Shown: positions 1 through 64,000 of the stretch, in pieces | Numbering within the stretch: position 1 is the stretch's first letter | Layout: each line of letters opens with the position of its first letter | Assembly (NCBI RefSeq): GCF_023213175.1 | Contig: NZ_CP093312.1 | Span: forward strand, 1,860,001-1,924,000 | Length of the DNA stretch: 64,000 nt | Reading direction: 5' to 3' | From: Sulfurovum sp. XGS-02 | Lineage (GTDB): Bacteria > Campylobacterota > Campylobacteria > Campylobacterales > Sulfurovaceae | The notes under the pieces: generated by a model | What the model was told of the DNA's origin: nothing | The model's database searches: none | Seen by the model: the letters and a program-made list of their open reading frames with translations, nothing else | Position numbers and translations under genes: made by a program

Positions 1-302
1 TACTGTACCGATTCGTCAAAATACGATCCATCCATCATACGTGCCATAGCACAACACGCGATTTTTGGCATGAGCACACGTTTTTCAGGGGCAATGACCT
101 TGACACTTTGGCCCATGAAACCGACACCGCAAAAAACGACCCAAGGATTTGTATCTGCCTGGCATCTGCGTGCCAGTTCAAGACTGTCCCCAGTGATATC
201 AGCCATTTCAAATACTTCATCACGCTGATAATAGTGTGCCACAACCGTAACATCCAATTCTTTTTTTAGTCTGTTTATCTCAGCTTTATAATCAATACTC
301 AT
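1..302 (-). CDS. nadA: Quinolinate synthase NadA, 5' part (cut by window edge)
   Basis: Condenses iminoaspartate with dihydroxyacetone phosphate to give quinolinate in NAD biosynthesis, using a 4Fe-4S cluster. About 100 codons are visible, reading leftwards from an ATG at 302. The translation begins MSIDYKAEINRLKKEL and contains VVAHYYQRDEV, ITGDSLELAR, VVFCGVGFMGQSVK, PEKRVLMP and ACCAMA, which match the conserved N-terminal third of NadA, including the substrate-binding HYYQ and the first cluster Cys region. The rest of the gene lies outside the window. It is divergent from plsY with about 80 bases between them. Confidence 0.9.
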   Translation of the reverse strand, partial: MSIDYKAEINRLKKELDVTVVAHYYQRDEVFEMADITGDSLELARRCQADTNPWVVFCGVGFMGQSVKVIAPEKRVLMPKIACCAMARMMDGSYFDESVQ

Positions 303-382
303 CTTATATATCCTTAACTATTGTGGCTATTTTATCAAAATTCGGTTAAAATTGCAGTATAAATTTTAATTGTGGACAAATC

Positions 383-1006
383 ATGGACTTTTTAACAAAT
401 CAGAATATTTTACTCTATCTTGCAGCCTATCTTATATCGGGGATCCCATTTGGATACCTACTCGCTAAAAAGTTTGCTGGTGTGGATATCAAAGAGGCCG
501 GAAGCGGGAATATCGGTGCGACCAATGTACTTCGTGTGGTCAAAGAACAAGACCCAAAACTGGCAAAAAAACTAGGGGCGATCACACTCTTTTTGGACGC
601 TATCAAAGGTGCACTTGTGATACTCATAGCGATGATGCTCAATGCACCCGAAAGTGTACTCTGGACCCTTGCAGTACTTGCTGTTGTGGGCCACTGTTTT
701 TCGGCATTTTTGTTTTTTGAAGGAGGAAAAGGTGTGGCAACCGGCTTTGGTGTACTCCTCGTCATGATGCCTAAACCTGCACTCATAGCCATTGTGGTAT
801 GGTTGATAGCCGCTAAAGGGCTGAAGATCTCATCACTCTCGTCACTTATTGGACTTGCAGCGTTCATTGTGGCCTCTTATGTCATTTATCCCGAAGTGCC
901 TGGTATAGGTTCCCATGCACCGATCTGGATCATTGCCTTTATCATCTTTTATAAACATATTCCAAATATCGTAAGACTTTTCAAAAAAGAAGAAGGCAAG
1001 GTCTGA
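383..1006 (+). CDS. plsY: Glycerol-3-phosphate acyltransferase PlsY
   Basis: Membrane enzyme that transfers the acyl group of acyl-phosphate to sn-glycerol-3-phosphate, the first acylation of phospholipid synthesis. The acyl-phosphate donor is made by PlsX, encoded at 25.2-26.2 kb. The 207-residue protein is very hydrophobic with several membrane segments. It carries the family motif GSGNIGATNVLR (residues 40-51) and a second conserved loop GHCFSAFLFFEGGKGVATG. Length is normal for PlsY. A TATAAA box at 358-363 may be its -10. folB follows after one base, so the two are probably co-transcribed. Confidence 0.96.
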   Translation: MDFLTNQNILLYLAAYLISGIPFGYLLAKKFAGVDIKEAGSGNIGATNVLRVVKEQDPKLAKKLGAITLFLDAIKGALVILIAMMLNAPESVLWTLAVLAVVGHCFSAFLFFEGGKGVATGFGVLLVMMPKPALIAIVVWLIAAKGLKISSLSSLIGLAAFIVASYVIYPEVPGIGSHAPIWIIAFIIFYKHIPNIVRLFKKEEGKV

Positions 1007-1007
1007 T

Positions 1008-1334
1008 ATGACCATACACATAGAGGATCTGACTTTTGATGTGATCATCGGCTTACTGGACTTTGAAAGAGACAGACCCCAGCGTGTCATCATCAATCTT
1101 CAAGCCTCTTATGATTACAGCGATGATCAATTTATCGATTACGCAGATATGGTACTGCTGATACAAAATGAGCTCAAAGAAAAACGTTATGAACTTTTAG
1201 AGAATGCACTTTTAGGACTCAAAGAATTACTCTATACAACCTACCCGCAGCTTCAGACACTTTCACTCAAAATTTCTAAACCCGATATCTTACCCCAATG
1301 CACGGTTTCCTTAAGTAAAACTTGGAATTTTTAA
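1008..1334 (+). CDS. folB: Dihydroneopterin aldolase FolB
   Basis: Cleaves 7,8-dihydroneopterin to 6-hydroxymethyl-dihydropterin and glycolaldehyde in folate biosynthesis. The 108-residue protein starts MTIHIEDLTFDVIIGLLDFERDRPQ, which matches the FolB start where the short loop after I/IG and the Glu of the E-R segment are conserved. It ends with the typical strand SLKISKPDILPQ. The ATG lies one base after the plsY stop, indicating translational coupling. FolC, another folate gene, is at 17-18 kb. Confidence 0.88.
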   Translation: MTIHIEDLTFDVIIGLLDFERDRPQRVIINLQASYDYSDDQFIDYADMVLLIQNELKEKRYELLENALLGLKELLYTTYPQLQTLSLKISKPDILPQCTVSLSKTWNF

Positions 1335-1361
1335 ATTTTTTTTAAAAAGCGCTCTTTTTTA

Positions 1362-1370
1362 TGTTATAAT
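1362..1370 (+). promoter_or_regulatory. Extended -10 promoter of hsrA
   Basis: The sequence TGTTATAAT is an extended -10 element (TGnTATAAT) preceded by a T-rich stretch, as usual for epsilonproteobacterial sigma-70 promoters that lack a clear -35. It lies about 40 bases before the hsrA ATG. Assigned by pattern only. Confidence 0.6.
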
Positions 1371-1410
1371 TATTAAACAAATCTTAAAAGATTAAAAAAA
1401 GGTGCATGTT

Positions 1411-2085
1411 ATGAGAATATTGATCATAGAAAATGAAGTGACACAGAGTAAGACACTTTCAGATACGTTGACGCAAGAGGGTTATCAAAATGATGTAGCT
1501 GAAAATCTTGATGATGCAAGATATTTTCTGCAGATCAGAAACTACGATCTAGTACTACTTGGATGGCCGTCCGGCAGTGATAAGAATCTAGATATCATCT
1601 CTACTATCAAAACAGAAGCACACAAAACCTCTGTCATTGTTCTTTCTGAACGTGAAGACAAAGAGAGTGAGATCAAAGCACTAAGATCCGGTGCCGACGA
1701 CTTTGTCAGAAAACCTCTTGATTATGATATTTTACTGGTACGTATTGAAGCGAAGCTACGCTTTGGTGTTTCTAACATTATCGAAATAGATGACCTTATC
1801 ATCAATCCTGAAGAGGAGAAGATCATCTATGAGGGGGAAGAGATAGAGCTCAAGGGGAAACCATTTGAAGTCTTGACCCATTTGGCCATGCATAAAGATC
1901 AGATCGTCTCTAAAGAGCAGCTGCTTGATGCTATCTGGGAAGAGCCTGAGCTGGTAACACCGAATGTGATCGAAGTCGCTATCAACCAGATCCGTCAAAA
2001 AATGGATAAACCTCTTGATATCACTACCATCGAAACGGTCAGAAGACGCGGTTACAGGTTCTGTTTTCCTAAAAAGATCTCATAG
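1411..2085 (+). CDS. hsrA: Atypical OmpR-type response regulator, HsrA/HP1043 family
   Basis: DNA-binding regulator of the OmpR/PhoB fold: receiver domain (about residues 1-105) plus winged-helix domain (about 115-222). The effector half (GKPFEVLTHLA, QIVSKEQLLDAIWEEPE, TPNVIEVAINQIRQKMDKPL, ETVRRRGYRFC) matches the HsrA/HP1043 (Cj0355) orphan regulator, which is essential in Helicobacter and Campylobacter. The receiver is degenerate: the phosphoacceptor Asp is replaced by Gly51 in LVLLGWPSG and the usual acidic pair is E7-N8. It therefore probably works without phosphorylation, as known for the family. No histidine kinase gene is adjacent. An in-frame GTG at 1402 exists, but the ATG at 1411 has AAAAAGG eight bases upstream and matches the family start. 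Confidence 0.93.
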   Translation: MRILIIENEVTQSKTLSDTLTQEGYQNDVAENLDDARYFLQIRNYDLVLLGWPSGSDKNLDIISTIKTEAHKTSVIVLSEREDKESEIKALRSGADDFVRKPLDYDILLVRIEAKLRFGVSNIIEIDDLIINPEEEKIIYEGEEIELKGKPFEVLTHLAMHKDQIVSKEQLLDAIWEEPELVTPNVIEVAINQIRQKMDKPLDITTIETVRRRGYRFCFPKKIS

Positions 2086-2455
2086 GTCAACCCTTTGAAC
2101 CCATTTGGCGTTTTCCTCCTGTCTGGATGAGAACAGCTTATCCTACAAATATACTCACTCTTTTTTATAGATAAAACGTGTCTATTTTGTACTGCTATCG
2201 TGAAATTTATTTTGGCGTATAAGGTTTATCATGGCAAAAAATAAGCAAATTCATACCTGGGATATTACGGGAATTTGACTATGGTTTCATCGCAAAAACA
2301 GGATAAAAACTGCAGGTAAAACAGTCCATAAATCCTGCTCTATTTTACCAAAAAACTACCAAAGTAAAATTTTATGATCAATTCACAGATAATTTAATTT
2401 AAGCATAAGCTTTCTTCCGTTATAACTCCTATAAATAACATACACAGAGGAAACC
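2086..2455 (+). other. 370-base intergenic region with a possible gene remnant
   Basis: No convincing gene. A 15-codon reading frame starts at the ATG at 2231 (MAKNKQIHTWDITGI) with AAGG six bases upstream. After its stop, a shifted frame continues as EFDYGFIAKTG before another stop, so this could be a decayed small gene. Near the right end TATAAC (2421-2426) could be the -10 of the following ferredoxin gene. Confidence 0.35.
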
Positions 2456-2707
2456 ATGGCATTAGTAATAACTGACGAATGTATCGCATGTGACGCATGT
2501 AGAGAAGAATGTCCGAATGAGGCAATCGAAGAAAATGATCCAATTTATATTATTGATCCTGACAGATGTACAGAGTGTGTAGGTCATTTTGACGAACCTC
2601 AATGTATCGCAGTATGCCCTGTAGACTGTATTGTCCCGGATCCTGACAATGTGGAAAACGTTGAAGAGTTAAAATTCAAATATGACAAACTGCAAGAAGA
2701 AGAGTAG
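2456..2707 (+). CDS. YfhL-family 2[4Fe-4S] ferredoxin
   Basis: Small electron carrier of 83 residues. It has two cluster motifs: CIACDACREEC near residues 9-19, and a second with the long insertion typical of the YfhL/Allochromatium type (CTECVGHFDEPQCIAVCPVDC). The C-terminal tail is acidic. A GAGGAAACC ribosome site precedes the ATG. ppx/gppA starts eight bases after the stop, so the pair is likely an operon. A longer paralogue lies at 27.4-27.7 kb. The redox partner cannot be told from the sequence. Confidence 0.92.
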   Translation: MALVITDECIACDACREECPNEAIEENDPIYIIDPDRCTECVGHFDEPQCIAVCPVDCIVPDPDNVENVEELKFKYDKLQEEE

Positions 2708-2714
2708 TTAGTCC

Positions 2715-4238
2715 ATGTCAAAACGAACTGCTATCATTGATATCGGTTCAAACTCAGCAAGACTTGTGATCTTTGAAAAAACAAGTCGTTACGGCTTTCA
2801 TCTTATTTGCGAACAAAAATCCAAAGTTCGCATCGGTGAAGGCGCTTATGAAAAAGAGGGTTATCTCCAACCCATCGGCATCAAAAGAGCCTACTTCACT
2901 TTAAAATCCTTCCTTCACACCATCGATAAATATCAAGCACATAAAACACTATGTGTCGCAACTTCTGCACTGAGAGATGCACCAAACGGAAAAGAGTTCG
3001 TCCAATGGATAAAAAAAGAACTTGGACTTTCCATCAAAGTGATCGATGGCAACAAAGAGGCAAAATACGGCGGTATTGCTGCAGTGAATCTACTCCCTAT
3101 CAGCGAGGGGATCAGTATAGACATCGGAGGGGGATCCTCCGATATGACGCTCATAAAACACGGGTATATCGTTGATACCTTCTCCCTTGATCTTGGTACG
3201 GTAAGACTCAAAGAACTCTTTTTTGACAAAGGCGTAAACACTTCAGAGATCAATGAAAAAGCAAAAACATACATACAACAGGCCTTGGCTCAACTTCCAG
3301 AGCATTTTAAACATACACTGGCCATTGGTATAGGGGGAACTGCAAGAACCCTTTCCAAAGGGATCATGAAACAAATTTCATACCCGTTGGATAAACTCCA
3401 TGCATTTTCCTATAGTGTGCAAGAACACAAATCCTACCTCGATGCCATTCCTCTCTCCAGTGTCAAAAACCTGCAACGTTTCGGCTTGAAAAAGAACCGA
3501 TATGATACGATACGCGAGGGAACACTGATCTTCAATGAAATACTTTCTCATATCGGTACCCAGACGGTTATTTCAAGTGCGGCCGGTGTGAGAGAGGGGG
3601 TATTTTTGGAACAACTGTTGAAAAAAGACAACCTCAAATTCCCAAGCCGTATTAATCCCAGTGTTACCTCTATCTTGGATAGATTTCAACCTTTGGTCAA
3701 TATACAAAAGAACCAGAAGACAAAACGCAAACTCGCTTCAAACCTCTATACCCTTTTGCAGCAAGATATCTCTGATGATAAACAGTATGAAAAAGAACTG
3801 CTCTGGGCAGTCAAACTCTCCAGCATCGGACAGACACTGACTGTCTACCGATCACACCAACATGCCTTTTATATTGCTATGCAGGAGCTCAACTATGGGT
3901 TTACCCATAAAGAGATACTTCTTATATCGTTCCTGTTGCGAATGCATGAAAAGGAACTTTTGAACAAACCGCTCTTTAAACACTATAAACCGCTTCTCCC
4001 CGAAAAAAGTACACTGCTTTGGCTAAGCTTTATCTATACTCTGACTGTACTTCTGCAAGAAGCCTCTAACAGTGCCGGCATCACATTTACTTATGAGAAC
4101 AGAACACTCCGTATCATCTCTGACAAACCCCTATACCTGGCAAAAGAGAAAGTCAAAGCTTTAGAGAAACCCATACCTTTTGCCATCATTATAGAAGATG
4201 AAAGTACCGTACCTAAAAATAAGAAGCTGGGAGTTTAA
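2715..4238 (+). CDS. ppx: Exopolyphosphatase / guanosine pentaphosphatase (Ppx/GppA)
   Basis: Hydrolyses polyphosphate ends and/or pppGpp to ppGpp, linking phosphate storage to the stringent response. The 507-residue length fits the family. The ASKHA-fold phosphate-binding motifs are visible: AIIDIGSNSARLVIFE at the N-terminus and SIDIGGGSSDMTLI near residue 135, followed by GIGGTARTLSKGI. The C-terminal 200 residues correspond to the helical HD-like domain. Sequence alone does not decide between Ppx and GppA activity; many epsilonproteobacteria have one or two such proteins. Confidence 0.92.
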   Translation: MSKRTAIIDIGSNSARLVIFEKTSRYGFHLICEQKSKVRIGEGAYEKEGYLQPIGIKRAYFTLKSFLHTIDKYQAHKTLCVATSALRDAPNGKEFVQWIKKELGLSIKVIDGNKEAKYGGIAAVNLLPISEGISIDIGGGSSDMTLIKHGYIVDTFSLDLGTVRLKELFFDKGVNTSEINEKAKTYIQQALAQLPEHFKHTLAIGIGGTARTLSKGIMKQISYPLDKLHAFSYSVQEHKSYLDAIPLSSVKNLQRFGLKKNRYDTIREGTLIFNEILSHIGTQTVISSAAGVREGVFLEQLLKKDNLKFPSRINPSVTSILDRFQPLVNIQKNQKTKRKLASNLYTLLQQDISDDKQYEKELLWAVKLSSIGQTLTVYRSHQHAFYIAMQELNYGFTHKEILLISFLLRMHEKELLNKPLFKHYKPLLPEKSTLLWLSFIYTLTVLLQEASNSAGITFTYENRTLRIISDKPLYLAKEKVKALEKPIPFAIIIEDESTVPKNKKLGV

Positions 4239-4252
4239 GGAGCGTGTTAGAA

Positions 4253-4269
4253 GCAAGGGTGCCCCTTGC
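4253..4269. terminator. Hairpin between convergent ppx and bamA
   Basis: GCAAGGG and CCCTTGC form a short stem around a tiny loop in the 47-base gap between the two convergent genes. No clear T-tract follows on either strand, so it is a plausible but weak bidirectional terminator. Confidence 0.35.
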
Positions 4270-4285
4270 CTCTGGATGTGGAATG

Positions 4286-6577
4286 CTAGAATTTACTCCC
4301 CATAGAGAACTCAAATGCTGCTGTTTGGTCCCCTGTTTTTTCATCGATCGGATAAGCAAATACCAGGTTGATCGGTCCGAATCCTGACTGCCATTCCAGA
4401 ACCACACCCGTTGATGATCTTGTGATCTCATCAAAACTGTCCTCACCAATCATACCATAATCATAGAAGAATGCCAGTCTCATCTTTGCAGCTTCAGAAA
4501 GAGGAATACTTGCTTCAACACTTGCAGAAGCTCTATGTTCACCTCCCGTACGTGTATATGTCGTTGGGTCCAATGGTGAAAGCGTATACGGTTGATACCC
4601 TCTTACAGATCCTATACCCCCTAAAAAGAGCTTTTCAGCGATAGGAAGATACTTGTCATCATCACTTATAATCGTTGTCATTCTTCCTTTTAGGCGCAAG
4701 ATAAGATCATAATCGATCCAGTCTTCCAACCCATAATAGAGTCCCACCTTTGCACTTGTCTTGAAAATATCTGCAAAACCACCGGGATATCGTGTAGCAT
4801 TATAATCATCTCCATCCAATTGTCCGTACTCAAAATTGAGCGCTGCGATCATACCTTCCCTTGGTACATAGAAATCATCCGTGTTGTCAAAACTAACACT
4901 TGCGAACAGCGAACTCTTTTTATACTGGTCATTGTAAAGATTAAAATAATAATCATTGAAGAGTGTATTATTTGTATCATTGATCGTTGACTTGTTATCT
5001 ACGTATCCGACCCCTACTGATGCATGGAAGTATCTGTAGAACTCTCTACCTATATTCAGAGAACCCCCTAACTGGTCTTGCGTATAGTCAATATACTCAT
5101 ACTCTTTTTTATACAAACTGAGTCCCAAACTATACATACTGTCCCATACTTTCGGATTGACAAAAGAGAGATTGTAGTTTGTTGAGATCTTTGATAATTC
5201 AAAACCTAAGGTCGTATTGATACCTGAACCAAAGAAGTTCCTGTCTGAAATAGACGCATTGAACATCAAACCTTCATAACTTCCGTATCCACCACCCGCA
5301 GAGATCGTACCTGTGGAGGTCTCTTTGACTTTCACAAGAAGATTGATCTTGTTCGCCGAGATCCTCTGACTCTCAACATCGACTTTTTCAAAGAACCCTG
5401 TTCTTCCTAATGCATTCTTTGAATCTTTGAGATCTCTGGCACTGAAGGTATCGCCGGGTGCCAAATAGATATAACGGCGGATCACCCTGTCTTTGGTCGT
5501 GTCGTTACCCGAGATGATCACATCATTGATCGTCACAACTTCTCCCGGTTGAACCACATAGTTCAGGTTAATGATCTTCTTTTCGGGATCTTTATGCATT
5601 TGCGGAGCCACTTTTACAAAGGCATAACCAAGATTACCCACTTCCTCTTCCAAGATACTTATATCTTTTCGCATACGCTTAATGTTGAAGATCTTACCCT
5701 CTTTCAATATCAGCTCGTCTTTTAGATCTTCGGTATCAAGCCCTTTGACATCTTGTGTGATACCTATGGTTCCTACACGATACTGTACCCCTTCAACGAC
5801 CTGATAATCCACTTTGGCCTTATAAGAACCAAAATCTACCCTCATCAGCGGTTTACTGACATAGGCATCCAAATAACCATGTCTCATGTAGACATCTTTG
5901 ACTCTATAGGCATCATATTCAAGCTGATCTACAGTCGCTTCACCATTATTCCTCCATGGCATCCAACCAAGGAAGTCTTTTTCTTTGTTCGCAAGATCCA
6001 ATTCAAGATCATTTTGAACCAACTCCTCAGCACCCACAAAGTTTTGTTCTTCAATAATGATCTTCTCACCTTTGTTGACATCAAATACAATTGCCATACT
6101 GCTTTCACCTATAGGGCTTGTACTCACATCAACCACTGTATCATAGTAGCCTTGGCTTTCCAGCTTGGCAATCAGTGTTCTTTTGGCTTTCTTCACACGT
6201 CTTTCATCATAAAGGTCGCCTTTTTTAAGACCTATACCTTCCAGAAGCTTCATACCATCATCCCCTGATCCATACCCTTTGATATCCACATTTGCGATAG
6301 CCAGTTTTTCTTTAAAATGGTAAATAAGTACGCCACCCTGCTGGTCTACCCACACATCTTTAAAATATCCCTGTGCAAAAAAGTTTTTAATGGAAGTGTT
6401 GATCTTTCCAGCATTTATCTCTTCACCTACACGAATGCCGGCGATTTCTTTTGCAGTTGTTGGAGAAAGATGCGCAAGTCCTTCAAATTTAATCTGTGTA
6501 ACTTTCTGAGCTGAAAGGAGTGAACCAACAAGCATCCAAGAAAGTAGTATCTGAACCAGTGCCGTCTTTTTGATCAT
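4286..6577 (-). CDS. bamA: Outer membrane assembly factor BamA
   Basis: Omp85-family protein that folds and inserts outer membrane beta-barrel proteins. The 763-residue protein has a signal peptide (about residues 1-23, ending LLSAQ), five POTRA-type repeats over roughly residues 25-410, and a C-terminal 16-strand barrel. Barrel landmarks are GGIGSVRGYQPY (the VRGF/Y motif of the lid loop) and the terminal strand ending in Phe (FSMGSKF). Length is normal. It is monocistronic here, divergent from tyrA, and no skp or lpxD neighbour is present, as is common in epsilonproteobacteria. Confidence 0.96.
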   Translation of the reverse strand: MIKKTALVQILLSWMLVGSLLSAQKVTQIKFEGLAHLSPTTAKEIAGIRVGEEINAGKINTSIKNFFAQGYFKDVWVDQQGGVLIYHFKEKLAIANVDIKGYGSGDDGMKLLEGIGLKKGDLYDERRVKKAKRTLIAKLESQGYYDTVVDVSTSPIGESSMAIVFDVNKGEKIIIEEQNFVGAEELVQNDLELDLANKEKDFLGWMPWRNNGEATVDQLEYDAYRVKDVYMRHGYLDAYVSKPLMRVDFGSYKAKVDYQVVEGVQYRVGTIGITQDVKGLDTEDLKDELILKEGKIFNIKRMRKDISILEEEVGNLGYAFVKVAPQMHKDPEKKIINLNYVVQPGEVVTINDVIISGNDTTKDRVIRRYIYLAPGDTFSARDLKDSKNALGRTGFFEKVDVESQRISANKINLLVKVKETSTGTISAGGGYGSYEGLMFNASISDRNFFGSGINTTLGFELSKISTNYNLSFVNPKVWDSMYSLGLSLYKKEYEYIDYTQDQLGGSLNIGREFYRYFHASVGVGYVDNKSTINDTNNTLFNDYYFNLYNDQYKKSSLFASVSFDNTDDFYVPREGMIAALNFEYGQLDGDDYNATRYPGGFADIFKTSAKVGLYYGLEDWIDYDLILRLKGRMTTIISDDDKYLPIAEKLFLGGIGSVRGYQPYTLSPLDPTTYTRTGGEHRASASVEASIPLSEAAKMRLAFFYDYGMIGEDSFDEITRSSTGVVLEWQSGFGPINLVFAYPIDEKTGDQTAAFEFSMGSKF

Positions 6578-6651
6578 CGTTAAGCCTTAGTGTAATTTGC
6601 CAATATTCTATCGGTTTTTCAATAAGATTCTCATAAGAAACAGATAAATCA

Positions 6652-6660
6652 TGCTATACT
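6652..6660 (+). promoter_or_regulatory. Extended -10 promoter of tyrA
   Basis: TGCTATACT is an extended -10 element ending 26 bases before the tyrA ATG, and a GAGGTAGG ribosome site follows. On the other strand CGATAGAATATT could serve bamA. Confidence 0.5.
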
Positions 6661-6686
6661 CTTCCAAAAAATGAGGTAGGTATTTT

Positions 6687-7529
6687 ATGGCTAAAATCAA
6701 AGTTGGTATCGTGGGTTTAGGACTTATGGGCGGATCTTTAAGTCTTGCGCTTCAAAAGTACTCCAAAGACTATTATTTCATAGGCATGGACCACAATGAA
6801 CTTCATTGTTCTCAAGCACTTGAACTCGGACTTGTAGATGAAATATCCAACTCTATTGAAGCCCTCAAATGCTGTGATATCATCTTGCTTAGTATCCCGG
6901 TTGACGGTATTATCTCTGTTTCTCAACAGTTAGGTACCCTATCTGATACCTGTACGGTGATCGATCTGGGAAGTACCAAAGAGAAGATCTCTCTTTCCAT
7001 CCCTTCTGAGATCCGGCACAATTTTGTGGCGGCACACCCTATGACCGGTACTGAAAAGTTTGGTCCCACTGCTGCGCTTGAGGACCTCTATAGAGACAAA
7101 GTGGTTGTGCTTTGTGACCTTGAAAAAAGCGGGGAACATCAACAAAATGTTGCCAAAAAACTTTTTACCGACATAGGTATGAATATCGTCTGTATGGATG
7201 CAAAAGAGCATGACAGACATGCTGCCTTCATCTCTCATATGCCCCATGCGATCAGTTATGCCTTGGCAAACTCTGTGATGGCACAGGAAGATTCCAAAAG
7301 TATTGTCGCACTCGCAGGGGGTGGATTTAAAGATATGAGCCGTATCGCCAAATCTTCTCCCAATATGTGGGAAGATATCTTCCGACAGAACAAGAGCAAT
7401 GTACTTAAAGCAATACACTCATTTCAGGCAGAGCTGAAAAAATGCGAAAAGATGGTAGAGAATGAAGAGTGGGAGACGTTGAACGACTGGATGAGGGAAG
7501 CCAACACCTTACATGATATTTTAGACTGA
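6687..7529 (+). CDS. tyrA: Prephenate dehydrogenase TyrA
   Basis: NAD(P)-dependent oxidative decarboxylation of prephenate (or arogenate) in tyrosine synthesis. The 280-residue protein opens with the Rossmann motif VGIVGLGLMGGSLSLAL. It has the family signatures VIDLGSTKEKI, AAHPMTGTEKFGP (substrate-binding His and Thr) and ISHMPHAISYALA. No chorismate mutase or ACT domain is fused. The competing branch enzyme PheA is encoded separately at 32.3-33.4 kb. A GAGGTAGG ribosome site precedes the ATG. Confidence 0.95.
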   Translation: MAKIKVGIVGLGLMGGSLSLALQKYSKDYYFIGMDHNELHCSQALELGLVDEISNSIEALKCCDIILLSIPVDGIISVSQQLGTLSDTCTVIDLGSTKEKISLSIPSEIRHNFVAAHPMTGTEKFGPTAALEDLYRDKVVVLCDLEKSGEHQQNVAKKLFTDIGMNIVCMDAKEHDRHAAFISHMPHAISYALANSVMAQEDSKSIVALAGGGFKDMSRIAKSSPNMWEDIFRQNKSNVLKAIHSFQAELKKCEKMVENEEWETLNDWMREANTLHDILD

Positions 7530-7545
7530 CACTGCTACACTACCA

Positions 7546-7563
7546 TCGTGAAACGCTTCACGA
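7546..7563. terminator. Bidirectional hairpin between tyrA and batD
   Basis: TCGTGAA / TTCACGA form a perfect 7-bp stem with a 4-base loop, overlapping the batD stop codon. Its place between two convergent genes suggests termination for both, although T-tracts are weak. Confidence 0.4.
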
Positions 7564-9060
7564 CTGCTTAATGCGATCCACCATCTCTTTGAGTACTTTT
7601 TTGTCTATCTCTACAGATCTGTCACCATTCTTACGGGCATAGAGTTTACGAACCATCTCTTCTATCTCGGCATCCTCACTCATATGCCCATACAATATCT
7701 TCAATGCTTCCGATTCATTATAAGGACTTGCTGTTCGTGTTACTACACGGGGAAACCATCTTATAGCAGCCATAAAGAGCATACCCAAGAAAAAGGCTGC
7801 TGCCAACATCCACCATGCCACACTCTTTACCTCAACCTGCTTCTCCACGATCACTTCTTTTGTCTCTGCAGGTTCTGATATCTTTGTTTGTACTACACCG
7901 TTTGTATGCGGTTGTACCGTTGAGGAAGATGCAGTAGATGGCTTCTTAACAGTAATATCATAGCGGTTTACAGTAAGTTCTTGGAGCTCTGTATCTTTTG
8001 GTCTTAACATGGAAAAACTTCGTGCCGGGATCACAAAGTCCTCATCTGATATAAAGGCAAAACTTTTACTGTAACTGCTATGGAGTGCTCCATCTACAAC
8101 CTTTGTTTCTATTTTAGCCTCGTCACTATAGACTGTGACACCATCAATCTCATATTTTGGGAATTCAAAACTTTCCAGATTCCCTTTACCCTCTATCTTC
8201 ACGGTGAGATTGACCGGTTTGTTGGCTTTTACCTCTTGTGAATCGATCGTTGCGTTTATCGTAAAATCTCCTACGAGATCACTCTCTTGTGCTTGAGGTA
8301 CAACTTCTATCTGCAGTGTGTTTGATGCTGCCTGCTTCCATTTTGTTCCAAAGACCATACCGAAGATATCTCTTCTGCCTCTATCAGCTACACCTATTTT
8401 GGCATAGGCCGGGCTTACTGTAAAATTCCCTTCTCTCTGCGGGGTAAGAAGATAGCGTACTTCTTGAACTTGATAATTTCCCTTCATATAGGCATTTTGC
8501 TCACCGCCATCTGTTACAGTAAAGCCTGGAAAACCAGGTGGTGTATACTGTATATCCTGTGATAGCCTTACACTATTTTTCAAAGAAAAATAGACCGTTA
8601 CCATCAGTGATTCACCTACCATTACCTTTGTTTTGTTTGCGCGCATCTGCAAAGAGAACATATCACCGTTCTGCCCTAACGATGCATTGGATCTAACCAC
8701 TCTTATCTCAATAGGTTGGGTTTGATAGCTTTTACCGTCTATCTTCACTTCATACGAAGGAATGGTGACATTTTTATCGGGAACAAAAGTGAAGGTTTTG
8801 GTCGTAGCGTGCTCACTTTTCATTTGTCCGTTGATATAGCTATAGGAACTACTGCTGCCAGAATTGGTCCCTGTGACACGCTCTCCATCGATCATTTGAA
8901 TATCCGGAAATTCTACATTGTTCCCTATGGCTTTAATGCGTAACTCAACAGCATTCCCACTGACAACTTCCGTACTTGATACCGTGGCCTCTACGCCATC
9001 GGCCCGCATCACCTGTAAAACCAATGTTATGACCAATAACACTTTACCAAGGTTTTGCAT
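7558..9060 (-). CDS. batD: BatD-like oxygen-tolerance protein
   Basis: Last gene of the Bat operon. About 500 residues: a signal peptide (MQNLGKVLLVITLVLQVMRADG), a long beta-rich periplasmic region containing repeated Ig-like strands of the BatD family, a membrane helix (AWWMLAAAFFLGMLFMAAI, about residue 420) and a short cytoplasmic tail. I take the ATG at 9060 because AGGAG lies just upstream and a signal peptide follows at once; an upstream in-frame ATG at 9090 would add ten charged residues. It overlaps batC by 17 bases. Bat proteins are linked to stress tolerance and envelope function, but their biochemical role is not settled. Confidence 0.85.
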   Translation of the reverse strand: MQNLGKVLLVITLVLQVMRADGVEATVSSTEVVSGNAVELRIKAIGNNVEFPDIQMIDGERVTGTNSGSSSSYSYINGQMKSEHATTKTFTFVPDKNVTIPSYEVKIDGKSYQTQPIEIRVVRSNASLGQNGDMFSLQMRANKTKVMVGESLMVTVYFSLKNSVRLSQDIQYTPPGFPGFTVTDGGEQNAYMKGNYQVQEVRYLLTPQREGNFTVSPAYAKIGVADRGRRDIFGMVFGTKWKQAASNTLQIEVVPQAQESDLVGDFTINATIDSQEVKANKPVNLTVKIEGKGNLESFEFPKYEIDGVTVYSDEAKIETKVVDGALHSSYSKSFAFISDEDFVIPARSFSMLRPKDTELQELTVNRYDITVKKPSTASSSTVQPHTNGVVQTKISEPAETKEVIVEKQVEVKSVAWWMLAAAFFLGMLFMAAIRWFPRVVTRTASPYNESEALKILYGHMSEDAEIEEMVRKLYARKNGDRSVEIDKKVLKEMVDRIKQS

Positions 9061-9877
9061 CTTCACTCCTTTGACCTTTTTTACTCTCACCCATCTGATA
9101 CATCATCGTAGGTGTTTTTTTCTGTCCCATCTTTTTCATAAGACGTTTTAACTCTTGCTCTTTGAGCTTCTCTTCTTTGCTCATCTTTTTTTGCTCTTTG
9201 GATTGAGATGATTTTTTATCACCTTTTTTCTCTTGGGGCTTTTTATTTTTTTGGACGTCTGAATTCTCTTTATCCCCCTCTTTTTTCTTCTGCTCTTCTT
9301 TCTTTTTTTGATCTTTCTCTTTTTGATCTTTTTTTTGCTGGTCCTGTTTCTTCTGTTGATCTCTATTTTTTTGCTTTTGTTCTTTCTTATCCTGATCTTT
9401 TTGTTCTTTGTTCTGTTTTTGATCCTGCTTTTGTTGCTGATCTTTATTTTGCTCTTGCTGTTCTTGTTTTTTTTGCTCTTCTTGCTGCTTCTGTTTTTTA
9501 GCTAATTCAAGGTTAAATCTTGTATCCTCATCCTCTTTCAACTCCAGGGCCTTTTCATATGACTCAATGGCTTTGTCCCACTCTTTTTTCTGAAACTGAC
9601 TGTTACCGATATTATGTAGCCTTGTTGCTTCGTCTACACCTTCTGCCTTTTCATAGGCTGTGATCGCATCATCATATTTTTTATCTTTATAGAACGCATT
9701 TCCTATATCATACTGTTTTTCAGGACTCTTGGTATCTAAACTGTTTAACAGGGCTGCACTCTTACCATACTCTTTAGCTTCATAGGCATGATGTGCCTTT
9801 TTGATGGTTTTGAAATCGGTCAGCCCGGCATGAAGTAAAGCACCTGTGCCCAGCATGACTAAGATCACTCTTCTCAT
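9044..9877 (-). CDS. batC: BatC-like TPR protein with long charged low-complexity tail
   Basis: 277 residues: an N-terminal hydrophobic signal segment, then three TPR-type helical repeats (about residues 25-120, e.g. YDIGNAFYKDKKYDDAITAYEKA and LHNIGNSQFQKKEWDKAIESYEKA), then about 130 residues made almost only of Lys, Gln, Glu and Asp. The tail probably forms an extended or coiled helix. The gene overlaps batB by four bases and batD by 17, so translation is coupled. TPR proteins in this operon are thought to act as scaffolds for the BatA/BatB integrin-like domains; that role is inferred from the family. Confidence 0.85.
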   Translation of the reverse strand: MRRVILVMLGTGALLHAGLTDFKTIKKAHHAYEAKEYGKSAALLNSLDTKSPEKQYDIGNAFYKDKKYDDAITAYEKAEGVDEATRLHNIGNSQFQKKEWDKAIESYEKALELKEDEDTRFNLELAKKQKQQEEQKKQEQQEQNKDQQQKQDQKQNKEQKDQDKKEQKQKNRDQQKKQDQQKKDQKEKDQKKKEEQKKKEGDKENSDVQKNKKPQEKKGDKKSSQSKEQKKMSKEEKLKEQELKRLMKKMGQKKTPTMMYQMGESKKGQRSEDAKPW

Positions 9878-10845
9878 ACTTCTCTCCTTCTTGGCATCGA
9901 ACTCAACGAAATGAGCAGCAGTAGCAACCCAAGTCCCAACGGATAATAAAAATACTCCACACGCTCTTTCACTGTCACTTCACCCTGCTGCTGGTTTTTA
10001 TATTTGCCTTTGATCACAGAAACCAGCTGAGTGATATCTTCTTTTCCTGTACTCGCTACCACATACGCACCATCATTCTCTTTGGCCAGTTCACCCAAGG
10101 AGTCGTTTCTCTGCGTAATGGCTATGGTACCGTCTTCCAGTGTAAAAGGTTTGCCATTCTCATCGATCACAGGTGCTCCCTTTTCCGTTCCTACCAGTAC
10201 AACATAAAGGTCGATCCTGTTTTCTTTGAGTATCTCTGCAAAACCTGTAATGGCTTCTTCATCTCCACCGTCTGTAAAGAGTACCAGTATCTTAGGTCTC
10301 TTTTTTTCAAGTAAATTACTTGCCAGTTCACCCAATGCCGAAAAATCTGTAGAGCCCATGTTGATATAGCTGTCATCTACGCCTTCTACCATCATTTTCA
10401 AAGTCTCCTTGTCACTGGAAAAAGGGGCCAATACAAAAGGACTGTAAGCAAAAGCCACGACGCCTATCTCATCACTCGGCATGGCATCAAACAACACGCT
10501 CATCTTTTTTTTGGCAAAGGTCAAACGGTTGGGATAGATATCGGTACTCCGCATAGAACCGGAGATATCCAGGGCTGTAAGCAGTGTCAACCCCTGCACC
10601 TCTACGATTCTATCCCCTTTTTCTATCACCGGTCTGGCCATGGCAACGATCATCAGAAAAAGTGCCAAGAGCATCAGTATATTACGTACGACCATGGGCA
10701 TACTCTCATCAGTCGCACTCAAACGTTTCAGCACTTTCTCATCAAAGATACGGGCAAGCCTCTCTTTGTTTGTTGAGATGAGAAACGCAAAGATGACAAA
10801 AGGGACAATAAGCGCCCAAAAAAACTGCGGATTGACAAAGCTCAT
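9874..10845 (-). CDS. batB: BatB-like von Willebrand factor A membrane protein
   Basis: 323 residues with two N-terminal membrane segments, a VWA domain (about residues 85-280) and a C-terminal membrane helix followed by an Arg-rich end. The MIDAS metal site DISGSMRSTD is intact, with a downstream FTDGGDEE loop. Family context: BatA and BatB are paired VWA proteins presumed to bind partner proteins through the metal site at the inner membrane. It sits two bases after batA. Confidence 0.9.
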   Translation of the reverse strand: MSFVNPQFFWALIVPFVIFAFLISTNKERLARIFDEKVLKRLSATDESMPMVVRNILMLLALFLMIVAMARPVIEKGDRIVEVQGLTLLTALDISGSMRSTDIYPNRLTFAKKKMSVLFDAMPSDEIGVVAFAYSPFVLAPFSSDKETLKMMVEGVDDSYINMGSTDFSALGELASNLLEKKRPKILVLFTDGGDEEAITGFAEILKENRIDLYVVLVGTEKGAPVIDENGKPFTLEDGTIAITQRNDSLGELAKENDGAYVVASTGKEDITQLVSVIKGKYKNQQQGEVTVKERVEYFYYPLGLGLLLLLISLSSMPRRREV

Positions 10846-10847
10846 CT

Positions 10848-11765
10848 TTATAACCCCCTACTGTTTCTAATATAGACAAACAACAACAGGCTCAAGATAG
10901 CCAAAAAGAGCGGATAGATGTAGAGATAGGTATGCTGCACGATCTTTTTGTCATCGATCTTTGTCGCCTCAAGTGTGTCTATCTCACCATAGACCTGAGA
11001 GAGTGTCGTTGCATCCTGCGCACCAAATGCCAATCCTTTACCCGCATCTGCCAATGCCTTCAGGTACTGCGCATTATAATCACGTGCATCCCCTACACCG
11101 ATAGCATAGAGTTTGATATCACGTTTTTCTATAAGATTTTTCACATCTGCAAACGGTACCTTGCTCATATTGTCTATACCATCGGTAAGCAAAATGGCGA
11201 TCTTGGACCTGGCCTTACTTTTATTCAAAAGATTGTAACTCTGCACGATCGCATCATTGATCGCTGTTCGTTTCCCTGCCATACCCATCTCTTGCATTTT
11301 TGTGATGTCTGTTAAAAACTTCTTTTCAAAGGTTAAAGGGGATGCGATAAAGGCAATGTCTGCAAATGTGACCATACCTATACGGTCATTCTCTCTTTTT
11401 TCTATAAAATCACCCACGACCTCTTTGACCACATCGAACTTGTTTTTCCATGGATCAGAAGGGTCAAACCCCTGCTGTCTCATCGAATCACTCGAATCGA
11501 TGATCAGTACAATGTCACGTCCCTCTTTTTTGGTGTTTGAATAGCTTTTTGTGATGACCGGCGAAGCCAATGCGATCACCGCTGCTGTCACCCCCACCCA
11601 TTTTAAGACCGAGAGCAGGGAGGATTTCCCTGCACTCTTTGCCAACAGTGTGTTTACATGAGGGAAAAAGAGTGCACGGCTTCTCTCTTTACACCAAATA
11701 CTGCAAAGAATGAATAAAATCAGTACCCCCAACAGGTACGGATACTCAAAACTAAACTGACTCAT
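10848..11765 (-). CDS. batA: BatA-like von Willebrand factor A membrane protein
   Basis: About 305 residues with the same architecture as BatB: N-terminal membrane segments, a VWA domain, and a C-terminal membrane helix. The MIDAS motif is IIDSSDSMRQQG (DxSxS intact) with LLTDGIDNMSK downstream. I choose the ATG at 11765 (MSQFSFEYPYLLG), which resembles the BatA family start; an in-frame ATG at 11780 is possible. It overlaps the upstream small membrane protein gene by 14 bases. Confidence 0.9.
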   Translation of the reverse strand: MSQFSFEYPYLLGVLILFILCSIWCKERSRALFFPHVNTLLAKSAGKSSLLSVLKWVGVTAAVIALASPVITKSYSNTKKEGRDIVLIIDSSDSMRQQGFDPSDPWKNKFDVVKEVVGDFIEKRENDRIGMVTFADIAFIASPLTFEKKFLTDITKMQEMGMAGKRTAINDAIVQSYNLLNKSKARSKIAILLTDGIDNMSKVPFADVKNLIEKRDIKLYAIGVGDARDYNAQYLKALADAGKGLAFGAQDATTLSQVYGEIDTLEATKIDDKKIVQHTYLYIYPLFLAILSLLLFVYIRNSRGL

Positions 11766-12162
11766 CCGCGACCTGTACATAGAGGTTGAACTTGTTGAGT
11801 GTATCCTGATCTACTGCATCTACCTCTTTTTTATACTTATACCGTTCAAGCAGCGGTTCGAGTTGAGAAAACAATTCTTTTCGTCTCTCATCTGTTGCCA
11901 AAAGTCTTGCATAATGTGTGGCTTCATAGGCTGATTTTTTGGTCTCTTTCCAGTCTATCTTTTTCATCGCTTCAAGGTAGCCTTTGGCAAGATTGACCTT
12001 TCTGTTATCCCACAGTTTCTTCGCTATGAAAAAGAGAATAACCGCCACCAAGAGCATGGCAAGATCGATCAAACCCCAATAGATATAATAAGAACTGTCC
12101 GGTATCTCAAGCAAAGGCTTGATGTCTCTGAGTTGCTCATTGATGTTTTCTGTTTGGTTCAT
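11752..12162 (-). CDS. Small membrane protein of the Bat operon (DUF4381-like)
   Basis: 136 residues with one membrane helix near residues 27-50 (YWGLIDLAMLLVAVILFFIA) followed by a basic cytoplasmic domain rich in helices. Position between DUF58 and BatA and overall shape match DUF4381-type proteins that accompany moxR-bat operons. The specific function is unknown. Confidence 0.7.
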   Translation of the reverse strand: MNQTENINEQLRDIKPLLEIPDSSYYIYWGLIDLAMLLVAVILFFIAKKLWDNRKVNLAKGYLEAMKKIDWKETKKSAYEATHYARLLATDERRKELFSQLEPLLERYKYKKEVDAVDQDTLNKFNLYVQVADESV

Positions 12163-12172
12163 TTTACGTTCC

Positions 12173-13000
12173 TCACCTCATTCTTTTCATTAATTTGAGT
12201 GCCGGTTCTTCGTGCGTATAGATCTTGGTGAACCGTATCCCCTGTTTTTTAAACTGCTTGTAGAGTTTTTCGTCATTATCATGCAGTGCTTTCTTGTAGT
12301 TTTTGAGTGTCGCACTGTCCACATCCCCTTCAAAGCTCTGTTTGCTCTCCATATCTATCAGTCTGAGATACCCCAGTTCTGATGGATCCTCTTCAAACCT
12401 GTCACGTACCATCACGGCAAAGACATCATGTTTTTTACTCAGTAGCTTCAAATCTATGTCACCCACAAAATCGGACACGATAAAGAGCAAGGATTTCTTT
12501 TTCAAACGGTCATGCAGTGTCTCGACCAAGGCAGAGAAATCACCCTCTTTTCCTATGGGGTCAAACTCAAAAACATCTTCCACTGCTTTGTGTACGGAAA
12601 AGAGTTTTTTACTTGCTTTACTTGCTTCATAGAGCTGATCTGCAAAGATCATATGTGAGAAGAGATCACTGTTCTTTACAGCTGAAAAACCAAGGGTAGC
12701 TACGATTTCTGCGATAATGTCCGACTTTTGTTTCACGGTACCAAAGTAGACAGACCCGCCAAGCATCGAAACGACCACGACATTGAGCTCCCGCTCCTCT
12801 TTATAGATCTTTACAAAAGGTTTACCCAGTTTTGCCGTTGTCTTCCAGTCTATCTTACGCACATCATCACCATAGACATACTCGCGAAGTTCTGCAAATT
12901 CAAAGCCTTCACCCTGAAAGAGCGAGGCATTATTTCCCAGCATATCTCCATAGACTTGCTTTTTGGTCTTAAGAATGATTTTCTTTACAGCTTTGTTCAA
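12173..13000 (-). CDS. DUF58 domain protein of the MoxR/Bat operon
   Basis: 275 residues. The N-terminal part contains the DUF58 signature (EFAELREYVYGDDVRKIDWKTTAKLGKPFVK), followed by a VWA-like fold. DUF58 proteins are regularly encoded straight after MoxR ATPases and are considered their partners or substrates. No membrane helix is evident, unlike many longer DUF58 proteins. It lies 11 bases downstream of moxR. Confidence 0.88.
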   Translation of the reverse strand: MNKAVKKIILKTKKQVYGDMLGNNASLFQGEGFEFAELREYVYGDDVRKIDWKTTAKLGKPFVKIYKEERELNVVVVSMLGGSVYFGTVKQKSDIIAEIVATLGFSAVKNSDLFSHMIFADQLYEASKASKKLFSVHKAVEDVFEFDPIGKEGDFSALVETLHDRLKKKSLLFIVSDFVGDIDLKLLSKKHDVFAVMVRDRFEEDPSELGYLRLIDMESKQSFEGDVDSATLKNYKKALHDNDEKLYKQFKKQGIRFTKIYTHEEPALKLMKRMR

Positions 13001-13011
13001 GACAACTACCT

Positions 13012-13959
13012 CTACGGGATTGGAACAGCCGCTAAAATCTTCTCTATGATCTCATCTTGTGTTACATCTTCTGCCTGTGCTTCATAAGAGAGTATGATAC
13101 GATGGCGAAGGATCTCTTTAGCGATATAGGCGATCTCTATAGGGGAAACATAATCCTGCCCTTTCAAGTAGGCGATCGCACGGGCAGCTTTATACATATC
13201 GATACTTGCACGCGGACTTGCACCAAATTCGATATAGGCTTCAAGCTCCTCCAGGCCGTACGCTTTGGGGTCACGTGTCGCAGAAATGAGTTCTATGATA
13301 TAGGCTTCGATCTCTTCATCCATATGCACTTGAAGTGCTTCTTCTCTGATCTTGTTGAGATCTTCAATCGTTGCTACCTGTTGGATCTGGCCAAAACTGT
13401 TATTGGCTACACGTCTTGCGATCTCCAGCTCCTCTTCTTTTGTGTTATAGCCCACCACCACTTTCATCATAAATCTGTCAAGCTGTGCTTCAGGAAGTTC
13501 ATAGGCACCCTCTTGTTCTACCGGGTTCTGTGTCGCCATGACCAGGAAGGGAAGGTCTATTTTGAAGGTTTCATCACCGATGGTCACCTGTCTCTCCTGC
13601 ATCACTTCAAGCAGAGCTGACTGTACTTTAGCCGGGGCACGGTTGATCTCATCGGCAAGCAAAAGGTTGGTAAAGATAGGACCTTGTTTGATCTTGAATG
13701 TATTGTTGGAAGGGTCATAGATCTCAGTACCTATGATGTCAGAGGGAAGCAGGTCAGGGGTGAACTGTACACGTTTAAAGTCCAGCCCCAGTGTCTTTGC
13801 CAAAGCATTCACCGCGGTCGTTTTTGCAAGTCCCGGAACACCCTCTAGCAGGATATGCCCGCGGCAAAGTAAACCTGCCAAAAGCCCTTCGATCATCTTG
13901 TCTTGGCCGACAAGGACTTTAGAGATCTCTTTTTTGATGTTTTCTATGGTTTGACTCAA
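13012..13959 (-). CDS. moxR: MoxR-family AAA+ ATPase
   Basis: First gene of the seven-gene Bat operon. 315 residues with Walker A GVPGLAKTTAVNALA, Walker B LLADEINRAP, sensor 1 MATQNP and the MoxR-typical QEGAYELPEAQLDRFMMKV. MoxR ATPases act as chaperones that help assemble metal-containing or VWA-containing complexes; which complex is served here is not shown by the sequence. Confidence 0.94.
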   Translation of the reverse strand: MSQTIENIKKEISKVLVGQDKMIEGLLAGLLCRGHILLEGVPGLAKTTAVNALAKTLGLDFKRVQFTPDLLPSDIIGTEIYDPSNNTFKIKQGPIFTNLLLADEINRAPAKVQSALLEVMQERQVTIGDETFKIDLPFLVMATQNPVEQEGAYELPEAQLDRFMMKVVVGYNTKEEELEIARRVANNSFGQIQQVATIEDLNKIREEALQVHMDEEIEAYIIELISATRDPKAYGLEELEAYIEFGASPRASIDMYKAARAIAYLKGQDYVSPIEIAYIAKEILRHRIILSYEAQAEDVTQDEIIEKILAAVPIP

Positions 13960-14031
13960 GTTACTCTCCTACATTTTTATCTGAAAAAGTATACTTTTGT
14001 GAGGTTAATTGAAGGTTAATATCTGAGGATA

Positions 14032-17001
14032 CTACTTCAAATACCCCATGGCTGTAGCGATAATATCATCATCATCTTTGCTCGGTGACTTCAGTACCAC
14101 TCTCTCTTTGTTTTCATCCACAAATTCGATAAAGACATTTTCACCGTACGAAGAGACTTTGGAGATACCTTTTTCACGTGCCAAAACCTTCATGACAATG
14201 ACATCAATGAACTGTCTGGTGATGATATCGAGCTTTCCGAACCGGTCTGCTATCTCTGCTTCTATCTCGTACACCTCTCCTGTAGTTTCGCAGAGTGAAA
14301 GACGCCGGTAGAGTTCCAGACGCAGTCTGTCCTCTTCGATCAGTTCTTCATTGAGATAAGCATCAATAGAGAGCTTCATATCGATGTTCTGTGCCACTTC
14401 CTTGTCCTGTCCGGAGAGCTCTTTAATGGCATCTTCAAGCATACGCAAGTAGAGTGAATACCCTATCTGTTTAATGTGACCCGACTGTGCTTCACCGATG
14501 ATATTTCCTCCACCCCGTATCTCAAGATCATGAAAGGCAAGGACTGCACCGCTTCCCAGATCTGAATGTGATTCCAGTGCAAGCAGACGGCGTTTTGCAT
14601 TGTCTGTCAGACGCTCTTTATCGGTCACCATGAAGTAACAGTATCCCTCTTTGGCTCCACGTCCCACACGACCGCGTAGCTGATGCAGGTCTGCAATACC
14701 GAAATTGTCAGCCCCATCAACGATCATTGTGTTGGCATGCGGCATATGTATCCCTGACTCTACGATCGAGGTAGAGAGCAGTACATCATACTCCCCGTCC
14801 CCAAAAAGCATCATCTCATCTTCGGTCTCTTTGGCTGAGATCTTGGAGTGAAGCACTGCGATGCGCAGTTTAGGAAGTATTTCAAGCAGTTGCTTCTTCT
14901 TCTCTTCTATCCCAGCAATGGAGTTGAAGACATAAAATATCTGTCCTCCGCGCCGCATCTCACGGAGTATGGCTTCTTTGATCACTTTATCATCATAACT
15001 CTTCACAAAGGTACGTACTCCTTGACGCTCTGTAGGCGGGGTAAGGATCTCAGAAAAAGACTTGACTTCGGACATCGCAAGGTTCAAAGATCTCGGGATC
15101 GGTGTGGCAGACATGCTGAGAAGATGTACATCGATGGAGATCTCTTTGAGGGCCTCTTTCTGTTTTACTCCGAACTTATGCTCTTCATCGATAATGACAA
15201 GTGCGAGGTTCTTGAACTTTGCTTTGAGCAATGCATGGGTTCCTACAACCACATCGATAGTACCTTCCTGCAATCCTTTGAGCGTGGCATTCTTCTCTTT
15301 GGTTGTAGAGAACCTGTCCAGCTTGGCTATTTTAATATCATGTCCGGAAAAACGCTCTTTCAGGCTTTTATAATGCTGTGAACTCAGCAGGGTTGTAGGT
15401 GCGATCATCATCGCCTGGTACCCGTTTTTGACCGCTACGAACATCCCGTTCATTGCCACCTCTGTTTTACCGAACCCTACATCCGCAGAGAGCAGTCTAT
15501 CCATCATCCTGCCTGAGCTCATGTCAGCCAACATATCATTAATGGCACGTTCCTGATCTTCTGTATGGACAAAACCGGCTTCAGACATAAAAATGGCATG
15601 CTCTTCCATATCTATTTTAAACTTGATACCTTTTTTCAAATGACGCTGTGCCGAGAGGTTGATGATCTGCGAAGCGATCGCAAAGAGTTTCTCTCTTACT
15701 TTTTCTTTGAGCTTTTTAAAGCTGGCTTTCCCCAGTTTATCCAGTATCGGCAGGGCACCGCCTTCAGCTACATAACGGTCTATCACTTCAAGGTTGGAGA
15801 CGGGGATGAGCAAGGCATCTTCATTTTGATAATGCATCACTACAAATTCACTGGTAGCCCCCAGTACATCACGTTTTTCTATTCCTTTGAATATACCTAC
15901 CCCGTAATTCTCATGCACCACATAGTCACCGGGCTTTAGTTCATCCAGAATGATCGTCGCTTTTTTAACCTTTTTTCTTTTGATAGGCTTGTTGAGTGAA
16001 AGTATGAGTTTCTCTGCACCCAAAAGATTGATGATACCTTCCTGATAGACAAACGCTATATTTTCAAAAGAGTCCAACTGGGAACCACGTACGATACTCT
16101 CATTTTTAGCAATGATCGTGATCTCTTTATCTTTATGGGATTTGAGCAATTTATTAGGGTCCACTGCTTCAAGATCACGGTATTTATGCCCCTCTGGAAT
16201 GGCCGGAAGTAAAAATGCATCCCGAGGTACAAGCGGCTTATCCAGCTCATATACTTCTTTGAGTTCATCCTCTAAAGATGATGCCAAAACGCCGTCAAAG
16301 AGTGTTAAAGCACTCTCCCCCAGATCATCCAAGTGCCATAGTCCAAGCGAATCTATATCTTTGACAAAGGTATCATAACTGCTTCGTTCGGTTCTGTTTT
16401 TCAGTGCTTCATGCTGGGTTTTGTTCAGTGCCAGGAATGCCGGTGTGAAGGTCAAAGATTCCAACTCGTCGTTTGAACGTTTCTGCGTCCCCTCATCATA
16501 ATACTGGATGGTCTCCACCTCTTCATCAAACAAAGAGATACGGTACGGCTTGTCTGCATCTATGGGATAAATATCTATAATATCACCACGAAAAGAGACC
16601 TCTCCGTGACTCGCAGCGATGTCCGTAAAATGGTACCCCCACTGATAAAGTGTATCCTTGAGTTCCTGCATATTTAAAGTATCGCCGAATTCTATGGTGC
16701 GAGTATCAAAGAGTGCTGCTTTCGGGAAAGGGATAAGCAATGTGCGCAGCGGTGAGATCAGTATCTTTTTCTTTTCACTTTTATAAAAAGAGGCCAACTG
16801 TATGAACATCGCATGTATCTCTTCATCATAGGCGCGCAGATCCTCCCCTACGCTCACACGGAGATCCGGCAACACAAAGGCATCAAATTCAAGCAACACG
16901 GCTATATCTCGTATCTGAACTGCTTCCTTGTCATCTTTACAGATAAGGAGTCTTTCTTCTTGTAACGCTTCCAGGTATTCGTAAATATTACTTTGGTACA
17001 T
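14032..17001 (-). CDS. mfd: Transcription-repair coupling factor Mfd
   Basis: Removes RNA polymerase stalled at DNA lesions and recruits UvrA. 989 residues, near the epsilonproteobacterial length (shorter than E. coli Mfd). Visible parts: a UvrB-homology N-terminal region, the CarD/RID domain (LKPGDYVVHENYGVGIFKGIEKR), RecG-like helicase motifs (SADVGFGKTEVAMNG, DEEHKFGVKQKE, SMSATPIPRSLN, QLRGRVGRG) and a C-terminal TRCF domain. It overlaps the folC 3' end by 14 bases, so the two are co-transcribed. Confidence 0.97.
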   Translation of the reverse strand: MYQSNIYEYLEALQEERLLICKDDKEAVQIRDIAVLLEFDAFVLPDLRVSVGEDLRAYDEEIHAMFIQLASFYKSEKKKILISPLRTLLIPFPKAALFDTRTIEFGDTLNMQELKDTLYQWGYHFTDIAASHGEVSFRGDIIDIYPIDADKPYRISLFDEEVETIQYYDEGTQKRSNDELESLTFTPAFLALNKTQHEALKNRTERSSYDTFVKDIDSLGLWHLDDLGESALTLFDGVLASSLEDELKEVYELDKPLVPRDAFLLPAIPEGHKYRDLEAVDPNKLLKSHKDKEITIIAKNESIVRGSQLDSFENIAFVYQEGIINLLGAEKLILSLNKPIKRKKVKKATIILDELKPGDYVVHENYGVGIFKGIEKRDVLGATSEFVVMHYQNEDALLIPVSNLEVIDRYVAEGGALPILDKLGKASFKKLKEKVREKLFAIASQIINLSAQRHLKKGIKFKIDMEEHAIFMSEAGFVHTEDQERAINDMLADMSSGRMMDRLLSADVGFGKTEVAMNGMFVAVKNGYQAMMIAPTTLLSSQHYKSLKERFSGHDIKIAKLDRFSTTKEKNATLKGLQEGTIDVVVGTHALLKAKFKNLALVIIDEEHKFGVKQKEALKEISIDVHLLSMSATPIPRSLNLAMSEVKSFSEILTPPTERQGVRTFVKSYDDKVIKEAILREMRRGGQIFYVFNSIAGIEEKKKQLLEILPKLRIAVLHSKISAKETEDEMMLFGDGEYDVLLSTSIVESGIHMPHANTMIVDGADNFGIADLHQLRGRVGRGAKEGYCYFMVTDKERLTDNAKRRLLALESHSDLGSGAVLAFHDLEIRGGGNIIGEAQSGHIKQIGYSLYLRMLEDAIKELSGQDKEVAQNIDMKLSIDAYLNEELIEEDRLRLELYRRLSLCETTGEVYEIEAEIADRFGKLDIITRQFIDVIVMKVLAREKGISKVSSYGENVFIEFVDENKERVVLKSPSKDDDDIIATAMGYLK

Positions 17002-18154
17002 TGATCTTCTTTTGCATCCTGTTTAAAAATTCTTCTACGACATAAAATGAACCAAATACTAGGTAGTGTTCATTTTTATCTATCTTGCCCTCAAAGTAGC
17101 TATAGCTGATACCTACTTTTTGGATCGCTTCTTCTATCTCACTTAACGTGGTCGCTCTTTGCGAGTGAATGGGGATGATCTCTACCTGTTTGACTTTAGG
17201 TTTCAGTGTACGTAGCACCGCTTCATAATCTTTGTCATCCAAACTGTTATAGATGAGAACCACCTTTTTGTCTAATGCTTTTTCTATGGCCTTTGCCGCT
17301 AAAGGGTTGTGTCCTACATCGATACGGATGTTTTTTGTCAAGGGATAAAAACGTCCAAAAAGTTCCAAAGTGCGCAGGTCCTCTATCTCGTAAGAGATAT
17401 GCAAAAGTTCCAAAGCCTGTAGTGCTACACAGGCATTCTCTACCAGATACTCGCCCCAGGATTTTTCCTCTGCGATGGCTCTTAATTGTGTCACGCTCTC
17501 ACTTGGACATCTGGAAAGATGGAGTGTTGCACCTTTCTTCTCTGTGATCTCTTTGGCAACTTCCAGCACCTCATCATAGACTTGTGGTGCCAGCAACACC
17601 TCTTTTTGAATACTTCGTATCTTCGTACCGGCTATGGCTTCGATACTCTCACCCAGGAAAGCCTGATGGTCGATGCCTATCGGTGTGATGACAGAGAGTG
17701 CTTTATCACAGACATTGGTCGCGTCAAATTCTCCACCCAGTCCTGCTTCCAAAACCATCAGATCACAATCTTCAAAGACCACAAATGCCAACAGTGTCGT
17801 ATACTCAAAGTAACTCAAACTTTCACTCATCTCTTTGCCCAGAATGACAAAAAGCCTTTGATGTGCTGCTTCAAGCGCTTCATCCGTACTGTCACTGCCA
17901 TTGAGCCAGATACGTTCATTGAACTTTAAAATATGGGGAGAGGAGAAGTGTCCGACCTTCAGACCGCTTTTATAAGCCAGATGTGCAAGCATACGGCCTG
18001 TTGAACCTTTTCCGTTCGTTCCTACGATATGCACTGTTCTGGGCTGTTTAATGTGGGGTTTCAAAAGACCATAGGCACTATGTACACGCTGATGGTCTAT
18101 CTCTTTATAGTAAAGAGGTTTATTTTGAAGAAATCTGTCAAAAGCATCCATCAT
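16988..18154 (-). CDS. folC: Folylpolyglutamate / dihydrofolate synthase FolC
   Basis: ATP-dependent ligase adding glutamate to dihydropteroate and folates. 388 residues with the Mur-ligase-type P-loop HIVGTNGKGSTGRMLAHL, then FSSPHILKFNERI, LEAGLGGEFDATNV and TPIGIDHQAFLG. Slightly shorter than E. coli FolC. The ATG overlaps the lptE stop in an ATGA arrangement, showing translational coupling. A second ATG one codon later is possible. Confidence 0.94.
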   Translation of the reverse strand: MMDAFDRFLQNKPLYYKEIDHQRVHSAYGLLKPHIKQPRTVHIVGTNGKGSTGRMLAHLAYKSGLKVGHFSSPHILKFNERIWLNGSDSTDEALEAAHQRLFVILGKEMSESLSYFEYTTLLAFVVFEDCDLMVLEAGLGGEFDATNVCDKALSVITPIGIDHQAFLGESIEAIAGTKIRSIQKEVLLAPQVYDEVLEVAKEITEKKGATLHLSRCPSESVTQLRAIAEEKSWGEYLVENACVALQALELLHISYEIEDLRTLELFGRFYPLTKNIRIDVGHNPLAAKAIEKALDKKVVLIYNSLDDKDYEAVLRTLKPKVKQVEIIPIHSQRATTLSEIEEAIQKVGISYSYFEGKIDKNEHYLVFGSFYVVEEFLNRMQKKINVPK

Positions 18155-18666
18155 TTCGTCTCTTTTAACATCCCTTTCGCACTGACATACGCTAAAAATT
18201 CATCCAATGCTTTTCCCAATCCTACACGTATAGCCTCTATTCTCAACGCAGAAGAGGTCAATGAACTCTCCTGGATATCTGTTTCAACAATACTGCTTAT
18301 CGTTTTCACTTCTCTGCCCTCTTTGGTGACCATGTCAAACTTTACTCTAATGACCGCACGGTACCGTGTCACATACCCATTTTCATAGGAGAGTGGGATA
18401 AAAGTGCTTCCTGCATAAGAGAGTCGGATTTTACTTTGCGCCTCTTCTTTAGAAACGATACGCCCCTTAAATCGCGTATAGACCAAACGGTTCATCTCAT
18501 CTTTCACATAGGGTGCATTTTCAGGTTCAGCCCTGTCAACATTTACTTCCACATATACCGTATCGGAAAACACATGCTGGATCATATGAGAAGAGGGTTT
18601 ATATCCGCATGCGTTTACAAGCAACATCATACTGATAGTCATCAAAATTTTTACAATCGTACGCAT
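18151..18666 (-). CDS. lptE: LptE-like LPS assembly lipoprotein
   Basis: 171 residues with a lipoprotein signal peptide and lipobox LLVNAC (Cys20). The mature part (RLVYTRFKGRIVSKEEAQSKI and SSIVETDIQES) has the alpha/beta look of the LptE family, which plugs the LptD barrel in the outer membrane. Position between leuS and folC is a known lptE neighbourhood. Sequence conservation in LptE is low, so the assignment rests mainly on context and lipobox. Confidence 0.75.
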   Translation of the reverse strand: MRTIVKILMTISMMLLVNACGYKPSSHMIQHVFSDTVYVEVNVDRAEPENAPYVKDEMNRLVYTRFKGRIVSKEEAQSKIRLSYAGSTFIPLSYENGYVTRYRAVIRVKFDMVTKEGREVKTISSIVETDIQESSLTSSALRIEAIRVGLGKALDEFLAYVSAKGMLKETK

Positions 18667-18690
18667 ACGTCCCTCTCTTTTTATGTTTTT

Positions 18691-21132
18691 TTAGCTTGGT
18701 TTTACAGCTAAATTCACCAATTTATTCGGTACAACGATCTCTTTAACGATACTCATACCCTCAAGCCATTTTGCTCCGGCTTCTTTTGCCGAAGCCAAGA
18801 TCTCATCCTGTGTAGCTGAAGGGTTTACCTCTATCTCTGTACGCTTTTTGCCCCCTATCATGACGACATATAAAACACTCTCCTGTACAAAAACCTCTTC
18901 TTTCACTTCAAGAACAGACTGCAGGTTTTTACGCCCAAATAACACTTCACTCAGTTCTGTTGTCACATGAGGGATGATCGGTTCAAGTAGGTTGAGCATA
19001 ATATACATACCCTCAGTCCAAACAGCCCCATCATCTTGTTTGTCCAGTGCATTGAGTGCTTCCATACAAGCTGCGATAAGTGTATTGAAGGCAAATGTCT
19101 TCTCATACACATCCGTGGACTTTTGCAATGCTTCATAGACTTTTACACGAGCCAGTTTAGACTCTTTGCTCAAAGAGCCTTGATCAATCTGAGGCAAACT
19201 GTTTTGCGTCACTTTCTCTTTTCTCTCATAGAGTTTTTTGATGAACCTGAATGCACCCTCTACTGCTGAATCATTCCACTCAAGCTCTTTGGCCGGCGGT
19301 GCAGCAAAAAGGGTAAAGAGTCTAGCCGTATCTGCACCATACTTCTCTACGAGTGCATCCGGGTCTACGGTATTTCCTTTAGACTTACTCATCTTCGCAC
19401 CGTCCATTAGTACCATCCCCTGAGTCAAAAGCTTCTCAAACGGCTCATTGATATCATGGTAACCAAGGTCACGAAGTACTTTTGTAAAGAAACGTGCATA
19501 CAACAAGTGCAAGATGGCGTGCTCGATCCCACCGATATACTGATCGACCCCTAACCAATAATTGGCTTCTTCTTTGTCAATACCTACTTGATCCCACTTC
19601 TTAGGATTGGTCGCATAACGGAACTGGTACCAGCTCGACTGGACAAAGGTATCGAGTGTATCTGTTTCACGCACAGCCTCCTCACCACACTTGGGACAAG
19701 CACAGTGCTTCCATGTCGGGTGATTATCCAGAGGATTCCCCTCACCTGTGATCTCTACATCTTCAGGCAGCGCAATAGGAAGGTTTTCTATCTTTTCAGG
19801 TACAAGCCCGCAGCTCTTACAATGTACGAAAGGTATAGGCGCACCCCAGTAACGCTGGCGACTGACACCCCAGTTTCTCAGTTTGAAGTTTGTCGTACCT
19901 TTTCCAAATCCTGCCTCTTCGAACATCGCAATGATCTTTGCTTTAGCCTCGTAATTACCCAATCCTGTAAAGGCTGCAGAGTCAACCAGCTCTCCTTCAA
20001 GCGTATAAGGAAGTTCTTCACCTCCGTTGATCACCCTTTTGATCGGAAGATCATACTTGCTTGCAAACTCAAAGTCTCTCTCGTCATGTGCAGGTACGGC
20101 CATGACCGCGCCGCCGCCATAAGAGGCGAGTACAAAGTTCGCCGTCCATACAGGGATCTCCTCTCCCGTCAGAGGATGGATCACAGAGATACCAAGAGGA
20201 TACCCCTCTTTATCTGCCTGTGCTCTTTCACGCTCCGTCATGTTGGCGATGTGTGTGATCTTTTGGGCAATATCATCATCAAGAAGATCATTGTCTATAA
20301 GATATTTTGTGATAGGGTGTTCCGCTGCAAGCGCAGAGTACGTGACACCGTAGATCGTATCAGGGCGTGTGGTAAATACCGTGTATTTGTCAAATTTCCC
20401 GCCAAGTTTCTCTTGACTCTCAGCACTGAGCTCAAATTCAAATTCAAGTCCCTGGGATTTACCTATCCAGTTGCTTTGCATCGTCAGCACCTGTGAAGGC
20501 CATTTCCCCTCAAGTTCTTTTAGATCCTCAAGCAGGTCATCCGCATACTTGATGATATCCAGGTAATACCCCGGCATCTCTTTAAGCTGTACTTCATTGT
20601 CACAACGCCAGCAGCACCCCTCTTCAACCTGTTCATTTGCCAATACCGTATGACAATCCTCACACCAGTTCACCGTTGTAGATTCACGATAAAGCAACTT
20701 CTCTTCGAACATTTTAATGATAAACTCTTGCTCCCATTTCGTATAGAGTTCATCGCAGGTAGCAAATTCACGTGTTTTAGAAAATGAAAGCCCCAGTGTA
20801 TTGAGCTCTTTTCTCATATAATCAATATTCGAATAGGTCCACTCTTTAGGATGACGACCGTGTTTGATGGCAGCATTCTCCGCAGGCATACCAAAAGCAT
20901 CCCATCCGATAGGATGGAGTACATTGAAATCCTGTTTTCTGTAGTAACGTGCAAAAGCATCACCTATAGCATAATTACGTACATGTCCCATATGCAAACG
21001 TCCGCTTGGGAAAGGGAACATACTTAAGATATATTTTTTCTTTCTTGTTAAGGCATCATCCGGTTCAAAAGCCTTCTCAACATCCCATTTGTTTTGCCAT
21101 TTGGCTTCAATCTCACTTGGATTGTAACTCAT
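18691..21132 (-). CDS. leuS: Leucyl-tRNA synthetase LeuS
   Basis: Charges tRNA-Leu. About 813 residues, normal for bacterial LeuRS. The class I motifs are present: HIGH-equivalent [16 protein letters not shown] near residue 45 and [12 protein letters not shown] near residue 590, plus the CP1 editing domain ([12 protein letters not shown]) and zinc-type cysteines ([21 protein letters not shown]). I take the ATG at 21132 ([12 protein letters not shown]) because it matches the family start; an in-frame ATG at 21147 lacks a ribosome site. Confidence 0.97.
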
Positions 21133-21399
21133 ATTTTCTCGCTTCATTGTTGTGATTATTTAAGTAAGGGGATTATATCTAATATGGGGTTAGAGATGAA
21201 TTGAAAGGTACAGATATCCTTTATCTCACCTTTTTCACTGGGAAGCGGGAGTATTTTTATATATCATATCTATAACCCGAGTTTATGTAAAAAATCATTG
21301 TCATTTTTTCTTCTGGCTTTCACCTTCATATTTAGATCTTTTATACCAATCAAAAGTAAAATTTAACTACAATAATAACAATAAAAACAAGGAGTCTGT
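21133..21399. other. Divergent intergenic region between leuS and dnaX
   Basis: About 265 bases of AT-rich sequence holding the two divergent promoters. A TACAATAATAAC stretch near 21369 may be part of the dnaX promoter. No RNA gene or strong hairpin was recognised. Confidence 0.3.
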
Positions 21400-23241
21400 T
21401 TGTCTTTAGCCTTAGCAAGAAAATACCGTCCTGCAACCTTCGATGACCTCATCGGACAAGAGTCAGTTTCACAAACTCTCTCACTTGCGCTTGAGGGCAA
21501 AAGACTCTCCCATGCCTACCTTTTTTCGGGACTAAGAGGGAGTGGAAAAACATCTACTGCACGTATCTTTGCCAAAGCACTGCTCTGTGAAAAAGGTGCG
21601 ACTTCCCATCCTTGCGGTACCTGTACACATTGTGTGATGGCAAGCGAAAGCAGCCATATGGATATCATCGAAATGGATGCCGCTTCCAACCGTGGTATCG
21701 ATGATATCAAAGACCTTATTGAACATACCAAATACAAGCCAAGCTCTGCACGCTACAAGATCTTTATCATCGATGAAGTGCATATGCTTACCAACCAGGC
21801 ATTTAATGCCCTGCTAAAAACACTTGAAGAGCCACCTGATTTTGTCAAATTCATACTGGCAACGACAGATCCGCTCAAGCTGCCTGCGACCATTCTTTCC
21901 CGTACACAGCATTTCAGGTTCAAAAAAATTCCTCAAAACCTTGTACTTAAACACTTGGAACATATCTTGGACCTTGAGAACATAGAGTATGAAAGAGAGG
22001 CTTTGGATATTATTGCACGCTCTGGTGCAGGGAGTCTGAGAGACTCACTGACCTTGATGGATCAGGCCATTGTCTACTCCAAGAACTTTGTCGATGTGAA
22101 TACTGTAACAGGGATGCTCGGCATCATTGAACCCAGTCATTTGGAAGCATTGCTCTCTGACATCATGGCCAAAGACACAGCAAAAGTCTTAGCCTTTATC
22201 AACATGGCAGCCGATTATGAAGCAGAGATGATACTGGATGAACTCACACTCTATCTGAAAGATCTGCTGCTCAATGCCAAAGGCAAGTTCAGCCCGATGA
22301 TCATAGAGCGTTTCTTCAGAGTTATCGCAGAGTCTAAAAGCTTGCTCTCTCTTGGCAGTGATAATGGATTTGTACTCTCGCTGGCACTCTTTAAAATGAT
22401 GGAGTCTTTGGAGATCAAAGATATAGATACCATGATACGCGGCTTGGAGCAGGAACTCAAAGGGGTTGAAGTCTCTGAAATTATGGTGACCACTCCCTCT
22501 CCTGACCTCTCTACACCCTCAGAAGTGATTACGATCACTGAAGAGGAGATCGACGCTACTCTTCCTAAAACTGCAGCACCTGAGGCAGAACCACCTGTTG
22601 CAGAGGAGAAAACACCCGAAACTTCATCTGAGATCGCAGAAACACCGGTCATAGACAATGAGCCTACTCCCCCTATAGAAGAAGAAAAAGCTCCTGCCGA
22701 TATACAACCGGTGACCCAGCCAGAAGTCACTCAACCCTCAGTACCAGCCATAAACCCACATCAAAAAACATTTAATACCCTGGTACAAAAACTCTATGAC
22801 AGAGACTATGATCTTGGTGCCTGTTTTGAACGTAATATCTCCTTTGAAAACTTTGAAGATCATAAACTTACATGGGCTTCTATGGCAGAAGGCGAAGATA
22901 AAAAAATGCTCATTACCCATTGGGGACTTATCAACATGTTCGTAAAAGATGTTTTTGGTTTTGAAACCAAAATTGTCAATATCCCTAAAAAAAAAGTGAG
23001 TAACGACACGCTCAAAGAAGAGACTAAAGAACCTCAAAAAGAGATCCCTGCACATCAGGATGCAGATGCTGCTTCTATGATAGAAGATATCGAAATGAAA
23101 AGCTCCTGTATCGCTCCGGAGGCTGGAGAGACTGAAGCCGCTAAAGAGAAAGACCCTTCCACTCTGCTTGAAGAGCCTATGATCAAAGAGGCTATCGCCC
23201 TGTTTGATCCCAAAAAAGTGAGAATAAAGCGTAATACCTAA
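21400..23241 (+). CDS. dnaX: DNA polymerase III subunit gamma/tau DnaX
   Basis: Clamp-loader ATPase and organiser of the replisome. 613 residues starting at TTG with GGAG five bases upstream; the protein starts SLALARKYRPATFDDLIGQ as in the family. Walker A is GLRGSGKTSTARIFAKAL, the zinc module has cysteines in CGTCTHC, Walker B is IIDEVHML and sensor 1 is TTDPLKLP. An acidic, proline-rich linker covers about residues 365-455, followed by a C-terminal tau-type domain. A run of nine A at 22987-22995 (codons 530-532) is a possible slippage site: gain or loss of one A gives an immediate stop and a product of about 532-534 residues. Confidence 0.96.
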   Translation: MSLALARKYRPATFDDLIGQESVSQTLSLALEGKRLSHAYLFSGLRGSGKTSTARIFAKALLCEKGATSHPCGTCTHCVMASESSHMDIIEMDAASNRGIDDIKDLIEHTKYKPSSARYKIFIIDEVHMLTNQAFNALLKTLEEPPDFVKFILATTDPLKLPATILSRTQHFRFKKIPQNLVLKHLEHILDLENIEYEREALDIIARSGAGSLRDSLTLMDQAIVYSKNFVDVNTVTGMLGIIEPSHLEALLSDIMAKDTAKVLAFINMAADYEAEMILDELTLYLKDLLLNAKGKFSPMIIERFFRVIAESKSLLSLGSDNGFVLSLALFKMMESLEIKDIDTMIRGLEQELKGVEVSEIMVTTPSPDLSTPSEVITITEEEIDATLPKTAAPEAEPPVAEEKTPETSSEIAETPVIDNEPTPPIEEEKAPADIQPVTQPEVTQPSVPAINPHQKTFNTLVQKLYDRDYDLGACFERNISFENFEDHKLTWASMAEGEDKKMLITHWGLINMFVKDVFGFETKIVNIPKKKVSNDTLKEETKEPQKEIPAHQDADAASMIEDIEMKSSCIAPEAGETEAAKEKDPSTLLEEPMIKEAIALFDPKKVRIKRNT

Positions 23242-23256
23242 GGAGAAAACCTCTCT

Positions 23257-24069
23257 TTAGGTATCCATCCATGCCTGTGTCACAATTTTAGGTTTATCAT
23301 CATAGATCTTGATCTTCTCAGCCCCTATACAACGCCCCTGATCATCCAGTTCAAAGACCACCATTTGCAGCAGTGCTTTGCACTCATCAGGTACGTTAAA
23401 ATGCCCTCCAAGACCTGTAAGCACCCGTTTAAGTGGTATTTCTGAATCCATTCCTATCACACCGTCCCGGCAACCGGTCAAACCTACATCTGTGACATAA
23501 CAGCAGCCATCATGTATCTGAAGATCATCTGTAGCAACATGGGTATGTGTACCAAGTATCGCAGAGACATCATCTTTGAGCATATGTAAAATGATCTGTT
23601 TCTCTGAACTCGCCTCAGCATGCATATCAAGAATGATATGTTTCACTCCTTGTGCTTTTAACTTCTCTACCTCTTCAACGATCATCGTGAATGGATTATC
23701 GGCCATAGGCATCGTATAGTGTCCCATAAGATTTAAGATCGCTGTTCTGTGTCCCAAAAGCGTCGTTTCATAGATACCTTTGCCCGGTGTTGCCTTAGGA
23801 TAGTTCATGGGACGTATAAGAGGGTAATTGTCAAAGATTTTAAGGATCTCTTTTTTATCAAAGCTGTGATTCCCACCCGTCATCATATCGATGCCGTATC
23901 CCAGCAGTTCAATACAATTTTTTTCAGTGAGACCAAAACCATGACTTGCATTTTCATAGTTGGCTATCATGAAGTCTACAAAATGCTCTTGTTTGAGACG
24001 TGTTAAATGGCGTTTGATCATCAAGCGCCCTGGTTTACCTACGATGTCACCGATAAACCCTATTTTCAA
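23257..24069 (-). CDS. ymdB: YmdB-type metallophosphoesterase (TIGR00282 family)
   Basis: 270 residues of the calcineurin-like phosphoesterase fold. Metal-binding motifs are GDIVGKPGR, ANYENASHG, GGNHSFDKKE, and GTHTHVATDD. This family (Bacillus YmdB, Deinococcus DR1281) hydrolyses 2',3'-cyclic nucleotides and affects RNA turnover and biofilm formation in Bacillus. The natural substrate here is unknown. It sits 10 bases downstream of fabH and is convergent with dnaX. Confidence 0.88.
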   Translation of the reverse strand: MKIGFIGDIVGKPGRLMIKRHLTRLKQEHFVDFMIANYENASHGFGLTEKNCIELLGYGIDMMTGGNHSFDKKEILKIFDNYPLIRPMNYPKATPGKGIYETTLLGHRTAILNLMGHYTMPMADNPFTMIVEEVEKLKAQGVKHIILDMHAEASSEKQIILHMLKDDVSAILGTHTHVATDDLQIHDGCCYVTDVGLTGCRDGVIGMDSEIPLKRVLTGLGGHFNVPDECKALLQMVVFELDDQGRCIGAEKIKIYDDKPKIVTQAWMDT

Positions 24070-24078
24070 TTTTATACC

Positions 24079-25101
24079 CTATTTGGTGTTTGCTTTTCCG
24101 GCAAATGGAAGTAGTGCACTGGCCCATGTTAGTCCGCCACCGAAAGTATCAAGTAACATAAGGTCACCTGTTTGCAGTCTTCCTGATTCCCAGATATCAT
24201 TCAATGCCATAGGTATCGAAGCAGCAGAAGTATTCCCGTATTTTCCTACGGTAAGGACCACCTGCTCTTCTCTCATCTTCAGTGCATCACCCACTGCTTT
24301 AATAATACGGTAATTCGCCTGATGCGGGATAAAATGCGGGATATCATCCGCATTAATCTTATTTTTGGCAAGTATCTCTTTGACATCTTTTGTCAAAGTT
24401 TTTACTGCCAATTTAAAGGTTTCATTTCCCTTCATCTGTACAAAATTAAGCCCCTGATCGATCACTTCCTGGCTTGCAGGATGTACAGCACCGGGTGCAG
24501 GTGTTACCAAAAAGTCTGAATAGGATCCGTCTGCACTTGCATGAATGTCAATAAAAGCTTCGTCTTTATTGGATGTAGCAGAGATCACCGCCGCACCTGC
24601 ACCATCTCCAAACAGGATACATGTACTTCTATCTGTATAATCGACAACCGAAGAGAACTTTTCTGCCCCGACCACCAATACATTTTTCTTCATTCCTGAC
24701 TCTATAAATGCTTTTGCAATGGTAAGAAGATAGACAAATCCGCTGCATGCCGCAGAGATATCAAAGGCCTGCACATCCCTGATACCGATCTTGTCTGAAA
24801 TAAGACATGCGGTTGAAGGCATATTGAAATAATCAGGTGTCACAGTGGCACAGAGTACCAGGTCTATCTCCTCTTTTGCAAGACCTGAACGTTCTATCGC
24901 CATTTCACAGGCTTTAGCAGCCATATCACTTGTATACTCATCTTCTGCAGCTATATGACGCTCTTTTATACCCGTACGTTTTACGATCCATTCATCAGTG
25001 GTATCTACCATCTTTTCAAGATCTGCATTGGATAAAATCTTTTCAGGTACATATGCACCTATAGATCTGAATGCCGCATATATGGGTTTTATTGGTGACA
25101 T
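24079..25101 (-). CDS. fabH: 3-oxoacyl-ACP synthase III FabH
   Basis: Starts fatty acid synthesis by condensing acetyl-CoA with malonyl-ACP. 340 residues with the catalytic Cys in DISAACSGFVYLL, the His in HFIPHQANYRII and the Asn in VGKYGNTSAASIP, so the Cys-His-Asn triad is complete. Part of the conserved yceD-rpmF-plsX-fabH cluster, which links lipid and ribosome production. Confidence 0.97.
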   Translation of the reverse strand: MSPIKPIYAAFRSIGAYVPEKILSNADLEKMVDTTDEWIVKRTGIKERHIAAEDEYTSDMAAKACEMAIERSGLAKEEIDLVLCATVTPDYFNMPSTACLISDKIGIRDVQAFDISAACSGFVYLLTIAKAFIESGMKKNVLVVGAEKFSSVVDYTDRSTCILFGDGAGAAVISATSNKDEAFIDIHASADGSYSDFLVTPAPGAVHPASQEVIDQGLNFVQMKGNETFKLAVKTLTKDVKEILAKNKINADDIPHFIPHQANYRIIKAVGDALKMREEQVVLTVGKYGNTSAASIPMALNDIWESGRLQTGDLMLLDTFGGGLTWASALLPFAGKANTK

Positions 25102-25186
25102 AGTTGTCCTTAACGAATAATATAAAGTCTGTTATTTTACCATAAATTTATAAGTTTTAGGGGGTAGTTTCGCTTGGTGGAGGGTC

Positions 25187-25206
25187 TAATGTACCTGGGT
25201 ACCTTA
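25187..25206. terminator. Hairpin downstream of plsX
   Basis: TAATGTACC and GGTACCTTA form a 9-position stem with one mismatch and a two-base spacer, directly after the plsX stop. No T-tract follows, so it could be a processing site or attenuator between plsX and fabH rather than a full terminator. Confidence 0.3.
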
Positions 25207-25209
25207 GAC

Positions 25210-26199
25210 TTATTTAGTATCAGATAGAAGAGTTTCTATGGTTTTATTGACATCTGACTCCGTATAACGTATTGCCTGGAATATCGCATTTTTGATGGCT
25301 TTTGCATTCGAACTACCATGAGAAATGATGGCACATCCGTTGATACCCAAAAGCGGTGCACCACCGTACTCTGCATAATCAACCTGCTTTTTCATATTTC
25401 CAAACACTTTTCTTTTCATCATCAGCGCACCGATCTTCGCCGGCAATGATTTTCGAATATGCTGTCTCATCAATGTAAAGATCGTAGATACAACACCTTC
25501 ACTGGTCTTGAGTAAAATATTACCCGTAAAACCGTCACAGACAACGACATTCACGTTACCGTTAAAGATGTCTCTACCTTCAACATTACCGACAAACCCT
25601 TTTAAACCTTGTAGCAGTTTAAAGGCGGCTTTGGTCAATGTATTACCCTTGGAATCTTCAGACCCATTTGATAAAAGCCCCACTTTGGGAGAGGCTATGC
25701 CTAAGATCTGCTGTGCATACGCTTCACCCATCGCACCAAACTCATACAGGTTTTGAGGTGTACAATCCGTTACTGCACCTACGTCCAGAACCAATGTTTT
25801 GGTCGCTACCACACTTGGCATGAGTGTGGCAAGTGCAGGCTTGGAGATATGCGGTAAACGTCCTATACGCAATGTAGCCAGTGTCATGGTCGCACCACTG
25901 TGGCCCGCTGAAACGACTGCAGATGCTTCCTTTTCACGTACAAGCTCCACTGCTCTGTAGATGGATGAATCTTTACGCTTGAGTGCATCTGTTGCCTGAT
26001 CGCTCATAGATATCACATCCGAAGCTTCAACAATTTCAACTTTGTCTGCATAATACGGGGGAAGGAAAGAGCGTATCTCTTCTGTGTTTCCTACTAAAAT
26101 AGGGAGGAATTTTTCAATTTCCAGTGCTTGAACCACACCTTCTATAATAGGCTCGGGACCAAAGTCCCCGCCCATAGCGTCAATCGCAATCTTGATCAT
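25210..26199 (-). CDS. plsX: Phosphate acyltransferase PlsX
   Basis: Makes acyl-phosphate from acyl-ACP, the donor for PlsY (encoded at 0.4-1.0 kb). 329 residues beginning [19 protein letters not shown], with [40 protein letters not shown] and [14 protein letters not shown], all typical for PlsX. The ATG is five bases after the rpmF stop. Confidence 0.97.
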
Positions 26200-26204
26200 T
26201 AAGA

Positions 26205-26366
26205 TTACGCTTTAGTTTTTTTGTACTCACCAGTAGTCATATTCATGTGGTGAGGCATTCTCCATGTTCCATCTGCATCTTTTACTGGCATTGGTAATGT
26301 CAATTTGTAATGTGTTCTTCTTTTCGCTGCTCTTGTGTGACTCACACGTCTTTTAGGTACTGCCAT
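26205..26366 (-). CDS. rpmF: 50S ribosomal protein L32
   Basis: 53-residue protein read directly from the DNA: starts [20 protein letters not shown], ends [10 protein letters not shown], and has the L32 motif MPHHMN. The four zinc-binding cysteines of some L32 proteins are absent, so this is the zinc-free form. It lies between yceD and plsX, its usual place. ATG at 26366, stop TAA at 26205-26207. Confidence 0.96.
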
Positions 26367-26391
26367 TTTATGTCCTTTGTTACAATTTTAT

Positions 26392-26766
26392 TTAATATTC
26401 TACTTCAAAATCTTCATCACTATCGGCACAGTCGCTGCAATAGTTATAAGCATTTTTAAACGTATTTATTTCGCTCTGTAGTATGTACGAAATATCTATT
26501 TCGCCATCTAAAAACTCAATTATATCTAAATCATCTTTATCTTCGGATACTATATCGCTCAGTCTAAGTTCCAGCTGATTGTCCATATCATAGTTGTAGG
26601 TCTTCCCACATCTATCACAGTCCAACTCAATACTGCCGCTCATGTGTGCATCTAAAGTTACTTGATGATAACCACTCTTCTTTAAAGTCCCTTCCAGCGT
26701 CACACCCTCCAAACTCAGTTCAATGGGTTTTGCTGTAGAACCTACTTTGTCAAAAGCTATCTTCAC
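26392..26766 (-). CDS. yceD: DUF177 (YceD) protein of the rpmF operon
   Basis: 124 residues of the DUF177/YceD family, needed in several organisms for normal 23S rRNA levels. Two CxxC pairs are present (LDCDRCGKTY at about residue 51 and YCSDCAD near 113), suggesting a metal site. The region between them is acidic. Immediately upstream of rpmF, as in many bacteria. Confidence 0.82.
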   Translation of the reverse strand: MKIAFDKVGSTAKPIELSLEGVTLEGTLKKSGYHQVTLDAHMSGSIELDCDRCGKTYNYDMDNQLELRLSDIVSEDKDDLDIIEFLDGEIDISYILQSEINTFKNAYNYCSDCADSDEDFEVEY

Positions 26767-26775
26767 AGTATAGGC

Positions 26776-27189
26776 TTAGTGAATTTCTCTCTGTGCAAAA
26801 AAGAAGTTAATTTCATTGATTGCATTTTCAATAGAGTCACTTCCGTGTACTGCATTTGCATCAATACTTTCAGCAAAATCTGCTCTGATCGTACCAGGCT
26901 CAGCTTCAGCAGGGTTCGTAGCACCCATAAGCTCTCTGTTTTTAGCCATTGCATTGTCACCTTCAAGTACTGTTACAACCACAGGTCCTGAAATCATAAA
27001 GTCTACAAGGTCTTTAAAGAAAGGTCTCTCTGCGTGAATCGCATAAAATGCTTCCGCATCTACACGAGAAAGTCTTGTTTTCTTTGTTGCCGCAATTCTA
27101 AGGCCTGCTGCTTCAAATCTTGCAAGAATCTGACCTACAACGTTTTTAGCTACTGCATCTGGTTTAATGATTGATAATGTTTGTTCCAT
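26776..27189 (-). CDS. ndk: Nucleoside diphosphate kinase
   Basis: Exchanges gamma-phosphates between nucleoside di- and triphosphates. 137 residues, standard length. Starts [19 protein letters not shown] and has the active-site segment [12 protein letters not shown] with the phosphorylated His. The next gene, yceD, starts nine bases after its stop. Confidence 0.97.
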
Positions 27190-27314
27190 ACTTATATTCC
27201 TAAGCGATTAATTTACTTCCAAAATGAAATGTAGTGGAGAGTATTCGGGCGGAATTTTACCGAATAAAGTATTAAAATAAGTTTAAGTTTTGAGAGGGTT
27301 AAGGGGGTATCTAT

Positions 27315-27338
27315 AGAGACTACCAGGAGGTAGTCTCT
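27315..27338. terminator. Strong hairpin between ferredoxin gene and ndk
   Basis: AGAGACTACC and GGTAGTCTCT form a perfect 10-bp stem with a 4-base loop, 15 bases after the ferredoxin stop on the minus strand. The sequence after the stem is not T-rich, so it may act as an RNA 3'-end stabiliser or a Rho-assisted terminator. Confidence 0.5.
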
Positions 27339-27352
27339 GAGAAGGACTAAAA

Positions 27353-27715
27353 TTAGTCTTCTACAACATTTCTATGTGCTGCTCTGTCTTCAAGAGAGAT
27401 ATCATCTCTCATTGGCATTTCAGCATCTGGGTTTTCCATAACATAGTTTAGACCATCAATATAGTTTTCACCATTGAAGTGATCTTTATGTTCAGCTGTG
27501 AATGGCATATCCCAAGTAATACAACCTTCAGTTGGACATGCTTCTGCACATGCTGGAGAATCGAAGTGATCTACACACTCAACACATTTGTCAGGATATA
27601 CATAGTAGTACTCCTCACCCGTTGGATTATCATCCTCATCTACAATTGCTTCTACTGGACATTCGTCAATACAAGCTGCACAGTTTATACATGTATCACC
27701 AATAATTACTGCCAT
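27353..27715 (-). CDS. YfhL-type 2[4Fe-4S] ferredoxin with C-terminal extension
   Basis: 120 residues. The first 65 hold two cluster motifs (CINCAACIDECP and CVECVDHFDSPACAEACP) of the same type as the ferredoxin at 2.5-2.7 kb. A further 50 acidic residues (around NYIDGLNYVMENPDAEMPM) form an extension of unknown role. The gene stands alone with a hairpin downstream. This extended form is common in Sulfurovum/Sulfurimonas-like genomes as far as I recall; its partner is unknown. Confidence 0.88.
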   Translation of the reverse strand: MAVIIGDTCINCAACIDECPVEAIVDEDDNPTGEEYYYVYPDKCVECVDHFDSPACAEACPTEGCITWDMPFTAEHKDHFNGENYIDGLNYVMENPDAEMPMRDDISLEDRAAHRNVVED

Positions 27716-27836
27716 ATTTATTCCTTTTTATTAAGATAGAAAACTATAGCTAAAGATATTTAAAAAAACTTTAAACCCTTCAGATTATTTGTTAAAGTCG
27801 ATCAAAAAGATTCAATGCTTGACACGATACTAAACA

Positions 27837-28994
27837 CTAAATATTTAAATATCTTTTGATATCTTCCACCCTATCTGTCTTCTCCCAACTGAAATCTTCT
27901 TCTTCTCTTCCGAAGTGACCATACGCTGCTGTCCTGCGGTATATAGGTCTCAATAGATCCAACGCATCCATAATACCTTTAGGTGTCAGATCAAAAAGTG
28001 ACTCTACGCACGCCGTAATCTTAGACTCATCCACTGTTGCAGTCCCATGTGTATCTACATAGATAGAGACCGGTTTGGCTACACCGATCGCGTATGCTAT
28101 CTGTAGTGTTGCTCTGTCACATACACCTGCAGCTACAAGGTTTTTCGCTACGTATCTTGCAGCATATGCAGCAGAACGATCCACTTTTGTAGGATCTTTA
28201 CCGGAGAAGGCTCCCCCACCATGTGGGCAAGAACCACCATAGGTATCTACGATGATCTTTCTCCCTGTAAGCCCGGCATCCCCTTGAGGACCGCCGATCA
28301 CAAAACGCCCCGTAGGGTTGATATGATAAGTAATATCATCAGACATCAACTCTGCCGGTATCACTGCTTTGATGACCTCTTCAAGTACGGCTTTTTGTAC
28401 CTGTTCAAGCGTCACTTCAGGATGATGCTGCGTTGAGACCACGATCGTGTCTATTGCAACAGGTTTCCCATCTACATACTTCACCGAAACCTGTGCTTTT
28501 CCATCCGGGCGTAAAAACGGGACAGTACCATTTTTACGGACCTCAGCTAATTTGGCTGTGATCTTATGTGCAAGCGAAATAGGCAGAGGCATAAGCTCTT
28601 TGGTCTCATTACAGGCATATCCGAACATCAGTCCCTGGTCACCCGCACCGATCTCACCTGACGCCTGGTCCACACCTTGATTGATATCAGGACTCTGTTC
28701 CCCTATACCGTTGAGCACACCTGCAGACCGATAATCAAAACCATAACTTGCATCTGTGTACCCTATCTCTCTTACCACCTCTCTTGCAATCTCTTGCATC
28801 GGTGCATACGCTGTTGTTTTTAGTTCTCCTGCAATAACACAAAAACCATTACTCAGTAACGTCTCACAAGCCACTCTGGCCTGTGGATCTTTTTCGATGA
28901 TATAATCGAGTATAGCATCTGAGATCTGATCAGCCATTTTATCTGGATGACCCTCGGTTACCGATTCACTTGTAAAAATGTATTCGTTAGCCAT
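27837..28994 (-). CDS. metK: S-adenosylmethionine synthase MetK
   Basis: Makes S-adenosylmethionine from Met and ATP. 385 residues with [21 protein letters not shown] at the N-terminus, the hexapeptide GAGDQG, and [19 protein letters not shown]. All substrate and metal-binding motifs are present. Transcribed from its own promoter, probably within the 190-base gap behind dxs. Confidence 0.98.
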
Positions 28995-29184
28995 TTTTTT
29001 CCTTTAATTTACTTCTCTCACTTCTGTTCTAAAGAGCGATGCCGATCAATCACTCAATGATTTTCGGTAAAGTCTGCCATTCGGCTCAGAGAATTTTGAA
29101 ATATTTGTTCACTGTCACTGAACTTGATACAATACCTCAAAAGGTACTTTATCAAATACAGCTTTCATGCAGAAGAAACCTCCC
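28995..29184 (-). pseudogene. Possible broken small gene between dxs and metK
   Basis: After the dxs stop a strong GGGGAGG ribosome site precedes an ATG at 29168. The frame reads MKAVFDKVPFEVLYQVQ, hits two stops close together, then continues TNISKFSEPNGRLYRKSLSD before a third stop. An alternative frame gives KFSDSEQIFQNSLSRMADF. This looks like a decayed gene or a short leader peptide. I do not recognise the product. Confidence 0.3.
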
Positions 29185-30990
29185 CTACACGATTCGTTTT
29201 GCCAACTGCTCCGGCAGTATCCCTAAGGACTCTTCTACCAATCTGGTATTACCATGTGTGATAAATGTATCAGGATACTCAAATGTTGTCAAGACTACAT
29301 CTTGGATCTTTTTTTGACTTAAAAGTTCCAAAATCGCTGAACCCACACCACCCTGTGCTGCAGAATCAGAAAAAACAAACCATTTTTTATACTTGGTACT
29401 TAAGTCCACAAGCATCTCTTCATCCAATGGCTTGACAAAACGCAGGTCCAACACACCAGGGTTTACATCCACAAGTTCAGCCACTTTTTGGGCACGTCCG
29501 ACACCATTACCATATCCTATAAAGAGTATCTCTTCTCCCTCTTTGAGCAAAACAGACTTCCCTAACTCATAGGCAGGGCTATCTGTATCTTCTGCCAAAA
29601 ATGCCCCTCTAGGGTATCTAAAAGCACAAGGATGGTCATACTCTTTAGCAAATTGCATACAGAGCTTCATCGTTGTTTCATTATAGGGTGCCAGGAGTGT
29701 CATGTTAGGAATGCCTCTTAAATAAGAGATATCAAAAGCACCCTGATGTGTCTCTCCATCCTCCCCTACAATACCTGCTCTGTCCAGTGCAAAAGCGACA
29801 CCCAGATCCATGAGTGCAATATCATGGATGACTTGGTCATACCCCCGTTGCAAGAAGGTGGAGTAGATCGTACAGAAGGGTTTAAACCCCTCTTTTGCCA
29901 ATGGCCCCATGGAGGTGACAGCATGCTGCTCCGCTATGGCAACGTCCCAAAAACGTTCAGGGTACTTTTTAATGGCAGCACTTAAACCCGTACCGCTTGG
30001 CATCGCAGCCGTCACTCCAACCACTTTGTCATCTTCATCTGCAAGTTCTACCAGTGTGTCGGAGAAAATAGCGGTTGCTGCCTTCGGTGCTCCGGCTTTT
30101 TTAGGTGCTTCACCTGTTTTAAGATCAAAAGCACTGACCCCGTGCCAATGCTCTTTAGTACCTTCAGCGATCTCATACCCCTTGCCTTTCGTGGTCTGTG
30201 CATGAATAAGTACCGGTTTCCCCAGCGCTTTGGCCACTTCCATCGTCTCTACAAGAGATTCAATATCGTGTCCGTCCACAGGTCCGATATACTCGACACC
30301 CATCTCTTCAAACAGAATACCCGGTGTGATAAGCTTGAAAGACTCTTCAAACCTTTTTGCCATATAGGTCGCACCCTCAGGCAGATGATCCAGGACCTTT
30401 TCTACCCTGCCCTTGAACTTCTGATAAAATGAACCGGCCATCGTTTGAGAAAGGAGTTTACTGATAGCCCCTATGGGTTTAGCGATACTCATTTCATTGT
30501 CATTCAAGATGATCACGACAGGGTATTTTCTGTCACCCAGTTCATTCAGGGCCTCATAGACCATCCCGGCACTCATACTTCCATCACCGATGAATGCAAC
30601 AGGTATTCTATCCTCCCCTTTAAGTGCTATGGCTTTGGCGGCACCGACTGCCAGTGAGATAGAGGTTGAACTGTGCCCTGCCACATAATAATCATATTTA
30701 GACTCTTTAGGCTTTGTGTAGCCGCTGATACCTCCAAACTGGCGTAAGGTATCAAACCTCTCCCACCTATCTGTCAAGAGTTTATGGGCATAGGCCTGAT
30801 GGCTCACATCAAAGATAAAAGGGTCCTTCTCTACATCAAACACTTTATGCATCGCCACGATAAGATCCGTTGCACCCATAGTAGAACTCAGGTGTCCACC
30901 GTTTTTACTTACCGTACCCAAGATCTTTTCTCTGATCTCTCCGGCTAAAGTATTGAGTTCGTCTATGGAGTGTGCTTTTATATCTATCAT
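29185..30990 (-). CDS. dxs: 1-deoxy-D-xylulose-5-phosphate synthase Dxs
   Basis: Thiamine-diphosphate enzyme that starts the MEP isoprenoid pathway from pyruvate and glyceraldehyde 3-phosphate. 601 residues, slightly short for Dxs. ThDP-binding GDGSMSAGMVYEALNELG with ILNDNEMSIA, catalytic GGHLSSTMGATDL, and the transketolase-type pyrimidine domain (AIAEQHAVTSMGPLAKEG) are present. It begins four bases after a small gene that overlaps hisC. Confidence 0.97.
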   Translation of the reverse strand: MIDIKAHSIDELNTLAGEIREKILGTVSKNGGHLSSTMGATDLIVAMHKVFDVEKDPFIFDVSHQAYAHKLLTDRWERFDTLRQFGGISGYTKPKESKYDYYVAGHSSTSISLAVGAAKAIALKGEDRIPVAFIGDGSMSAGMVYEALNELGDRKYPVVIILNDNEMSIAKPIGAISKLLSQTMAGSFYQKFKGRVEKVLDHLPEGATYMAKRFEESFKLITPGILFEEMGVEYIGPVDGHDIESLVETMEVAKALGKPVLIHAQTTKGKGYEIAEGTKEHWHGVSAFDLKTGEAPKKAGAPKAATAIFSDTLVELADEDDKVVGVTAAMPSGTGLSAAIKKYPERFWDVAIAEQHAVTSMGPLAKEGFKPFCTIYSTFLQRGYDQVIHDIALMDLGVAFALDRAGIVGEDGETHQGAFDISYLRGIPNMTLLAPYNETTMKLCMQFAKEYDHPCAFRYPRGAFLAEDTDSPAYELGKSVLLKEGEEILFIGYGNGVGRAQKVAELVDVNPGVLDLRFVKPLDEEMLVDLSTKYKKWFVFSDSAAQGGVGSAILELLSQKKIQDVVLTTFEYPDTFITHGNTRLVEESLGILPEQLAKRIV

Positions 30991-30994
30991 CTTT

Positions 30995-31207
30995 TTATTT
31001 CCCTAGCAAATAGGCACTGAGCAGTTTTTTTGTGAAAACGATCTGGGAATCATCATACACCAAACCCAATTCATCTGCTAAATTTTTCAGTTCTTTTTTT
31101 GTTACTTTGTTCATCATACTATGCTGGACCTTATGTTGGATAAAATCATCTAAAATAAAAGGTTTTACCTCTACTTCATCTGCTTTGACCACTTCGATTC
31201 TTTTCAA
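30995..31207 (-). CDS. Small conserved-looking protein between hisC and dxs
   Basis: 70 residues, basic and helical, no membrane segment or Cys. Contains VKPFILDDFIQHKVQHSMMNKVTKKELKNLA written here in part as FILDDFIQHKVQ and KKELKNLADELG. It overlaps the hisC stop by four bases and ends four bases before dxs, so it is translated as part of that operon. I do not recognise a family; the tight packing is the main reason to believe it is real. Confidence 0.65.
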   Translation of the reverse strand: MKRIEVVKADEVEVKPFILDDFIQHKVQHSMMNKVTKKELKNLADELGLVYDDSQIVFTKKLLSAYLLGK

Positions 31208-32298
31208 GCTATCACTTCTAAAAAATGTTTAAAGAAAACATCATTTTGTTTTTCTGTTCCTATAGTGATCCTCATCGCATTCAACCCGTAAGAGGCAAGG
31301 TTACGAATAATGACACCACGTTTAAGCAGTGCATCTGCTATCTTTGTGGAGTCCATAGTGTCATCAAACATATACGTGATAAAGTTCGTATAACTCTCTA
31401 TGTATTCAAATCCCTGTTCCTCTGCAAAAGCCTCATACCGTTTGATCTGCTCCTGATGCAAGGCGATAGACTCTTCTACAAAACGATTATCTTTGCACGC
31501 CTCTATGGCTACTGCCAAAGAGAGTGTAGAGATGTTAAACGGCGGTCTCATTTTATGTAGCTCTTTGATCAGTTCAGCCTGAGCGATACCATATCCTACA
31601 CGCATACCTCCCAAACCATGTGCTTTGGAGAATGTACCCAGATAGATGACATTCTCATACCCGAGGAGGTCATTTGGCGTGATCGCATATTGCGGGTCTT
31701 TGGCAGCAGCATACTCCATATAGGCACCGTCTACAACGACCAGCGTATCCTTATCTACTGCCTGGATGATCTTTAAGACCTCCTCTTTGCTTGTGGCATC
31801 CCCTGTAGGATTGTTCGGTGTACAGAGGTAGATGATCTTTGGTCTATGCATACGGTACGCTTCCATAAACTCATCATACTTATGCGTATAGCTTGCTGTA
31901 CGAAGGATCTTTGCACCCATCTGCTTTGCATAGATCTCATACATCGCAAAGGTCACAGCAGACATCAATACAGACGAATTTTCATCCAAGAGTGCACGAG
32001 AGATAAACTCTATCACCTGGTCAGAACCCGCACCAATGATGATATTCTCATCCGCTACATTAAACTTGCTGCTCAATGCCGCCTTCAGTTCGAACATACT
32101 ATCATCCGGATAAAGATGCGCAATATCAGCATTGGATCTGATGACTTTGGCAATCGCCGGGTTTGTACCTATCGGGTTTTCATTGGAAGCGAGTTTCACC
32201 ACATCTTTTGCTGCGATACCGAATTCACGTACCACAAGCTCTATAGGTTTACCCGCTTCATAGGTTTGAATGTTCTCTAATACTTTGTTAAATTTCAT
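31204..32298 (-). CDS. hisC: Histidinol-phosphate aminotransferase HisC
   Basis: PLP enzyme of histidine synthesis, often also active on aromatic amino acids. 364 residues, fold type I. Motifs: KLASNENPIGTNP, the ring-stacking region GAGSDQVIEF, the NPTGD loop, and the PLP-lysine in YLGTFSKAHGLGGMRVGY. It follows pheA in the same direction, which may reflect use in phenylalanine/tyrosine transamination too. Confidence 0.95.
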   Translation of the reverse strand: MKFNKVLENIQTYEAGKPIELVVREFGIAAKDVVKLASNENPIGTNPAIAKVIRSNADIAHLYPDDSMFELKAALSSKFNVADENIIIGAGSDQVIEFISRALLDENSSVLMSAVTFAMYEIYAKQMGAKILRTASYTHKYDEFMEAYRMHRPKIIYLCTPNNPTGDATSKEEVLKIIQAVDKDTLVVVDGAYMEYAAAKDPQYAITPNDLLGYENVIYLGTFSKAHGLGGMRVGYGIAQAELIKELHKMRPPFNISTLSLAVAIEACKDNRFVEESIALHQEQIKRYEAFAEEQGFEYIESYTNFITYMFDDTMDSTKIADALLKRGVIIRNLASYGLNAMRITIGTEKQNDVFFKHFLEVIA

Positions 32299-32332
32299 AC
32301 TGATTTTTCTCCCTCACTGCTGACTTCATATT

Positions 32333-33391
32333 TTAAATATCGTCTATCTCTTTGACATAGGAACCTAATATTTTGATCTCATCTTTATGTTTTTCCAAAA
32401 TAGGTTTGATATGTGTATCATTTTGATGTCCATGGAACTCTATAAAAAAGATCGACTCCCCCTCTACGATATGCGACTTGATCTTTGTCAGGTTCACATT
32501 TGCTTCTTCAAAGTCATTGAGGAAATTCACTAAAGAGCCTGGTTTATTGGAAAGTCTTACCAATAAAGAGGTTTTATCATTTCCTGACGAGGCATTTTCA
32601 AAATCAGAGATAATGAAAAACCGTGTTCTATTGTTTGTATCATCTTCTACGTTATTGAAACGTATAGGCAGGTTATTCAACTTTGCTGCCACTGCAGGAC
32701 ATAATGCTGCGGCCGTTTCATCTTTTAGGGCAAGCTTTGCCGCTTTCACGGTAGATTCCACAGGAATATGCTCTATCTCGTCTAAGCCCAGGTCCTGTAG
32801 AAACTTACGGCACTGTCCAAAAGCGATATCTTTAGAGTAGATCTTTGTGATCTTTGTGATATCATCATTGACCGTGGCAAAAGCCATATGTACATCCAGG
32901 CACACTTCAGCGATGATCTTAAGATCATACTCATCCAGACAATTGATCGTATCACTGACTATACCGTTAGAAGAGTTTTCTATAGGGATGACACCGAACT
33001 TCGCTGTGCCTTTTTTTACTTCGCGAAATACGCCCGGGATAGAGCTGATAGGCAAGTAGGCACTCATAGCACCAAACTTGCTCTCGGCTGCCTGATGTGT
33101 AAAACTTGCTTCAGGGCCTAAGTAAGCCACACCTTCAGGAAGTTCAAGATTTCTGGCCACGGCAAACATTTCCAAAAAAAGTGCATCGATCGCAGCATCC
33201 GTAAGTTTGCCTTTATTCTGACTTTTTAAGCGATTTAAAATAGCCTGTTCACGTTCAGGACGGTAGATAGGTGCACCTGTGGTATTTTTCACTTCGCCTA
33301 CCTGATGTACCAACTCCATACGTTCATTATAGAGTTTTAACAATGCATCATCAATGCTGTCTATCTTTACTCTCAGCTCCTCTAAAGTCAT
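32333..33391 (-). CDS. pheA: Bifunctional chorismate mutase / prephenate dehydratase PheA
   Basis: 352 residues in three parts: an AroQ chorismate mutase (residues 1-85; RVKIDSIDDALLKLYNERMELV), prephenate dehydratase (about 93-270; YLGPEASFTHQAA, PIENSSNGIV, TRFFIIS) and a regulatory ACT domain (about 275-350; SLLVRLSNKPGSLVNFL, ESIFFIEFHGH). The ACT domain implies feedback inhibition by phenylalanine. Directly downstream of lysA. Confidence 0.96.
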   Translation of the reverse strand: MTLEELRVKIDSIDDALLKLYNERMELVHQVGEVKNTTGAPIYRPEREQAILNRLKSQNKGKLTDAAIDALFLEMFAVARNLELPEGVAYLGPEASFTHQAAESKFGAMSAYLPISSIPGVFREVKKGTAKFGVIPIENSSNGIVSDTINCLDEYDLKIIAEVCLDVHMAFATVNDDITKITKIYSKDIAFGQCRKFLQDLGLDEIEHIPVESTVKAAKLALKDETAAALCPAVAAKLNNLPIRFNNVEDDTNNRTRFFIISDFENASSGNDKTSLLVRLSNKPGSLVNFLNDFEEANVNLTKIKSHIVEGESIFFIEFHGHQNDTHIKPILEKHKDEIKILGSYVKEIDDI

Positions 33392-33415
33392 ATGCTCGTC
33401 CCTGCCTTTTTTGCT

Positions 33416-34627
33416 TTACTTTTCCAAATACTCAAGCTCTAAACGTACCTGGTCTTCATACGTTTCACGCTGACGTATCAGTCTGTCTTTTCCGCCTTGA
33501 AGTGCCACTTCTGCAGCTTTTGCACGTGTATTGTAGTTACTTGCCATCGTAAATCCATAGGCACCCGCAGAGTGAACAACGATCAGGTCATTATGCTCCA
33601 GCGGCGGAAGCGGTACATTTTTGCCGAAGAAATCTCCGCTTTCACATACCGGTCCTACCACATCTGCAGGTGTCTTTTCACCCTCTTTGAGTACCGCTTC
33701 AATCTTGTGATATGCATTATACAAACTAGGACGGATAAGATCGTTCATCGCACCGTCTACAATAACAAAACGTTTTCCGTCATTCACTTTTTCATAGAGC
33801 ACTTTGGTAAAAAATGCTCCTGCATTGGCGACCATGTAACGTCCTGGCTCACAAAGCAGTGTCACATCAAGCCCTTTGGTTGCTTCAAATATTGCCTGTG
33901 TATATACTTCAGCAGGAATTGTGACCTCATCATCATATACTACACCGATACCCCCGCCTACATCAAAGAATTTGATATCGATCTTGATCGCTTTGAGTGA
34001 ACGTACCAGGTCTGCTACGATCATACATGACTCACGTATAGGATCAATCTTGGTAAGCTGTGAACCGATATGAAAATGGATACCCACAGGGTTTAAAAAC
34101 TCCGATTTGTTGGCATAGATATACATACGTTTTGCCATATCTATCTCTACACCGAACTTGTTTTCATGCAATCCTGTTGAGATATAGGGGTGTGTCTGCG
34201 GATCGATATTGGGATTGACCCTAATCGAGATACGCGCTTCTTTCCCCAGCTCTTTGGCCACCATCTCTACACGTTTCATCTCCGCTTCACTCTCTAAGTT
34301 AAGCAGTAAAATATCTTGCTCCAGTGCTTCACGTATCTCATCATCACGTTTTCCCACACCCGAAAAAATGATCTTGTATTTATCTACACCTGCCGTCAGT
34401 GCACGTTTGACCTCACCGATACTTACACAATCCGCACCTGCACCAAGCTTAGCCAAGTGGGCAATCACTGAAAGGTTCGAGTTTGCTTTTACCGCATAAT
34501 TAATGAGTGATTTTTTACCTGCGAACGCATCTTTCAGTGTGGTATATCGATTTTCAATATAATCAAAATCATACATATACAAAGGCGTACCATATTTCTC
34601 TGCCAATGCTTTATAATCAATATTCAT
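33416..34627 (-). CDS. lysA: Diaminopimelate decarboxylase LysA
   Basis: Last step of lysine synthesis, PLP-dependent. 403 residues, fold type III: YAVKANSN with the PLP lysine, the HIGSQ segment, FDVGGGIGV phosphate-binding loop, EPGRYMVANAG, and the catalytic CESGDFFG. First gene of a lysA-pheA-hisC-small-dxs run. Confidence 0.97.
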   Translation of the reverse strand: MNIDYKALAEKYGTPLYMYDFDYIENRYTTLKDAFAGKKSLINYAVKANSNLSVIAHLAKLGAGADCVSIGEVKRALTAGVDKYKIIFSGVGKRDDEIREALEQDILLLNLESEAEMKRVEMVAKELGKEARISIRVNPNIDPQTHPYISTGLHENKFGVEIDMAKRMYIYANKSEFLNPVGIHFHIGSQLTKIDPIRESCMIVADLVRSLKAIKIDIKFFDVGGGIGVVYDDEVTIPAEVYTQAIFEATKGLDVTLLCEPGRYMVANAGAFFTKVLYEKVNDGKRFVIVDGAMNDLIRPSLYNAYHKIEAVLKEGEKTPADVVGPVCESGDFFGKNVPLPPLEHNDLIVVHSAGAYGFTMASNYNTRAKAAEVALQGGKDRLIRQRETYEDQVRLELEYLEK

Positions 34628-34721
34628 CTATCTTATCCTATATGCTCAATACCTTGAGTCTATTTTAGGGTGATTTTATCTAAAAGTTGATTAAAAGGTA
34701 CATTTAACGTGCTGGAGGGGG

Positions 34722-35804
34722 TTACAGAAGACTTCTTTCCTCTGTAAAATAGATATACATGGCATAGGCCCATAAAAGAACGATAGGCAATATCGCTGTC
34801 AGTTCGGGAAGTAAGACACCGTTGGCTCCCATTTGACTCAAACCAAATAATATACCCCAAATTCCAAACGTTACCCCCAGAGAGAGTGCGATCACTCCAC
34901 CCATATTCATCATTCTGGCATGAAACGGTAGTTTGAAAAACAGAATAAGTAAGAGGGCCATAGAAAAAAGCGGTACCACCACTTTGTCATAGAAGGATGC
35001 CCTGATTTTATCTGAACTGAGGTTTTGTTTATAGAGTAACTCCCATGTCATATAGGCGTCCCGTATATTTAATGCTTTACCCTCATAGAGTGACTCTATG
35101 ATCTTAGGTTTATACCCTTCTAGTGTTTCTATACGCTCTTTATGTTCTACGGTATATCTTTTCAATTCACCATTTTCATAGATATGTGTCTTCAACGTAG
35201 CATCATGTGCAGTCCAAATTTCACCATCGAACGTTGCCAACGGTGCATTGATCGTATACCGTACCTGATACCCTTCGACTTTAAAGATCGTAATATCTTT
35301 TATCTTTTTTTCTATAGGATCAAGCTTGGTAATATAGACGAAAGTATCGTTGTATTTGAAAAAAAGGTCATTCACATCATAGGTACCCAGTCTATTTTCC
35401 AGGAGAAATTCCGCTTTGTCTTTGGCATAAGAGAACTCTGTGGTATGCAGGGTTAAAAAAATGAAATAGGTCAAAGTGCTTACCGTAAATAATGGTAAAA
35501 AGAGTCTTTTTTTATCATACCCAAAGGCATGAAATGCTCCCATCGTGTTGTTTTTAACCAGTGAAAGCTTAGTCATGATCAGCGCAAAAACGATCGCCAA
35601 AGGATAGAGTAAACCCAATGCCTCCTGCCACATGTAAAAGATATAGAGTATTTGATAGTTTGAGGCAACATCGAGTTTCTGTAGATGTTGAAAATAATCG
35701 ATCGCAGCGAATGCGAAAGAGAGACCGAACAGTATTGACAATAGGTTCTTGCTATAGAGTTTGACCAGATATCTAAAGTGTAAGGAAGGGTTCAACAGAC
35801 TCAT
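34722..35804 (-). CDS. lptG: LptF/LptG-family LPS transport permease
   Basis: Inner-membrane part of the ABC machine that extracts LPS and passes it to LptC and the periplasmic bridge. 360 residues with six membrane segments in two groups (N-terminal to about residue 110, C-terminal from about 270), separated by a periplasmic beta-jellyroll region. Whether it corresponds to LptF or LptG cannot be decided from this sequence alone. Its start overlaps the pth stop by four bases. Confidence 0.82.
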   Translation of the reverse strand: MSLLNPSLHFRYLVKLYSKNLLSILFGLSFAFAAIDYFQHLQKLDVASNYQILYIFYMWQEALGLLYPLAIVFALIMTKLSLVKNNTMGAFHAFGYDKKRLFLPLFTVSTLTYFIFLTLHTTEFSYAKDKAEFLLENRLGTYDVNDLFFKYNDTFVYITKLDPIEKKIKDITIFKVEGYQVRYTINAPLATFDGEIWTAHDATLKTHIYENGELKRYTVEHKERIETLEGYKPKIIESLYEGKALNIRDAYMTWELLYKQNLSSDKIRASFYDKVVVPLFSMALLLILFFKLPFHARMMNMGGVIALSLGVTFGIWGILFGLSQMGANGVLLPELTAILPIVLLWAYAMYIYFTEERSLL

Positions 35805-36373
35805 ACACTTAAACCCTCTATAGACTTCAGACTGTACTTTGACTTCACTTCAATCAGTTCTTCCTGGGAGAGCACTTTACACGCCTCTGCGACATGTACT
35901 ATCAAACGCTCCAACATAAGGTTCTCTTCTTGGGAAAAGTCATGCAGGACATAATCTGCTACCTGTGACTTGTGTTCCGGCTTTCCCACACCTACCCTTA
36001 CACGCAAATACTCTTTTGTGATATGCGCATCGAGCGATCTAAGCCCATTATGCCCGCCATGGCCTCCGCCTCTTTTAAAACGTACTGCACCAAAAGGGAG
36101 ATCTATATCATCATGGATCACAATAATATCTTCAAGCTCTATTTTGAAAAATTGTTTTACAGGCTGTACAGATTTACCCGAAAGGTTCATAAATGTGGTA
36201 GGTTTTAAAAAAAGTGAATTGGCAGAACGATAAAGCTTGCCGTGAAAAGAAGTTTTGGAGATATCTCTGGCATTAAAATCATTGACAAGTTTGTCAATGA
36301 CCTTAAAACCGATATTGTGTCGTGTATTTTCGTATTGTGATCCCGGATTACCTAGACCTACGAAAAGTATCAC
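35801..36373 (-). CDS. pth: Peptidyl-tRNA hydrolase Pth
   Basis: Recycles peptidyl-tRNA by cleaving the ester bond. 190 residues starting LFVGLGNPGSQYENTRHNIGF (catalytic His in RHNIG), with KPTTFMNLSGKSV and VIHDDIDLPFGAVRFKRGGGHGGHNGLRS. All catalytic residues are present. Downstream of rplY, a classic pair. Confidence 0.97.
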   Translation of the reverse strand: MILFVGLGNPGSQYENTRHNIGFKVIDKLVNDFNARDISKTSFHGKLYRSANSLFLKPTTFMNLSGKSVQPVKQFFKIELEDIIVIHDDIDLPFGAVRFKRGGGHGGHNGLRSLDAHITKEYLRVRVGVGKPEHKSQVADYVLHDFSQEENLMLERLIVHVAEACKVLSQEELIEVKSKYSLKSIEGLSV

Positions 36374-36394
36374 GACTGTGCTTTCATGCTACGA

Positions 36395-36931
36395 TTATTT
36401 AGCTTTGATCACACCACAGATAGCAACATCCGGTCTGTCCATCATTTTACAGTTTGCCGGTACTTCCACATCTCTGATAAGAATTGAGTCGTCTCTGTTC
36501 AATGGTTCAACATTAAGATCAAATTTCGCTGGCATATCTTCGATAGCCCCTCTTACTTTCAATCTCTTTTTAGACATCACAAGTACACCTTTGTTCTTAA
36601 GTCCAACTGGTGTTCCGTGTGTTACAACCGGTACAAGGAAGTTTGTTACTTGACCCGGTACTGCTACTCTTAGGTCTACGTGAGTCACATCACCGTTTAC
36701 CGGGTGTAGTTGATACTCTTGAATAAATACATTAAGTTCCTTATCGCCAACTTTCACTGGGAATGCAAGTGTCTCTTTATTTCTTACAGTTCTTGCGAAT
36801 TCACCACGTTTAAATGCAGCGTTGATATTTTCAACACCATTTGCATAAATGTTTGCGATTAGATAACCATCTCTTTTAAGCTGCTTTGCATTACGCTTAC
36901 CGATACTCTCTCTAACGATACCTTCTAACAT
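36395..36931 (-). CDS. rplY: 50S ribosomal protein L25/Ctc
   Basis: 178-residue, two-domain L25 of the CTC type; binds 5S rRNA. N-terminal domain starts MLEGIVRESIGKRNAKQLKRDGYLIA and the C-terminal TL5-like domain contains VTHVDLRVAVPG and VPVVTHGTPVGLKNKGVL. First gene of rplY-pth-lptG. Confidence 0.94.
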   Translation of the reverse strand: MLEGIVRESIGKRNAKQLKRDGYLIANIYANGVENINAAFKRGEFARTVRNKETLAFPVKVGDKELNVFIQEYQLHPVNGDVTHVDLRVAVPGQVTNFLVPVVTHGTPVGLKNKGVLVMSKKRLKVRGAIEDMPAKFDLNVEPLNRDDSILIRDVEVPANCKMMDRPDVAICGVIKAK

Positions 36932-37000
36932 ATTTGTCCTTTGTTACTTGTGTATAATTTTTTACCCTATCAATTGCTTCATGGAGTAAAATAGACGCGA

Positions 37001-37010
37001 ATTATACCCA
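37001..37010 (-). promoter_or_regulatory. -10 element for the rplY-pth-lptG operon
   Basis: On the minus strand TGGGTATAAT contains a perfect TATAAT about 70 bases before the rplY ATG. A second TTATAC-type box lies nearer the gene. Pattern-based call. Confidence 0.5.
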
Positions 37011-37087
37011 GTTTTTATTAAATTATTCTTGCCTTCATTATTATGACTTCGTTCCGTCGTTACTGTCATGAAGTAATGCACGACAGC

Positions 37088-38230
37088 TTAGCTCTCCTCA
37101 TCCTCTTTAAAGCCAAAGACATCCACCTCTTTTTCATGGGCATGTTCATCCACGATCGCACCCTTTCCGACACCCTGCATTTTAAGTTTCATATCCGATG
37201 GGTTGGTTGCATACTCAAGTGCGATCTCTTCTGTGATCTCACCTCTGCGGAAAATATCTAAAAGTGCCTGGTCAAAGGTCTGCGTACCGTAGATCTCTTT
37301 CCCTTCAAATAGTGCATCAGGGATCTCTGCATCTCTGTTCTCCGCTATGAGCTGCTCGATCCTAGCCGTTTTTTTAAGGATTTCAATTCCCGCAACCCTT
37401 CCGCCGCGTTTTGTAGGAATAAGTCTCTGGGAAATGACACCTTCAAGTACCGAAGCAAGGGACATACGAATACGGTTTTGCTCCTCATTCCCGAACATAC
37501 CGACAATTCTGTCTATCGTCTCTTTTGCATCCAATGTATGCAGTGTTGAAAAAACAAGGTGCCCCGTATTGGCTGCATGAAGCGCGATATCGATCGTCTC
37601 CAAATCCCTCATCTCCCCGACAAGTATGATATCCGGGTCTTCCCTCAGTGCGGCTCTAAGTGCATCAGAGAAGGAGTGTGCATCCGGACCTATCCCTCTT
37701 TGGTTGATCAGACATCCTCGATCTTTGTGTACAAACTCTATCGGGTCTTCAACCGTAATGATATGTTTTTTTGATTCTCTGTTGATCTTGTCCAGGATCG
37801 CTGCCAACGTCGTCGATTTACCAGAACCCGTCACTCCTGTTACGAGTACAAGGCCTCTTTGTATCTGGGCAAATGTTTTGATCACAGGCGGTAGATTCAG
37901 TTCATCCAGTGTCAATATCTTCACCGGAATAATACGGAAAACCGCGCTCAAACCATCCATTTGAAAAAAGAAGTTCACACGAAATCTACTATCCCCTCCC
38001 ATGACATAGGAAAAATCCAGGTTTCTGTCTGTTTGCAGTTTCTCATATTGGTCTGCAGTGGTGATCTCCTGGGCTAACTTGTCCATCATCTCTGCACTCA
38101 GTTCATCTTTACCCAATACTTTTAGTACACCGTGTATACGTACTCTTACTTGGGAGCCTGACTTGAGATGCAGGTCACTCCCGTTATTACTGATCATTGT
38201 TCTAAGATAGAGCTTGAGTTTTTCTTCCAT
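37088..38230 (-). CDS. pilT: PilT-type twitching motility ATPase
   Basis: Hexameric ATPase that retracts type IV pili. 380 residues with Walker A GVTGSGKSTTLAAI, the Asp box (VEDPIEFVH), Walker B (ILVGEMRDLETI) and the His box (TGHLVFSTLHTLDA). The C-terminus carries an extra acidic tail (EVDVFGFKEDEES). No pilus structural genes are in the window, so the pilus or secretion system it serves is not visible. Confidence 0.94.
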   Translation of the reverse strand: MEEKLKLYLRTMISNNGSDLHLKSGSQVRVRIHGVLKVLGKDELSAEMMDKLAQEITTADQYEKLQTDRNLDFSYVMGGDSRFRVNFFFQMDGLSAVFRIIPVKILTLDELNLPPVIKTFAQIQRGLVLVTGVTGSGKSTTLAAILDKINRESKKHIITVEDPIEFVHKDRGCLINQRGIGPDAHSFSDALRAALREDPDIILVGEMRDLETIDIALHAANTGHLVFSTLHTLDAKETIDRIVGMFGNEEQNRIRMSLASVLEGVISQRLIPTKRGGRVAGIEILKKTARIEQLIAENRDAEIPDALFEGKEIYGTQTFDQALLDIFRRGEITEEIALEYATNPSDMKLKMQGVGKGAIVDEHAHEKEVDVFGFKEDEES

Positions 38231-38253
38231 TGATTATCCCTTTGAGATGTGAT

Positions 38254-39249
38254 TTATTTTAAACTGTCAAGCATCTCTTGGAATGCTTTTTCAAAGGCTT
38301 CAAGCCCCTCTTTTAAGAGTTGGCTATAGACTTCATCCATATCAAACCCGTTATCGGCTAATTTCGTAAAATAGCCCTTGATTTCGCTCTCTTCCAAAGG
38401 GAATTGTGGTGCCGGAGCTTTTTTGGCGATGAATGCTTCTATCGTCGCAAGTGGTGCTGTATTGACAGAGTGTGATGCAAGCAGTTCTCTCATATAGTAA
38501 TCTGCCGGGAGGTCATCCCCTTTCACACCTGTACTGGCAAAAAGGGTACGTATACTAGGTGTACGGTTTGATTCGATAAGATTATAGATCTTTGCAGCAT
38601 TATAAATACCTGTTTTTGAAACATCGATCCCCTCTTTTTCCAGATCAGAATCCAGTAACCTGTCAAAACGGCTGACAAACACAGAGATCACCGCTTCTGC
38701 TCTCAACCCGCCATCTTTTTCAAAGCAATCCAAGCCTTTTTTCATCGCCTTCAACGCTTTTTTTGTCTGTGCAGGAGAGAAGATCAGTGTCGCATTGACC
38801 GAGATACCTGTACTTAGCAGTTGGGTCATGGCATCATATCCTGCCTCCGTCGCAGGTACTTTTACCATCACATTAGGCTCACCTATAGCTTCAAAGAGTC
38901 TCTTACCTTCGGCAACCGTAGCTTCTGTATCATTTGAGAGAAATGGGTCGACCTCTATAGAGATATACCCATCATTTCCTTCATCATACAGAGGTCTTAA
39001 TGCCTGTGCAGCAGTACGGATATCTTCTATAGCCAGTGCTTCATACTTCTCTTTTGGGCTTTTGCCTGCCAGAGAAGCCAACTGCTCTTTATAGGCAGGA
39101 GAAGTGGTAATCGCAGAAGCAAAAATAGAAGGGTTACTCGTGGCACCATTAATGATACCTTTTTCAATCAATGCAGAAAAATCATTTCTAAGAAAATCTC
39201 TTTCTACAAAATCCAACCATAAAGAGAATCCTATATCTCTATTTACCAT
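38254..39249 (-). CDS. tal: Transaldolase
   Basis: Pentose phosphate enzyme transferring a dihydroxyacetone unit through a Schiff-base lysine. About 331 residues: NGATSNPSIFASAI, EVDPFLSNDTEATVAEGKRL, VMVKVPATEAGYDAM (catalytic Lys) and SVNATLIFSPAQ. I choose ATG 39249 (MVNRDIGFSLWLDF) because GGGAG lies eight bases upstream and the family start aligns; an upstream in-frame ATG at 39342 falls inside aat. It overlaps the aat end by 11 bases. Confidence 0.94.
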   Translation of the reverse strand: MVNRDIGFSLWLDFVERDFLRNDFSALIEKGIINGATSNPSIFASAITTSPAYKEQLASLAGKSPKEKYEALAIEDIRTAAQALRPLYDEGNDGYISIEVDPFLSNDTEATVAEGKRLFEAIGEPNVMVKVPATEAGYDAMTQLLSTGISVNATLIFSPAQTKKALKAMKKGLDCFEKDGGLRAEAVISVFVSRFDRLLDSDLEKEGIDVSKTGIYNAAKIYNLIESNRTPSIRTLFASTGVKGDDLPADYYMRELLASHSVNTAPLATIEAFIAKKAPAPQFPLEESEIKGYFTKLADNGFDMDEVYSQLLKEGLEAFEKAFQEMLDSLK

Positions 39250-39976
39250 CTTTGTACTCCCACGTAAAATGCTGCCATGAACCAAAATCAGTAGGTTTTT
39301 GAAGTGTCTTTTCGAGTGCATCAAGAAAGGTATCTCTCTCAACCACTTCAGCCCCCAACCCTATCATATGATCTGTTTTCATCTGACAATCTATAAAATC
39401 ATAACCTCTACTGCCTAAAACATCACTTAGTGCTTTAAATGCCACCTTGGATGCATCAGAAACCAAAGAGAACATAGACTCGCCAAAAAAGGCTCTCCCC
39501 AGAGCAATGCCGTAAAGTCCTCCTACCAGTTTTCCTTCTTTATAGACTTCCACACTATGTGCAAACCCCTCCTCATGCAGACGTCTATAGGCTTCTTTTA
39601 TCTCACTGACGATCCAAGTGCTCTCTTGGCCCTCTCGGTAGACGGTTGCACAGTGTTTGATGACATCCGAAAATTTTTGATCAAAAGTGACCGTGAATTT
39701 TCCCGAACGCAACACCCTTCTGAATGATTTACGTACCTTAAATTTTTCAGGATACAGAAGAAGACGGGGGTTGGGTGACCACCAGAGTATGGGATCCCCT
39801 TGACTATACCAGGGAAATATCCCTTTTTTGTATGCGGCGATCAATCGATCAGAAGAGAGATCCCCTCCATAGGCAAGAAGACCTTCATCTGAAGCTGAAC
39901 GTGGATCAGGAAACGCTGTAGAATCTTTACGTAACGGGGGGATAAAATAGTCATCTTCCTCAAACACAGACGCCAA
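39239..39976 (-). CDS. aat: Leucyl/phenylalanyl-tRNA-protein transferase Aat
   Basis: Attaches Leu or Phe to proteins with N-terminal Lys/Arg, marking them as N-degron substrates. 245 residues with the signatures GLLAYGGDLSSDRLIAAYKKGIFPW (given in part as GGDLSSDRLIAAY), PILWWSPNPRLLLYP, GLYGIALGRAFFGESMFS and FIDCQM. It sits beside clpA and clpS, the protease ATPase and adaptor that recognise these N-degrons, forming a complete functional module. Confidence 0.96.
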   Translation of the reverse strand: MASVFEEDDYFIPPLRKDSTAFPDPRSASDEGLLAYGGDLSSDRLIAAYKKGIFPWYSQGDPILWWSPNPRLLLYPEKFKVRKSFRRVLRSGKFTVTFDQKFSDVIKHCATVYREGQESTWIVSEIKEAYRRLHEEGFAHSVEVYKEGKLVGGLYGIALGRAFFGESMFSLVSDASKVAFKALSDVLGSRGYDFIDCQMKTDHMIGLGAEVVERDTFLDALEKTLQKPTDFGSWQHFTWEYKDGK

Positions 39977-40011
39977 CTATATATCCTTTCCCCGTGGTAC
40001 GACTGTTTAAT

Positions 40012-42201
40012 CTATTTACTGTCAAATGAAAAATCTAATTTCTCATTTTTGTAGGTTACTTTGACCGAACCACCTTTTTTGAGTTTCCCGAAAAGTATCT
40101 CATCGGTCAATGCTTCTTTGACCTTGGCATCTATCACACGTGCAATGTGTCTAGCACCGTAACGCTCATCGTACCCCTCTTTGGCCAAATACTCTTTGGC
40201 TTTTTTACCCAAGGTCACTTTGACATCTTTAGGCTTGAGCAGGAGATTGAGTTTATCTACCTCTCTATCAACAATGGTCACAAGTACATCCAATCCGAGT
40301 TTATTGAACTCTATGGTAGCACTGAGACGGTTTCTAAATTCAGGTGAGAAGAAAGCTGCCAGTGCTTTGTCCGTTTTGATCGACGTGTCTTTATTGAAGC
40401 CCATCACATTGGCTTCTTTGGTACCGATGTTCGAAGTCATGATGAGTATCACATTTTTAAAATCAGAGACCACACCGTTGTTATCTGTCAACTTGGCACC
40501 ATCCATCACCTGAAGTAGGATGTTCATGATATCAGGATGTGCTTTCTCTATCTCATCCAGAAGCAACACCGTATGCGGATGTTTTTTGATCATCTCGGTC
40601 AAGAGTCCGCCCTGCTCATACCCTACATACCCCGGAGGAGCACCGACCAAACGGCTGACAGTGTGTGCTTCCATATATTCACTCATATCCAATCTCTCAA
40701 AATGCACATGCATGGTTTTTGCAAGCTGTGTCGCAAGTTCTGTCTTACCTACACCCGTAGGACCTACGAACAGGAAGCTTCCTATAGGTCTATTAGGTGC
40801 ATTCAGTCCTGCATAGGAACGTTTGATCGCCGTTGCCAATGCAGTGATCGCTTCATCCTGTCCGATGATATGAGAAGCAAGATCTTTCTCCAGTGATTTA
40901 AGTTTTTTCGTATCATCCGTCCCTATGACCGTTGAAGGAAGTTTCATGATCTTCGCGACACTCTCTTCAATGTCTTTAGTCTTGACCGTTACACCCTCTT
41001 CTCCTCTGAGCATAAAGTGTGCACCCACCTCATCGATGATATCCATCGCTTTATCAGGCAGGAACCTGTCATGCAGATACTTGACAGAAAGGTCAATAGC
41101 CGACTGTAGTGCTTCATCCGTGAATGTGATCTTATGATAATCCTCATATTTATGTTTGATACCCTGTAAAATGGTCATTGTATCTTCAAGACTCGGTTCT
41201 TCCACATCCACTTTTGCAAACCTACGGCTGAGTGCCTTGTCTTTGTCAAAAAAGTTTCTAAACTCTGCATAGGTCGTTGCACCGATACACTTCAGGTCAC
41301 CGCGTGCAAGTGCAGGTTTCAATAAGTTGGATGCATCCATGCTTCCGCCGCTTGTTGCACCTGCTCCAACCATTGTATGGATCTCATCGATAAATAAAAT
41401 GGCATCTTTTTCTACAGTGAGCTCCTTGATAATACCTTTGAGACGTTTTTCAAAATCACCTCTGTATTTTGTACCTGCGACCAAAGAACCCATATCTAAA
41501 GCAAACACTTTTGAGTTTTTAAGTATCTCCGGTACATCACCTTCAGAGATCTTTAGTGCCAAACCTTCAGCAATGGCTGTTTTACCCACGCCCGGTTCAC
41601 CCACAAGCAGAGGGTTGTTCTTCTTACGTCTACAGAGCGTCTGCATCACACGTTCTATCTCATCTATACGGCCTACTACCGGGTCTATTTTGCCTGTTTT
41701 AGCCAAAGAGACAAGCTCCACGGTAAACTGCTCTAAAAGTGTCTCTCCCTCTTTCTTCTCTTCTGTACCACCTTTGACTTTATCATAACGATGCGAGATC
41801 ACTTCAAGTATATCTACACGGGCTATACCCTCTTTTTTCATGAGGTATACCGCATAGGAGTGTTCCTGCATAAAGATCGCTGCGATCATATCGCCTATAC
41901 TGGCTTCTGTTCTGCCGGCACTGTGAATATGTGTCATCATGTCATTAATAGCACGAGAGAGTGCTACGGTCTCAAATGGTTCAACCGCTTCTTTCAGAGA
42001 TGGGATGGTCTTGGCAATATGCTCGGTGATGCCTGACTCCAATCTTTTAAGATCTGCATCAAGTATAGAAAGTATCTCTTGACCTGCTGCACTTTTTACT
42101 ATCGACAGGAATACATGCTCTACGGTTAAATATTCATGTCTGTTCTCTTTAGCATATCCTACGGCTCCCTTAAATACGTCATTCAGCGCAATACTAATCA
42201 T
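40012..42201 (-). CDS. clpA: ATP-dependent Clp protease ATPase subunit ClpA
   Basis: AAA+ unfoldase that feeds substrates to ClpP. About 729 residues: N-domain (ISIALNDVFKGAVGYAKEN), first AAA+ (GEPGVGKTAIAEGLALK; LFIDEIHTMVGAGA) and second AAA+ (GPTGVGKTELATQLAK; LLLDEIEKAHPD). The second module has the loop type that docks on ClpP. ATG at 42201 is chosen because GAGGA is eight bases upstream and the clpS stop is one base before it; a start at 42219 would lie inside clpS. Confidence 0.97.
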   Translation of the reverse strand: MISIALNDVFKGAVGYAKENRHEYLTVEHVFLSIVKSAAGQEILSILDADLKRLESGITEHIAKTIPSLKEAVEPFETVALSRAINDMMTHIHSAGRTEASIGDMIAAIFMQEHSYAVYLMKKEGIARVDILEVISHRYDKVKGGTEEKKEGETLLEQFTVELVSLAKTGKIDPVVGRIDEIERVMQTLCRRKKNNPLLVGEPGVGKTAIAEGLALKISEGDVPEILKNSKVFALDMGSLVAGTKYRGDFEKRLKGIIKELTVEKDAILFIDEIHTMVGAGATSGGSMDASNLLKPALARGDLKCIGATTYAEFRNFFDKDKALSRRFAKVDVEEPSLEDTMTILQGIKHKYEDYHKITFTDEALQSAIDLSVKYLHDRFLPDKAMDIIDEVGAHFMLRGEEGVTVKTKDIEESVAKIMKLPSTVIGTDDTKKLKSLEKDLASHIIGQDEAITALATAIKRSYAGLNAPNRPIGSFLFVGPTGVGKTELATQLAKTMHVHFERLDMSEYMEAHTVSRLVGAPPGYVGYEQGGLLTEMIKKHPHTVLLLDEIEKAHPDIMNILLQVMDGAKLTDNNGVVSDFKNVILIMTSNIGTKEANVMGFNKDTSIKTDKALAAFFSPEFRNRLSATIEFNKLGLDVLVTIVDREVDKLNLLLKPKDVKVTLGKKAKEYLAKEGYDERYGARHIARVIDAKVKEALTDEILFGKLKKGGSVKVTYKNEKLDFSFDSK

Positions 42202-42202
42202 C

Positions 42203-42502
42203 TTAACTGTCCTCTTCAATCGTTGCGAGTAATGGAAACTCGTTTTCTTTGGCCTTTTGCTTGACCTGTTGTGCTTTGGTTTGTGCTATTTCAAAGCTGT
42301 ATACACCACATATGGCTTTATCTTTCTCATGTATCTGCAGCATGATCTGTTCTGCTTGTGTATGTGTCTTATGGAAGATCCCCATCAGTACTTCCACGAC
42401 AAAATCCATACTCGTATAATCATCATTATGCAGTAACACTTTGAACATTTGCGGTTCGTGTAACTCTAAATCTAGCTCTAACTCTTCTTCAAACTTTGGC
42501 AT
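42203..42502 (-). CDS. clpS: ClpS adaptor
   Basis: Adaptor that binds N-degron residues and delivers them to ClpA. 99 residues with the conserved VLLHNDDYTSMDFVVEVL pocket motif and CGVYSFEIAQTKAQQV. The N-terminal tail is acidic. The clpA ATG begins one base after its stop. Confidence 0.97.
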   Translation of the reverse strand: MPKFEEELELDLELHEPQMFKVLLHNDDYTSMDFVVEVLMGIFHKTHTQAEQIMLQIHEKDKAICGVYSFEIAQTKAQQVKQKAKENEFPLLATIEEDS

Positions 42503-42530
42503 CTTATGTTAAAATCCTCATAAATTATTC

Positions 42531-42536
42531 TATACT
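42531..42536 (+). promoter_or_regulatory. Possible -10 for bioD
   Basis: TATACT about 25 bases before the bioD start, in the short AT-rich gap between divergent clpS and bioD. Confidence 0.4.
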
Positions 42537-42558
42537 ATTATACAAAAAAAATGGAGAA

Positions 42559-43209
42559 ATGCAAGTGCAATCACTTTTCATCACCGCCACAGGCACCAAT
42601 ATCGGCAAAACCCATACCACTGTTCAACTCATTGAAGCCTTTGCTTCCAGAGGTTTATCCGTGGGTGTATTTAAACCTATCGAAACAGGTGTAGATACCC
42701 TACCTGCTGATGCTAGTTTACTCTTAAAAGCTTGCCAAAAGGTAAACAAGAATTTCCTTGATCTTACTCCGGAAGATATCACTGCGTATACTTTCCCCCT
42801 CCCTGCAGCGCCTTTTTGTGCAGATACAGAAGAGAGCATTGACCTAAACAGGATCATGGAGAAGTATCATGAACTCTCACAGCTCTGTGACATCCTTCTG
42901 GTTGAGGGTGCGGGTGGCCTTATGGTCCCAGTGACAAAAGAGTATATGATGATAAACCTGGCTAAAGATCTCAATGCAAAAGTCCTTCTGGTCACCCCGA
43001 GCAGACTGGGATGTATCAACGATACACTCCTCTCTATGAGTGCGCTTCGAACCTATGATCTGGAGTTTGACTGGTGTGTAAACCTCTTTGAGGACAAAGA
43101 GAGTTTTTCTGAAGTCACACAGCCTTTTTATGATGCAGTCTTCCCTGACTGGTGGAGTGTTCAGGATCAGTTAGAACGATATACAACACGTATAGTTGAT
43201 AAAAAATAG
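42559..43209 (+). CDS. bioD: Dethiobiotin synthetase BioD
   Basis: ATP-dependent ring closure of diaminopelargonic acid in biotin synthesis. About 216 residues with P-loop FITATGTNIGKTHTTVQL, GVFKPIETGV, and VEGAGGLMVPVT. The start is either ATG 42559 (GGAG two bases away) or GTG 42565 (GGAG eight bases away, better spacing); an earlier in-frame ATG at 42496 would overlap clpS. No other bio gene is adjacent. Confidence 0.9.
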   Translation: MQVQSLFITATGTNIGKTHTTVQLIEAFASRGLSVGVFKPIETGVDTLPADASLLLKACQKVNKNFLDLTPEDITAYTFPLPAAPFCADTEESIDLNRIMEKYHELSQLCDILLVEGAGGLMVPVTKEYMMINLAKDLNAKVLLVTPSRLGCINDTLLSMSALRTYDLEFDWCVNLFEDKESFSEVTQPFYDAVFPDWWSVQDQLERYTTRIVDKK

Positions 43210-43280
43210 ATTAATACAAATCTAATGCTTTACGATCGTAGCACAATACATATGCTAACATTAGGAAGGATACGCTAATA

Positions 43281-44066
43281 ATGTTAGTATCACTACATAC
43301 TTACTTATCTTTACTGAAAGCAAAGATAACATCCTTTAAAACATCAAAGAATATACTCCATAAGTCTCTTTATTACAGTACATTCATTCTATGGAAGGTT
43401 ACAAGTGTCCCCTACCGATTTTTGTTTAGCGCGGAGTATCGGTCACTGATTTTATTAAAATATTTTAAAGGACAGTATGTTCATCAAGTATCAAACTATA
43501 CAGCATACAACAGATATCCAGATATTTTTTACAAAATTAAGGAGTTAATAGGCAACAAAAAAAATATCAAAATACTTTCCTTTGGTTGTTCGACAGGAGA
43601 AGAGGTATATACGCTTAGAGAATACTTTCCTGATGCAATGATCATTGGTGTTGACATCAATAAACACAATATTCAAAAAGCCATATCTAAAAATAATGAC
43701 CCTAAAATTATTTTTTCATACAACATTGATGAAACCATCCAAAACAATGGACCATTTGATATTATTTTCGCTTTAGCTGTTTTACAAAGAACACAAAATA
43801 GACATGAAAGTACTTATGATAGTAGTCATATATACCCTTTTAACAAATTTAATAAACAGATCACACAATTAAATTGCTATCTAAAATCAAATGGAATTTT
43901 TGCCATAGATTTTGCTGATTATCTTTTCGAAGATACTGATGTTGCATCACAGTACCATGCTTTAAAAGGATCTCATAATGTTATTTCTGATCGATTAATG
44001 TTTAAGGCAAATAATCAAAGAATGAAAAATAATGTCTTACTACATCGTATATTTCTTAAAAAATAA
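43281..44066 (+). CDS. Class I SAM-dependent methyltransferase, CheR-like core
   Basis: 261 residues. Motif I is ILSFGCSTGEEVYTLREY, followed by an acidic strand end IIGVDINKHNI and motif around GPFDIIFALAVLQR. The GxSTGEE/VYTL form resembles CheR-type methyltransferase domains, but the CheR N-terminal helical domain is not evident. A AGGAAGG ribosome site precedes the ATG. Codon use is clearly more AT-rich than in bioD and pyrB beside it, which suggests recent transfer. The substrate is unknown. Confidence 0.75.
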   Translation: MLVSLHTYLSLLKAKITSFKTSKNILHKSLYYSTFILWKVTSVPYRFLFSAEYRSLILLKYFKGQYVHQVSNYTAYNRYPDIFYKIKELIGNKKNIKILSFGCSTGEEVYTLREYFPDAMIIGVDINKHNIQKAISKNNDPKIIFSYNIDETIQNNGPFDIIFALAVLQRTQNRHESTYDSSHIYPFNKFNKQITQLNCYLKSNGIFAIDFADYLFEDTDVASQYHALKGSHNVISDRLMFKANNQRMKNNVLLHRIFLKK

Positions 44067-44157
44067 TTTGAATATATTCCAAATATGAGCAATCATTTAT
44101 GCCTTAAAAATTTTTAAAGACCCCTATTTTTATAAATATATTTTACCATCAATCGGA

Positions 44158-44163
44158 TATAAT
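44158..44163 (+). promoter_or_regulatory. -10 element of pyrB
   Basis: TATAAT (context CGGATATAATAC) about 22 bases before the pyrB ATG, following a T-rich stretch. Confidence 0.5.
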
Positions 44164-44185
44164 ACAAAAACTAAAAAGGATCAAA

Positions 44186-45064
44186 ATGCAACATTTGGTA
44201 GATACCACCAACCTATCTGACGCACAAATACAACAGCTACTTCATGATGCCAAAACATTTAAAGCACAACGTCCGCCTCAACTGCTTAACGACAAACTCC
44301 TCATTACCCTTTTCTTCGAAGCTTCAACACGCACACGTAGTTCCTTTGAAGTCGCAGCCAAAAGACTAGGTGCTGCTGTTGTACACCTTGACCCGGGTAA
44401 AAGTTCTACCAAAAAAGGGGAATCACTCGAAGATACCTTTGCAAACCTTTGTGCCATGGAACCAGACGGGGTCATCATCCGTCATTCTGAAAACGAAGCA
44501 CCGGGGATCTTGGCCGATATGCAGATGACTTCGGTTATTAATGCCGGTGCAGGTAACTATGCACATCCTACCCAGGCACTCCTTGACCTCTTTACCATGG
44601 TCGAACATTTTAACGGTGACATTGAGGGTAAGACCATCGCCATTGTAGGTGATATCGTAAGCTCACGCGTGGCTAGTTCCGGTATCCGTCTTCTTACACG
44701 TATGGGGATGAAGGTCATTTTAATTGCACCCAAGCCCTTTATGCCCAAGAGCGATCTGCCTCAATATGAAAAACTTGAAGATGCTCTGGACAAAGTCGAT
44801 GTCATTATGTCTCTCCGGGCACAATTAGAACGTCATGCTTCCCCTATCTTTGATGATTATCAGGAGTATGCAAAACACTACTGTATCAACCATGACCGTT
44901 TAGGGGATAGAGATATCCTGGTACTGCATCCCGGTCCGGTCATGAGAAATATAGATATCTCTGATGAGATGCTCAAAGATGCACGATGCAAAGTGCTTGA
45001 ACAGGTCAAAAATGGTGTCTATATGCGTATGGCTATCCTAAAACTTCTTTTATTAGATTCGTAA
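44186..45064 (+). CDS. pyrB: Aspartate carbamoyltransferase catalytic subunit PyrB
   Basis: Transfers the carbamoyl group to aspartate in pyrimidine synthesis. 292 residues with the carbamoyl-phosphate motif FFEASTRTRSSFEVAAKRLG, HPTQALLDLFT and VLHPGPVMRN. No regulatory subunit PyrI is encoded nearby. A related transcarbamoylase, argF, lies at 60.2 kb. Confidence 0.97.
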   Translation: MQHLVDTTNLSDAQIQQLLHDAKTFKAQRPPQLLNDKLLITLFFEASTRTRSSFEVAAKRLGAAVVHLDPGKSSTKKGESLEDTFANLCAMEPDGVIIRHSENEAPGILADMQMTSVINAGAGNYAHPTQALLDLFTMVEHFNGDIEGKTIAIVGDIVSSRVASSGIRLLTRMGMKVILIAPKPFMPKSDLPQYEKLEDALDKVDVIMSLRAQLERHASPIFDDYQEYAKHYCINHDRLGDRDILVLHPGPVMRNIDISDEMLKDARCKVLEQVKNGVYMRMAILKLLLLDS

Positions 45065-45089
45065 CAGATAGCTAATTTTTTTATTTTCG

Positions 45090-45232
45090 AGGTTTTGTAT
45101 TTACTTTTTTAGAAAAAGTAAGCAAAAAGCGTCATGGCTCTCGAATCGCTTCGCTTTTCTGGCACTAAATGCCGATACCCTCCGTCGCTAAAGCGTAAGT
45201 GGGGTACAAGTGGGGCGTTCGCCATGACCTTA
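45090..45232 (+). repeat. Structured intergenic repeat, copy A
   Basis: Begins with AGGTTTTGT, then a palindrome TTACTTTTT/AAAAAGTAA around TAG, then GCAAAAA. Next comes a module bounded by inverted arms GTCATGGC (45131-45138) and GCCATGAC (45221-45228) and containing smaller hairpins such as TACCC/GGGTA and GGCA/TGCC. A shorter copy in opposite orientation lies at 62532-62619; the two share the left part and the core CTTCGCTT but have different, internally complementary arms. Confidence 0.7.
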
Positions 45233-45257
45233 TTTAATGATAGTAAGGGAGTTCTTT

Positions 45258-46232
45258 ATGATATGGTTTAATAAAGAAAATGGTTTTGAACAGATCAATA
45301 CCCTCTCTCAACAACGTACCCCTTTTCTTTTTATTATCTCTTTTGACGGTGAGAAGATCTTTGCCAAACCCCTTGATGCATTGGATGATGACATTTTCTA
45401 TAAACTGGAGGATTGGCGTAACTACCCTGTACAGAAACGTACCGAAACATTCACGTTCTCCAGATCTCCTGTTGATTTCAAAACGTACAAAAAAGCGCTT
45501 GATAACGTCCTAGAAGAGATACGTTCCGGCAATACCTATCTGCTTAATCTGACATTCAGAACACCTATAGAGAGCTCTTTCACCCTGAAAGAGATCTTCA
45601 CCTATGCCAGAGCCAAGTTCAAACTCTATTTTAAAGATGAATTCATCTGTTTCTCTCCGGAACGTTTTGTGGAGATAGAAGGGAACACCATCGCCACCTA
45701 TCCTATGAAGGGAACCATAGATGCCCACCTCCCCAATGCGCAAGAGAGCATTTTAGCAGACACCAAAGAGATGGCAGAACATGTGATGATCGTTGATCTT
45801 ATGCGTAATGACCTGGGAATCATCGGTTCAGAGGTCAAAGTCGAGAAATTTCGTTATGTCGAAAAGATCAAAGCGGGCGAAAAAGAGCTCCTGCAGGTCA
45901 GTTCCAAGATCACGGCAACACTCGGGGCTGACTGGAGAGATCACTTAGGTACGCTTCTCAGCCAGATACTTCCCGCAGGCTCTATCTCGGGGACACCTAA
46001 AAAAAGTACGGTCAATATCATCCAGCATGTAGAGGATTTTGAAAGAGGATTTTATACAGGGGTCTTTGGGATTTTTGACGGAAAATCCCTGCGTTCAGGT
46101 GTAATGATACGTTTCATTGAAAAAGAAAATGACACGCTTTTCTACAAAAGCGGTGGAGGTATTACCATAGATTCTGATGCCAGAAGTGAATATGAGGAAC
46201 TGATAGATAAGATCTATTTGCCATTACAATAA
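45258..46232 (+). CDS. pabB: Aminodeoxychorismate synthase component I PabB
   Basis: Converts chorismate with ammonia to aminodeoxychorismate for p-aminobenzoate and folate. 324 residues, the short PabB form consisting of the chorismate-binding domain: VLEEIRSGNTYLLNLTF, CFSPERFVEIEGN, TYPMKGTID, VDLMRNDLG, PAGSISGTPKKSTVNII and YTGVFGIFDG. ATG 45258 has AGGGAG six bases upstream; an in-frame ATG at 45237 is less likely. Neither PabA nor PabC is adjacent. Confidence 0.92.
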   Translation: MIWFNKENGFEQINTLSQQRTPFLFIISFDGEKIFAKPLDALDDDIFYKLEDWRNYPVQKRTETFTFSRSPVDFKTYKKALDNVLEEIRSGNTYLLNLTFRTPIESSFTLKEIFTYARAKFKLYFKDEFICFSPERFVEIEGNTIATYPMKGTIDAHLPNAQESILADTKEMAEHVMIVDLMRNDLGIIGSEVKVEKFRYVEKIKAGEKELLQVSSKITATLGADWRDHLGTLLSQILPAGSISGTPKKSTVNIIQHVEDFERGFYTGVFGIFDGKSLRSGVMIRFIEKENDTLFYKSGGGITIDSDARSEYEELIDKIYLPLQ

Positions 46233-46331
46233 AAAACTGCTTTATGCTTCTTACTTGAGCGTTTCGAACGTTGTTTGCAATTTTCTCAAAAATTTTGTAC
46301 ACTCTTTTATAAAATTACAGCGAGGTGCATC

Positions 46332-46577
46332 ATGTCTAAAATGTTTTCAAACATTCTCTTCTCTCTTATTTTACTGCTTTTAAATAGTGCGGTAGCAGAC
46401 GAACATGAGACCAATGGTACCCAGCCGGAAGTCATTCAGGAGCAGCAGAAAGTAAAAGAGACCCCCAAAGTACAAGAGCCGAAAGAAGAACTTTCTGAAG
46501 CACAAAAAGAGGCTATCGCTGCCGAAGAGGCCGAATTGCGTGAAGCAGGAATGGAGCCAGAGCCCCTGCCTGAATAA
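46332..46577 (+). CDS. Small secreted acidic Glu/Pro-rich protein
   Basis: About 81 residues: a signal peptide (MSKMFSNILFSLILLLLNSAVA) followed by a Glu-, Lys-, Pro- and Gln-rich tail ending AGMEPEPLPE. No domain recognised. ATG 46332 is preceded by GAGGTG and gives a clean signal peptide; an in-frame ATG at 46275 is possible. Probably periplasmic and unstructured. Confidence 0.6.
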   Translation: MSKMFSNILFSLILLLLNSAVADEHETNGTQPEVIQEQQKVKETPKVQEPKEELSEAQKEAIAAEEAELREAGMEPEPLPE

Positions 46578-46579
46578 AA

Positions 46580-47104
46580 CTAACGACACCCCCTCACGGG
46601 TCTGTGTATCCATACATAGTCCGGGTCATCCTCTACTTTGGAGAAATAGAGCTTCCCTGACTCTCTCCACGGATCTATGATGATACCCTCTTTTATTTTT
46701 CCGCCTTTGGCTACCACGACCAGGGCATTATGTTCAAAAAAATATTCTCCCACATTTGCACCGATTAAATGGAACTCAAAAGAATCATAGTGCTTCTTGG
46801 ACAAATAGAGATACAACGCATCACTCCAGTGATAACAGAGTCCTTTTTCACGAATACCCACAGTCACTAAAAAATTGTGAAACTGGGGAGGATAGGTCAT
46901 TTCAAACGCTTCTGTCAATTGTGCAGTTTTGTGAAAAACATCTTTGGAAAGCTGCATGGCTTCATGTTGGGGAATAGTGCTATCCATTGACTGGAGAAGC
47001 AGTGAGAGATCTCTGATCTTGGTTTGTGACACGGAAGGTGCAGTCACTGCACATCCTACCAATAGGAGGGGAAGGATGAAGAATTTAAAATAGTATCTGA
47101 GCAT
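46580..47104 (-). CDS. Putative lipoprotein with papain/transglutaminase-like Cys-His-Asp arrangement
   Basis: 174 residues: lipoprotein signal peptide with lipobox LLVGC (Cys18). The mature part has, in the order expected of a transglutaminase-like fold, a Cys in GLCYHWSDAL, a His in FFEHNALVVVAKGG, and an Asp in IIIDPWRESGKLY. This suggests a cell-envelope cysteine peptidase or an inactive relative. It overlaps the rhomboid gene by 20 bases. The function is not established. Confidence 0.65.
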   Translation of the reverse strand: MLRYYFKFFILPLLLVGCAVTAPSVSQTKIRDLSLLLQSMDSTIPQHEAMQLSKDVFHKTAQLTEAFEMTYPPQFHNFLVTVGIREKGLCYHWSDALYLYLSKKHYDSFEFHLIGANVGEYFFEHNALVVVAKGGKIKEGIIIDPWRESGKLYFSKVEDDPDYVWIHRPVRGCR

Positions 47105-47774
47105 AGTGATCAGGAAGGTAGGAGATAATGGCTAAAATAAGCAATACCATGGCACTGCTGTAACCCCATATCCATTTAGGATCTTTCGAAAGTACAAAGC
47201 CGCCTACAAGTCCTACAATAAGTCCTCCGATATGTGCACTCACATCAATGGAAGGGATAGAAAATCCTATCACAAGGTTGATCACAATGATGATACTAAA
47301 GTCCTTCATAAATGCTTTCGTATGTGAAGCGATCTTTTCTCTATGTGCCAGAAAAAATCCTGCCAGTGCGCCAAAAACACCAAAGATAGCGCCCGATGCA
47401 CCCACCCCCACGGAGACCGGGTGTATATACAAAGAGACTAGTCCGCCAATGATCCCGGAGAAGAAGTAAATGCTTAGGTAAGACTTTATATCAAAGTACA
47501 TCTCAGCACCACGGCCTACGAGATAAAGAGAGAACATATTCATCAGAAGATGGGTCATACCACCATGCAGGAACATGGCAGTCAGCAACCTCCACCACTC
47601 ACCTTTAATCACGGTCAATGGACCGAACAGTGCACCCATATCCACTAGGACCTGCATATCCATATCACTCAAACTCTGGCTCAATAGTGCAGAGACAAGA
47701 TAGACCACACTGCTGGATGCCAGCAGTATATAGGTAAGCGTATAACGTTGGATATCAGCCTTCATAGATCGCAT
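47085..47774 (-). CDS. Rhomboid-family intramembrane serine protease
   Basis: 229 residues with six to seven membrane segments. Catalytic features: HLLMNMFSLYLVGRGAE (oxyanion/loop HxxxN), the nucleophile Ser in GASGAIFGVFGAL, and the catalytic His in VSAHIGGLIVGLVGG. It cleaves membrane proteins within the bilayer; its substrate is unknown. It overlaps the preceding gene by 20 bases, so it is translated in a coupled way. Confidence 0.9.
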   Translation of the reverse strand: MRSMKADIQRYTLTYILLASSSVVYLVSALLSQSLSDMDMQVLVDMGALFGPLTVIKGEWWRLLTAMFLHGGMTHLLMNMFSLYLVGRGAEMYFDIKSYLSIYFFSGIIGGLVSLYIHPVSVGVGASGAIFGVFGALAGFFLAHREKIASHTKAFMKDFSIIIVINLVIGFSIPSIDVSAHIGGLIVGLVGGFVLSKDPKWIWGYSSAMVLLILAIISYLPDHYAQILF

Positions 47775-48141
47775 CTGCGAAAATCACACCATCCACACCA
47801 CCTCTGGCTATTTTACTAATCTCTTTTTCACTATGGATGAGCACGAGGATACGCGTGTCGAAAAGGTACTCATTCGCTATAGGCTGGATCATCAAAGCAT
47901 GATCTTCTTCACAAATGATATATTTTGCGCCTAATGCATTCGCAAAAAGTGCATCTTCCAAATTATTGGCTACGACTGCAAAAGGTACATTGTTTTCTTG
48001 GCAATGCACTGCATAGGTATGAGAGTCAACTAAAGGTTCAAGTAAAATAATATCATCCGCCTGACTCTTCTCAATACCTTTGATAGAAAAAACTTTAAAA
48101 AAACGATTACTTTTTATCCATGGGTGTCCAATAATGATCAT
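47755..48141 (-). CDS. Hypothetical protein upstream of rhomboid gene
   Basis: 128 residues, soluble, with alternating strands and helices (VPFAVVANNLEDALFANALGAKYIICEE; given in part as VPFAVVANNLEDALFANA and GAKYIICEED). The C-terminus GGVDGVIFADAI resembles the repeated strand-loop units of TIM-barrel proteins, but I cannot assign a family. Gene overlaps on the downstream side support that it is real. Confidence 0.6.
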   Translation of the reverse strand: MIIIGHPWIKSNRFFKVFSIKGIEKSQADDIILLEPLVDSHTYAVHCQENNVPFAVVANNLEDALFANALGAKYIICEEDHALMIQPIANEYLFDTRILVLIHSEKEISKIARGGVDGVIFADAIYEG

Positions 48142-48159
48142 CTTTCTTCCTTTATAATT

Positions 48160-48372
48160 TTATGGTGCACACTCTTCAGAGCAGTAATACTTTCCGCCTA
48201 CAATGATACTCTCTTTTACCGTTACATAGGTATGGCATGTAGCACATTCCACAAGTGTATCATCATCTAGCTTTTTCTCATGCGGGCTTTTCCCAAATGT
48301 CGGAAATTTTCCGCCAAAAAACTTGTAAATAAACACAGCGGCTATAGCAAAAATTAGTAATTTTAATATCAT
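48160..48372 (-). CDS. PP0621-like small membrane-anchored protein with Cys motif
   Basis: 70 residues: N-terminal membrane helix ([18 protein letters not shown]), then a short tail with CATCHTYV and YYCSEEC, giving four cysteines that could bind zinc. This matches the PP0621 family of unknown function. The ATG overlaps the rsmG stop by four bases. Confidence 0.75.
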
Positions 48373-48959
48373 TCTTCACTCTTTATATAGAGGTAATTCC
48401 GTTGATTTTTTTGTACTATATCATATCTTAGCTGATGTTGTACATCTTCTATCTCATCAAATACACGTGACCCTTTGTAAAAAAGATATTCTGTCTCTGA
48501 ATTGCTGACCTTGGAGGTCAGATCTAAAAGCAGTTTTGTGTTTGTCACAGCGCGTGAACTGATGAGATCAAACGCATCATGCTCCACGGTCTCAACCCTC
48601 TTTGCTTCTACAGTAACATTGTAAAGTTCCAAGTCTATAGCTGCATACTTTAAAAAAGAGACACGTTTTTTAAGTGGCTCGGCAAGTACCACCTTGGTAT
48701 CAGGAAGTGCTATGGCAAGTACCAATCCTGGAAACCCTGCACCTGTGCCTACATCTAACAGTGTTTTTGGTTTTTTTATAAAAGTCAAAGGGTACAGTGA
48801 ATCCACGATATTCACATAGATCGCATCTACACTCTTAGCCCCCGTAAGGTTGTGGATCTGGTTCCACTCATGCAAAAGCGAAGCAAAACGCTCCAGCTTT
48901 ACGATGATCTCACTTGACAGTAGTATCCCTTCTTTATCTAAGTGTTGCGACAGATTCAA
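48369..48959 (-). CDS. rsmG: 16S rRNA (guanine-N7) methyltransferase RsmG
   Basis: Methylates G527 of 16S rRNA. 196 residues with the SAM motif [17 protein letters not shown], the family segment [12 protein letters not shown], and ISSRAVTN. Complete length. It overlaps the PqqD-like gene upstream by four bases and the PP0621-like gene downstream by four. Confidence 0.95.
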
Positions 48960-49234
48960 TTCTCTTTTACCTCTACCAACCCACTCTCAACCAACTTTTC
49001 TACAAAATCAGAAAGATCTCTCTTCAATAACTCTTCTTCCACATCGTACTGTTCTAACAGTGCATTAAACACCTCTTGCAAAGTTCCATACTCCTGCATA
49101 GCCTGCCAGATAGCTGTACCCACTTCATCAAGCCCGAAGTAGTTTTCACTCTCCATATCCAGAAGTACCATTTCACCATCGACTTTTTGTGCGAAAACCG
49201 TCTCTGCAAATGTCACTTTTTGATTGAGGTTCAT
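48956..49234 (-). CDS. PqqD-family RiPP recognition protein, probable lasso B1
   Basis: 92 residues with the PqqD/RRE pattern: [27 protein letters not shown], here visible as [17 protein letters not shown], a middle helix, and a C-terminal winged helix ending [14 protein letters not shown] proteins bind the leader of RiPP precursors (via the YxxPxL motif in lasso peptides) and hand it to the B2 protease. The rest of the lasso cluster (51-58 kb) lacks a B1, so this one is the best candidate. No pqq genes are present. It shares an operon with rsmG, which is odd for a B1 and leaves a housekeeping alternative open. Confidence 0.75.
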
Positions 49235-49257
49235 GTTATTTCTCTTATTTTTTATAA

Positions 49258-49267
49258 ATTATAGCAT
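49258..49267 (-). promoter_or_regulatory. Extended -10 promoter for the B1-rsmG operon
   Basis: On the minus strand TGCTATAAT is a perfect extended -10 about 24 bases before the B1 ATG. Confidence 0.55.
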
Positions 49268-49473
49268 TAATTTGAATATGGGAATAAGAATACTCGCTCT
49301 ATAAATCAAATTTATCCTTTTTTGTATTGAACTTGCCACATTTAGATGGTTTCTTATAAAAAATAATGCTAGATTCATGTATATCATAAATATAATTTAA
49401 GATTTTAAGAGTCATTTAATCGGAAATATACAATAATGTGTAATGTTTATATAAAAACTAGCTCTTTTTAAAT

Positions 49474-49558
49474 ATTATTTTGTTGTGCCAAACTTGTTGT
49501 GAAGCAAGGACGGAAAGCCATGGGTCTTACACTAATAAGATTGCCAGGTTGCCAAATA
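49474..49558 (+). ncRNA. GEMM-I (cyclic di-GMP-I type) riboswitch aptamer, copy 1 of tandem
   Basis: Core pattern GCCAAAC, a 6-bp P2 stem CUUGUU/AGCAAG closed by a GUGA tetraloop, then GGACGGAAAGCC, a P3 stem starting GGGUCUUA, and a closing CCAGGUUGCC. Order and spacing match GEMM-I aptamers (GCAAACC, GNRA-capped P2, GGACGCAAAGCC, GGUUACC). AT-rich flanks can form P1. Differences from Vibrio Vc2: the base aligned with G20 is C and the base aligned with C45 is G. Confidence 0.82.
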
Positions 49559-49621
49559 CTCATCTATGTATGCCCTCTTACTTCTCCATTAGTTTATCTA
49601 TCAAATTTTATTTAATTCAAA

Positions 49622-49709
49622 ATTATTTTGTTGTGCCAAACTTGCTGTGAAGCAAGGACGGAAAGCCATGGGTCTTACACTGTAAAGATCGCCAGGTTGC
49701 CTAAATAAT
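49622..49709 (+). ncRNA. GEMM-I (cyclic di-GMP-I type) riboswitch aptamer, copy 2 of tandem
   Basis: Near-identical to copy 1, 148 bases further on. P2 is CUUGCU/AGCAAG with GUGA; the U-to-C change relative to copy 1 restores a G-C pair. Flanks ATTATTT and AAATAAT give a perfect 7-bp P1. The 3' arm of P1 (49703-49709) is also the left arm of the following hairpin, so aptamer closure and that hairpin are mutually exclusive. Confidence 0.82.
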
Positions 49710-49722
49710 GTACATTATTTTT
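49703..49722 (+). terminator. Possible expression-platform hairpin after riboswitch copy 2
   Basis: AATAATGTACATTATT is a 16-base palindrome followed by TTT. As RNA it forms a 6-7 bp stem with a GUAC loop. It shares bases with P1 of the second aptamer, so ligand binding would prevent it. The stem is all A-U, so terminator strength is doubtful. Confidence 0.4.
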
Positions 49723-49896
49723 AATAAAAAATATTCAAAAAATGGTTATTGTTTTTCTAATGACAAAACGGTAAAAGAAATATAAATTTACATTTTTTTT
49801 ACTCATCTTTAATATGATACGCTTCGCAATCAAATGAGAATAACTATAACACTATATATTTGATGTTAAAAATAATTTATTATTAGGAGATATAAT

Positions 49897-51039
49897 ATGC
49901 AAAAAAACAAACTCTTTACCCTCTATGCAATCCTCTTGTCAATGTTGACTTTTAGCTCAGCTGTATTTGCATCACCTGCCGATAAAGCGCCACGTAAGAT
50001 TGTCGTATTTCAAAAGGGATTTTCAGACATGGCAGCACAAATAGCTTTGATGAAAAAAAACGGTGCTATACCGATTAAACCGCTAAAGATCATCAACGGT
50101 ATGGCCATTTACCTTCCAGCACAGGCACAAAGTGCACTTGAAGAACATTTAGGTGCTGAAATAGTACGTATTGATGAAGATATCATAGTGCATGGAACCG
50201 CTCCTGGCGGTGGAGAGCAGCCACTGCAAGATCTTCCATGGGGCGTCGACAGGATTGAAGCAGATATTGCCTGGGGAGATTCCAACGGTACCATGGTCAA
50301 TGTTGCCATACTCGATACTGGGGCCAATCTTGATCATTTGGACCTGATCGACAATATCAAAGGGAACTATAATGCCCTCAGCTCAAGAAAAAGTGCTGAA
50401 GATGACCATGGACACGGAACCCACGTCACTGGTATCATCGGTGCAGTGAATAACACTATAGGTGTTGTTGGTGTAGGGCCGCAGATAAATCTCTACCCTG
50501 TGAAAGTACTGGATCGTAAAAACGAGGGATTCCTTTCTGATATTGTTGACGGATTACAATGGTGCATCAACAATGGCATGCAAGTGATCAATATGAGCTT
50601 TGGCTCTGATGTTACAAACCAATCATATCACGATGCATTCATCGCTGTCCATAATGCCGGCATAGTACAAGTTGCAGCTGCCGGAAATACCGGTGGGGCC
50701 ATTCTCTACCCAGCCAAATATCCTGAAACGATCGCTGTATCATCCGTCGACCTAGCAGATCAGCTGGCTGCAAGTTCAGCAAGAGGTGCAGAGATCGATC
50801 TGGCGGCTCCCGGTGTAGGGATCAACTCAACCGCTATCGACGGATTGTATACAACCATGAGCGGAACCAGTATGGCAGCGCCTCATGTCACGGGGACAGT
50901 TGCACTGCTACTTGCTACAAATGGTACACTGACGCCAACTGAAGTCAAGACCAAACTAAAAAATACAGCGGAAGACTTAGGTTTACCTGCTGTCGAACAG
51001 GGAGCCGGTCTGGTTCGTGCCGATCTTGCTATCCAATAG
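49897..51039 (+). CDS. Secreted subtilisin-family serine protease (S8)
   Basis: 380 residues: signal peptide (about 1-26, ending AVFAS), an I9-type propeptide (about 30-100), then the S8 catalytic domain. The triad is complete: Asp140 in VAILDTGANL, His173 in HGHGTHVTG, Ser325 in SGTSMAAPHV, plus the oxyanion Asn264 in AAGNTGG. No C-terminal anchor or secretion domain follows. A strong ribosome site (AGGAG) precedes the ATG, and two riboswitch aptamers lie 190-420 bases upstream. It sits between the B1 gene and the lasso operon. It could mature or degrade exported peptide, but that is inference. Confidence 0.9.
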   Translation: MQKNKLFTLYAILLSMLTFSSAVFASPADKAPRKIVVFQKGFSDMAAQIALMKKNGAIPIKPLKIINGMAIYLPAQAQSALEEHLGAEIVRIDEDIIVHGTAPGGGEQPLQDLPWGVDRIEADIAWGDSNGTMVNVAILDTGANLDHLDLIDNIKGNYNALSSRKSAEDDHGHGTHVTGIIGAVNNTIGVVGVGPQINLYPVKVLDRKNEGFLSDIVDGLQWCINNGMQVINMSFGSDVTNQSYHDAFIAVHNAGIVQVAAAGNTGGAILYPAKYPETIAVSSVDLADQLAASSARGAEIDLAAPGVGINSTAIDGLYTTMSGTSMAAPHVTGTVALLLATNGTLTPTEVKTKLKNTAEDLGLPAVEQGAGLVRADLAIQ

Positions 51040-51050
51040 GTATATCATAA

Positions 51051-51078
51051 ATGTGGAGAAGGAAATCCTTCTCTACAT
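51051..51078. terminator. Hairpin between the S8 protease and precursor A2
   Basis: A 12-bp stem (ATGTGGAGAAGG with CCTTCTCTACAT, one G-U pair) and an AAAT loop lie 12 bases after the protease stop and 35 bases after the precursor A2 stop on the other strand. It probably ends both convergent transcripts. Confidence 0.5.
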
Positions 51079-51112
51079 GTGTACAGAAGGAAGAGCCCAA
51101 TGCCCTGTAAAG

Positions 51113-51271
51113 CTATGAAGCTTGTCCTCCGGTTTTTCCTGATCCATCGGGATGCCCATTGTTTTCATTAAACTGGGTTATTCCACCCAATGTTTTATTT
51201 ACTTCTAATTTGTTTATTGTAGGCTTATTCCATTTTTTGTGAAATCTGTTGGTCTCTAATTTTTTTAACAC
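51113..51271 (-). CDS. Lasso peptide precursor A2 (GTG start)
   Basis: 52 residues read from the DNA. Leader of 28 residues starts MLKKLETNRFHKKW and holds WNKPTINKLEVNKTL, the [YW]xxPx[LI]xxLxVxxT pattern seen in paeninodin-type leaders, with Thr at position -2. The 24-residue core starts GGITQFNE and ends SGKTGGQAS. Gly1 and Glu8 would give an 8-residue macrolactam ring. The start is GTG 51271 with AAAGG eight bases upstream; it overlaps the stop of cyclase C2, so translation is coupled. The core ends in Ser, like precursor A1. Cleavage and ring size are inferred from family rules. Confidence 0.8.
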   Translation of the reverse strand: MLKKLETNRFHKKWNKPTINKLEVNKTLGGITQFNENNGHPDGSGKTGGQAS

Positions 51272-53157
51272 TTTTTATACCTTTTGCATGCCTCTATAGC
51301 TAATATTAAATTTGTAATTGTTGTAATCATACCATAATTAGATTTAGACACACTCTCTTTACAGGAGCCCATGTCAATATCACGAAAAATCGAATCTAAC
51401 TTAAAATATTTATTTTCTTGGTCTGCCATCGTATAGGATTTCATCCATTTAATCTGAGCTTTCTGAGATATTACCATATATTTTTCTACTCTTTTAGGCT
51501 CATATTTTGTGTTTGACCAAATAATTTCTTTCGGCAACAATCCTTCGATTGCTCGTCTAAATAAAAATCGGTTTTTACCTTCTTGGCGAAAAATTTCTTC
51601 TGGTATACCTAGCGCAAATTCAACGATCCGTTTATCAAGCAGTGGATAACGATATTCTATTCTATCTGATACTCCTGATACATTCCACGACTCAACTCTG
51701 GTTTGAATTAAACCATCATTAAGTGCATTCAACATAGTATTGCGTACTCCAAAAGACGGTAACAACTTATCGTTAGAGCTGAGACCTTTAATTAATGTTT
51801 TCATAGACGGTTTAATATAATTTGATACCTTATTAAAGCTGCAGTAGGTTCCACTGTGTATACAGTAAAGCCAATCAGGGACAGAAGGTAGTATCACTTC
51901 CCTATAAAACCTTTTAATAAAACCCAAAATTGGATATCTTGATCTAAATCCTTCTAAACGCAGTGCTCTAAATGCTCTTTTAAATTCTCCTTTCCAAAAG
52001 AATCCTGCAATATACCCATAGCTGCTATTTGAGAGGAATTCGTCACCACCAGTTCCAGATAATATTACCCTAATATTTTGTTTGTTTGCATATTTCTGTA
52101 TTTGATGTTCATACCAAAAAGCTATGCTGTCTCCCTGTGTTATATCTATGGTTTTGTACAATGCAAAAATATCTTCTTCTGACAGATCAATAGCTTGATG
52201 TTCGATATTCTCAAGTGACGCAATCTTCTTCGAGTTTCCCCATTCAAAATAGTCTATGTCAGCATCTTTATCCAAAACAGGTGTCCAATTGAACCCAGTT
52301 AATCTATCACCTCTTTCATGCAATTTTCGTGATGCCAATACAGCTATTGAAGAAGAATCAATACCTCCGCTCAGATGAGAGCCAATGGCGTAAACAGAAC
52401 GTATACGGGCATTGACTGCCTCTTCCAATAGCTCTCTTGCATGCTTGATGTACTCATCCAAACTATCGTAACGGATTTTAGGGCATTCCTCTGCTCTCCA
52501 ATAGATATTTTGCTGCTTTTTATCTATCCTTATCGTAATACTTGTTGCAGCATGCAACTTGTATATATTCTCATAGAAGGTCATATCCAAATCTGACAAT
52601 AAAGTATGCTTCAGGTAATATGCCACTGCATCATCATTCAATACCTTTGCAATACCGACATGTGACAAAATACCTTTAATTTCATTTGAAAAGACAAACT
52701 TCTCATCATCCATATAATAATAAAATGGTTTTATACCTATATGATCCCGAGCACAAAACATCTGCTGTTTTTTTTCATCCCATATCGCAAAAGCGAAATC
52801 ACCCAACAGATGCTTTGGACACGCTTCACCCCATTTCTCATAGGCAGAAAGAATAAAATCACTGTCTGTTATCTGATCTATTGGCCTATCTAATATTTCA
52901 AGCTTCTCGGCTAACTCTTCACGGTTGTCCAGCCTTGCATCCATTGTAATGACATGGGAATTTTTTCGATTTGGTAGGTGTTCCAGTTTTGATTCGGGTG
53001 TATTCCATAGCATAGTATGTCCAAGTGCGACAGGACCTTCTGACCAAACTCCATGATCATCAGGTTTCCAGTAACACATAGCCTCAAGCATGGTCTCAAC
53101 GATCTTTTTATCTACAGGTTTTCCATCTCGATTAAAAATACCAAAAATACCACTCAC
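51265..53157 (-). CDS. Lasso peptide cyclase C2 (asparagine synthetase-like)
   Basis: 630 residues with the two-domain AsnB fold. Lasso cyclases activate the ring Asp/Glu side chain as an AMP ester and close it onto the core N-terminus. The ATP-pyrophosphatase loop LSGGIDSSSIA is intact near residue 265, and FCARDHIGIKPFYY marks the N-terminal domain. The N-terminus is SGIFGIF, so the glutaminase nucleophile Cys of MCGIFGI is Ser and free glutamine hydrolysis should be lost. GTG 53157 has AGGG nine bases upstream and gives M-S-G-I-F-G; ATG 53163 is closer to AGGG and aligns less well. Precursor A2 overlaps its stop. Confidence 0.88.
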   Translation of the reverse strand: MSGIFGIFNRDGKPVDKKIVETMLEAMCYWKPDDHGVWSEGPVALGHTMLWNTPESKLEHLPNRKNSHVITMDARLDNREELAEKLEILDRPIDQITDSDFILSAYEKWGEACPKHLLGDFAFAIWDEKKQQMFCARDHIGIKPFYYYMDDEKFVFSNEIKGILSHVGIAKVLNDDAVAYYLKHTLLSDLDMTFYENIYKLHAATSITIRIDKKQQNIYWRAEECPKIRYDSLDEYIKHARELLEEAVNARIRSVYAIGSHLSGGIDSSSIAVLASRKLHERGDRLTGFNWTPVLDKDADIDYFEWGNSKKIASLENIEHQAIDLSEEDIFALYKTIDITQGDSIAFWYEHQIQKYANKQNIRVILSGTGGDEFLSNSSYGYIAGFFWKGEFKRAFRALRLEGFRSRYPILGFIKRFYREVILPSVPDWLYCIHSGTYCSFNKVSNYIKPSMKTLIKGLSSNDKLLPSFGVRNTMLNALNDGLIQTRVESWNVSGVSDRIEYRYPLLDKRIVEFALGIPEEIFRQEGKNRFLFRRAIEGLLPKEIIWSNTKYEPKRVEKYMVISQKAQIKWMKSYTMADQENKYFKLDSIFRDIDMGSCKESVSKSNYGMITTITNLILAIEACKRYKKC

Positions 53158-53183
53158 ATACACCCTTTATCATTTTGCTATCA

Positions 53184-54827
53184 TCAATGTTTCAATGATG
53201 CTTCTTCAAAATTATACCGATACCAATATTCCATATTAATGATTGTCCAAAGAATGACAATATATTTAATCGTTTTATCTTCATACTCTTTTCTGTACTG
53301 ATCAATAAGCGACTGTTCTATCAGCCCAAGTTTTACAATGTACGGCTCCTCAAGCAAAGCACCAAGATCAATGGCATCAATCTGCTGCATGATGAGTTCG
53401 GAAAATTCTGCCTTGTCTTTTCTATCTCTTATTTTATCAGGTAAGATCCCATCCATTGCTTTTCTTAAGATCCATTTGATGGTCCTTTGTTTATATTTCA
53501 TCTCAGGTGGTAAAGAGAGTGCAAACTCTACCAGTTCAAGATCAAAATAAGGATGCCGGTACTCTATACCGAAATAATCCTCTGCAGCGTGAAAAAAATT
53601 CCCATCCATGATCATTGAATAAGCTGTTGAAGTTATCATATCCAAATCATTTTTATATATAGGGTTTGTGATTCTTAAACTTTGACTAAGATCTTTTATA
53701 TCATTATCTTCTAGAAAAAATGGATTTGTATCTTTTCTTCCAAGTAATATTTTTATAAAACCAATAAGCTTTTTACCTAATAAAGGTCTCATGATATAAG
53801 CTTTAATCATTCCCCATGGCTTAGAATAAACCTTTAGCTCTTTATAGAGTGTAAAAAATTTAAAGCGTCTTAGCAGATCATATAGAACATACCGAGTTCC
53901 AGTAAAAAGATGATCTCCACCTTGTCCTGTAATGACGATTTTTTTTCCATCTTGTTTCATTTTTTTAAGCATCGGAAGCGCCATTGCAAATGTCAAAGTT
54001 ATAGGCCAATTTGGGCTCATAGTATATAAGCGATCTAGTGAATATGCTTGCAAATAGTCTAGTTCACCTGTAGATATCTTCTGGTGATGCAAAGGGTATT
54101 TTTTCAAAATGCTATCAACATAAATCCCTTCATCGCATTTTAAACCTTTAAAATCCATAGAATAACTGTCTATCTTCGATGGAATGATGCTTTGACCGAG
54201 TAAAGAAACAACCGATGAAGAATCTAAACCGCCACTTACTTCAAAAGCAGTCTCTTCTAAATTATCAACACGGTTATTTACCGCTTTTGAAAAAAGTTCA
54301 GTAAGTTTTTTTGCAGCTTCATCTTCAGTAAGAGAATAATCGATCTTTATCTTTTCTGGATACCAATAACGTTCTATCTGCTCTTTACCATTTTCGATGA
54401 TCATAGAATGACCTGGAGGAAGACGGTATACACCTTCATACATAGTAGCAGTATAGTCAACAGTACGATGATAAAGCATCGTTCTCATAGATTTTAAATT
54501 CGGTTTTTTAAGTACATGAGGAAAATTGAGAAGTTCATCTATATTTGAAGAAAACTTATACTCTCCATTTATCTTAGTAAAATAAAGTGATTTGACCCCC
54601 AAGGGATCACGGGCACAAAAATAGTGCTTTTTCTCAGAATCATATATAACAACTGCAAACTCGCCATCAAGGTTAGAGGTAAGAAGATTCCCCCATTTTT
54701 TATAGGCTAAACAAAGAAGTTTATCATCCAATGACTCAAATTGTTCCAAACTTAATTTATTTTTGAGAAACTCTGTATTAAACAGTTTTGTTTGGTTAAA
54801 CAAAACTCTAAAAGTGGATGAAGACAT
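53184..54827 (-). CDS. Lasso peptide cyclase C1 (asparagine synthetase-like, short N-terminal domain)
   Basis: 547 residues. The synthetase loop VSGGLDSSSVVSLLG (about 198-203) is intact, and GDHLFTGTRY and YFGIEYRHPYFD mark the catalytic domain. Compared with C2 it lacks about the first 70 residues, including the whole glutaminase nucleophile segment; the remaining N-terminal domain is recognisable by FCARDPLGVKSLYF. The ATG is eight bases after precursor A1. Together with C2 this makes two cyclases, each next to its own precursor gene. Confidence 0.87.
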   Translation of the reverse strand: MSSSTFRVLFNQTKLFNTEFLKNKLSLEQFESLDDKLLCLAYKKWGNLLTSNLDGEFAVVIYDSEKKHYFCARDPLGVKSLYFTKINGEYKFSSNIDELLNFPHVLKKPNLKSMRTMLYHRTVDYTATMYEGVYRLPPGHSMIIENGKEQIERYWYPEKIKIDYSLTEDEAAKKLTELFSKAVNNRVDNLEETAFEVSGGLDSSSVVSLLGQSIIPSKIDSYSMDFKGLKCDEGIYVDSILKKYPLHHQKISTGELDYLQAYSLDRLYTMSPNWPITLTFAMALPMLKKMKQDGKKIVITGQGGDHLFTGTRYVLYDLLRRFKFFTLYKELKVYSKPWGMIKAYIMRPLLGKKLIGFIKILLGRKDTNPFFLEDNDIKDLSQSLRITNPIYKNDLDMITSTAYSMIMDGNFFHAAEDYFGIEYRHPYFDLELVEFALSLPPEMKYKQRTIKWILRKAMDGILPDKIRDRKDKAEFSELIMQQIDAIDLGALLEEPYIVKLGLIEQSLIDQYRKEYEDKTIKYIVILWTIINMEYWYRYNFEEASLKH

Positions 54828-54835
54828 TTAATATA

Positions 54836-54994
54836 TTAACTGGCTAAAAAAGGGAAAGAGAAATCTAAACCTGCTTCAGATCCGCTCCCCTTAGTTAAAT
54901 CATATACTTTTCCTATTTCTTTTAACTGAGGTTGTCTATAACTCTTTTTTTCATTGTATTTTTTAATGTTGTCATTCTTCTTTAAAATTAGCAT
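54836..54994 (-). CDS. Lasso peptide precursor A1
   Basis: 52 residues read from the DNA, ATG 54994 with AGGGAG six bases upstream. The 35-residue leader contains YRQPQLKEIGKVYDLTK: YxxPxL for the B1/RRE protein and LTK at its end with Thr at -2, as in microcin J25 (LTK before GG). The predicted core is GSGSEAGLDFSFPFLAS, 17 residues. Gly1 with Asp9 would give a 9-residue macrolactam ring with a short hydrophobic tail (FSFPFLAS). It ends in Ser, a possible phosphorylation site for the HprK-like kinase. It is followed after eight bases by cyclase C1. Confidence 0.88.
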   Translation of the reverse strand: MLILKKNDNIKKYNEKKSYRQPQLKEIGKVYDLTKGSGSEAGLDFSFPFLAS

Positions 54995-55083
54995 ATCTAT
55001 CTCCCTAAAATATTCGTAACACTCAATCTATATAATACTTATAAAATTATCTCTTATCCTAAACTATATGAATTTGAAAAAAG

Positions 55084-55114
55084 ATTATACTCTGTTATAT
55101 TTAAATAATAACAA
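55084..55114 (-). promoter_or_regulatory. Possible internal promoter upstream of precursor A1
   Basis: On the minus strand TATAAT (55089-55084), with TTGTTA about 19 bases upstream, lies between the kinase stop and the A1 start, giving a leader of about 80 bases. It could give extra A1 transcript independent of the upstream operon. Confidence 0.4.
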
Positions 55115-55124
55115 TTGCTATCTT

Positions 55125-56009
55125 TTAATTTATTTCTTTATTATGTTTACAGATCATATCATGCACTTCTCCAAGCCGTTCCATATCCCATGGTACTTGC
55201 ACCTGGAAAACTTTTATACTGTTTAACATGGATGAAAGGTACTTCAAACGTTTTGGTCTTAGATATGAGAACATATAGAGATAGTTAGGAAGAAGAGCAT
55301 CAAACTTTGCAAAGCCTTTTATCTCTTCTATGGTGATATCAGCATCGCCTTTCACACCTTCAAGTGCATAAAAAGCATGAATAGGTTTAAAAAGTCTTGT
55401 AAACTTCTCAACACGATACCCCAACTCCTCAAATTTCCTGTAAGGTCTATGATACGGATGTGATCCTACAGCCATAAATTTGCCATTCTCTATAAAGGTT
55501 GGAACTTTGTCATCTGATATGAGTGTATGTCCCTGATTTATGAAGTAGTCGGTCATCGTCGATTTACCACCCATGGATGGTGCGATAAAGAAGATAGATT
55601 TCCCCTCTACTTCCACTCCTCCGGCATGAAGAAAATCATACATATTTTCCAATGTCATATATAGTGGTAAAAGAAGGTGAATCAACCAAAAGCTCAACAT
55701 ATCTGCATCACCTTTTTCATCCAGTCTATAGTAGATCGTACGTTCTCCGCCTCTCCAATAAAAACGAACTATATCCTTCACTTCATAACACCAAGGCTGT
55801 CCTGCCTCGCTACCATCAAATTCACGATCACTGTAAAGGTAAACTTTTCGTCCATGCGCCAAGTATAACGGAAAACCGCAAGTGATTGTACGTTTCAGTG
55901 TATCAGGTACTCTTGAAGAGAGTTCTACTTCATATCTTGAAGCTGTCTCATGAGATAGTTCTAAAGGAAAGTCGATATCACTTTTTATCTTGGTACCGTA
56001 GACTATCAT
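55125..56009 (-). CDS. HPr kinase-like protein of the lasso cluster (tailoring kinase)
   Basis: 294 residues with the HprK C-terminal fold: DFLHAGGVEVEGKSIFFIA, a P-loop PSMGGKST (about 144-151) and GHTLISDDKVP. In paeninodin-type clusters such proteins phosphorylate the C-terminal Ser of the lasso precursor; both precursors here end Ala-Ser. The ATG 56009 overlaps the B2 stop as ATGA and is preceded by GGGGA; a start at 56021 is less likely. The activity is inferred from family and context; the peptide substrate remains to be shown. Confidence 0.8.
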   Translation of the reverse strand: MIVYGTKIKSDIDFPLELSHETASRYEVELSSRVPDTLKRTITCGFPLYLAHGRKVYLYSDREFDGSEAGQPWCYEVKDIVRFYWRGGERTIYYRLDEKGDADMLSFWLIHLLLPLYMTLENMYDFLHAGGVEVEGKSIFFIAPSMGGKSTMTDYFINQGHTLISDDKVPTFIENGKFMAVGSHPYHRPYRKFEELGYRVEKFTRLFKPIHAFYALEGVKGDADITIEEIKGFAKFDALLPNYLYMFSYLRPKRLKYLSSMLNSIKVFQVQVPWDMERLGEVHDMICKHNKEIN

Positions 56010-56464
56010 TCTTTTCCCCAACCAAAAGTCGAAATCACCGTAAACTCTTCATGCCCTTTAGCACCAGTAAGTATGACATCCCCACACTGAGACCAGGCAT
56101 GTGCTTTCATCGTCTCTTCCACATTTTTGTCTTTTGCTACTCCAAGATAAAAAAAACCCGGGATAGCACGTTTTTGCAGCATCTTTTGAGCAGCAAGTGA
56201 CTGTACCAGGCAAGCACTCTCCCAAGGAGTATGTGCCGCTGCCCTGGTAACTGCATGCCCTACTAAAGTGGCAGTCTGCATCTCTTTATCATCCAGGGAA
56301 ATCACCTTAACGTCATTTGGAAAATGTTCCAAAGAACGTGTCAGACGCTTAAAAGAGATGGTCAAAATCGCAGCACGCATGATACCAAGTATCATATAGG
56401 CTTCCAGGAACAGTTTCTTCTCTTCGCTTGTTAATTTAATAAATTGTTGTATTCTTCGCAGCAT
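56006..56464 (-). CDS. Lasso peptide leader peptidase B2 (transglutaminase-like)
   Basis: 152 residues of the lasso B2 family, a papain/transglutaminase-type protease that cuts the leader from the core. Catalytic residues are visible: Cys85 in WESACLVQSLAAQ, His122 in KAHAWSQCGD, and Asp129. It overlaps the ABC gene upstream by 29 bases and the kinase gene downstream by four, so the three are translated as a unit. It would act with the B1 protein at 48.9-49.2 kb. Confidence 0.9.
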   Translation of the reverse strand: MLRRIQQFIKLTSEEKKLFLEAYMILGIMRAAILTISFKRLTRSLEHFPNDVKVISLDDKEMQTATLVGHAVTRAAAHTPWESACLVQSLAAQKMLQKRAIPGFFYLGVAKDKNVEETMKAHAWSQCGDVILTGAKGHEEFTVISTFGWGKE

Positions 56465-58220
56465 CTACACACTCAATTATATATCCTTTTTCAGAAAGTT
56501 CTTCATAACTTCCCTCTGCCTTTACATACCCATCATCAATCAAATAGATATGATCTGCTTGCTTGATCGTCGTAGTCCTATGTGCAATGATAATTGTCGT
56601 ACGGTCTTTAAGAAACGATTCCAGTGTTTCATACAGATAATACTCTGTTTCATTATCCAGAGCGGATGTGGCTTCATCAAAGATAACGATTTTTGGATCT
56701 GAGAGTATCAATCTGGCTATGGCGAGTCTCTGACGCTGTCCCCCAGAGAGACGGATACCATTTTTACCGATATGTGTTTCCAGACCATTTTCCAGTTTAG
56801 AGACAAACTCTTCAAGTTGTGCAGCTTTCAGTGCTTCGTAGATCTCAGTATCACTCTTATCTTTTGAAAGCGTAAGATTCATACGGATCGTATCGTTAAA
56901 AAAGAGCGCCTCTTGTAACATCAGTGCCACATTCTCACGTACAACAGGTAAACCTATCTGTTCTATAGGAGTACCTCCATACAGTATCTCCCCAGCATGT
57001 GAAGGGTAAAACCCTACCATGATCTGGGCAATGGTTGTTTTACCACTTCCGCTTGGACCAATAAGTGCGATCTTCTCTCCCTCTTTCGCTTTTAGATTTA
57101 TATTGTGCAGTACCTCTTTGCCATTGCCATAGGCAAAACATATCTCTTTTAATTCCACAGAAGTCGTTTTACTGCTCTCAAAAGGATTAGACAGGTGCGG
57201 GTAATGCGGTTCGTGTGAAAGAGTGAGTAATGTATTGATACGTTCAAGTGCCGGCTTAATACTTTGATAGGAGATGACCAATCCCATCAATTGTTGCATA
57301 GGAGAAACAAGGGTAGAGAGGTAAAAAAGAAAAGCTATCATCATTCCAATGGTTAAGTCTGAATATGCTACGGCAGCAATACCCAGTGCTCGAAAGATAT
57401 CTACTACTGTATTGGTCAAAAGTGTAGATGAAGTTTGTGCAACAGAAGCTTTGTATCCATAATCAATTGATGCCGACTCAATCTCTTTTGCACGTCCCTG
57501 AAGAATACCAAAGAAACTTCTCTCCTGGTTGCTTACACGCACTTGTATAAAAAGTTCTAAGGTTTCATTGAGGAGTTCATGATACATTTCATAGGCTTTA
57601 TATTGACGGCGAAGCAGTTCTCCTGTCTTACGTCCCAAAAGTCTAGAAAAAGCTAAGAAAAAAGGATTGAGTAAAAAAACAAACAATGCCAAGACCCAGT
57701 TCATCCAAAGCATGATCACAGCGATACCCAGCAGCATAAGAGAAGCACTCAAGAGTGTGGTAACTATCTGTCCGGCAAAACCACTGACACTCTCTACATC
57801 TTGCACACTCTTTGAAGCAATGCTCCCTGACTTCAGTGACTCATATTCTGAAAGTGAGACGCGTTCTAAATGATGTAAGATTCGATGTCGCAGTAGATAA
57901 CTGATCTTTTGTGTAATCTTGGTTGCGTAGAAAGTTTTTTTATTATTAAAAAAGAATGCCAGAGATCTCAGTGCAAGTACCACTACAAGTATCACAGAAA
58001 TATATAACCAAACTTCAGAATTATCAAAAATACTGGAAATGAACTCCGTAGTCTTCCCCGAATGTTCTAGTAGGACCTCGTCTATCAAAAGAGGCATCAG
58101 CATTGGAACAGGGAGTAACAGAAATGTTGCAGCGATTCCATATATGCTGGTACGCCAAAAATCACCTGTTTGCGCCTTGATCTGGCCATGGAGTGTTTTA
58201 AATGTATACTTACCTGTCAT
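56436..58220 (-). CDS. ABC exporter of the lasso peptides (D protein)
   Basis: 594-residue half-transporter: six membrane helices (about 20-310) fused to a nucleotide-binding domain with Walker A GPSGSGKTT (388-396), signature LSGGQRQRLAIAR (from 491), Walker B VIFDEATSALD (Glu516) and the H-loop His547. There is no N-terminal C39 peptidase domain, which fits leader removal by B2. It is the first gene of the operon; its ribosome site (TAGG, five to six bases before the ATG) lies in a hairpin that competes with the upstream riboswitch. Confidence 0.92.
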   Translation of the reverse strand: MTGKYTFKTLHGQIKAQTGDFWRTSIYGIAATFLLLPVPMLMPLLIDEVLLEHSGKTTEFISSIFDNSEVWLYISVILVVVLALRSLAFFFNNKKTFYATKITQKISYLLRHRILHHLERVSLSEYESLKSGSIASKSVQDVESVSGFAGQIVTTLLSASLMLLGIAVIMLWMNWVLALFVFLLNPFFLAFSRLLGRKTGELLRRQYKAYEMYHELLNETLELFIQVRVSNQERSFFGILQGRAKEIESASIDYGYKASVAQTSSTLLTNTVVDIFRALGIAAVAYSDLTIGMMIAFLFYLSTLVSPMQQLMGLVISYQSIKPALERINTLLTLSHEPHYPHLSNPFESSKTTSVELKEICFAYGNGKEVLHNINLKAKEGEKIALIGPSGSGKTTIAQIMVGFYPSHAGEILYGGTPIEQIGLPVVRENVALMLQEALFFNDTIRMNLTLSKDKSDTEIYEALKAAQLEEFVSKLENGLETHIGKNGIRLSGGQRQRLAIARLILSDPKIVIFDEATSALDNETEYYLYETLESFLKDRTTIIIAHRTTTIKQADHIYLIDDGYVKAEGSYEELSEKGYIIECVDAAKNTTIY

Positions 58221-58224
58221 TTTA

Positions 58225-58271
58225 GCCTATGTTTAATTCTTTTAGTTTGTATATTTTACATTAAATTAGGC
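58225..58271 (-). promoter_or_regulatory. Ribosome-site-masking hairpin of the lasso operon leader
   Basis: On the minus strand GCCTAATTTAAT (58271-58260) can pair with ATTAAACATAGGC (58237-58225) in an 11-bp stem with a one/two-base internal loop. The right arm contains the AGG ribosome site of the exporter gene. The left arm begins in the closing GGUUGCC of the riboswitch. Ligand-bound aptamer and masking hairpin are therefore mutually exclusive, predicting translation ON with ligand. Confidence 0.65.
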
Positions 58272-58360
58272 AACCTGGCAGTCTTCTTCTTGTCTAAAAT
58301 TATAGCATCAAAGACCCATGGCTTTCTGACCCTGCCTCACGACAGGTGTAGCATTTATCT
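58263..58360 (-). ncRNA. GEMM-I type riboswitch aptamer upstream of the lasso operon
   Basis: RNA core: GCUACA, a 6-bp P2 stem CCUGUC/GGCAGG with a GUGA tetraloop, then GUCAGAAAGCC, a P3 stem beginning AUGGGUCUU, and closing CCAGGUUGCC. The overall plan equals the two aptamers at 49.5-49.7 kb, but P2 has different bases with pairing kept and P3 is longer (covariation). The bases aligned with Vc2 G20 and C45 are C and G, as in the other two. The exporter ATG is 43 bases beyond its 3' end. Confidence 0.78.
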
Positions 58361-58426
58361 TATTAAGGTGTTGTGAGTATATCATAAAATTTTCAAAATA
58401 TATGACACTTGAGATAAAGATAGAGG

Positions 58427-59008
58427 TTAAAGCAGATGCCCCATCTGATCTTTTTTGACTTGAAGATATCCTTCATTGTGAGGATTAGGCGTGATCTGGA
58501 TAGGTAGACGTTCTACGATCTCTATGTCACCCAAGCTTTCTATTTTTTTAGGGTTATTGGTAAGAAGTTTTAGTTTTTTTATACCAAAATGATTTAAAAT
58601 GAACTCAACCACTTCATAGGTACGTTCATCTGCCTTAAAGCCAAGCTGATGGTTTGCCTCTATAGTATTAAATCCTGCATCTTGAAGTGCATAGGCATTG
58701 ACCTTGTTGAGCAGTCCTATATTCCGTCCCTCTTGACGATGGTAAATGATCATCCCGCCCTCTTTTGCAATGAGTTCGAGTGCATAATGCAGTTGTTCCC
58801 CGCAGTCGCATTTGACTGAACCGAATGCATCACCGGTCAGACATTCAGAGTGCACACGTACGATCGGCTCATCCGATAAGTTGTCTGTGAAAATGGCCAA
58901 ATGCTCTTTACCTTCACCGTTTTTTATCATCTCTTTGAAGGCCTGTATCTTAAACGTACCGTATTTGGTTGGTAACGTAGCGATTTGTGATATATCTATA
59001 GTAATCAT
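58427..59008 (-). CDS. ribA: GTP cyclohydrolase II RibA
   Basis: First step of riboflavin synthesis: GTP to diaminohydroxyphosphoribosylaminopyrimidine. About 193 residues with the zinc cysteines in SECLTGDAFGSVKCDCGEQL and the arginine loop YHRQEGRNIGL, then LLTNNPKKIESL. Start at ATG 59008 (MITIDISQIATL) matches the family; the frame stays open further upstream but that part is not protein-like. It is a single-domain enzyme, not fused to RibB. Confidence 0.95.
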   Translation of the reverse strand: MITIDISQIATLPTKYGTFKIQAFKEMIKNGEGKEHLAIFTDNLSDEPIVRVHSECLTGDAFGSVKCDCGEQLHYALELIAKEGGMIIYHRQEGRNIGLLNKVNAYALQDAGFNTIEANHQLGFKADERTYEVVEFILNHFGIKKLKLLTNNPKKIESLGDIEIVERLPIQITPNPHNEGYLQVKKDQMGHLL

Positions 59009-59093
59009 AATGAGATTATACTTTAAGAATGAACAATTAATAATTAATAATCCATAATTAGTGTAAAATACTTCAAAAGATATCGTAAGGTTA

Positions 59094-60071
59094 ATGAATA
59101 TGTTCGCACGTTTTAGAAGAAAAAGAATCAATCCGGTCCTAAGAGACCTCCTCCAGGAAACACACCTTAATGTCAATGACTTCATCTACCCGCTCTTTGC
59201 AAAAAGCGGTACAGGCATTAAAGAAGAAGTAGGCTCTATGCCCGGTGTGTTCCAAATGAGCATCGATGAGATCGTGAAGGAGTGTGATGAACTCAAAAAA
59301 CTTGGTATCTACGCCATCATCCTATTTGGTATCCCGGACACCAAGGACTCTGTAGGGTCTGATGCACTGTGTGAGCATGGGATCATTGCTCAAACGGTAC
59401 GTGAAATGAAGGCTGCACACCCCGATATGTTCGTAGTGACCGATCTCTGTTTCTGCGAATATACTGACCATGGGCACTGTGGTGTACTTGACCCGGTACT
59501 CCATACGGTTGACAATGACATTACACTTGACAACCTGGCAGCACAAGCCGTTGTGCATGCCAAAGCAGGTGCAGATATGATAGCCCCTTCAGGCATGATG
59601 GACGGGATGATCACTGCCATACGTAACGGACTGGATGAAGCGGGATTTGTCAACCTTCCTGTTATGTCATACTCTACCAAGTTTGCTTCGGCCTATTACG
59701 GGCCTTTCCGTGATGTGGCTGAATCCAGTCCGAGTTTTGGTGACAGAAGATCTTACCAGATGAACCCGGCAAACAGAAATGAAGCGATCCAGGAGAGTAT
59801 AGAAGATGAAAAAGAGGGTGCAGACATCCTGATGGTCAAACCTGCACTTTCCTATCTGGATGTGGTAAGAGATGTAAAGAACAATACGTCACTGCCACTG
59901 GCTGTTTACAATGTCTCAGGTGAATACTCCATGCTCAAAATGGCAGCCAAAGCGGGTGTCATAGACTATGAGAAAGTGATGATGGAGACGCTTCTGTCAT
60001 TTAAACGTGCCGGTGCGGATATCATTATCACCTATCATGCAAAAGAGGCAGCGATTCTTTTAAACAAATAG
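59094..60071 (+). CDS. hemB: Delta-aminolevulinic acid dehydratase HemB
   Basis: Condenses two aminolevulinate molecules to porphobilinogen in haem synthesis. About 325 residues: VVTDLCFCEYTDHGHCGVL (zinc cysteines and metal loop), APSGMMDGMI (first Schiff-base Lys region follows), MSYSTKFASAYYGPFRDVA (Lys), DRRSYQMNPAN and MVKPALSYLD (catalytic Lys). The ATG at 59100 has better spacing to TAAGG than 59094; the difference is two residues. hemN follows at 61.1 kb. Confidence 0.96.
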   Translation: MNMFARFRRKRINPVLRDLLQETHLNVNDFIYPLFAKSGTGIKEEVGSMPGVFQMSIDEIVKECDELKKLGIYAIILFGIPDTKDSVGSDALCEHGIIAQTVREMKAAHPDMFVVTDLCFCEYTDHGHCGVLDPVLHTVDNDITLDNLAAQAVVHAKAGADMIAPSGMMDGMITAIRNGLDEAGFVNLPVMSYSTKFASAYYGPFRDVAESSPSFGDRRSYQMNPANRNEAIQESIEDEKEGADILMVKPALSYLDVVRDVKNNTSLPLAVYNVSGEYSMLKMAAKAGVIDYEKVMMETLLSFKRAGADIIITYHAKEAAILLNK

Positions 60072-60118
60072 CCTGTTTACAACCCTGCACATACCTAAAA
60101 AGTGCAGGTTTCTACAAC

Positions 60119-60195
60119 TTTCAACCCTTTTATGGTAGAATAATTTCTTTTAAATTTTCAACCCTTACTTACTCTATAAATATACAAGGTTGAAA
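60119..60195 (+). promoter_or_regulatory. Promoter and repeat array of the argF leader
   Basis: Two direct copies of TTTCAACCCTT (60119-60129 and 60156-60166) and one inverted copy AAGGTTGAAA (60186-60195). TGGTAGAAT (60133-60141), an extended -10, lies between the direct copies. Copies 2 and 3 can form a hairpin in the mRNA leader; copy 1 is upstream of the start site and could be an operator. Confidence 0.5.
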
Positions 60196-60212
60196 GATAT
60201 GAGGATACAGTG

Positions 60213-61148
60213 ATGAGACACTTTTTAACACTCAAAGATTTCACCAAAGATGAGATCTTAGAGATGATAGCATTAGCACAGAAGATAAAAGCACAGACAA
60301 AGCAGCGCAAGTTCGTACCTTACATGGAACGTCAAACGCTTGGGATGATCTTTGAAAAAAGTTCTACCCGTACACGTGTGAGCTTTGAGACAGGCATCTA
60401 CCAACTTGGTGGTGTGGGACTGTTCCTCTCTTCCAATGACATACAGTTAGGACGCGGTGAACCGATGAAAGATACGGCTCGTGTGATCAGCCGCATGGTC
60501 GATATGGTCATGATACGTACCTTTGAACAGTCAAAACTTGAAGAGTTCGCAAATTACTCTAAAGTTCCCGTGATCAACGGTCTCACTGACGCTTACCACC
60601 CTGTACAGCTCATGACTGATTACCTCACGATGATAGAACACGGGAAAGACAAGGATCCTGTGGTCGCCTATGTCGGTGACGGGAATAACATGACACACTC
60701 CTGGCTGATGCTTGCAGCAAAACTTGGATTTGAGCTGAGAGTGGCTACACCTAAAGGGTATGAGTGTGATGAAACCATCGTGAATGAAGCGCTTGAAATT
60801 GCCAAAGAGAGTGGTGCTAAGATCACCTTTGGGAACGATCCTAAAGAGGCTGTCAAAGATTGCGATGTCGTCACTACAGATACTTGGGTCTCTATGGGGC
60901 AAGAGGATGAAAAAGAAGAACGTCTTCGTGTATTTGACGGATATATGGTAGATGAAGCAATGATGTCATTGGCTAAATCTGATGCTATATTCCTGCACTG
61001 CTTGCCTGCATACAGAGGCTACGAAGTCAGTGAAGAGACGTTTGAAAAACACGAAGAGGTCATCTTTAGCGAAGCAGAGAACAGACTACATGCACAAAAA
61101 GGTATTATGGTGTGGTTAGATGCACATCGTAATGACAGAAACGACTAA
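60213..61148 (+). CDS. argF: Ornithine carbamoyltransferase ArgF
   Basis: Ornithine plus carbamoyl phosphate to citrulline in arginine synthesis. About 311 residues: [31 protein letters not shown], and [12 protein letters not shown] (ornithine-binding HCLP). ATG 60213 has GAGGA seven bases upstream; a GTG three bases earlier is possible. The hemN ATG follows the stop with no gap. Confidence 0.97.
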
Positions 61149-62516
61149 ATGAGCAATATAGATTTCGAAAAGTTCAGTAAATACTCTAAGCCGGGTCCCA
61201 GATACACCTCTTATCCTACAGCCTTGGAGTTCAGTGATGCCTTCAAGTATGAGGAGTATATACACTACCTGGAGAACGCAAAAGAGAAACTCTCACTGTA
61301 TGTACACTTGCCTTTCTGTAGATCAGCATGTTATTTCTGTGGATGTAATGTGGTATTTACTTCCAAAGAGAAAAAACTCTCTGCTTACATAGAGTACTTG
61401 AAAAAAGAAGTAGATATTTTAGCTCAACATATCGATACATCCCGTGAAGTGATACAGTTTCACTTTGGCGGTGGTACCCCGACGTACTACAAAGCTTTTG
61501 AACTCGATGAGATCGTTACCTACATCAAATCAAAGTTTCCCAACTGGAGTCACGAGGCTGAGATCAGCTGCGAGATAGACCCCCGTTTCTTTAATGAAGA
61601 TCAAATGAAGGTCTTTCAGAAACACGGTTTTAACCGTATAAGCTTTGGTGTACAGGACCTTGATGAAACAGTACAAAAAGAGATCCACCGTATACAACCT
61701 TTGGAACTCACTCAAAAAGCGGTCGAGCTGGCGAGAAAGTATGGGATAAAATCTATCAATACAGACTTCATCTATGGATTGCCTTACCAAACCCTGGAAA
61801 CTTTCAAAAAGACGCTTGAACTTTCCACACAACTGAACCCGGACAGAGTAGCTGTCTTTAACTATGCCCATGTACCTTGGCTGATGAAAACACAGCGCAA
61901 GTTTGATGAAACGACACTGCCAACACCGGACGTAAAACTGCAGATCTTCCAGTATACTATTGACTTTTTTGAAAGTAATGGATATAAGATGGTTGGTATG
62001 GACCATTTCGCCAAACCCGAAGATGAACTTTTTGGGGCTATCGAAAAAGGTGAGCTTCACCGGAATTTTCAAGGCTACACGACAAAAGGCGGAGCGAACC
62101 TTGTGGGTATCGGTCTGACTAGTATTGGGGAGGGTGAGCGTTATTATGCGCAGAACACCAAAGATATGAAAGTCTATGAAGCTGCACTTGATGCGGGAAA
62201 ACTGCCTTTTGAACGAGGTGTAAAGCTAAGTGATGATGACTATCTTCGGAAAGCAGTGATCATGGAGCTCATGGCCAACTTTTCTATCGATATGAAAAGA
62301 GTAGAGCGTGAGCATCATATAGATTTTAAAAGATATTTTGCCGATGCTTTAGATGCCTTGCAGGAGTTTGTTGAGGCTGATCTAGTTACCATCACAGAAG
62401 ATAAGATCACCGTAAGTACCACAGGTACCCTGCTGATACGGAATATAGCGATGCCGTTTGATGCCTATATGAAAAAGTATGCCCAAAGCAAGAAAAGCTT
62501 TTCAAAAACGGTATAA
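61149..62516 (+). CDS. hemN: Oxygen-independent coproporphyrinogen III oxidase HemN
   Basis: Radical SAM enzyme decarboxylating coproporphyrinogen III in haem synthesis without oxygen. 455 residues with KPGPRYTSYPTALEF at the N-terminus, the cluster motif PFCRSACYFCGCNV, FHFGGGTPTYY, SFGVQDLDETVQKEI and NTDFIYGLPYQT. The N-terminus (YTSYPTA) and length mark a true HemN rather than HemW. The gene abuts argF directly. Confidence 0.95.
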   Translation: MSNIDFEKFSKYSKPGPRYTSYPTALEFSDAFKYEEYIHYLENAKEKLSLYVHLPFCRSACYFCGCNVVFTSKEKKLSAYIEYLKKEVDILAQHIDTSREVIQFHFGGGTPTYYKAFELDEIVTYIKSKFPNWSHEAEISCEIDPRFFNEDQMKVFQKHGFNRISFGVQDLDETVQKEIHRIQPLELTQKAVELARKYGIKSINTDFIYGLPYQTLETFKKTLELSTQLNPDRVAVFNYAHVPWLMKTQRKFDETTLPTPDVKLQIFQYTIDFFESNGYKMVGMDHFAKPEDELFGAIEKGELHRNFQGYTTKGGANLVGIGLTSIGEGERYYAQNTKDMKVYEAALDAGKLPFERGVKLSDDDYLRKAVIMELMANFSIDMKRVEREHHIDFKRYFADALDALQEFVEADLVTITEDKITVSTTGTLLIRNIAMPFDAYMKKYAQSKKSFSKTV

Positions 62517-62531
62517 TACCCCATACATAAT

Positions 62532-62619
62532 GTCGACCTGACGCTCTTGCAAGCGAAGTGATCCGAGACGGTCGATGATTTTTGCCTACTTTTTCTAAAA
62601 AAGTAGAGAACAAAACCTT
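62532..62619 (-). repeat. Structured intergenic repeat, copy B
   Basis: On the minus strand: AGGTTTTGT, palindrome CTACTTTTT/AAAAAGTAG around CTAA/TTAG, GCAAAAA, then arms TCGACC and GGTCGA bounding a short hairpin region with CTTCGCTTGCAAG. It matches copy A (45.1 kb) over the first 55 bases with about 75-80 % identity by eye, while the arm sequences differ yet stay self-complementary. Confidence 0.7.
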
Positions 62620-62633
62620 GAATAAGAGGAATT

Positions 62634-63938
62634 ATGAGTAAACAATTAGAAGATATTTTTAACTTTACGGATACCAGTGAAGCCTGTATCAAATGCGGGA
62701 AATGTATCCCGGTATGTACCATACACCAGGTCAATCCGGATGAAACGACCTCTCCTCGTGGGTTCATTGACCTTTTAGGTGCCTATCAACAAGGAGATTT
62801 GGAACTCGATAAAAATGCCAAAGATATTTTCGAATCTTGTTTCTTGTGTACCAACTGTGTTGATGTCTGCCCTAACTCATTGCCAACGGATATGATCATC
62901 GAAGAAGTACGTGCAGATATTGCCGATAAATTCGGTATTGCATGGTTCAAACGTGGATTTTTCTACCTGCTTCGCCACCGTAAGATCATGGACCTGATGA
63001 TGAAACTTGGCTTCATGTTCAAAACCTGTGCATTGTCTGTGGATGAAAAAGGCAGAGGGCTTAAAGCAAGATTCTCCCTCCCGATGGTAAAGAAAGGAAG
63101 ACTTCTTCCATCGTTAGCTAAAACAAGCTTTTTAAATAGCCATCCAGAAGAGATACCTGCACCTCTGCAAGAGAAGAAAAACCCTCGTGTAGCCATCTTT
63201 ATTGGATGTCTTGCCAACTATAACTATACCGATATCGGTGAGAGTTTGGTCGAGATACTCAAACAATTGAATATTGATGTGTTCATCCCTAAAAAACAGC
63301 TCTGTTGCGGTGCACCTGCCTACTTTACAGGAGATGTTGATTCTGTAGAGTATATGACCAAAAAGAACATCGAATACTTTGAAGGGTTTATGGATGAGTG
63401 TGATGCCATGTTGATCCCTGAAGCAACCTGTTCAGCGATGGTCAAACATGACTGGCAGGTCTTCTTTGAAAACCATCATATGCCTGAATGGAAAGAACGT
63501 GCACAAAAAGTGGCTGAGAAGATCCATATGGCAACAGCATGGCTCTATAACAATACCGATCTAGAAAAGCTGTTGGAAGAAAAAGGCAAAAAGTTTGATG
63601 ATGTGGTCACGTATCATGACCCTTGCCATGCGAGGAAAGTACAGGGTATCTGGCAAGAACCGCGTAATCTACTTGCGCAAAATTATCCGATGAAAGAGAT
63701 GAGTGATCCAAACCGCTGCTGTGGATTTGGCGGGGTCACGATGCAAACGGAAAAATTCCATCTTGCAGAAGCTGCTGGAAAACCAAAAGCAGCCATGATC
63801 AATGATACTAAAGCCAAATATGTGAGTGCAGAGTGTAGTGCTTGTCGTGTACAGCTCAGTGAAGCGATGAACAATGCCGATGTGGAGACCATCTTCAAAA
63901 ATCCTTTAGAGCTGATAGCTGAAGCCCTTAAGGATTAA
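62634..63938 (+). CDS. GlcF/HdrD-like iron-sulfur protein with two CCG domains
   Basis: 434 residues. The N-terminal ferredoxin-type region has two 4Fe-4S motifs (CIKCGKCIPVC and CFLCTNCVDVCP), followed by two CCG cysteine-rich domains (IGCLANYN with LCCGAPAYF, and HDPCHARKVQG with CCGFGG and CSACR). The layout matches GlcF of glycolate oxidase, LldE/LutA and heterodisulfide reductase subunits. No flavin subunit (GlcD/LutB-like) is adjacent, so the donor substrate is open. Such stand-alone genes are common in Campylobacterota. Confidence 0.85.
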   Translation: MSKQLEDIFNFTDTSEACIKCGKCIPVCTIHQVNPDETTSPRGFIDLLGAYQQGDLELDKNAKDIFESCFLCTNCVDVCPNSLPTDMIIEEVRADIADKFGIAWFKRGFFYLLRHRKIMDLMMKLGFMFKTCALSVDEKGRGLKARFSLPMVKKGRLLPSLAKTSFLNSHPEEIPAPLQEKKNPRVAIFIGCLANYNYTDIGESLVEILKQLNIDVFIPKKQLCCGAPAYFTGDVDSVEYMTKKNIEYFEGFMDECDAMLIPEATCSAMVKHDWQVFFENHHMPEWKERAQKVAEKIHMATAWLYNNTDLEKLLEEKGKKFDDVVTYHDPCHARKVQGIWQEPRNLLAQNYPMKEMSDPNRCCGFGGVTMQTEKFHLAEAAGKPKAAMINDTKAKYVSAECSACRVQLSEAMNNADVETIFKNPLELIAEALKD

Positions 63939-63945
63939 CCAAATC

Positions 63946-63962
63946 GGCAGGCATCCCCTGCC
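63946..63962 (+). terminator. Hairpin after the GlcF-like gene
   Basis: GGCAGG and CCTGCC form a 6-bp GC-rich stem with a CATCC loop, eight bases after the stop. The following bases (TTAATGA) are only weakly T-rich. Confidence 0.4.
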
Positions 63963-64000
63963 TTAATGACAAAGATATTATATCCGTCTACATATTTATA

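Follow-up and report, generated by a model that had tools for sequence, protein, structure and literature searches.

The ABC exporter gene that opens a lasso peptide operon in Sulfurovum sp. XGS-02 is directly preceded by an aptamer of the c-di-GMP-I (GEMM-I) class, and we consider it probable (roughly 70%) that this element is a class I c-di-GMP riboswitch that switches translation of the exporter ON. Lasso peptides are small, knotted and often antimicrobial. In the proposed mechanism, the ligand-free aptamer would hide the Shine–Dalgarno sequence (SD) of the exporter gene by folding its 3′ end, the ligand-pairing cytosine included, onto it. When c-di-GMP is bound, this cytosine and the closing strand would be taken into the aptamer, the hairpin would be blocked and ribosomes could start. 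Overlaps link the exporter, B2 and kinase-like genes, so that translational coupling would probably carry the effect to all three. The precursor and cyclase genes may be part of the same transcript or be served by a separate promoter.

The analysis was performed on a window of 64,000 nt, which is the whole stretch of DNA analysed (positions 1,860,001–1,924,000 of contig NZ_CP093312.1). The source genome, designated G000 here, consists of one contig of 2.19 Mb; other genomes of the genus are likewise given G numbers where they have to be told apart. The features discussed are listed in Table 1. In the search of the whole window, the aptamer matched RF01051 at 55.6 bits (gathering score, 35; E-value 3.7e-8), and the match runs end to end, over model positions 1–87 of 87. 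All 18 checked model pairs, belonging to P2, the two-bp P1a and the P3 helices, are formed, and the P2 loop is a GUGA tetraloop (GNRA-like). The score of the same element against c-di-GMP-I-GGC (RF03167) was 56 bits, just below the cut-off of 59. These results confirmed the presence of the GEMM-I aptamer that had been proposed in front of the exporter gene from the sequence alone.

Table 1. Features of the lasso operon and its surroundings, in positions of the 64,000-nt window
Feature	Position	Strand	Basis
ribA, upstream neighbour of the aptamer	58427–59185	−	
Promoter-like −10 TATGAT	58381–58386	−	Promoter scan; upstream sequences of relatives
c-di-GMP-I (GEMM-I) aptamer	58266–58362	−	Rfam RF01051
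G equivalent to Vc2 G20 (ligand contact)	58352	−	RF01051 alignment position 11
C equivalent to Vc2 C92 (Watson–Crick partner of the ligand)	58270	−	RF01051 alignment position 83
Anti-SD arm GCCUAAUUUAAU: aptamer end, ligand-pairing C, P1 3′ strand	58260–58271	−	Folds
SD arm AUUAAACAUAGGC, holding the SD AGG	58225–58237	−	Folds; sequence
Lasso ABC exporter; opens the operon	56436–58220	−	Pfam ABC_membrane and ABC_tran
Lasso B2 leader peptidase	56006–56464	−	NCBIfam NF033537 lasso_biosyn_B2 and Transglut_core3
HprK-like kinase-related protein	55125–56021	−	Weak HprK_rel_A match; kept in relatives
Lasso precursor, 52 aa	54836–54994	−	Sequence motif; same-operon homologs in G138, G083, G139
Cyclase-like C1 (asparagine-synthetase-like)	53184–54827	−	Pfam Asn_synthase
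Cyclase-like C2 (second asparagine-synthetase-like)	51265–53163	−	Pfam
Tandem c-di-GMP-I aptamer pair	49477–49704	+	Rfam; upstream of secreted subtilase
Lasso B1 / PqqD-like leader-recognition protein	48956–49234	−	PF05402; ORF

The lasso operon and the predicted reach of its control

Along the minus strand, a 64-nt gap separates ribA from the c-di-GMP-I aptamer, and a 45-nt linker leads from there to the ABC exporter gene, after which come the genes of the lasso B2 peptidase, the HprK-like protein, the 52-aa precursor and the two asparagine-synthetase-like proteins. Orthologs of the exporter adjoin lasso genes in approximately 20 genomes. The B2 protein passed the curated cut-off of NF033537 (96.5 bits against 33), and the match of the kinase-like protein to HprK_rel_A was weak (20.5 bits against a cut-off of 200). 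The precursor was recognised by motif only, with the leader YRQPQLKEIG...TK, the core GSGSEAGLD and an acid within core positions 7–9; its leader (...YRQPQLKEIGKVYDLTK) precedes the predicted core GSGSEAGLDFSFPFLAS, for which a ring between G1 and D9 is predicted. The top match of both asparagine-synthetase-like proteins was the lasso cyclase model NF033535, with 238.6 bits for C1 and 435.8 bits for C2, both below the cut-off of 525. Two such cyclase-like genes are found in one lasso operon (51265–54827, minus strand); several relatives show one only.

The B1 gene, the sole copy in the genome (PF05402, 70.8 bits against a cut-off of 23.4, at 48974–49174), is located apart from the operon, about 2 kb past C2 and beyond the opposite-strand gene of a secreted subtilase. 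The tandem aptamers lie approximately 190 nt 5′ of this subtilase gene (49897–51039), between C2 and B1. It should be noted that the same arrangement of tandem aptamers and subtilase beside the lasso operon is also found in G137 and G138, the two nearest relatives.

The promoter-like TATGAT upstream of the aptamer did not score above chance by itself; the same TATGATATACTCA is present upstream of the aptamer in both G137 and G138, and we infer that this promoter may be used. A start inside the linker was rejected, as the −10-like TAAAAT at 58258–58253 is at chance level and is missing from the linkers of G137 and G138.

The exporter and B2 genes overlap by 29 nt and the B2 and kinase-like genes by 16 nt, which makes translational coupling of the three genes plausible. 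Meanwhile, the kinase-like gene is separated from the precursor gene by 130 nt (54995–55124, minus strand), and this gap contains AGUAUAAU (TATAAT-like), followed by a U-run, in G000 as well as in G138. The precursor may therefore escape the control by the aptamer, and the search of the G000 gap revealed no aptamer of its own up to an Rfam E-value of 5. It is quite possible, though we would not put it at even odds, that the riboswitch governs export and maturation only, that is, the exporter, B2 and kinase-like genes, with the precursor and cyclases expressed from a promoter in the gap. This would refine the ON-switch reading, not contradict it, and c-di-GMP would then gate the release of the lasso peptide or self-protection, not its synthesis. 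The genes, however, are co-directional and close to each other, and B2, which is needed for maturation, would remain under control.

That the control of the precursor can be separated is indicated by G139 and G080, in which the precursors have aptamers of their own. In G139, a second aptamer (c-di-GMP-I-GGC; L066, 8458–8538, minus strand) lies directly 5′ of a lasso-like precursor, and its tail forms a hairpin around the precursor SD, with a helix around GCUAUAU/AUAUAGU. In G080, a c-di-GMP-I-GGC aptamer (L111, 1099–1173, plus strand) is found 23 nt before the precursor (1197 onward), which has a GTG start and ends ...WVSPNLSTININQTK / core GGFSNGNE.... This aptamer and the precursor lie past the cyclase gene and on the other strand, the precursor gene being convergent with the cyclase gene; the tail segment of the G080 precursor leader, folded alone, gave no tail–SD pairing. 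We argue for control of the exporter, B2 and kinase-like genes only, since the precursor may be expressed from a separate promoter. The original prediction that the lasso cluster is controlled thus stands for the link between aptamer and operon, which recurs in relatives, but is called into question for the precursor by the gap with its own TATAAT.

Competing folds at the exporter ribosome site

The unconstrained fold of the leader contains a hairpin in which GCCUAAUUUAAU pairs with AUUAAACAUAGGC over 11 bp (5 + 6) interrupted by one 1 × 2 internal loop, with an energy of −5.7 kcal/mol when taken alone. The SD AGG (58228–58226), 5 nt 5′ of the exporter ATG (58220), is within this pairing, and the ligand-pairing C also belongs to the anti-SD helix. 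As the hairpin uses the ligand-pairing C, ligand and hairpin are predicted to be mutually exclusive. The leader was also folded with the aptamer locked, that is, with the aptamer pairs enforced and the two ligand-contact bases left free. The predicted mean accessibility of the SD increased from 0.07 in the unconstrained fold to 0.74 in the locked model, and the start codon became more accessible as well (0.06 to 0.64). The blocking of GGUUGC alone, the stretch that the bound aptamer would occupy, was sufficient for the loss of the hairpin (from −6.9 to −0.5 kcal/mol). The scan for intrinsic terminators found no terminator-like site on the aptamer strand, which rules against transcription termination as the mode of action. 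Taken together, the freed SD and the missing terminator-like site predict that translation is ON in the presence of ligand. The 11-bp hairpin and the exclusive folds of the original prediction were thus reproduced, and its claim that ligand turns translation on agrees with the predicted logic of the leader.

In the minimum fold, the P2 strand ACCUGUCGU (58339–58347) also pairs with the start region AUGACAGGU (58212–58220), to which it is complementary over 9 nt; both are on the minus strand. This is likely a coincidence, as the start codons are the same in relatives without the aptamer.

By itself, the G000 hairpin is only modestly better than chance. Of 5000 shuffles that kept the GCC and AGGC ends, 225 reached the same stability, as did 129 of 5000 full-segment shuffles, and the SD–tail pairing probability of G000 was matched in 41 of 300 shuffles of linker and spacer. 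The number of such shuffles reaching the SD–tail pairing, again of 300, was 1 for G137, 16 for G068, 19 for G083 and 46 for G077, and in G139 it was 19 for the small ORF and 1 for the precursor. The SD–tail pairing probability was 0.63–1.00 in all eight lasso-linked platforms scored, a count that overstates their independence since these platforms are related, and 0.00–0.07 in nine other riboswitch platforms of G000, several of them with equally short linkers. The recurrence in relatives, more than the single hairpin of G000, is what convinces, and it appears to be the strongest support for the predicted switch.

Orthologs of the exporter are present in approximately 22 genomes of the genus, and an orthologous contig is found in Sulfurovum sp. 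AR (NZ_AJLE01000006), a strain that has the orthologous aptamer too. The aptamer is located between ribA and the exporter operon in seven genomes, belonging to RF01051 in G000, G137, G138, G068 and G083 and to RF03167 in G139 and G077, where a small ORF, ending at the exporter start, lies between aptamer and exporter. The same ribA–exporter junction, with a gap of approximately 13–53 nt and without the aptamer, is seen in G115, G128 and G065. The exporters beside the retained aptamers are 69–90% identical. The SD-pairing helices are GCCUA/UAGGC in G000, UAACUUA/UAGGUUA in G137 and G138, GUUGCC/GGCAAC in G068, UUGCC/GGCAA in G083 and CCAGA/UCUGG in G139 and G077. The paired letters thus differ among the lasso platforms, the pairing of SD and tail is kept, and the ligand-pairing C is included in most of them. 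Covariation between tail and SD (GCCUA/UAGGC against ACCUA/UAGGU in G137 and G138) is not claimed, as the best fold of the latter two is the slid helix UAACUUA/UAGGUUA. In G083, locking of the aptamer raises the SD accessibility from 0.25 to 0.51 only, which weighs against the ON switch.

A working c-di-GMP riboswitch of the opposite, OFF direction, or one that acts mainly at the level of transcription (RNA stability or Rho access) and in which the SD hairpin matters little, is unlikely in our view. Such a reading is favoured by the near-chance SD pairing of G000 taken alone and by G137 and G138, in which the aptamer locked without the P1 helix leaves the SD paired (accessibility of 0.04) and the P1 strand must also be blocked to free it. 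It would also agree with Vc2 of Vibrio cholerae, the best-studied translational GEMM-I switch, which is OFF (PMC9262584). In spite of this, the tail pairs with the SD in eight of eight lasso platforms, mostly with inclusion of the ligand-pairing C, the SD is freed on locking in several of them, and the strand lacks a terminator-like site, all of which argues for the translational ON switch.

The lasso B2 gene is present in 24 of the 78 genomes of the genus; most of the lasso clusters in Sulfurovum therefore have no aptamer at the exporter. Outside the genus, only four B2 matches were obtained for the same order among the genomes sampled, with no aptamer near any of them. The exporter tree is poorly resolved (support of 26/75 for one change), and the gains of the aptamer could not be counted on it. 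In G117, tandem c-di-GMP-I-GGC aptamers (L070, 7523–7690, plus strand) come after the kinase-like gene; they precede the gene of a secreted glycine-rich protein and no recognised lasso gene.

Ligand and genomic context of the aptamer

At the position of Vc2 G20, a G favours c-di-GMP and an A would favour cGAMP, and Vc2 C92 pairs with the ligand in Watson–Crick fashion. The Sulfurovum aptamer has G and C at the equivalent positions, the C92 equivalence being assigned by comparison with elements having a clear P1 and by the folds. The two bases point to c-di-GMP, rather than 3′,3′-cGAMP, as the probable ligand. The letters of the junction deviate from the consensus and from Vc2, with UACAC in place of CAAAC and GUC in place of GAC; the consensus letters add to the RF01051 score, but the cut-off does not require them. 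Like junction letters (the same, or GCC) are found in G137, G138, G068, G083, L020 and L021. As they are common to orthologous elements and to two other aptamers of G000, a subtype looks likelier than decay. Some GEMM-I aptamers do sense cGAMP, and the unusual junction would leave room for 3′,3′-cGAMP or another cyclic dinucleotide; we nevertheless hold this to be improbable, because the selectivity position has G and not A, C is found at the C92 position, and the genome contains many GGDEF and EAL domains (18 and 13, respectively).

There are 21 c-di-GMP-I aptamers in the 2.19 Mb of G000, several of them in tandem, and they precede genes of PAS-type sensors, lipoproteins, an outer-membrane-type protein, a gene overlapping a GGDEF/EAL region and others. 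The numbers are similar in G137 (21) and G138 (18), and such aptamers are present in 72 of the 78 genomes of the genus. The c-di-GMP regulon of G000 is large for so small a genome. In spite of this genus-wide expansion and the unusual junction letters of the subtype, we give very little credence to the aptamer being a decayed bystander with no regulatory effect here, since all 18 checked pairs are intact, the same junction is kept beside exporters of 69–90% identity and in two Rfam subtypes, and the SD-pairing feature is retained though the paired letters differ.

Neither flagellin nor FlhA was found in the searches of the G000 genome, which does encode several type II/IV secretion ATPases. 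A flagellar reading of the motile/sessile switch, to which lasso peptide production would be linked in the original prediction, is thereby not supported, and "motile/sessile" can mean at most surface attachment or pilus-based behaviour here. As a whole, the original observation was confirmed and its interpretation was partly supported.

Known systems and meaning for Sulfurovum

The Sulfurovum element resembles Vc2 and RF01051 in its aptamer architecture, the GNRA-type P2 loop, the ligand-contact G and C and the control of the ribosome site; unlike Vc2, it is predicted to be ON and its target is a lasso operon. The pilM riboswitch of Geobacter metallireducens is of the ON type, and there the competing hairpin ties up the ligand-pairing C, outcompeting the ligand (PMC9262584). 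The ligand-pairing C sits in the competing hairpin in Sulfurovum as well, whereas pilM combines a transcription terminator with cGAMP and the Sulfurovum element an SD hairpin with G at the selectivity position. The lasso-gene aptamers of G139, G077 and G080 belong to RF03167; in contrast, the G000 element passes the cut-off of RF01051 and not that of RF03167.

Known lasso clusters (A, B1, B2, C, D) share with the Sulfurovum genes B2, the PqqD-like B1, the cyclase-like proteins, the ABC exporter and a precursor carrying a leader motif and a ring acid, and the HprK-like gene is as in kinase-bearing clusters. The Sulfurovum operon differs from them in having the exporter first, two cyclase-like genes, B1 beyond the subtilase and apparent riboswitch control. 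No paper linking lasso peptides, c-di-GMP and riboswitches was found among open-licence papers, so an earlier report elsewhere is possible; the titles and abstracts of the open-licence papers that name both lasso peptides and riboswitches draw no connection between them. The riboswitch class and the cluster type are both already known; the apparent novelty lies in the target of the aptamer and in the platform predicted for it.

The triggers of lasso clusters are poorly known, and many biosynthetic clusters are silent in culture. Sulfurovum is a major sulfur-oxidising bacterium of vents and seeps. If the proposed switch is true, an RNA that reads c-di-GMP would provide a direct, testable trigger for a lasso cluster, and the GEMM-I switches would gain a translational ON platform. 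An antimicrobial-type peptide would then join the surface-attached programme of Sulfurovum.
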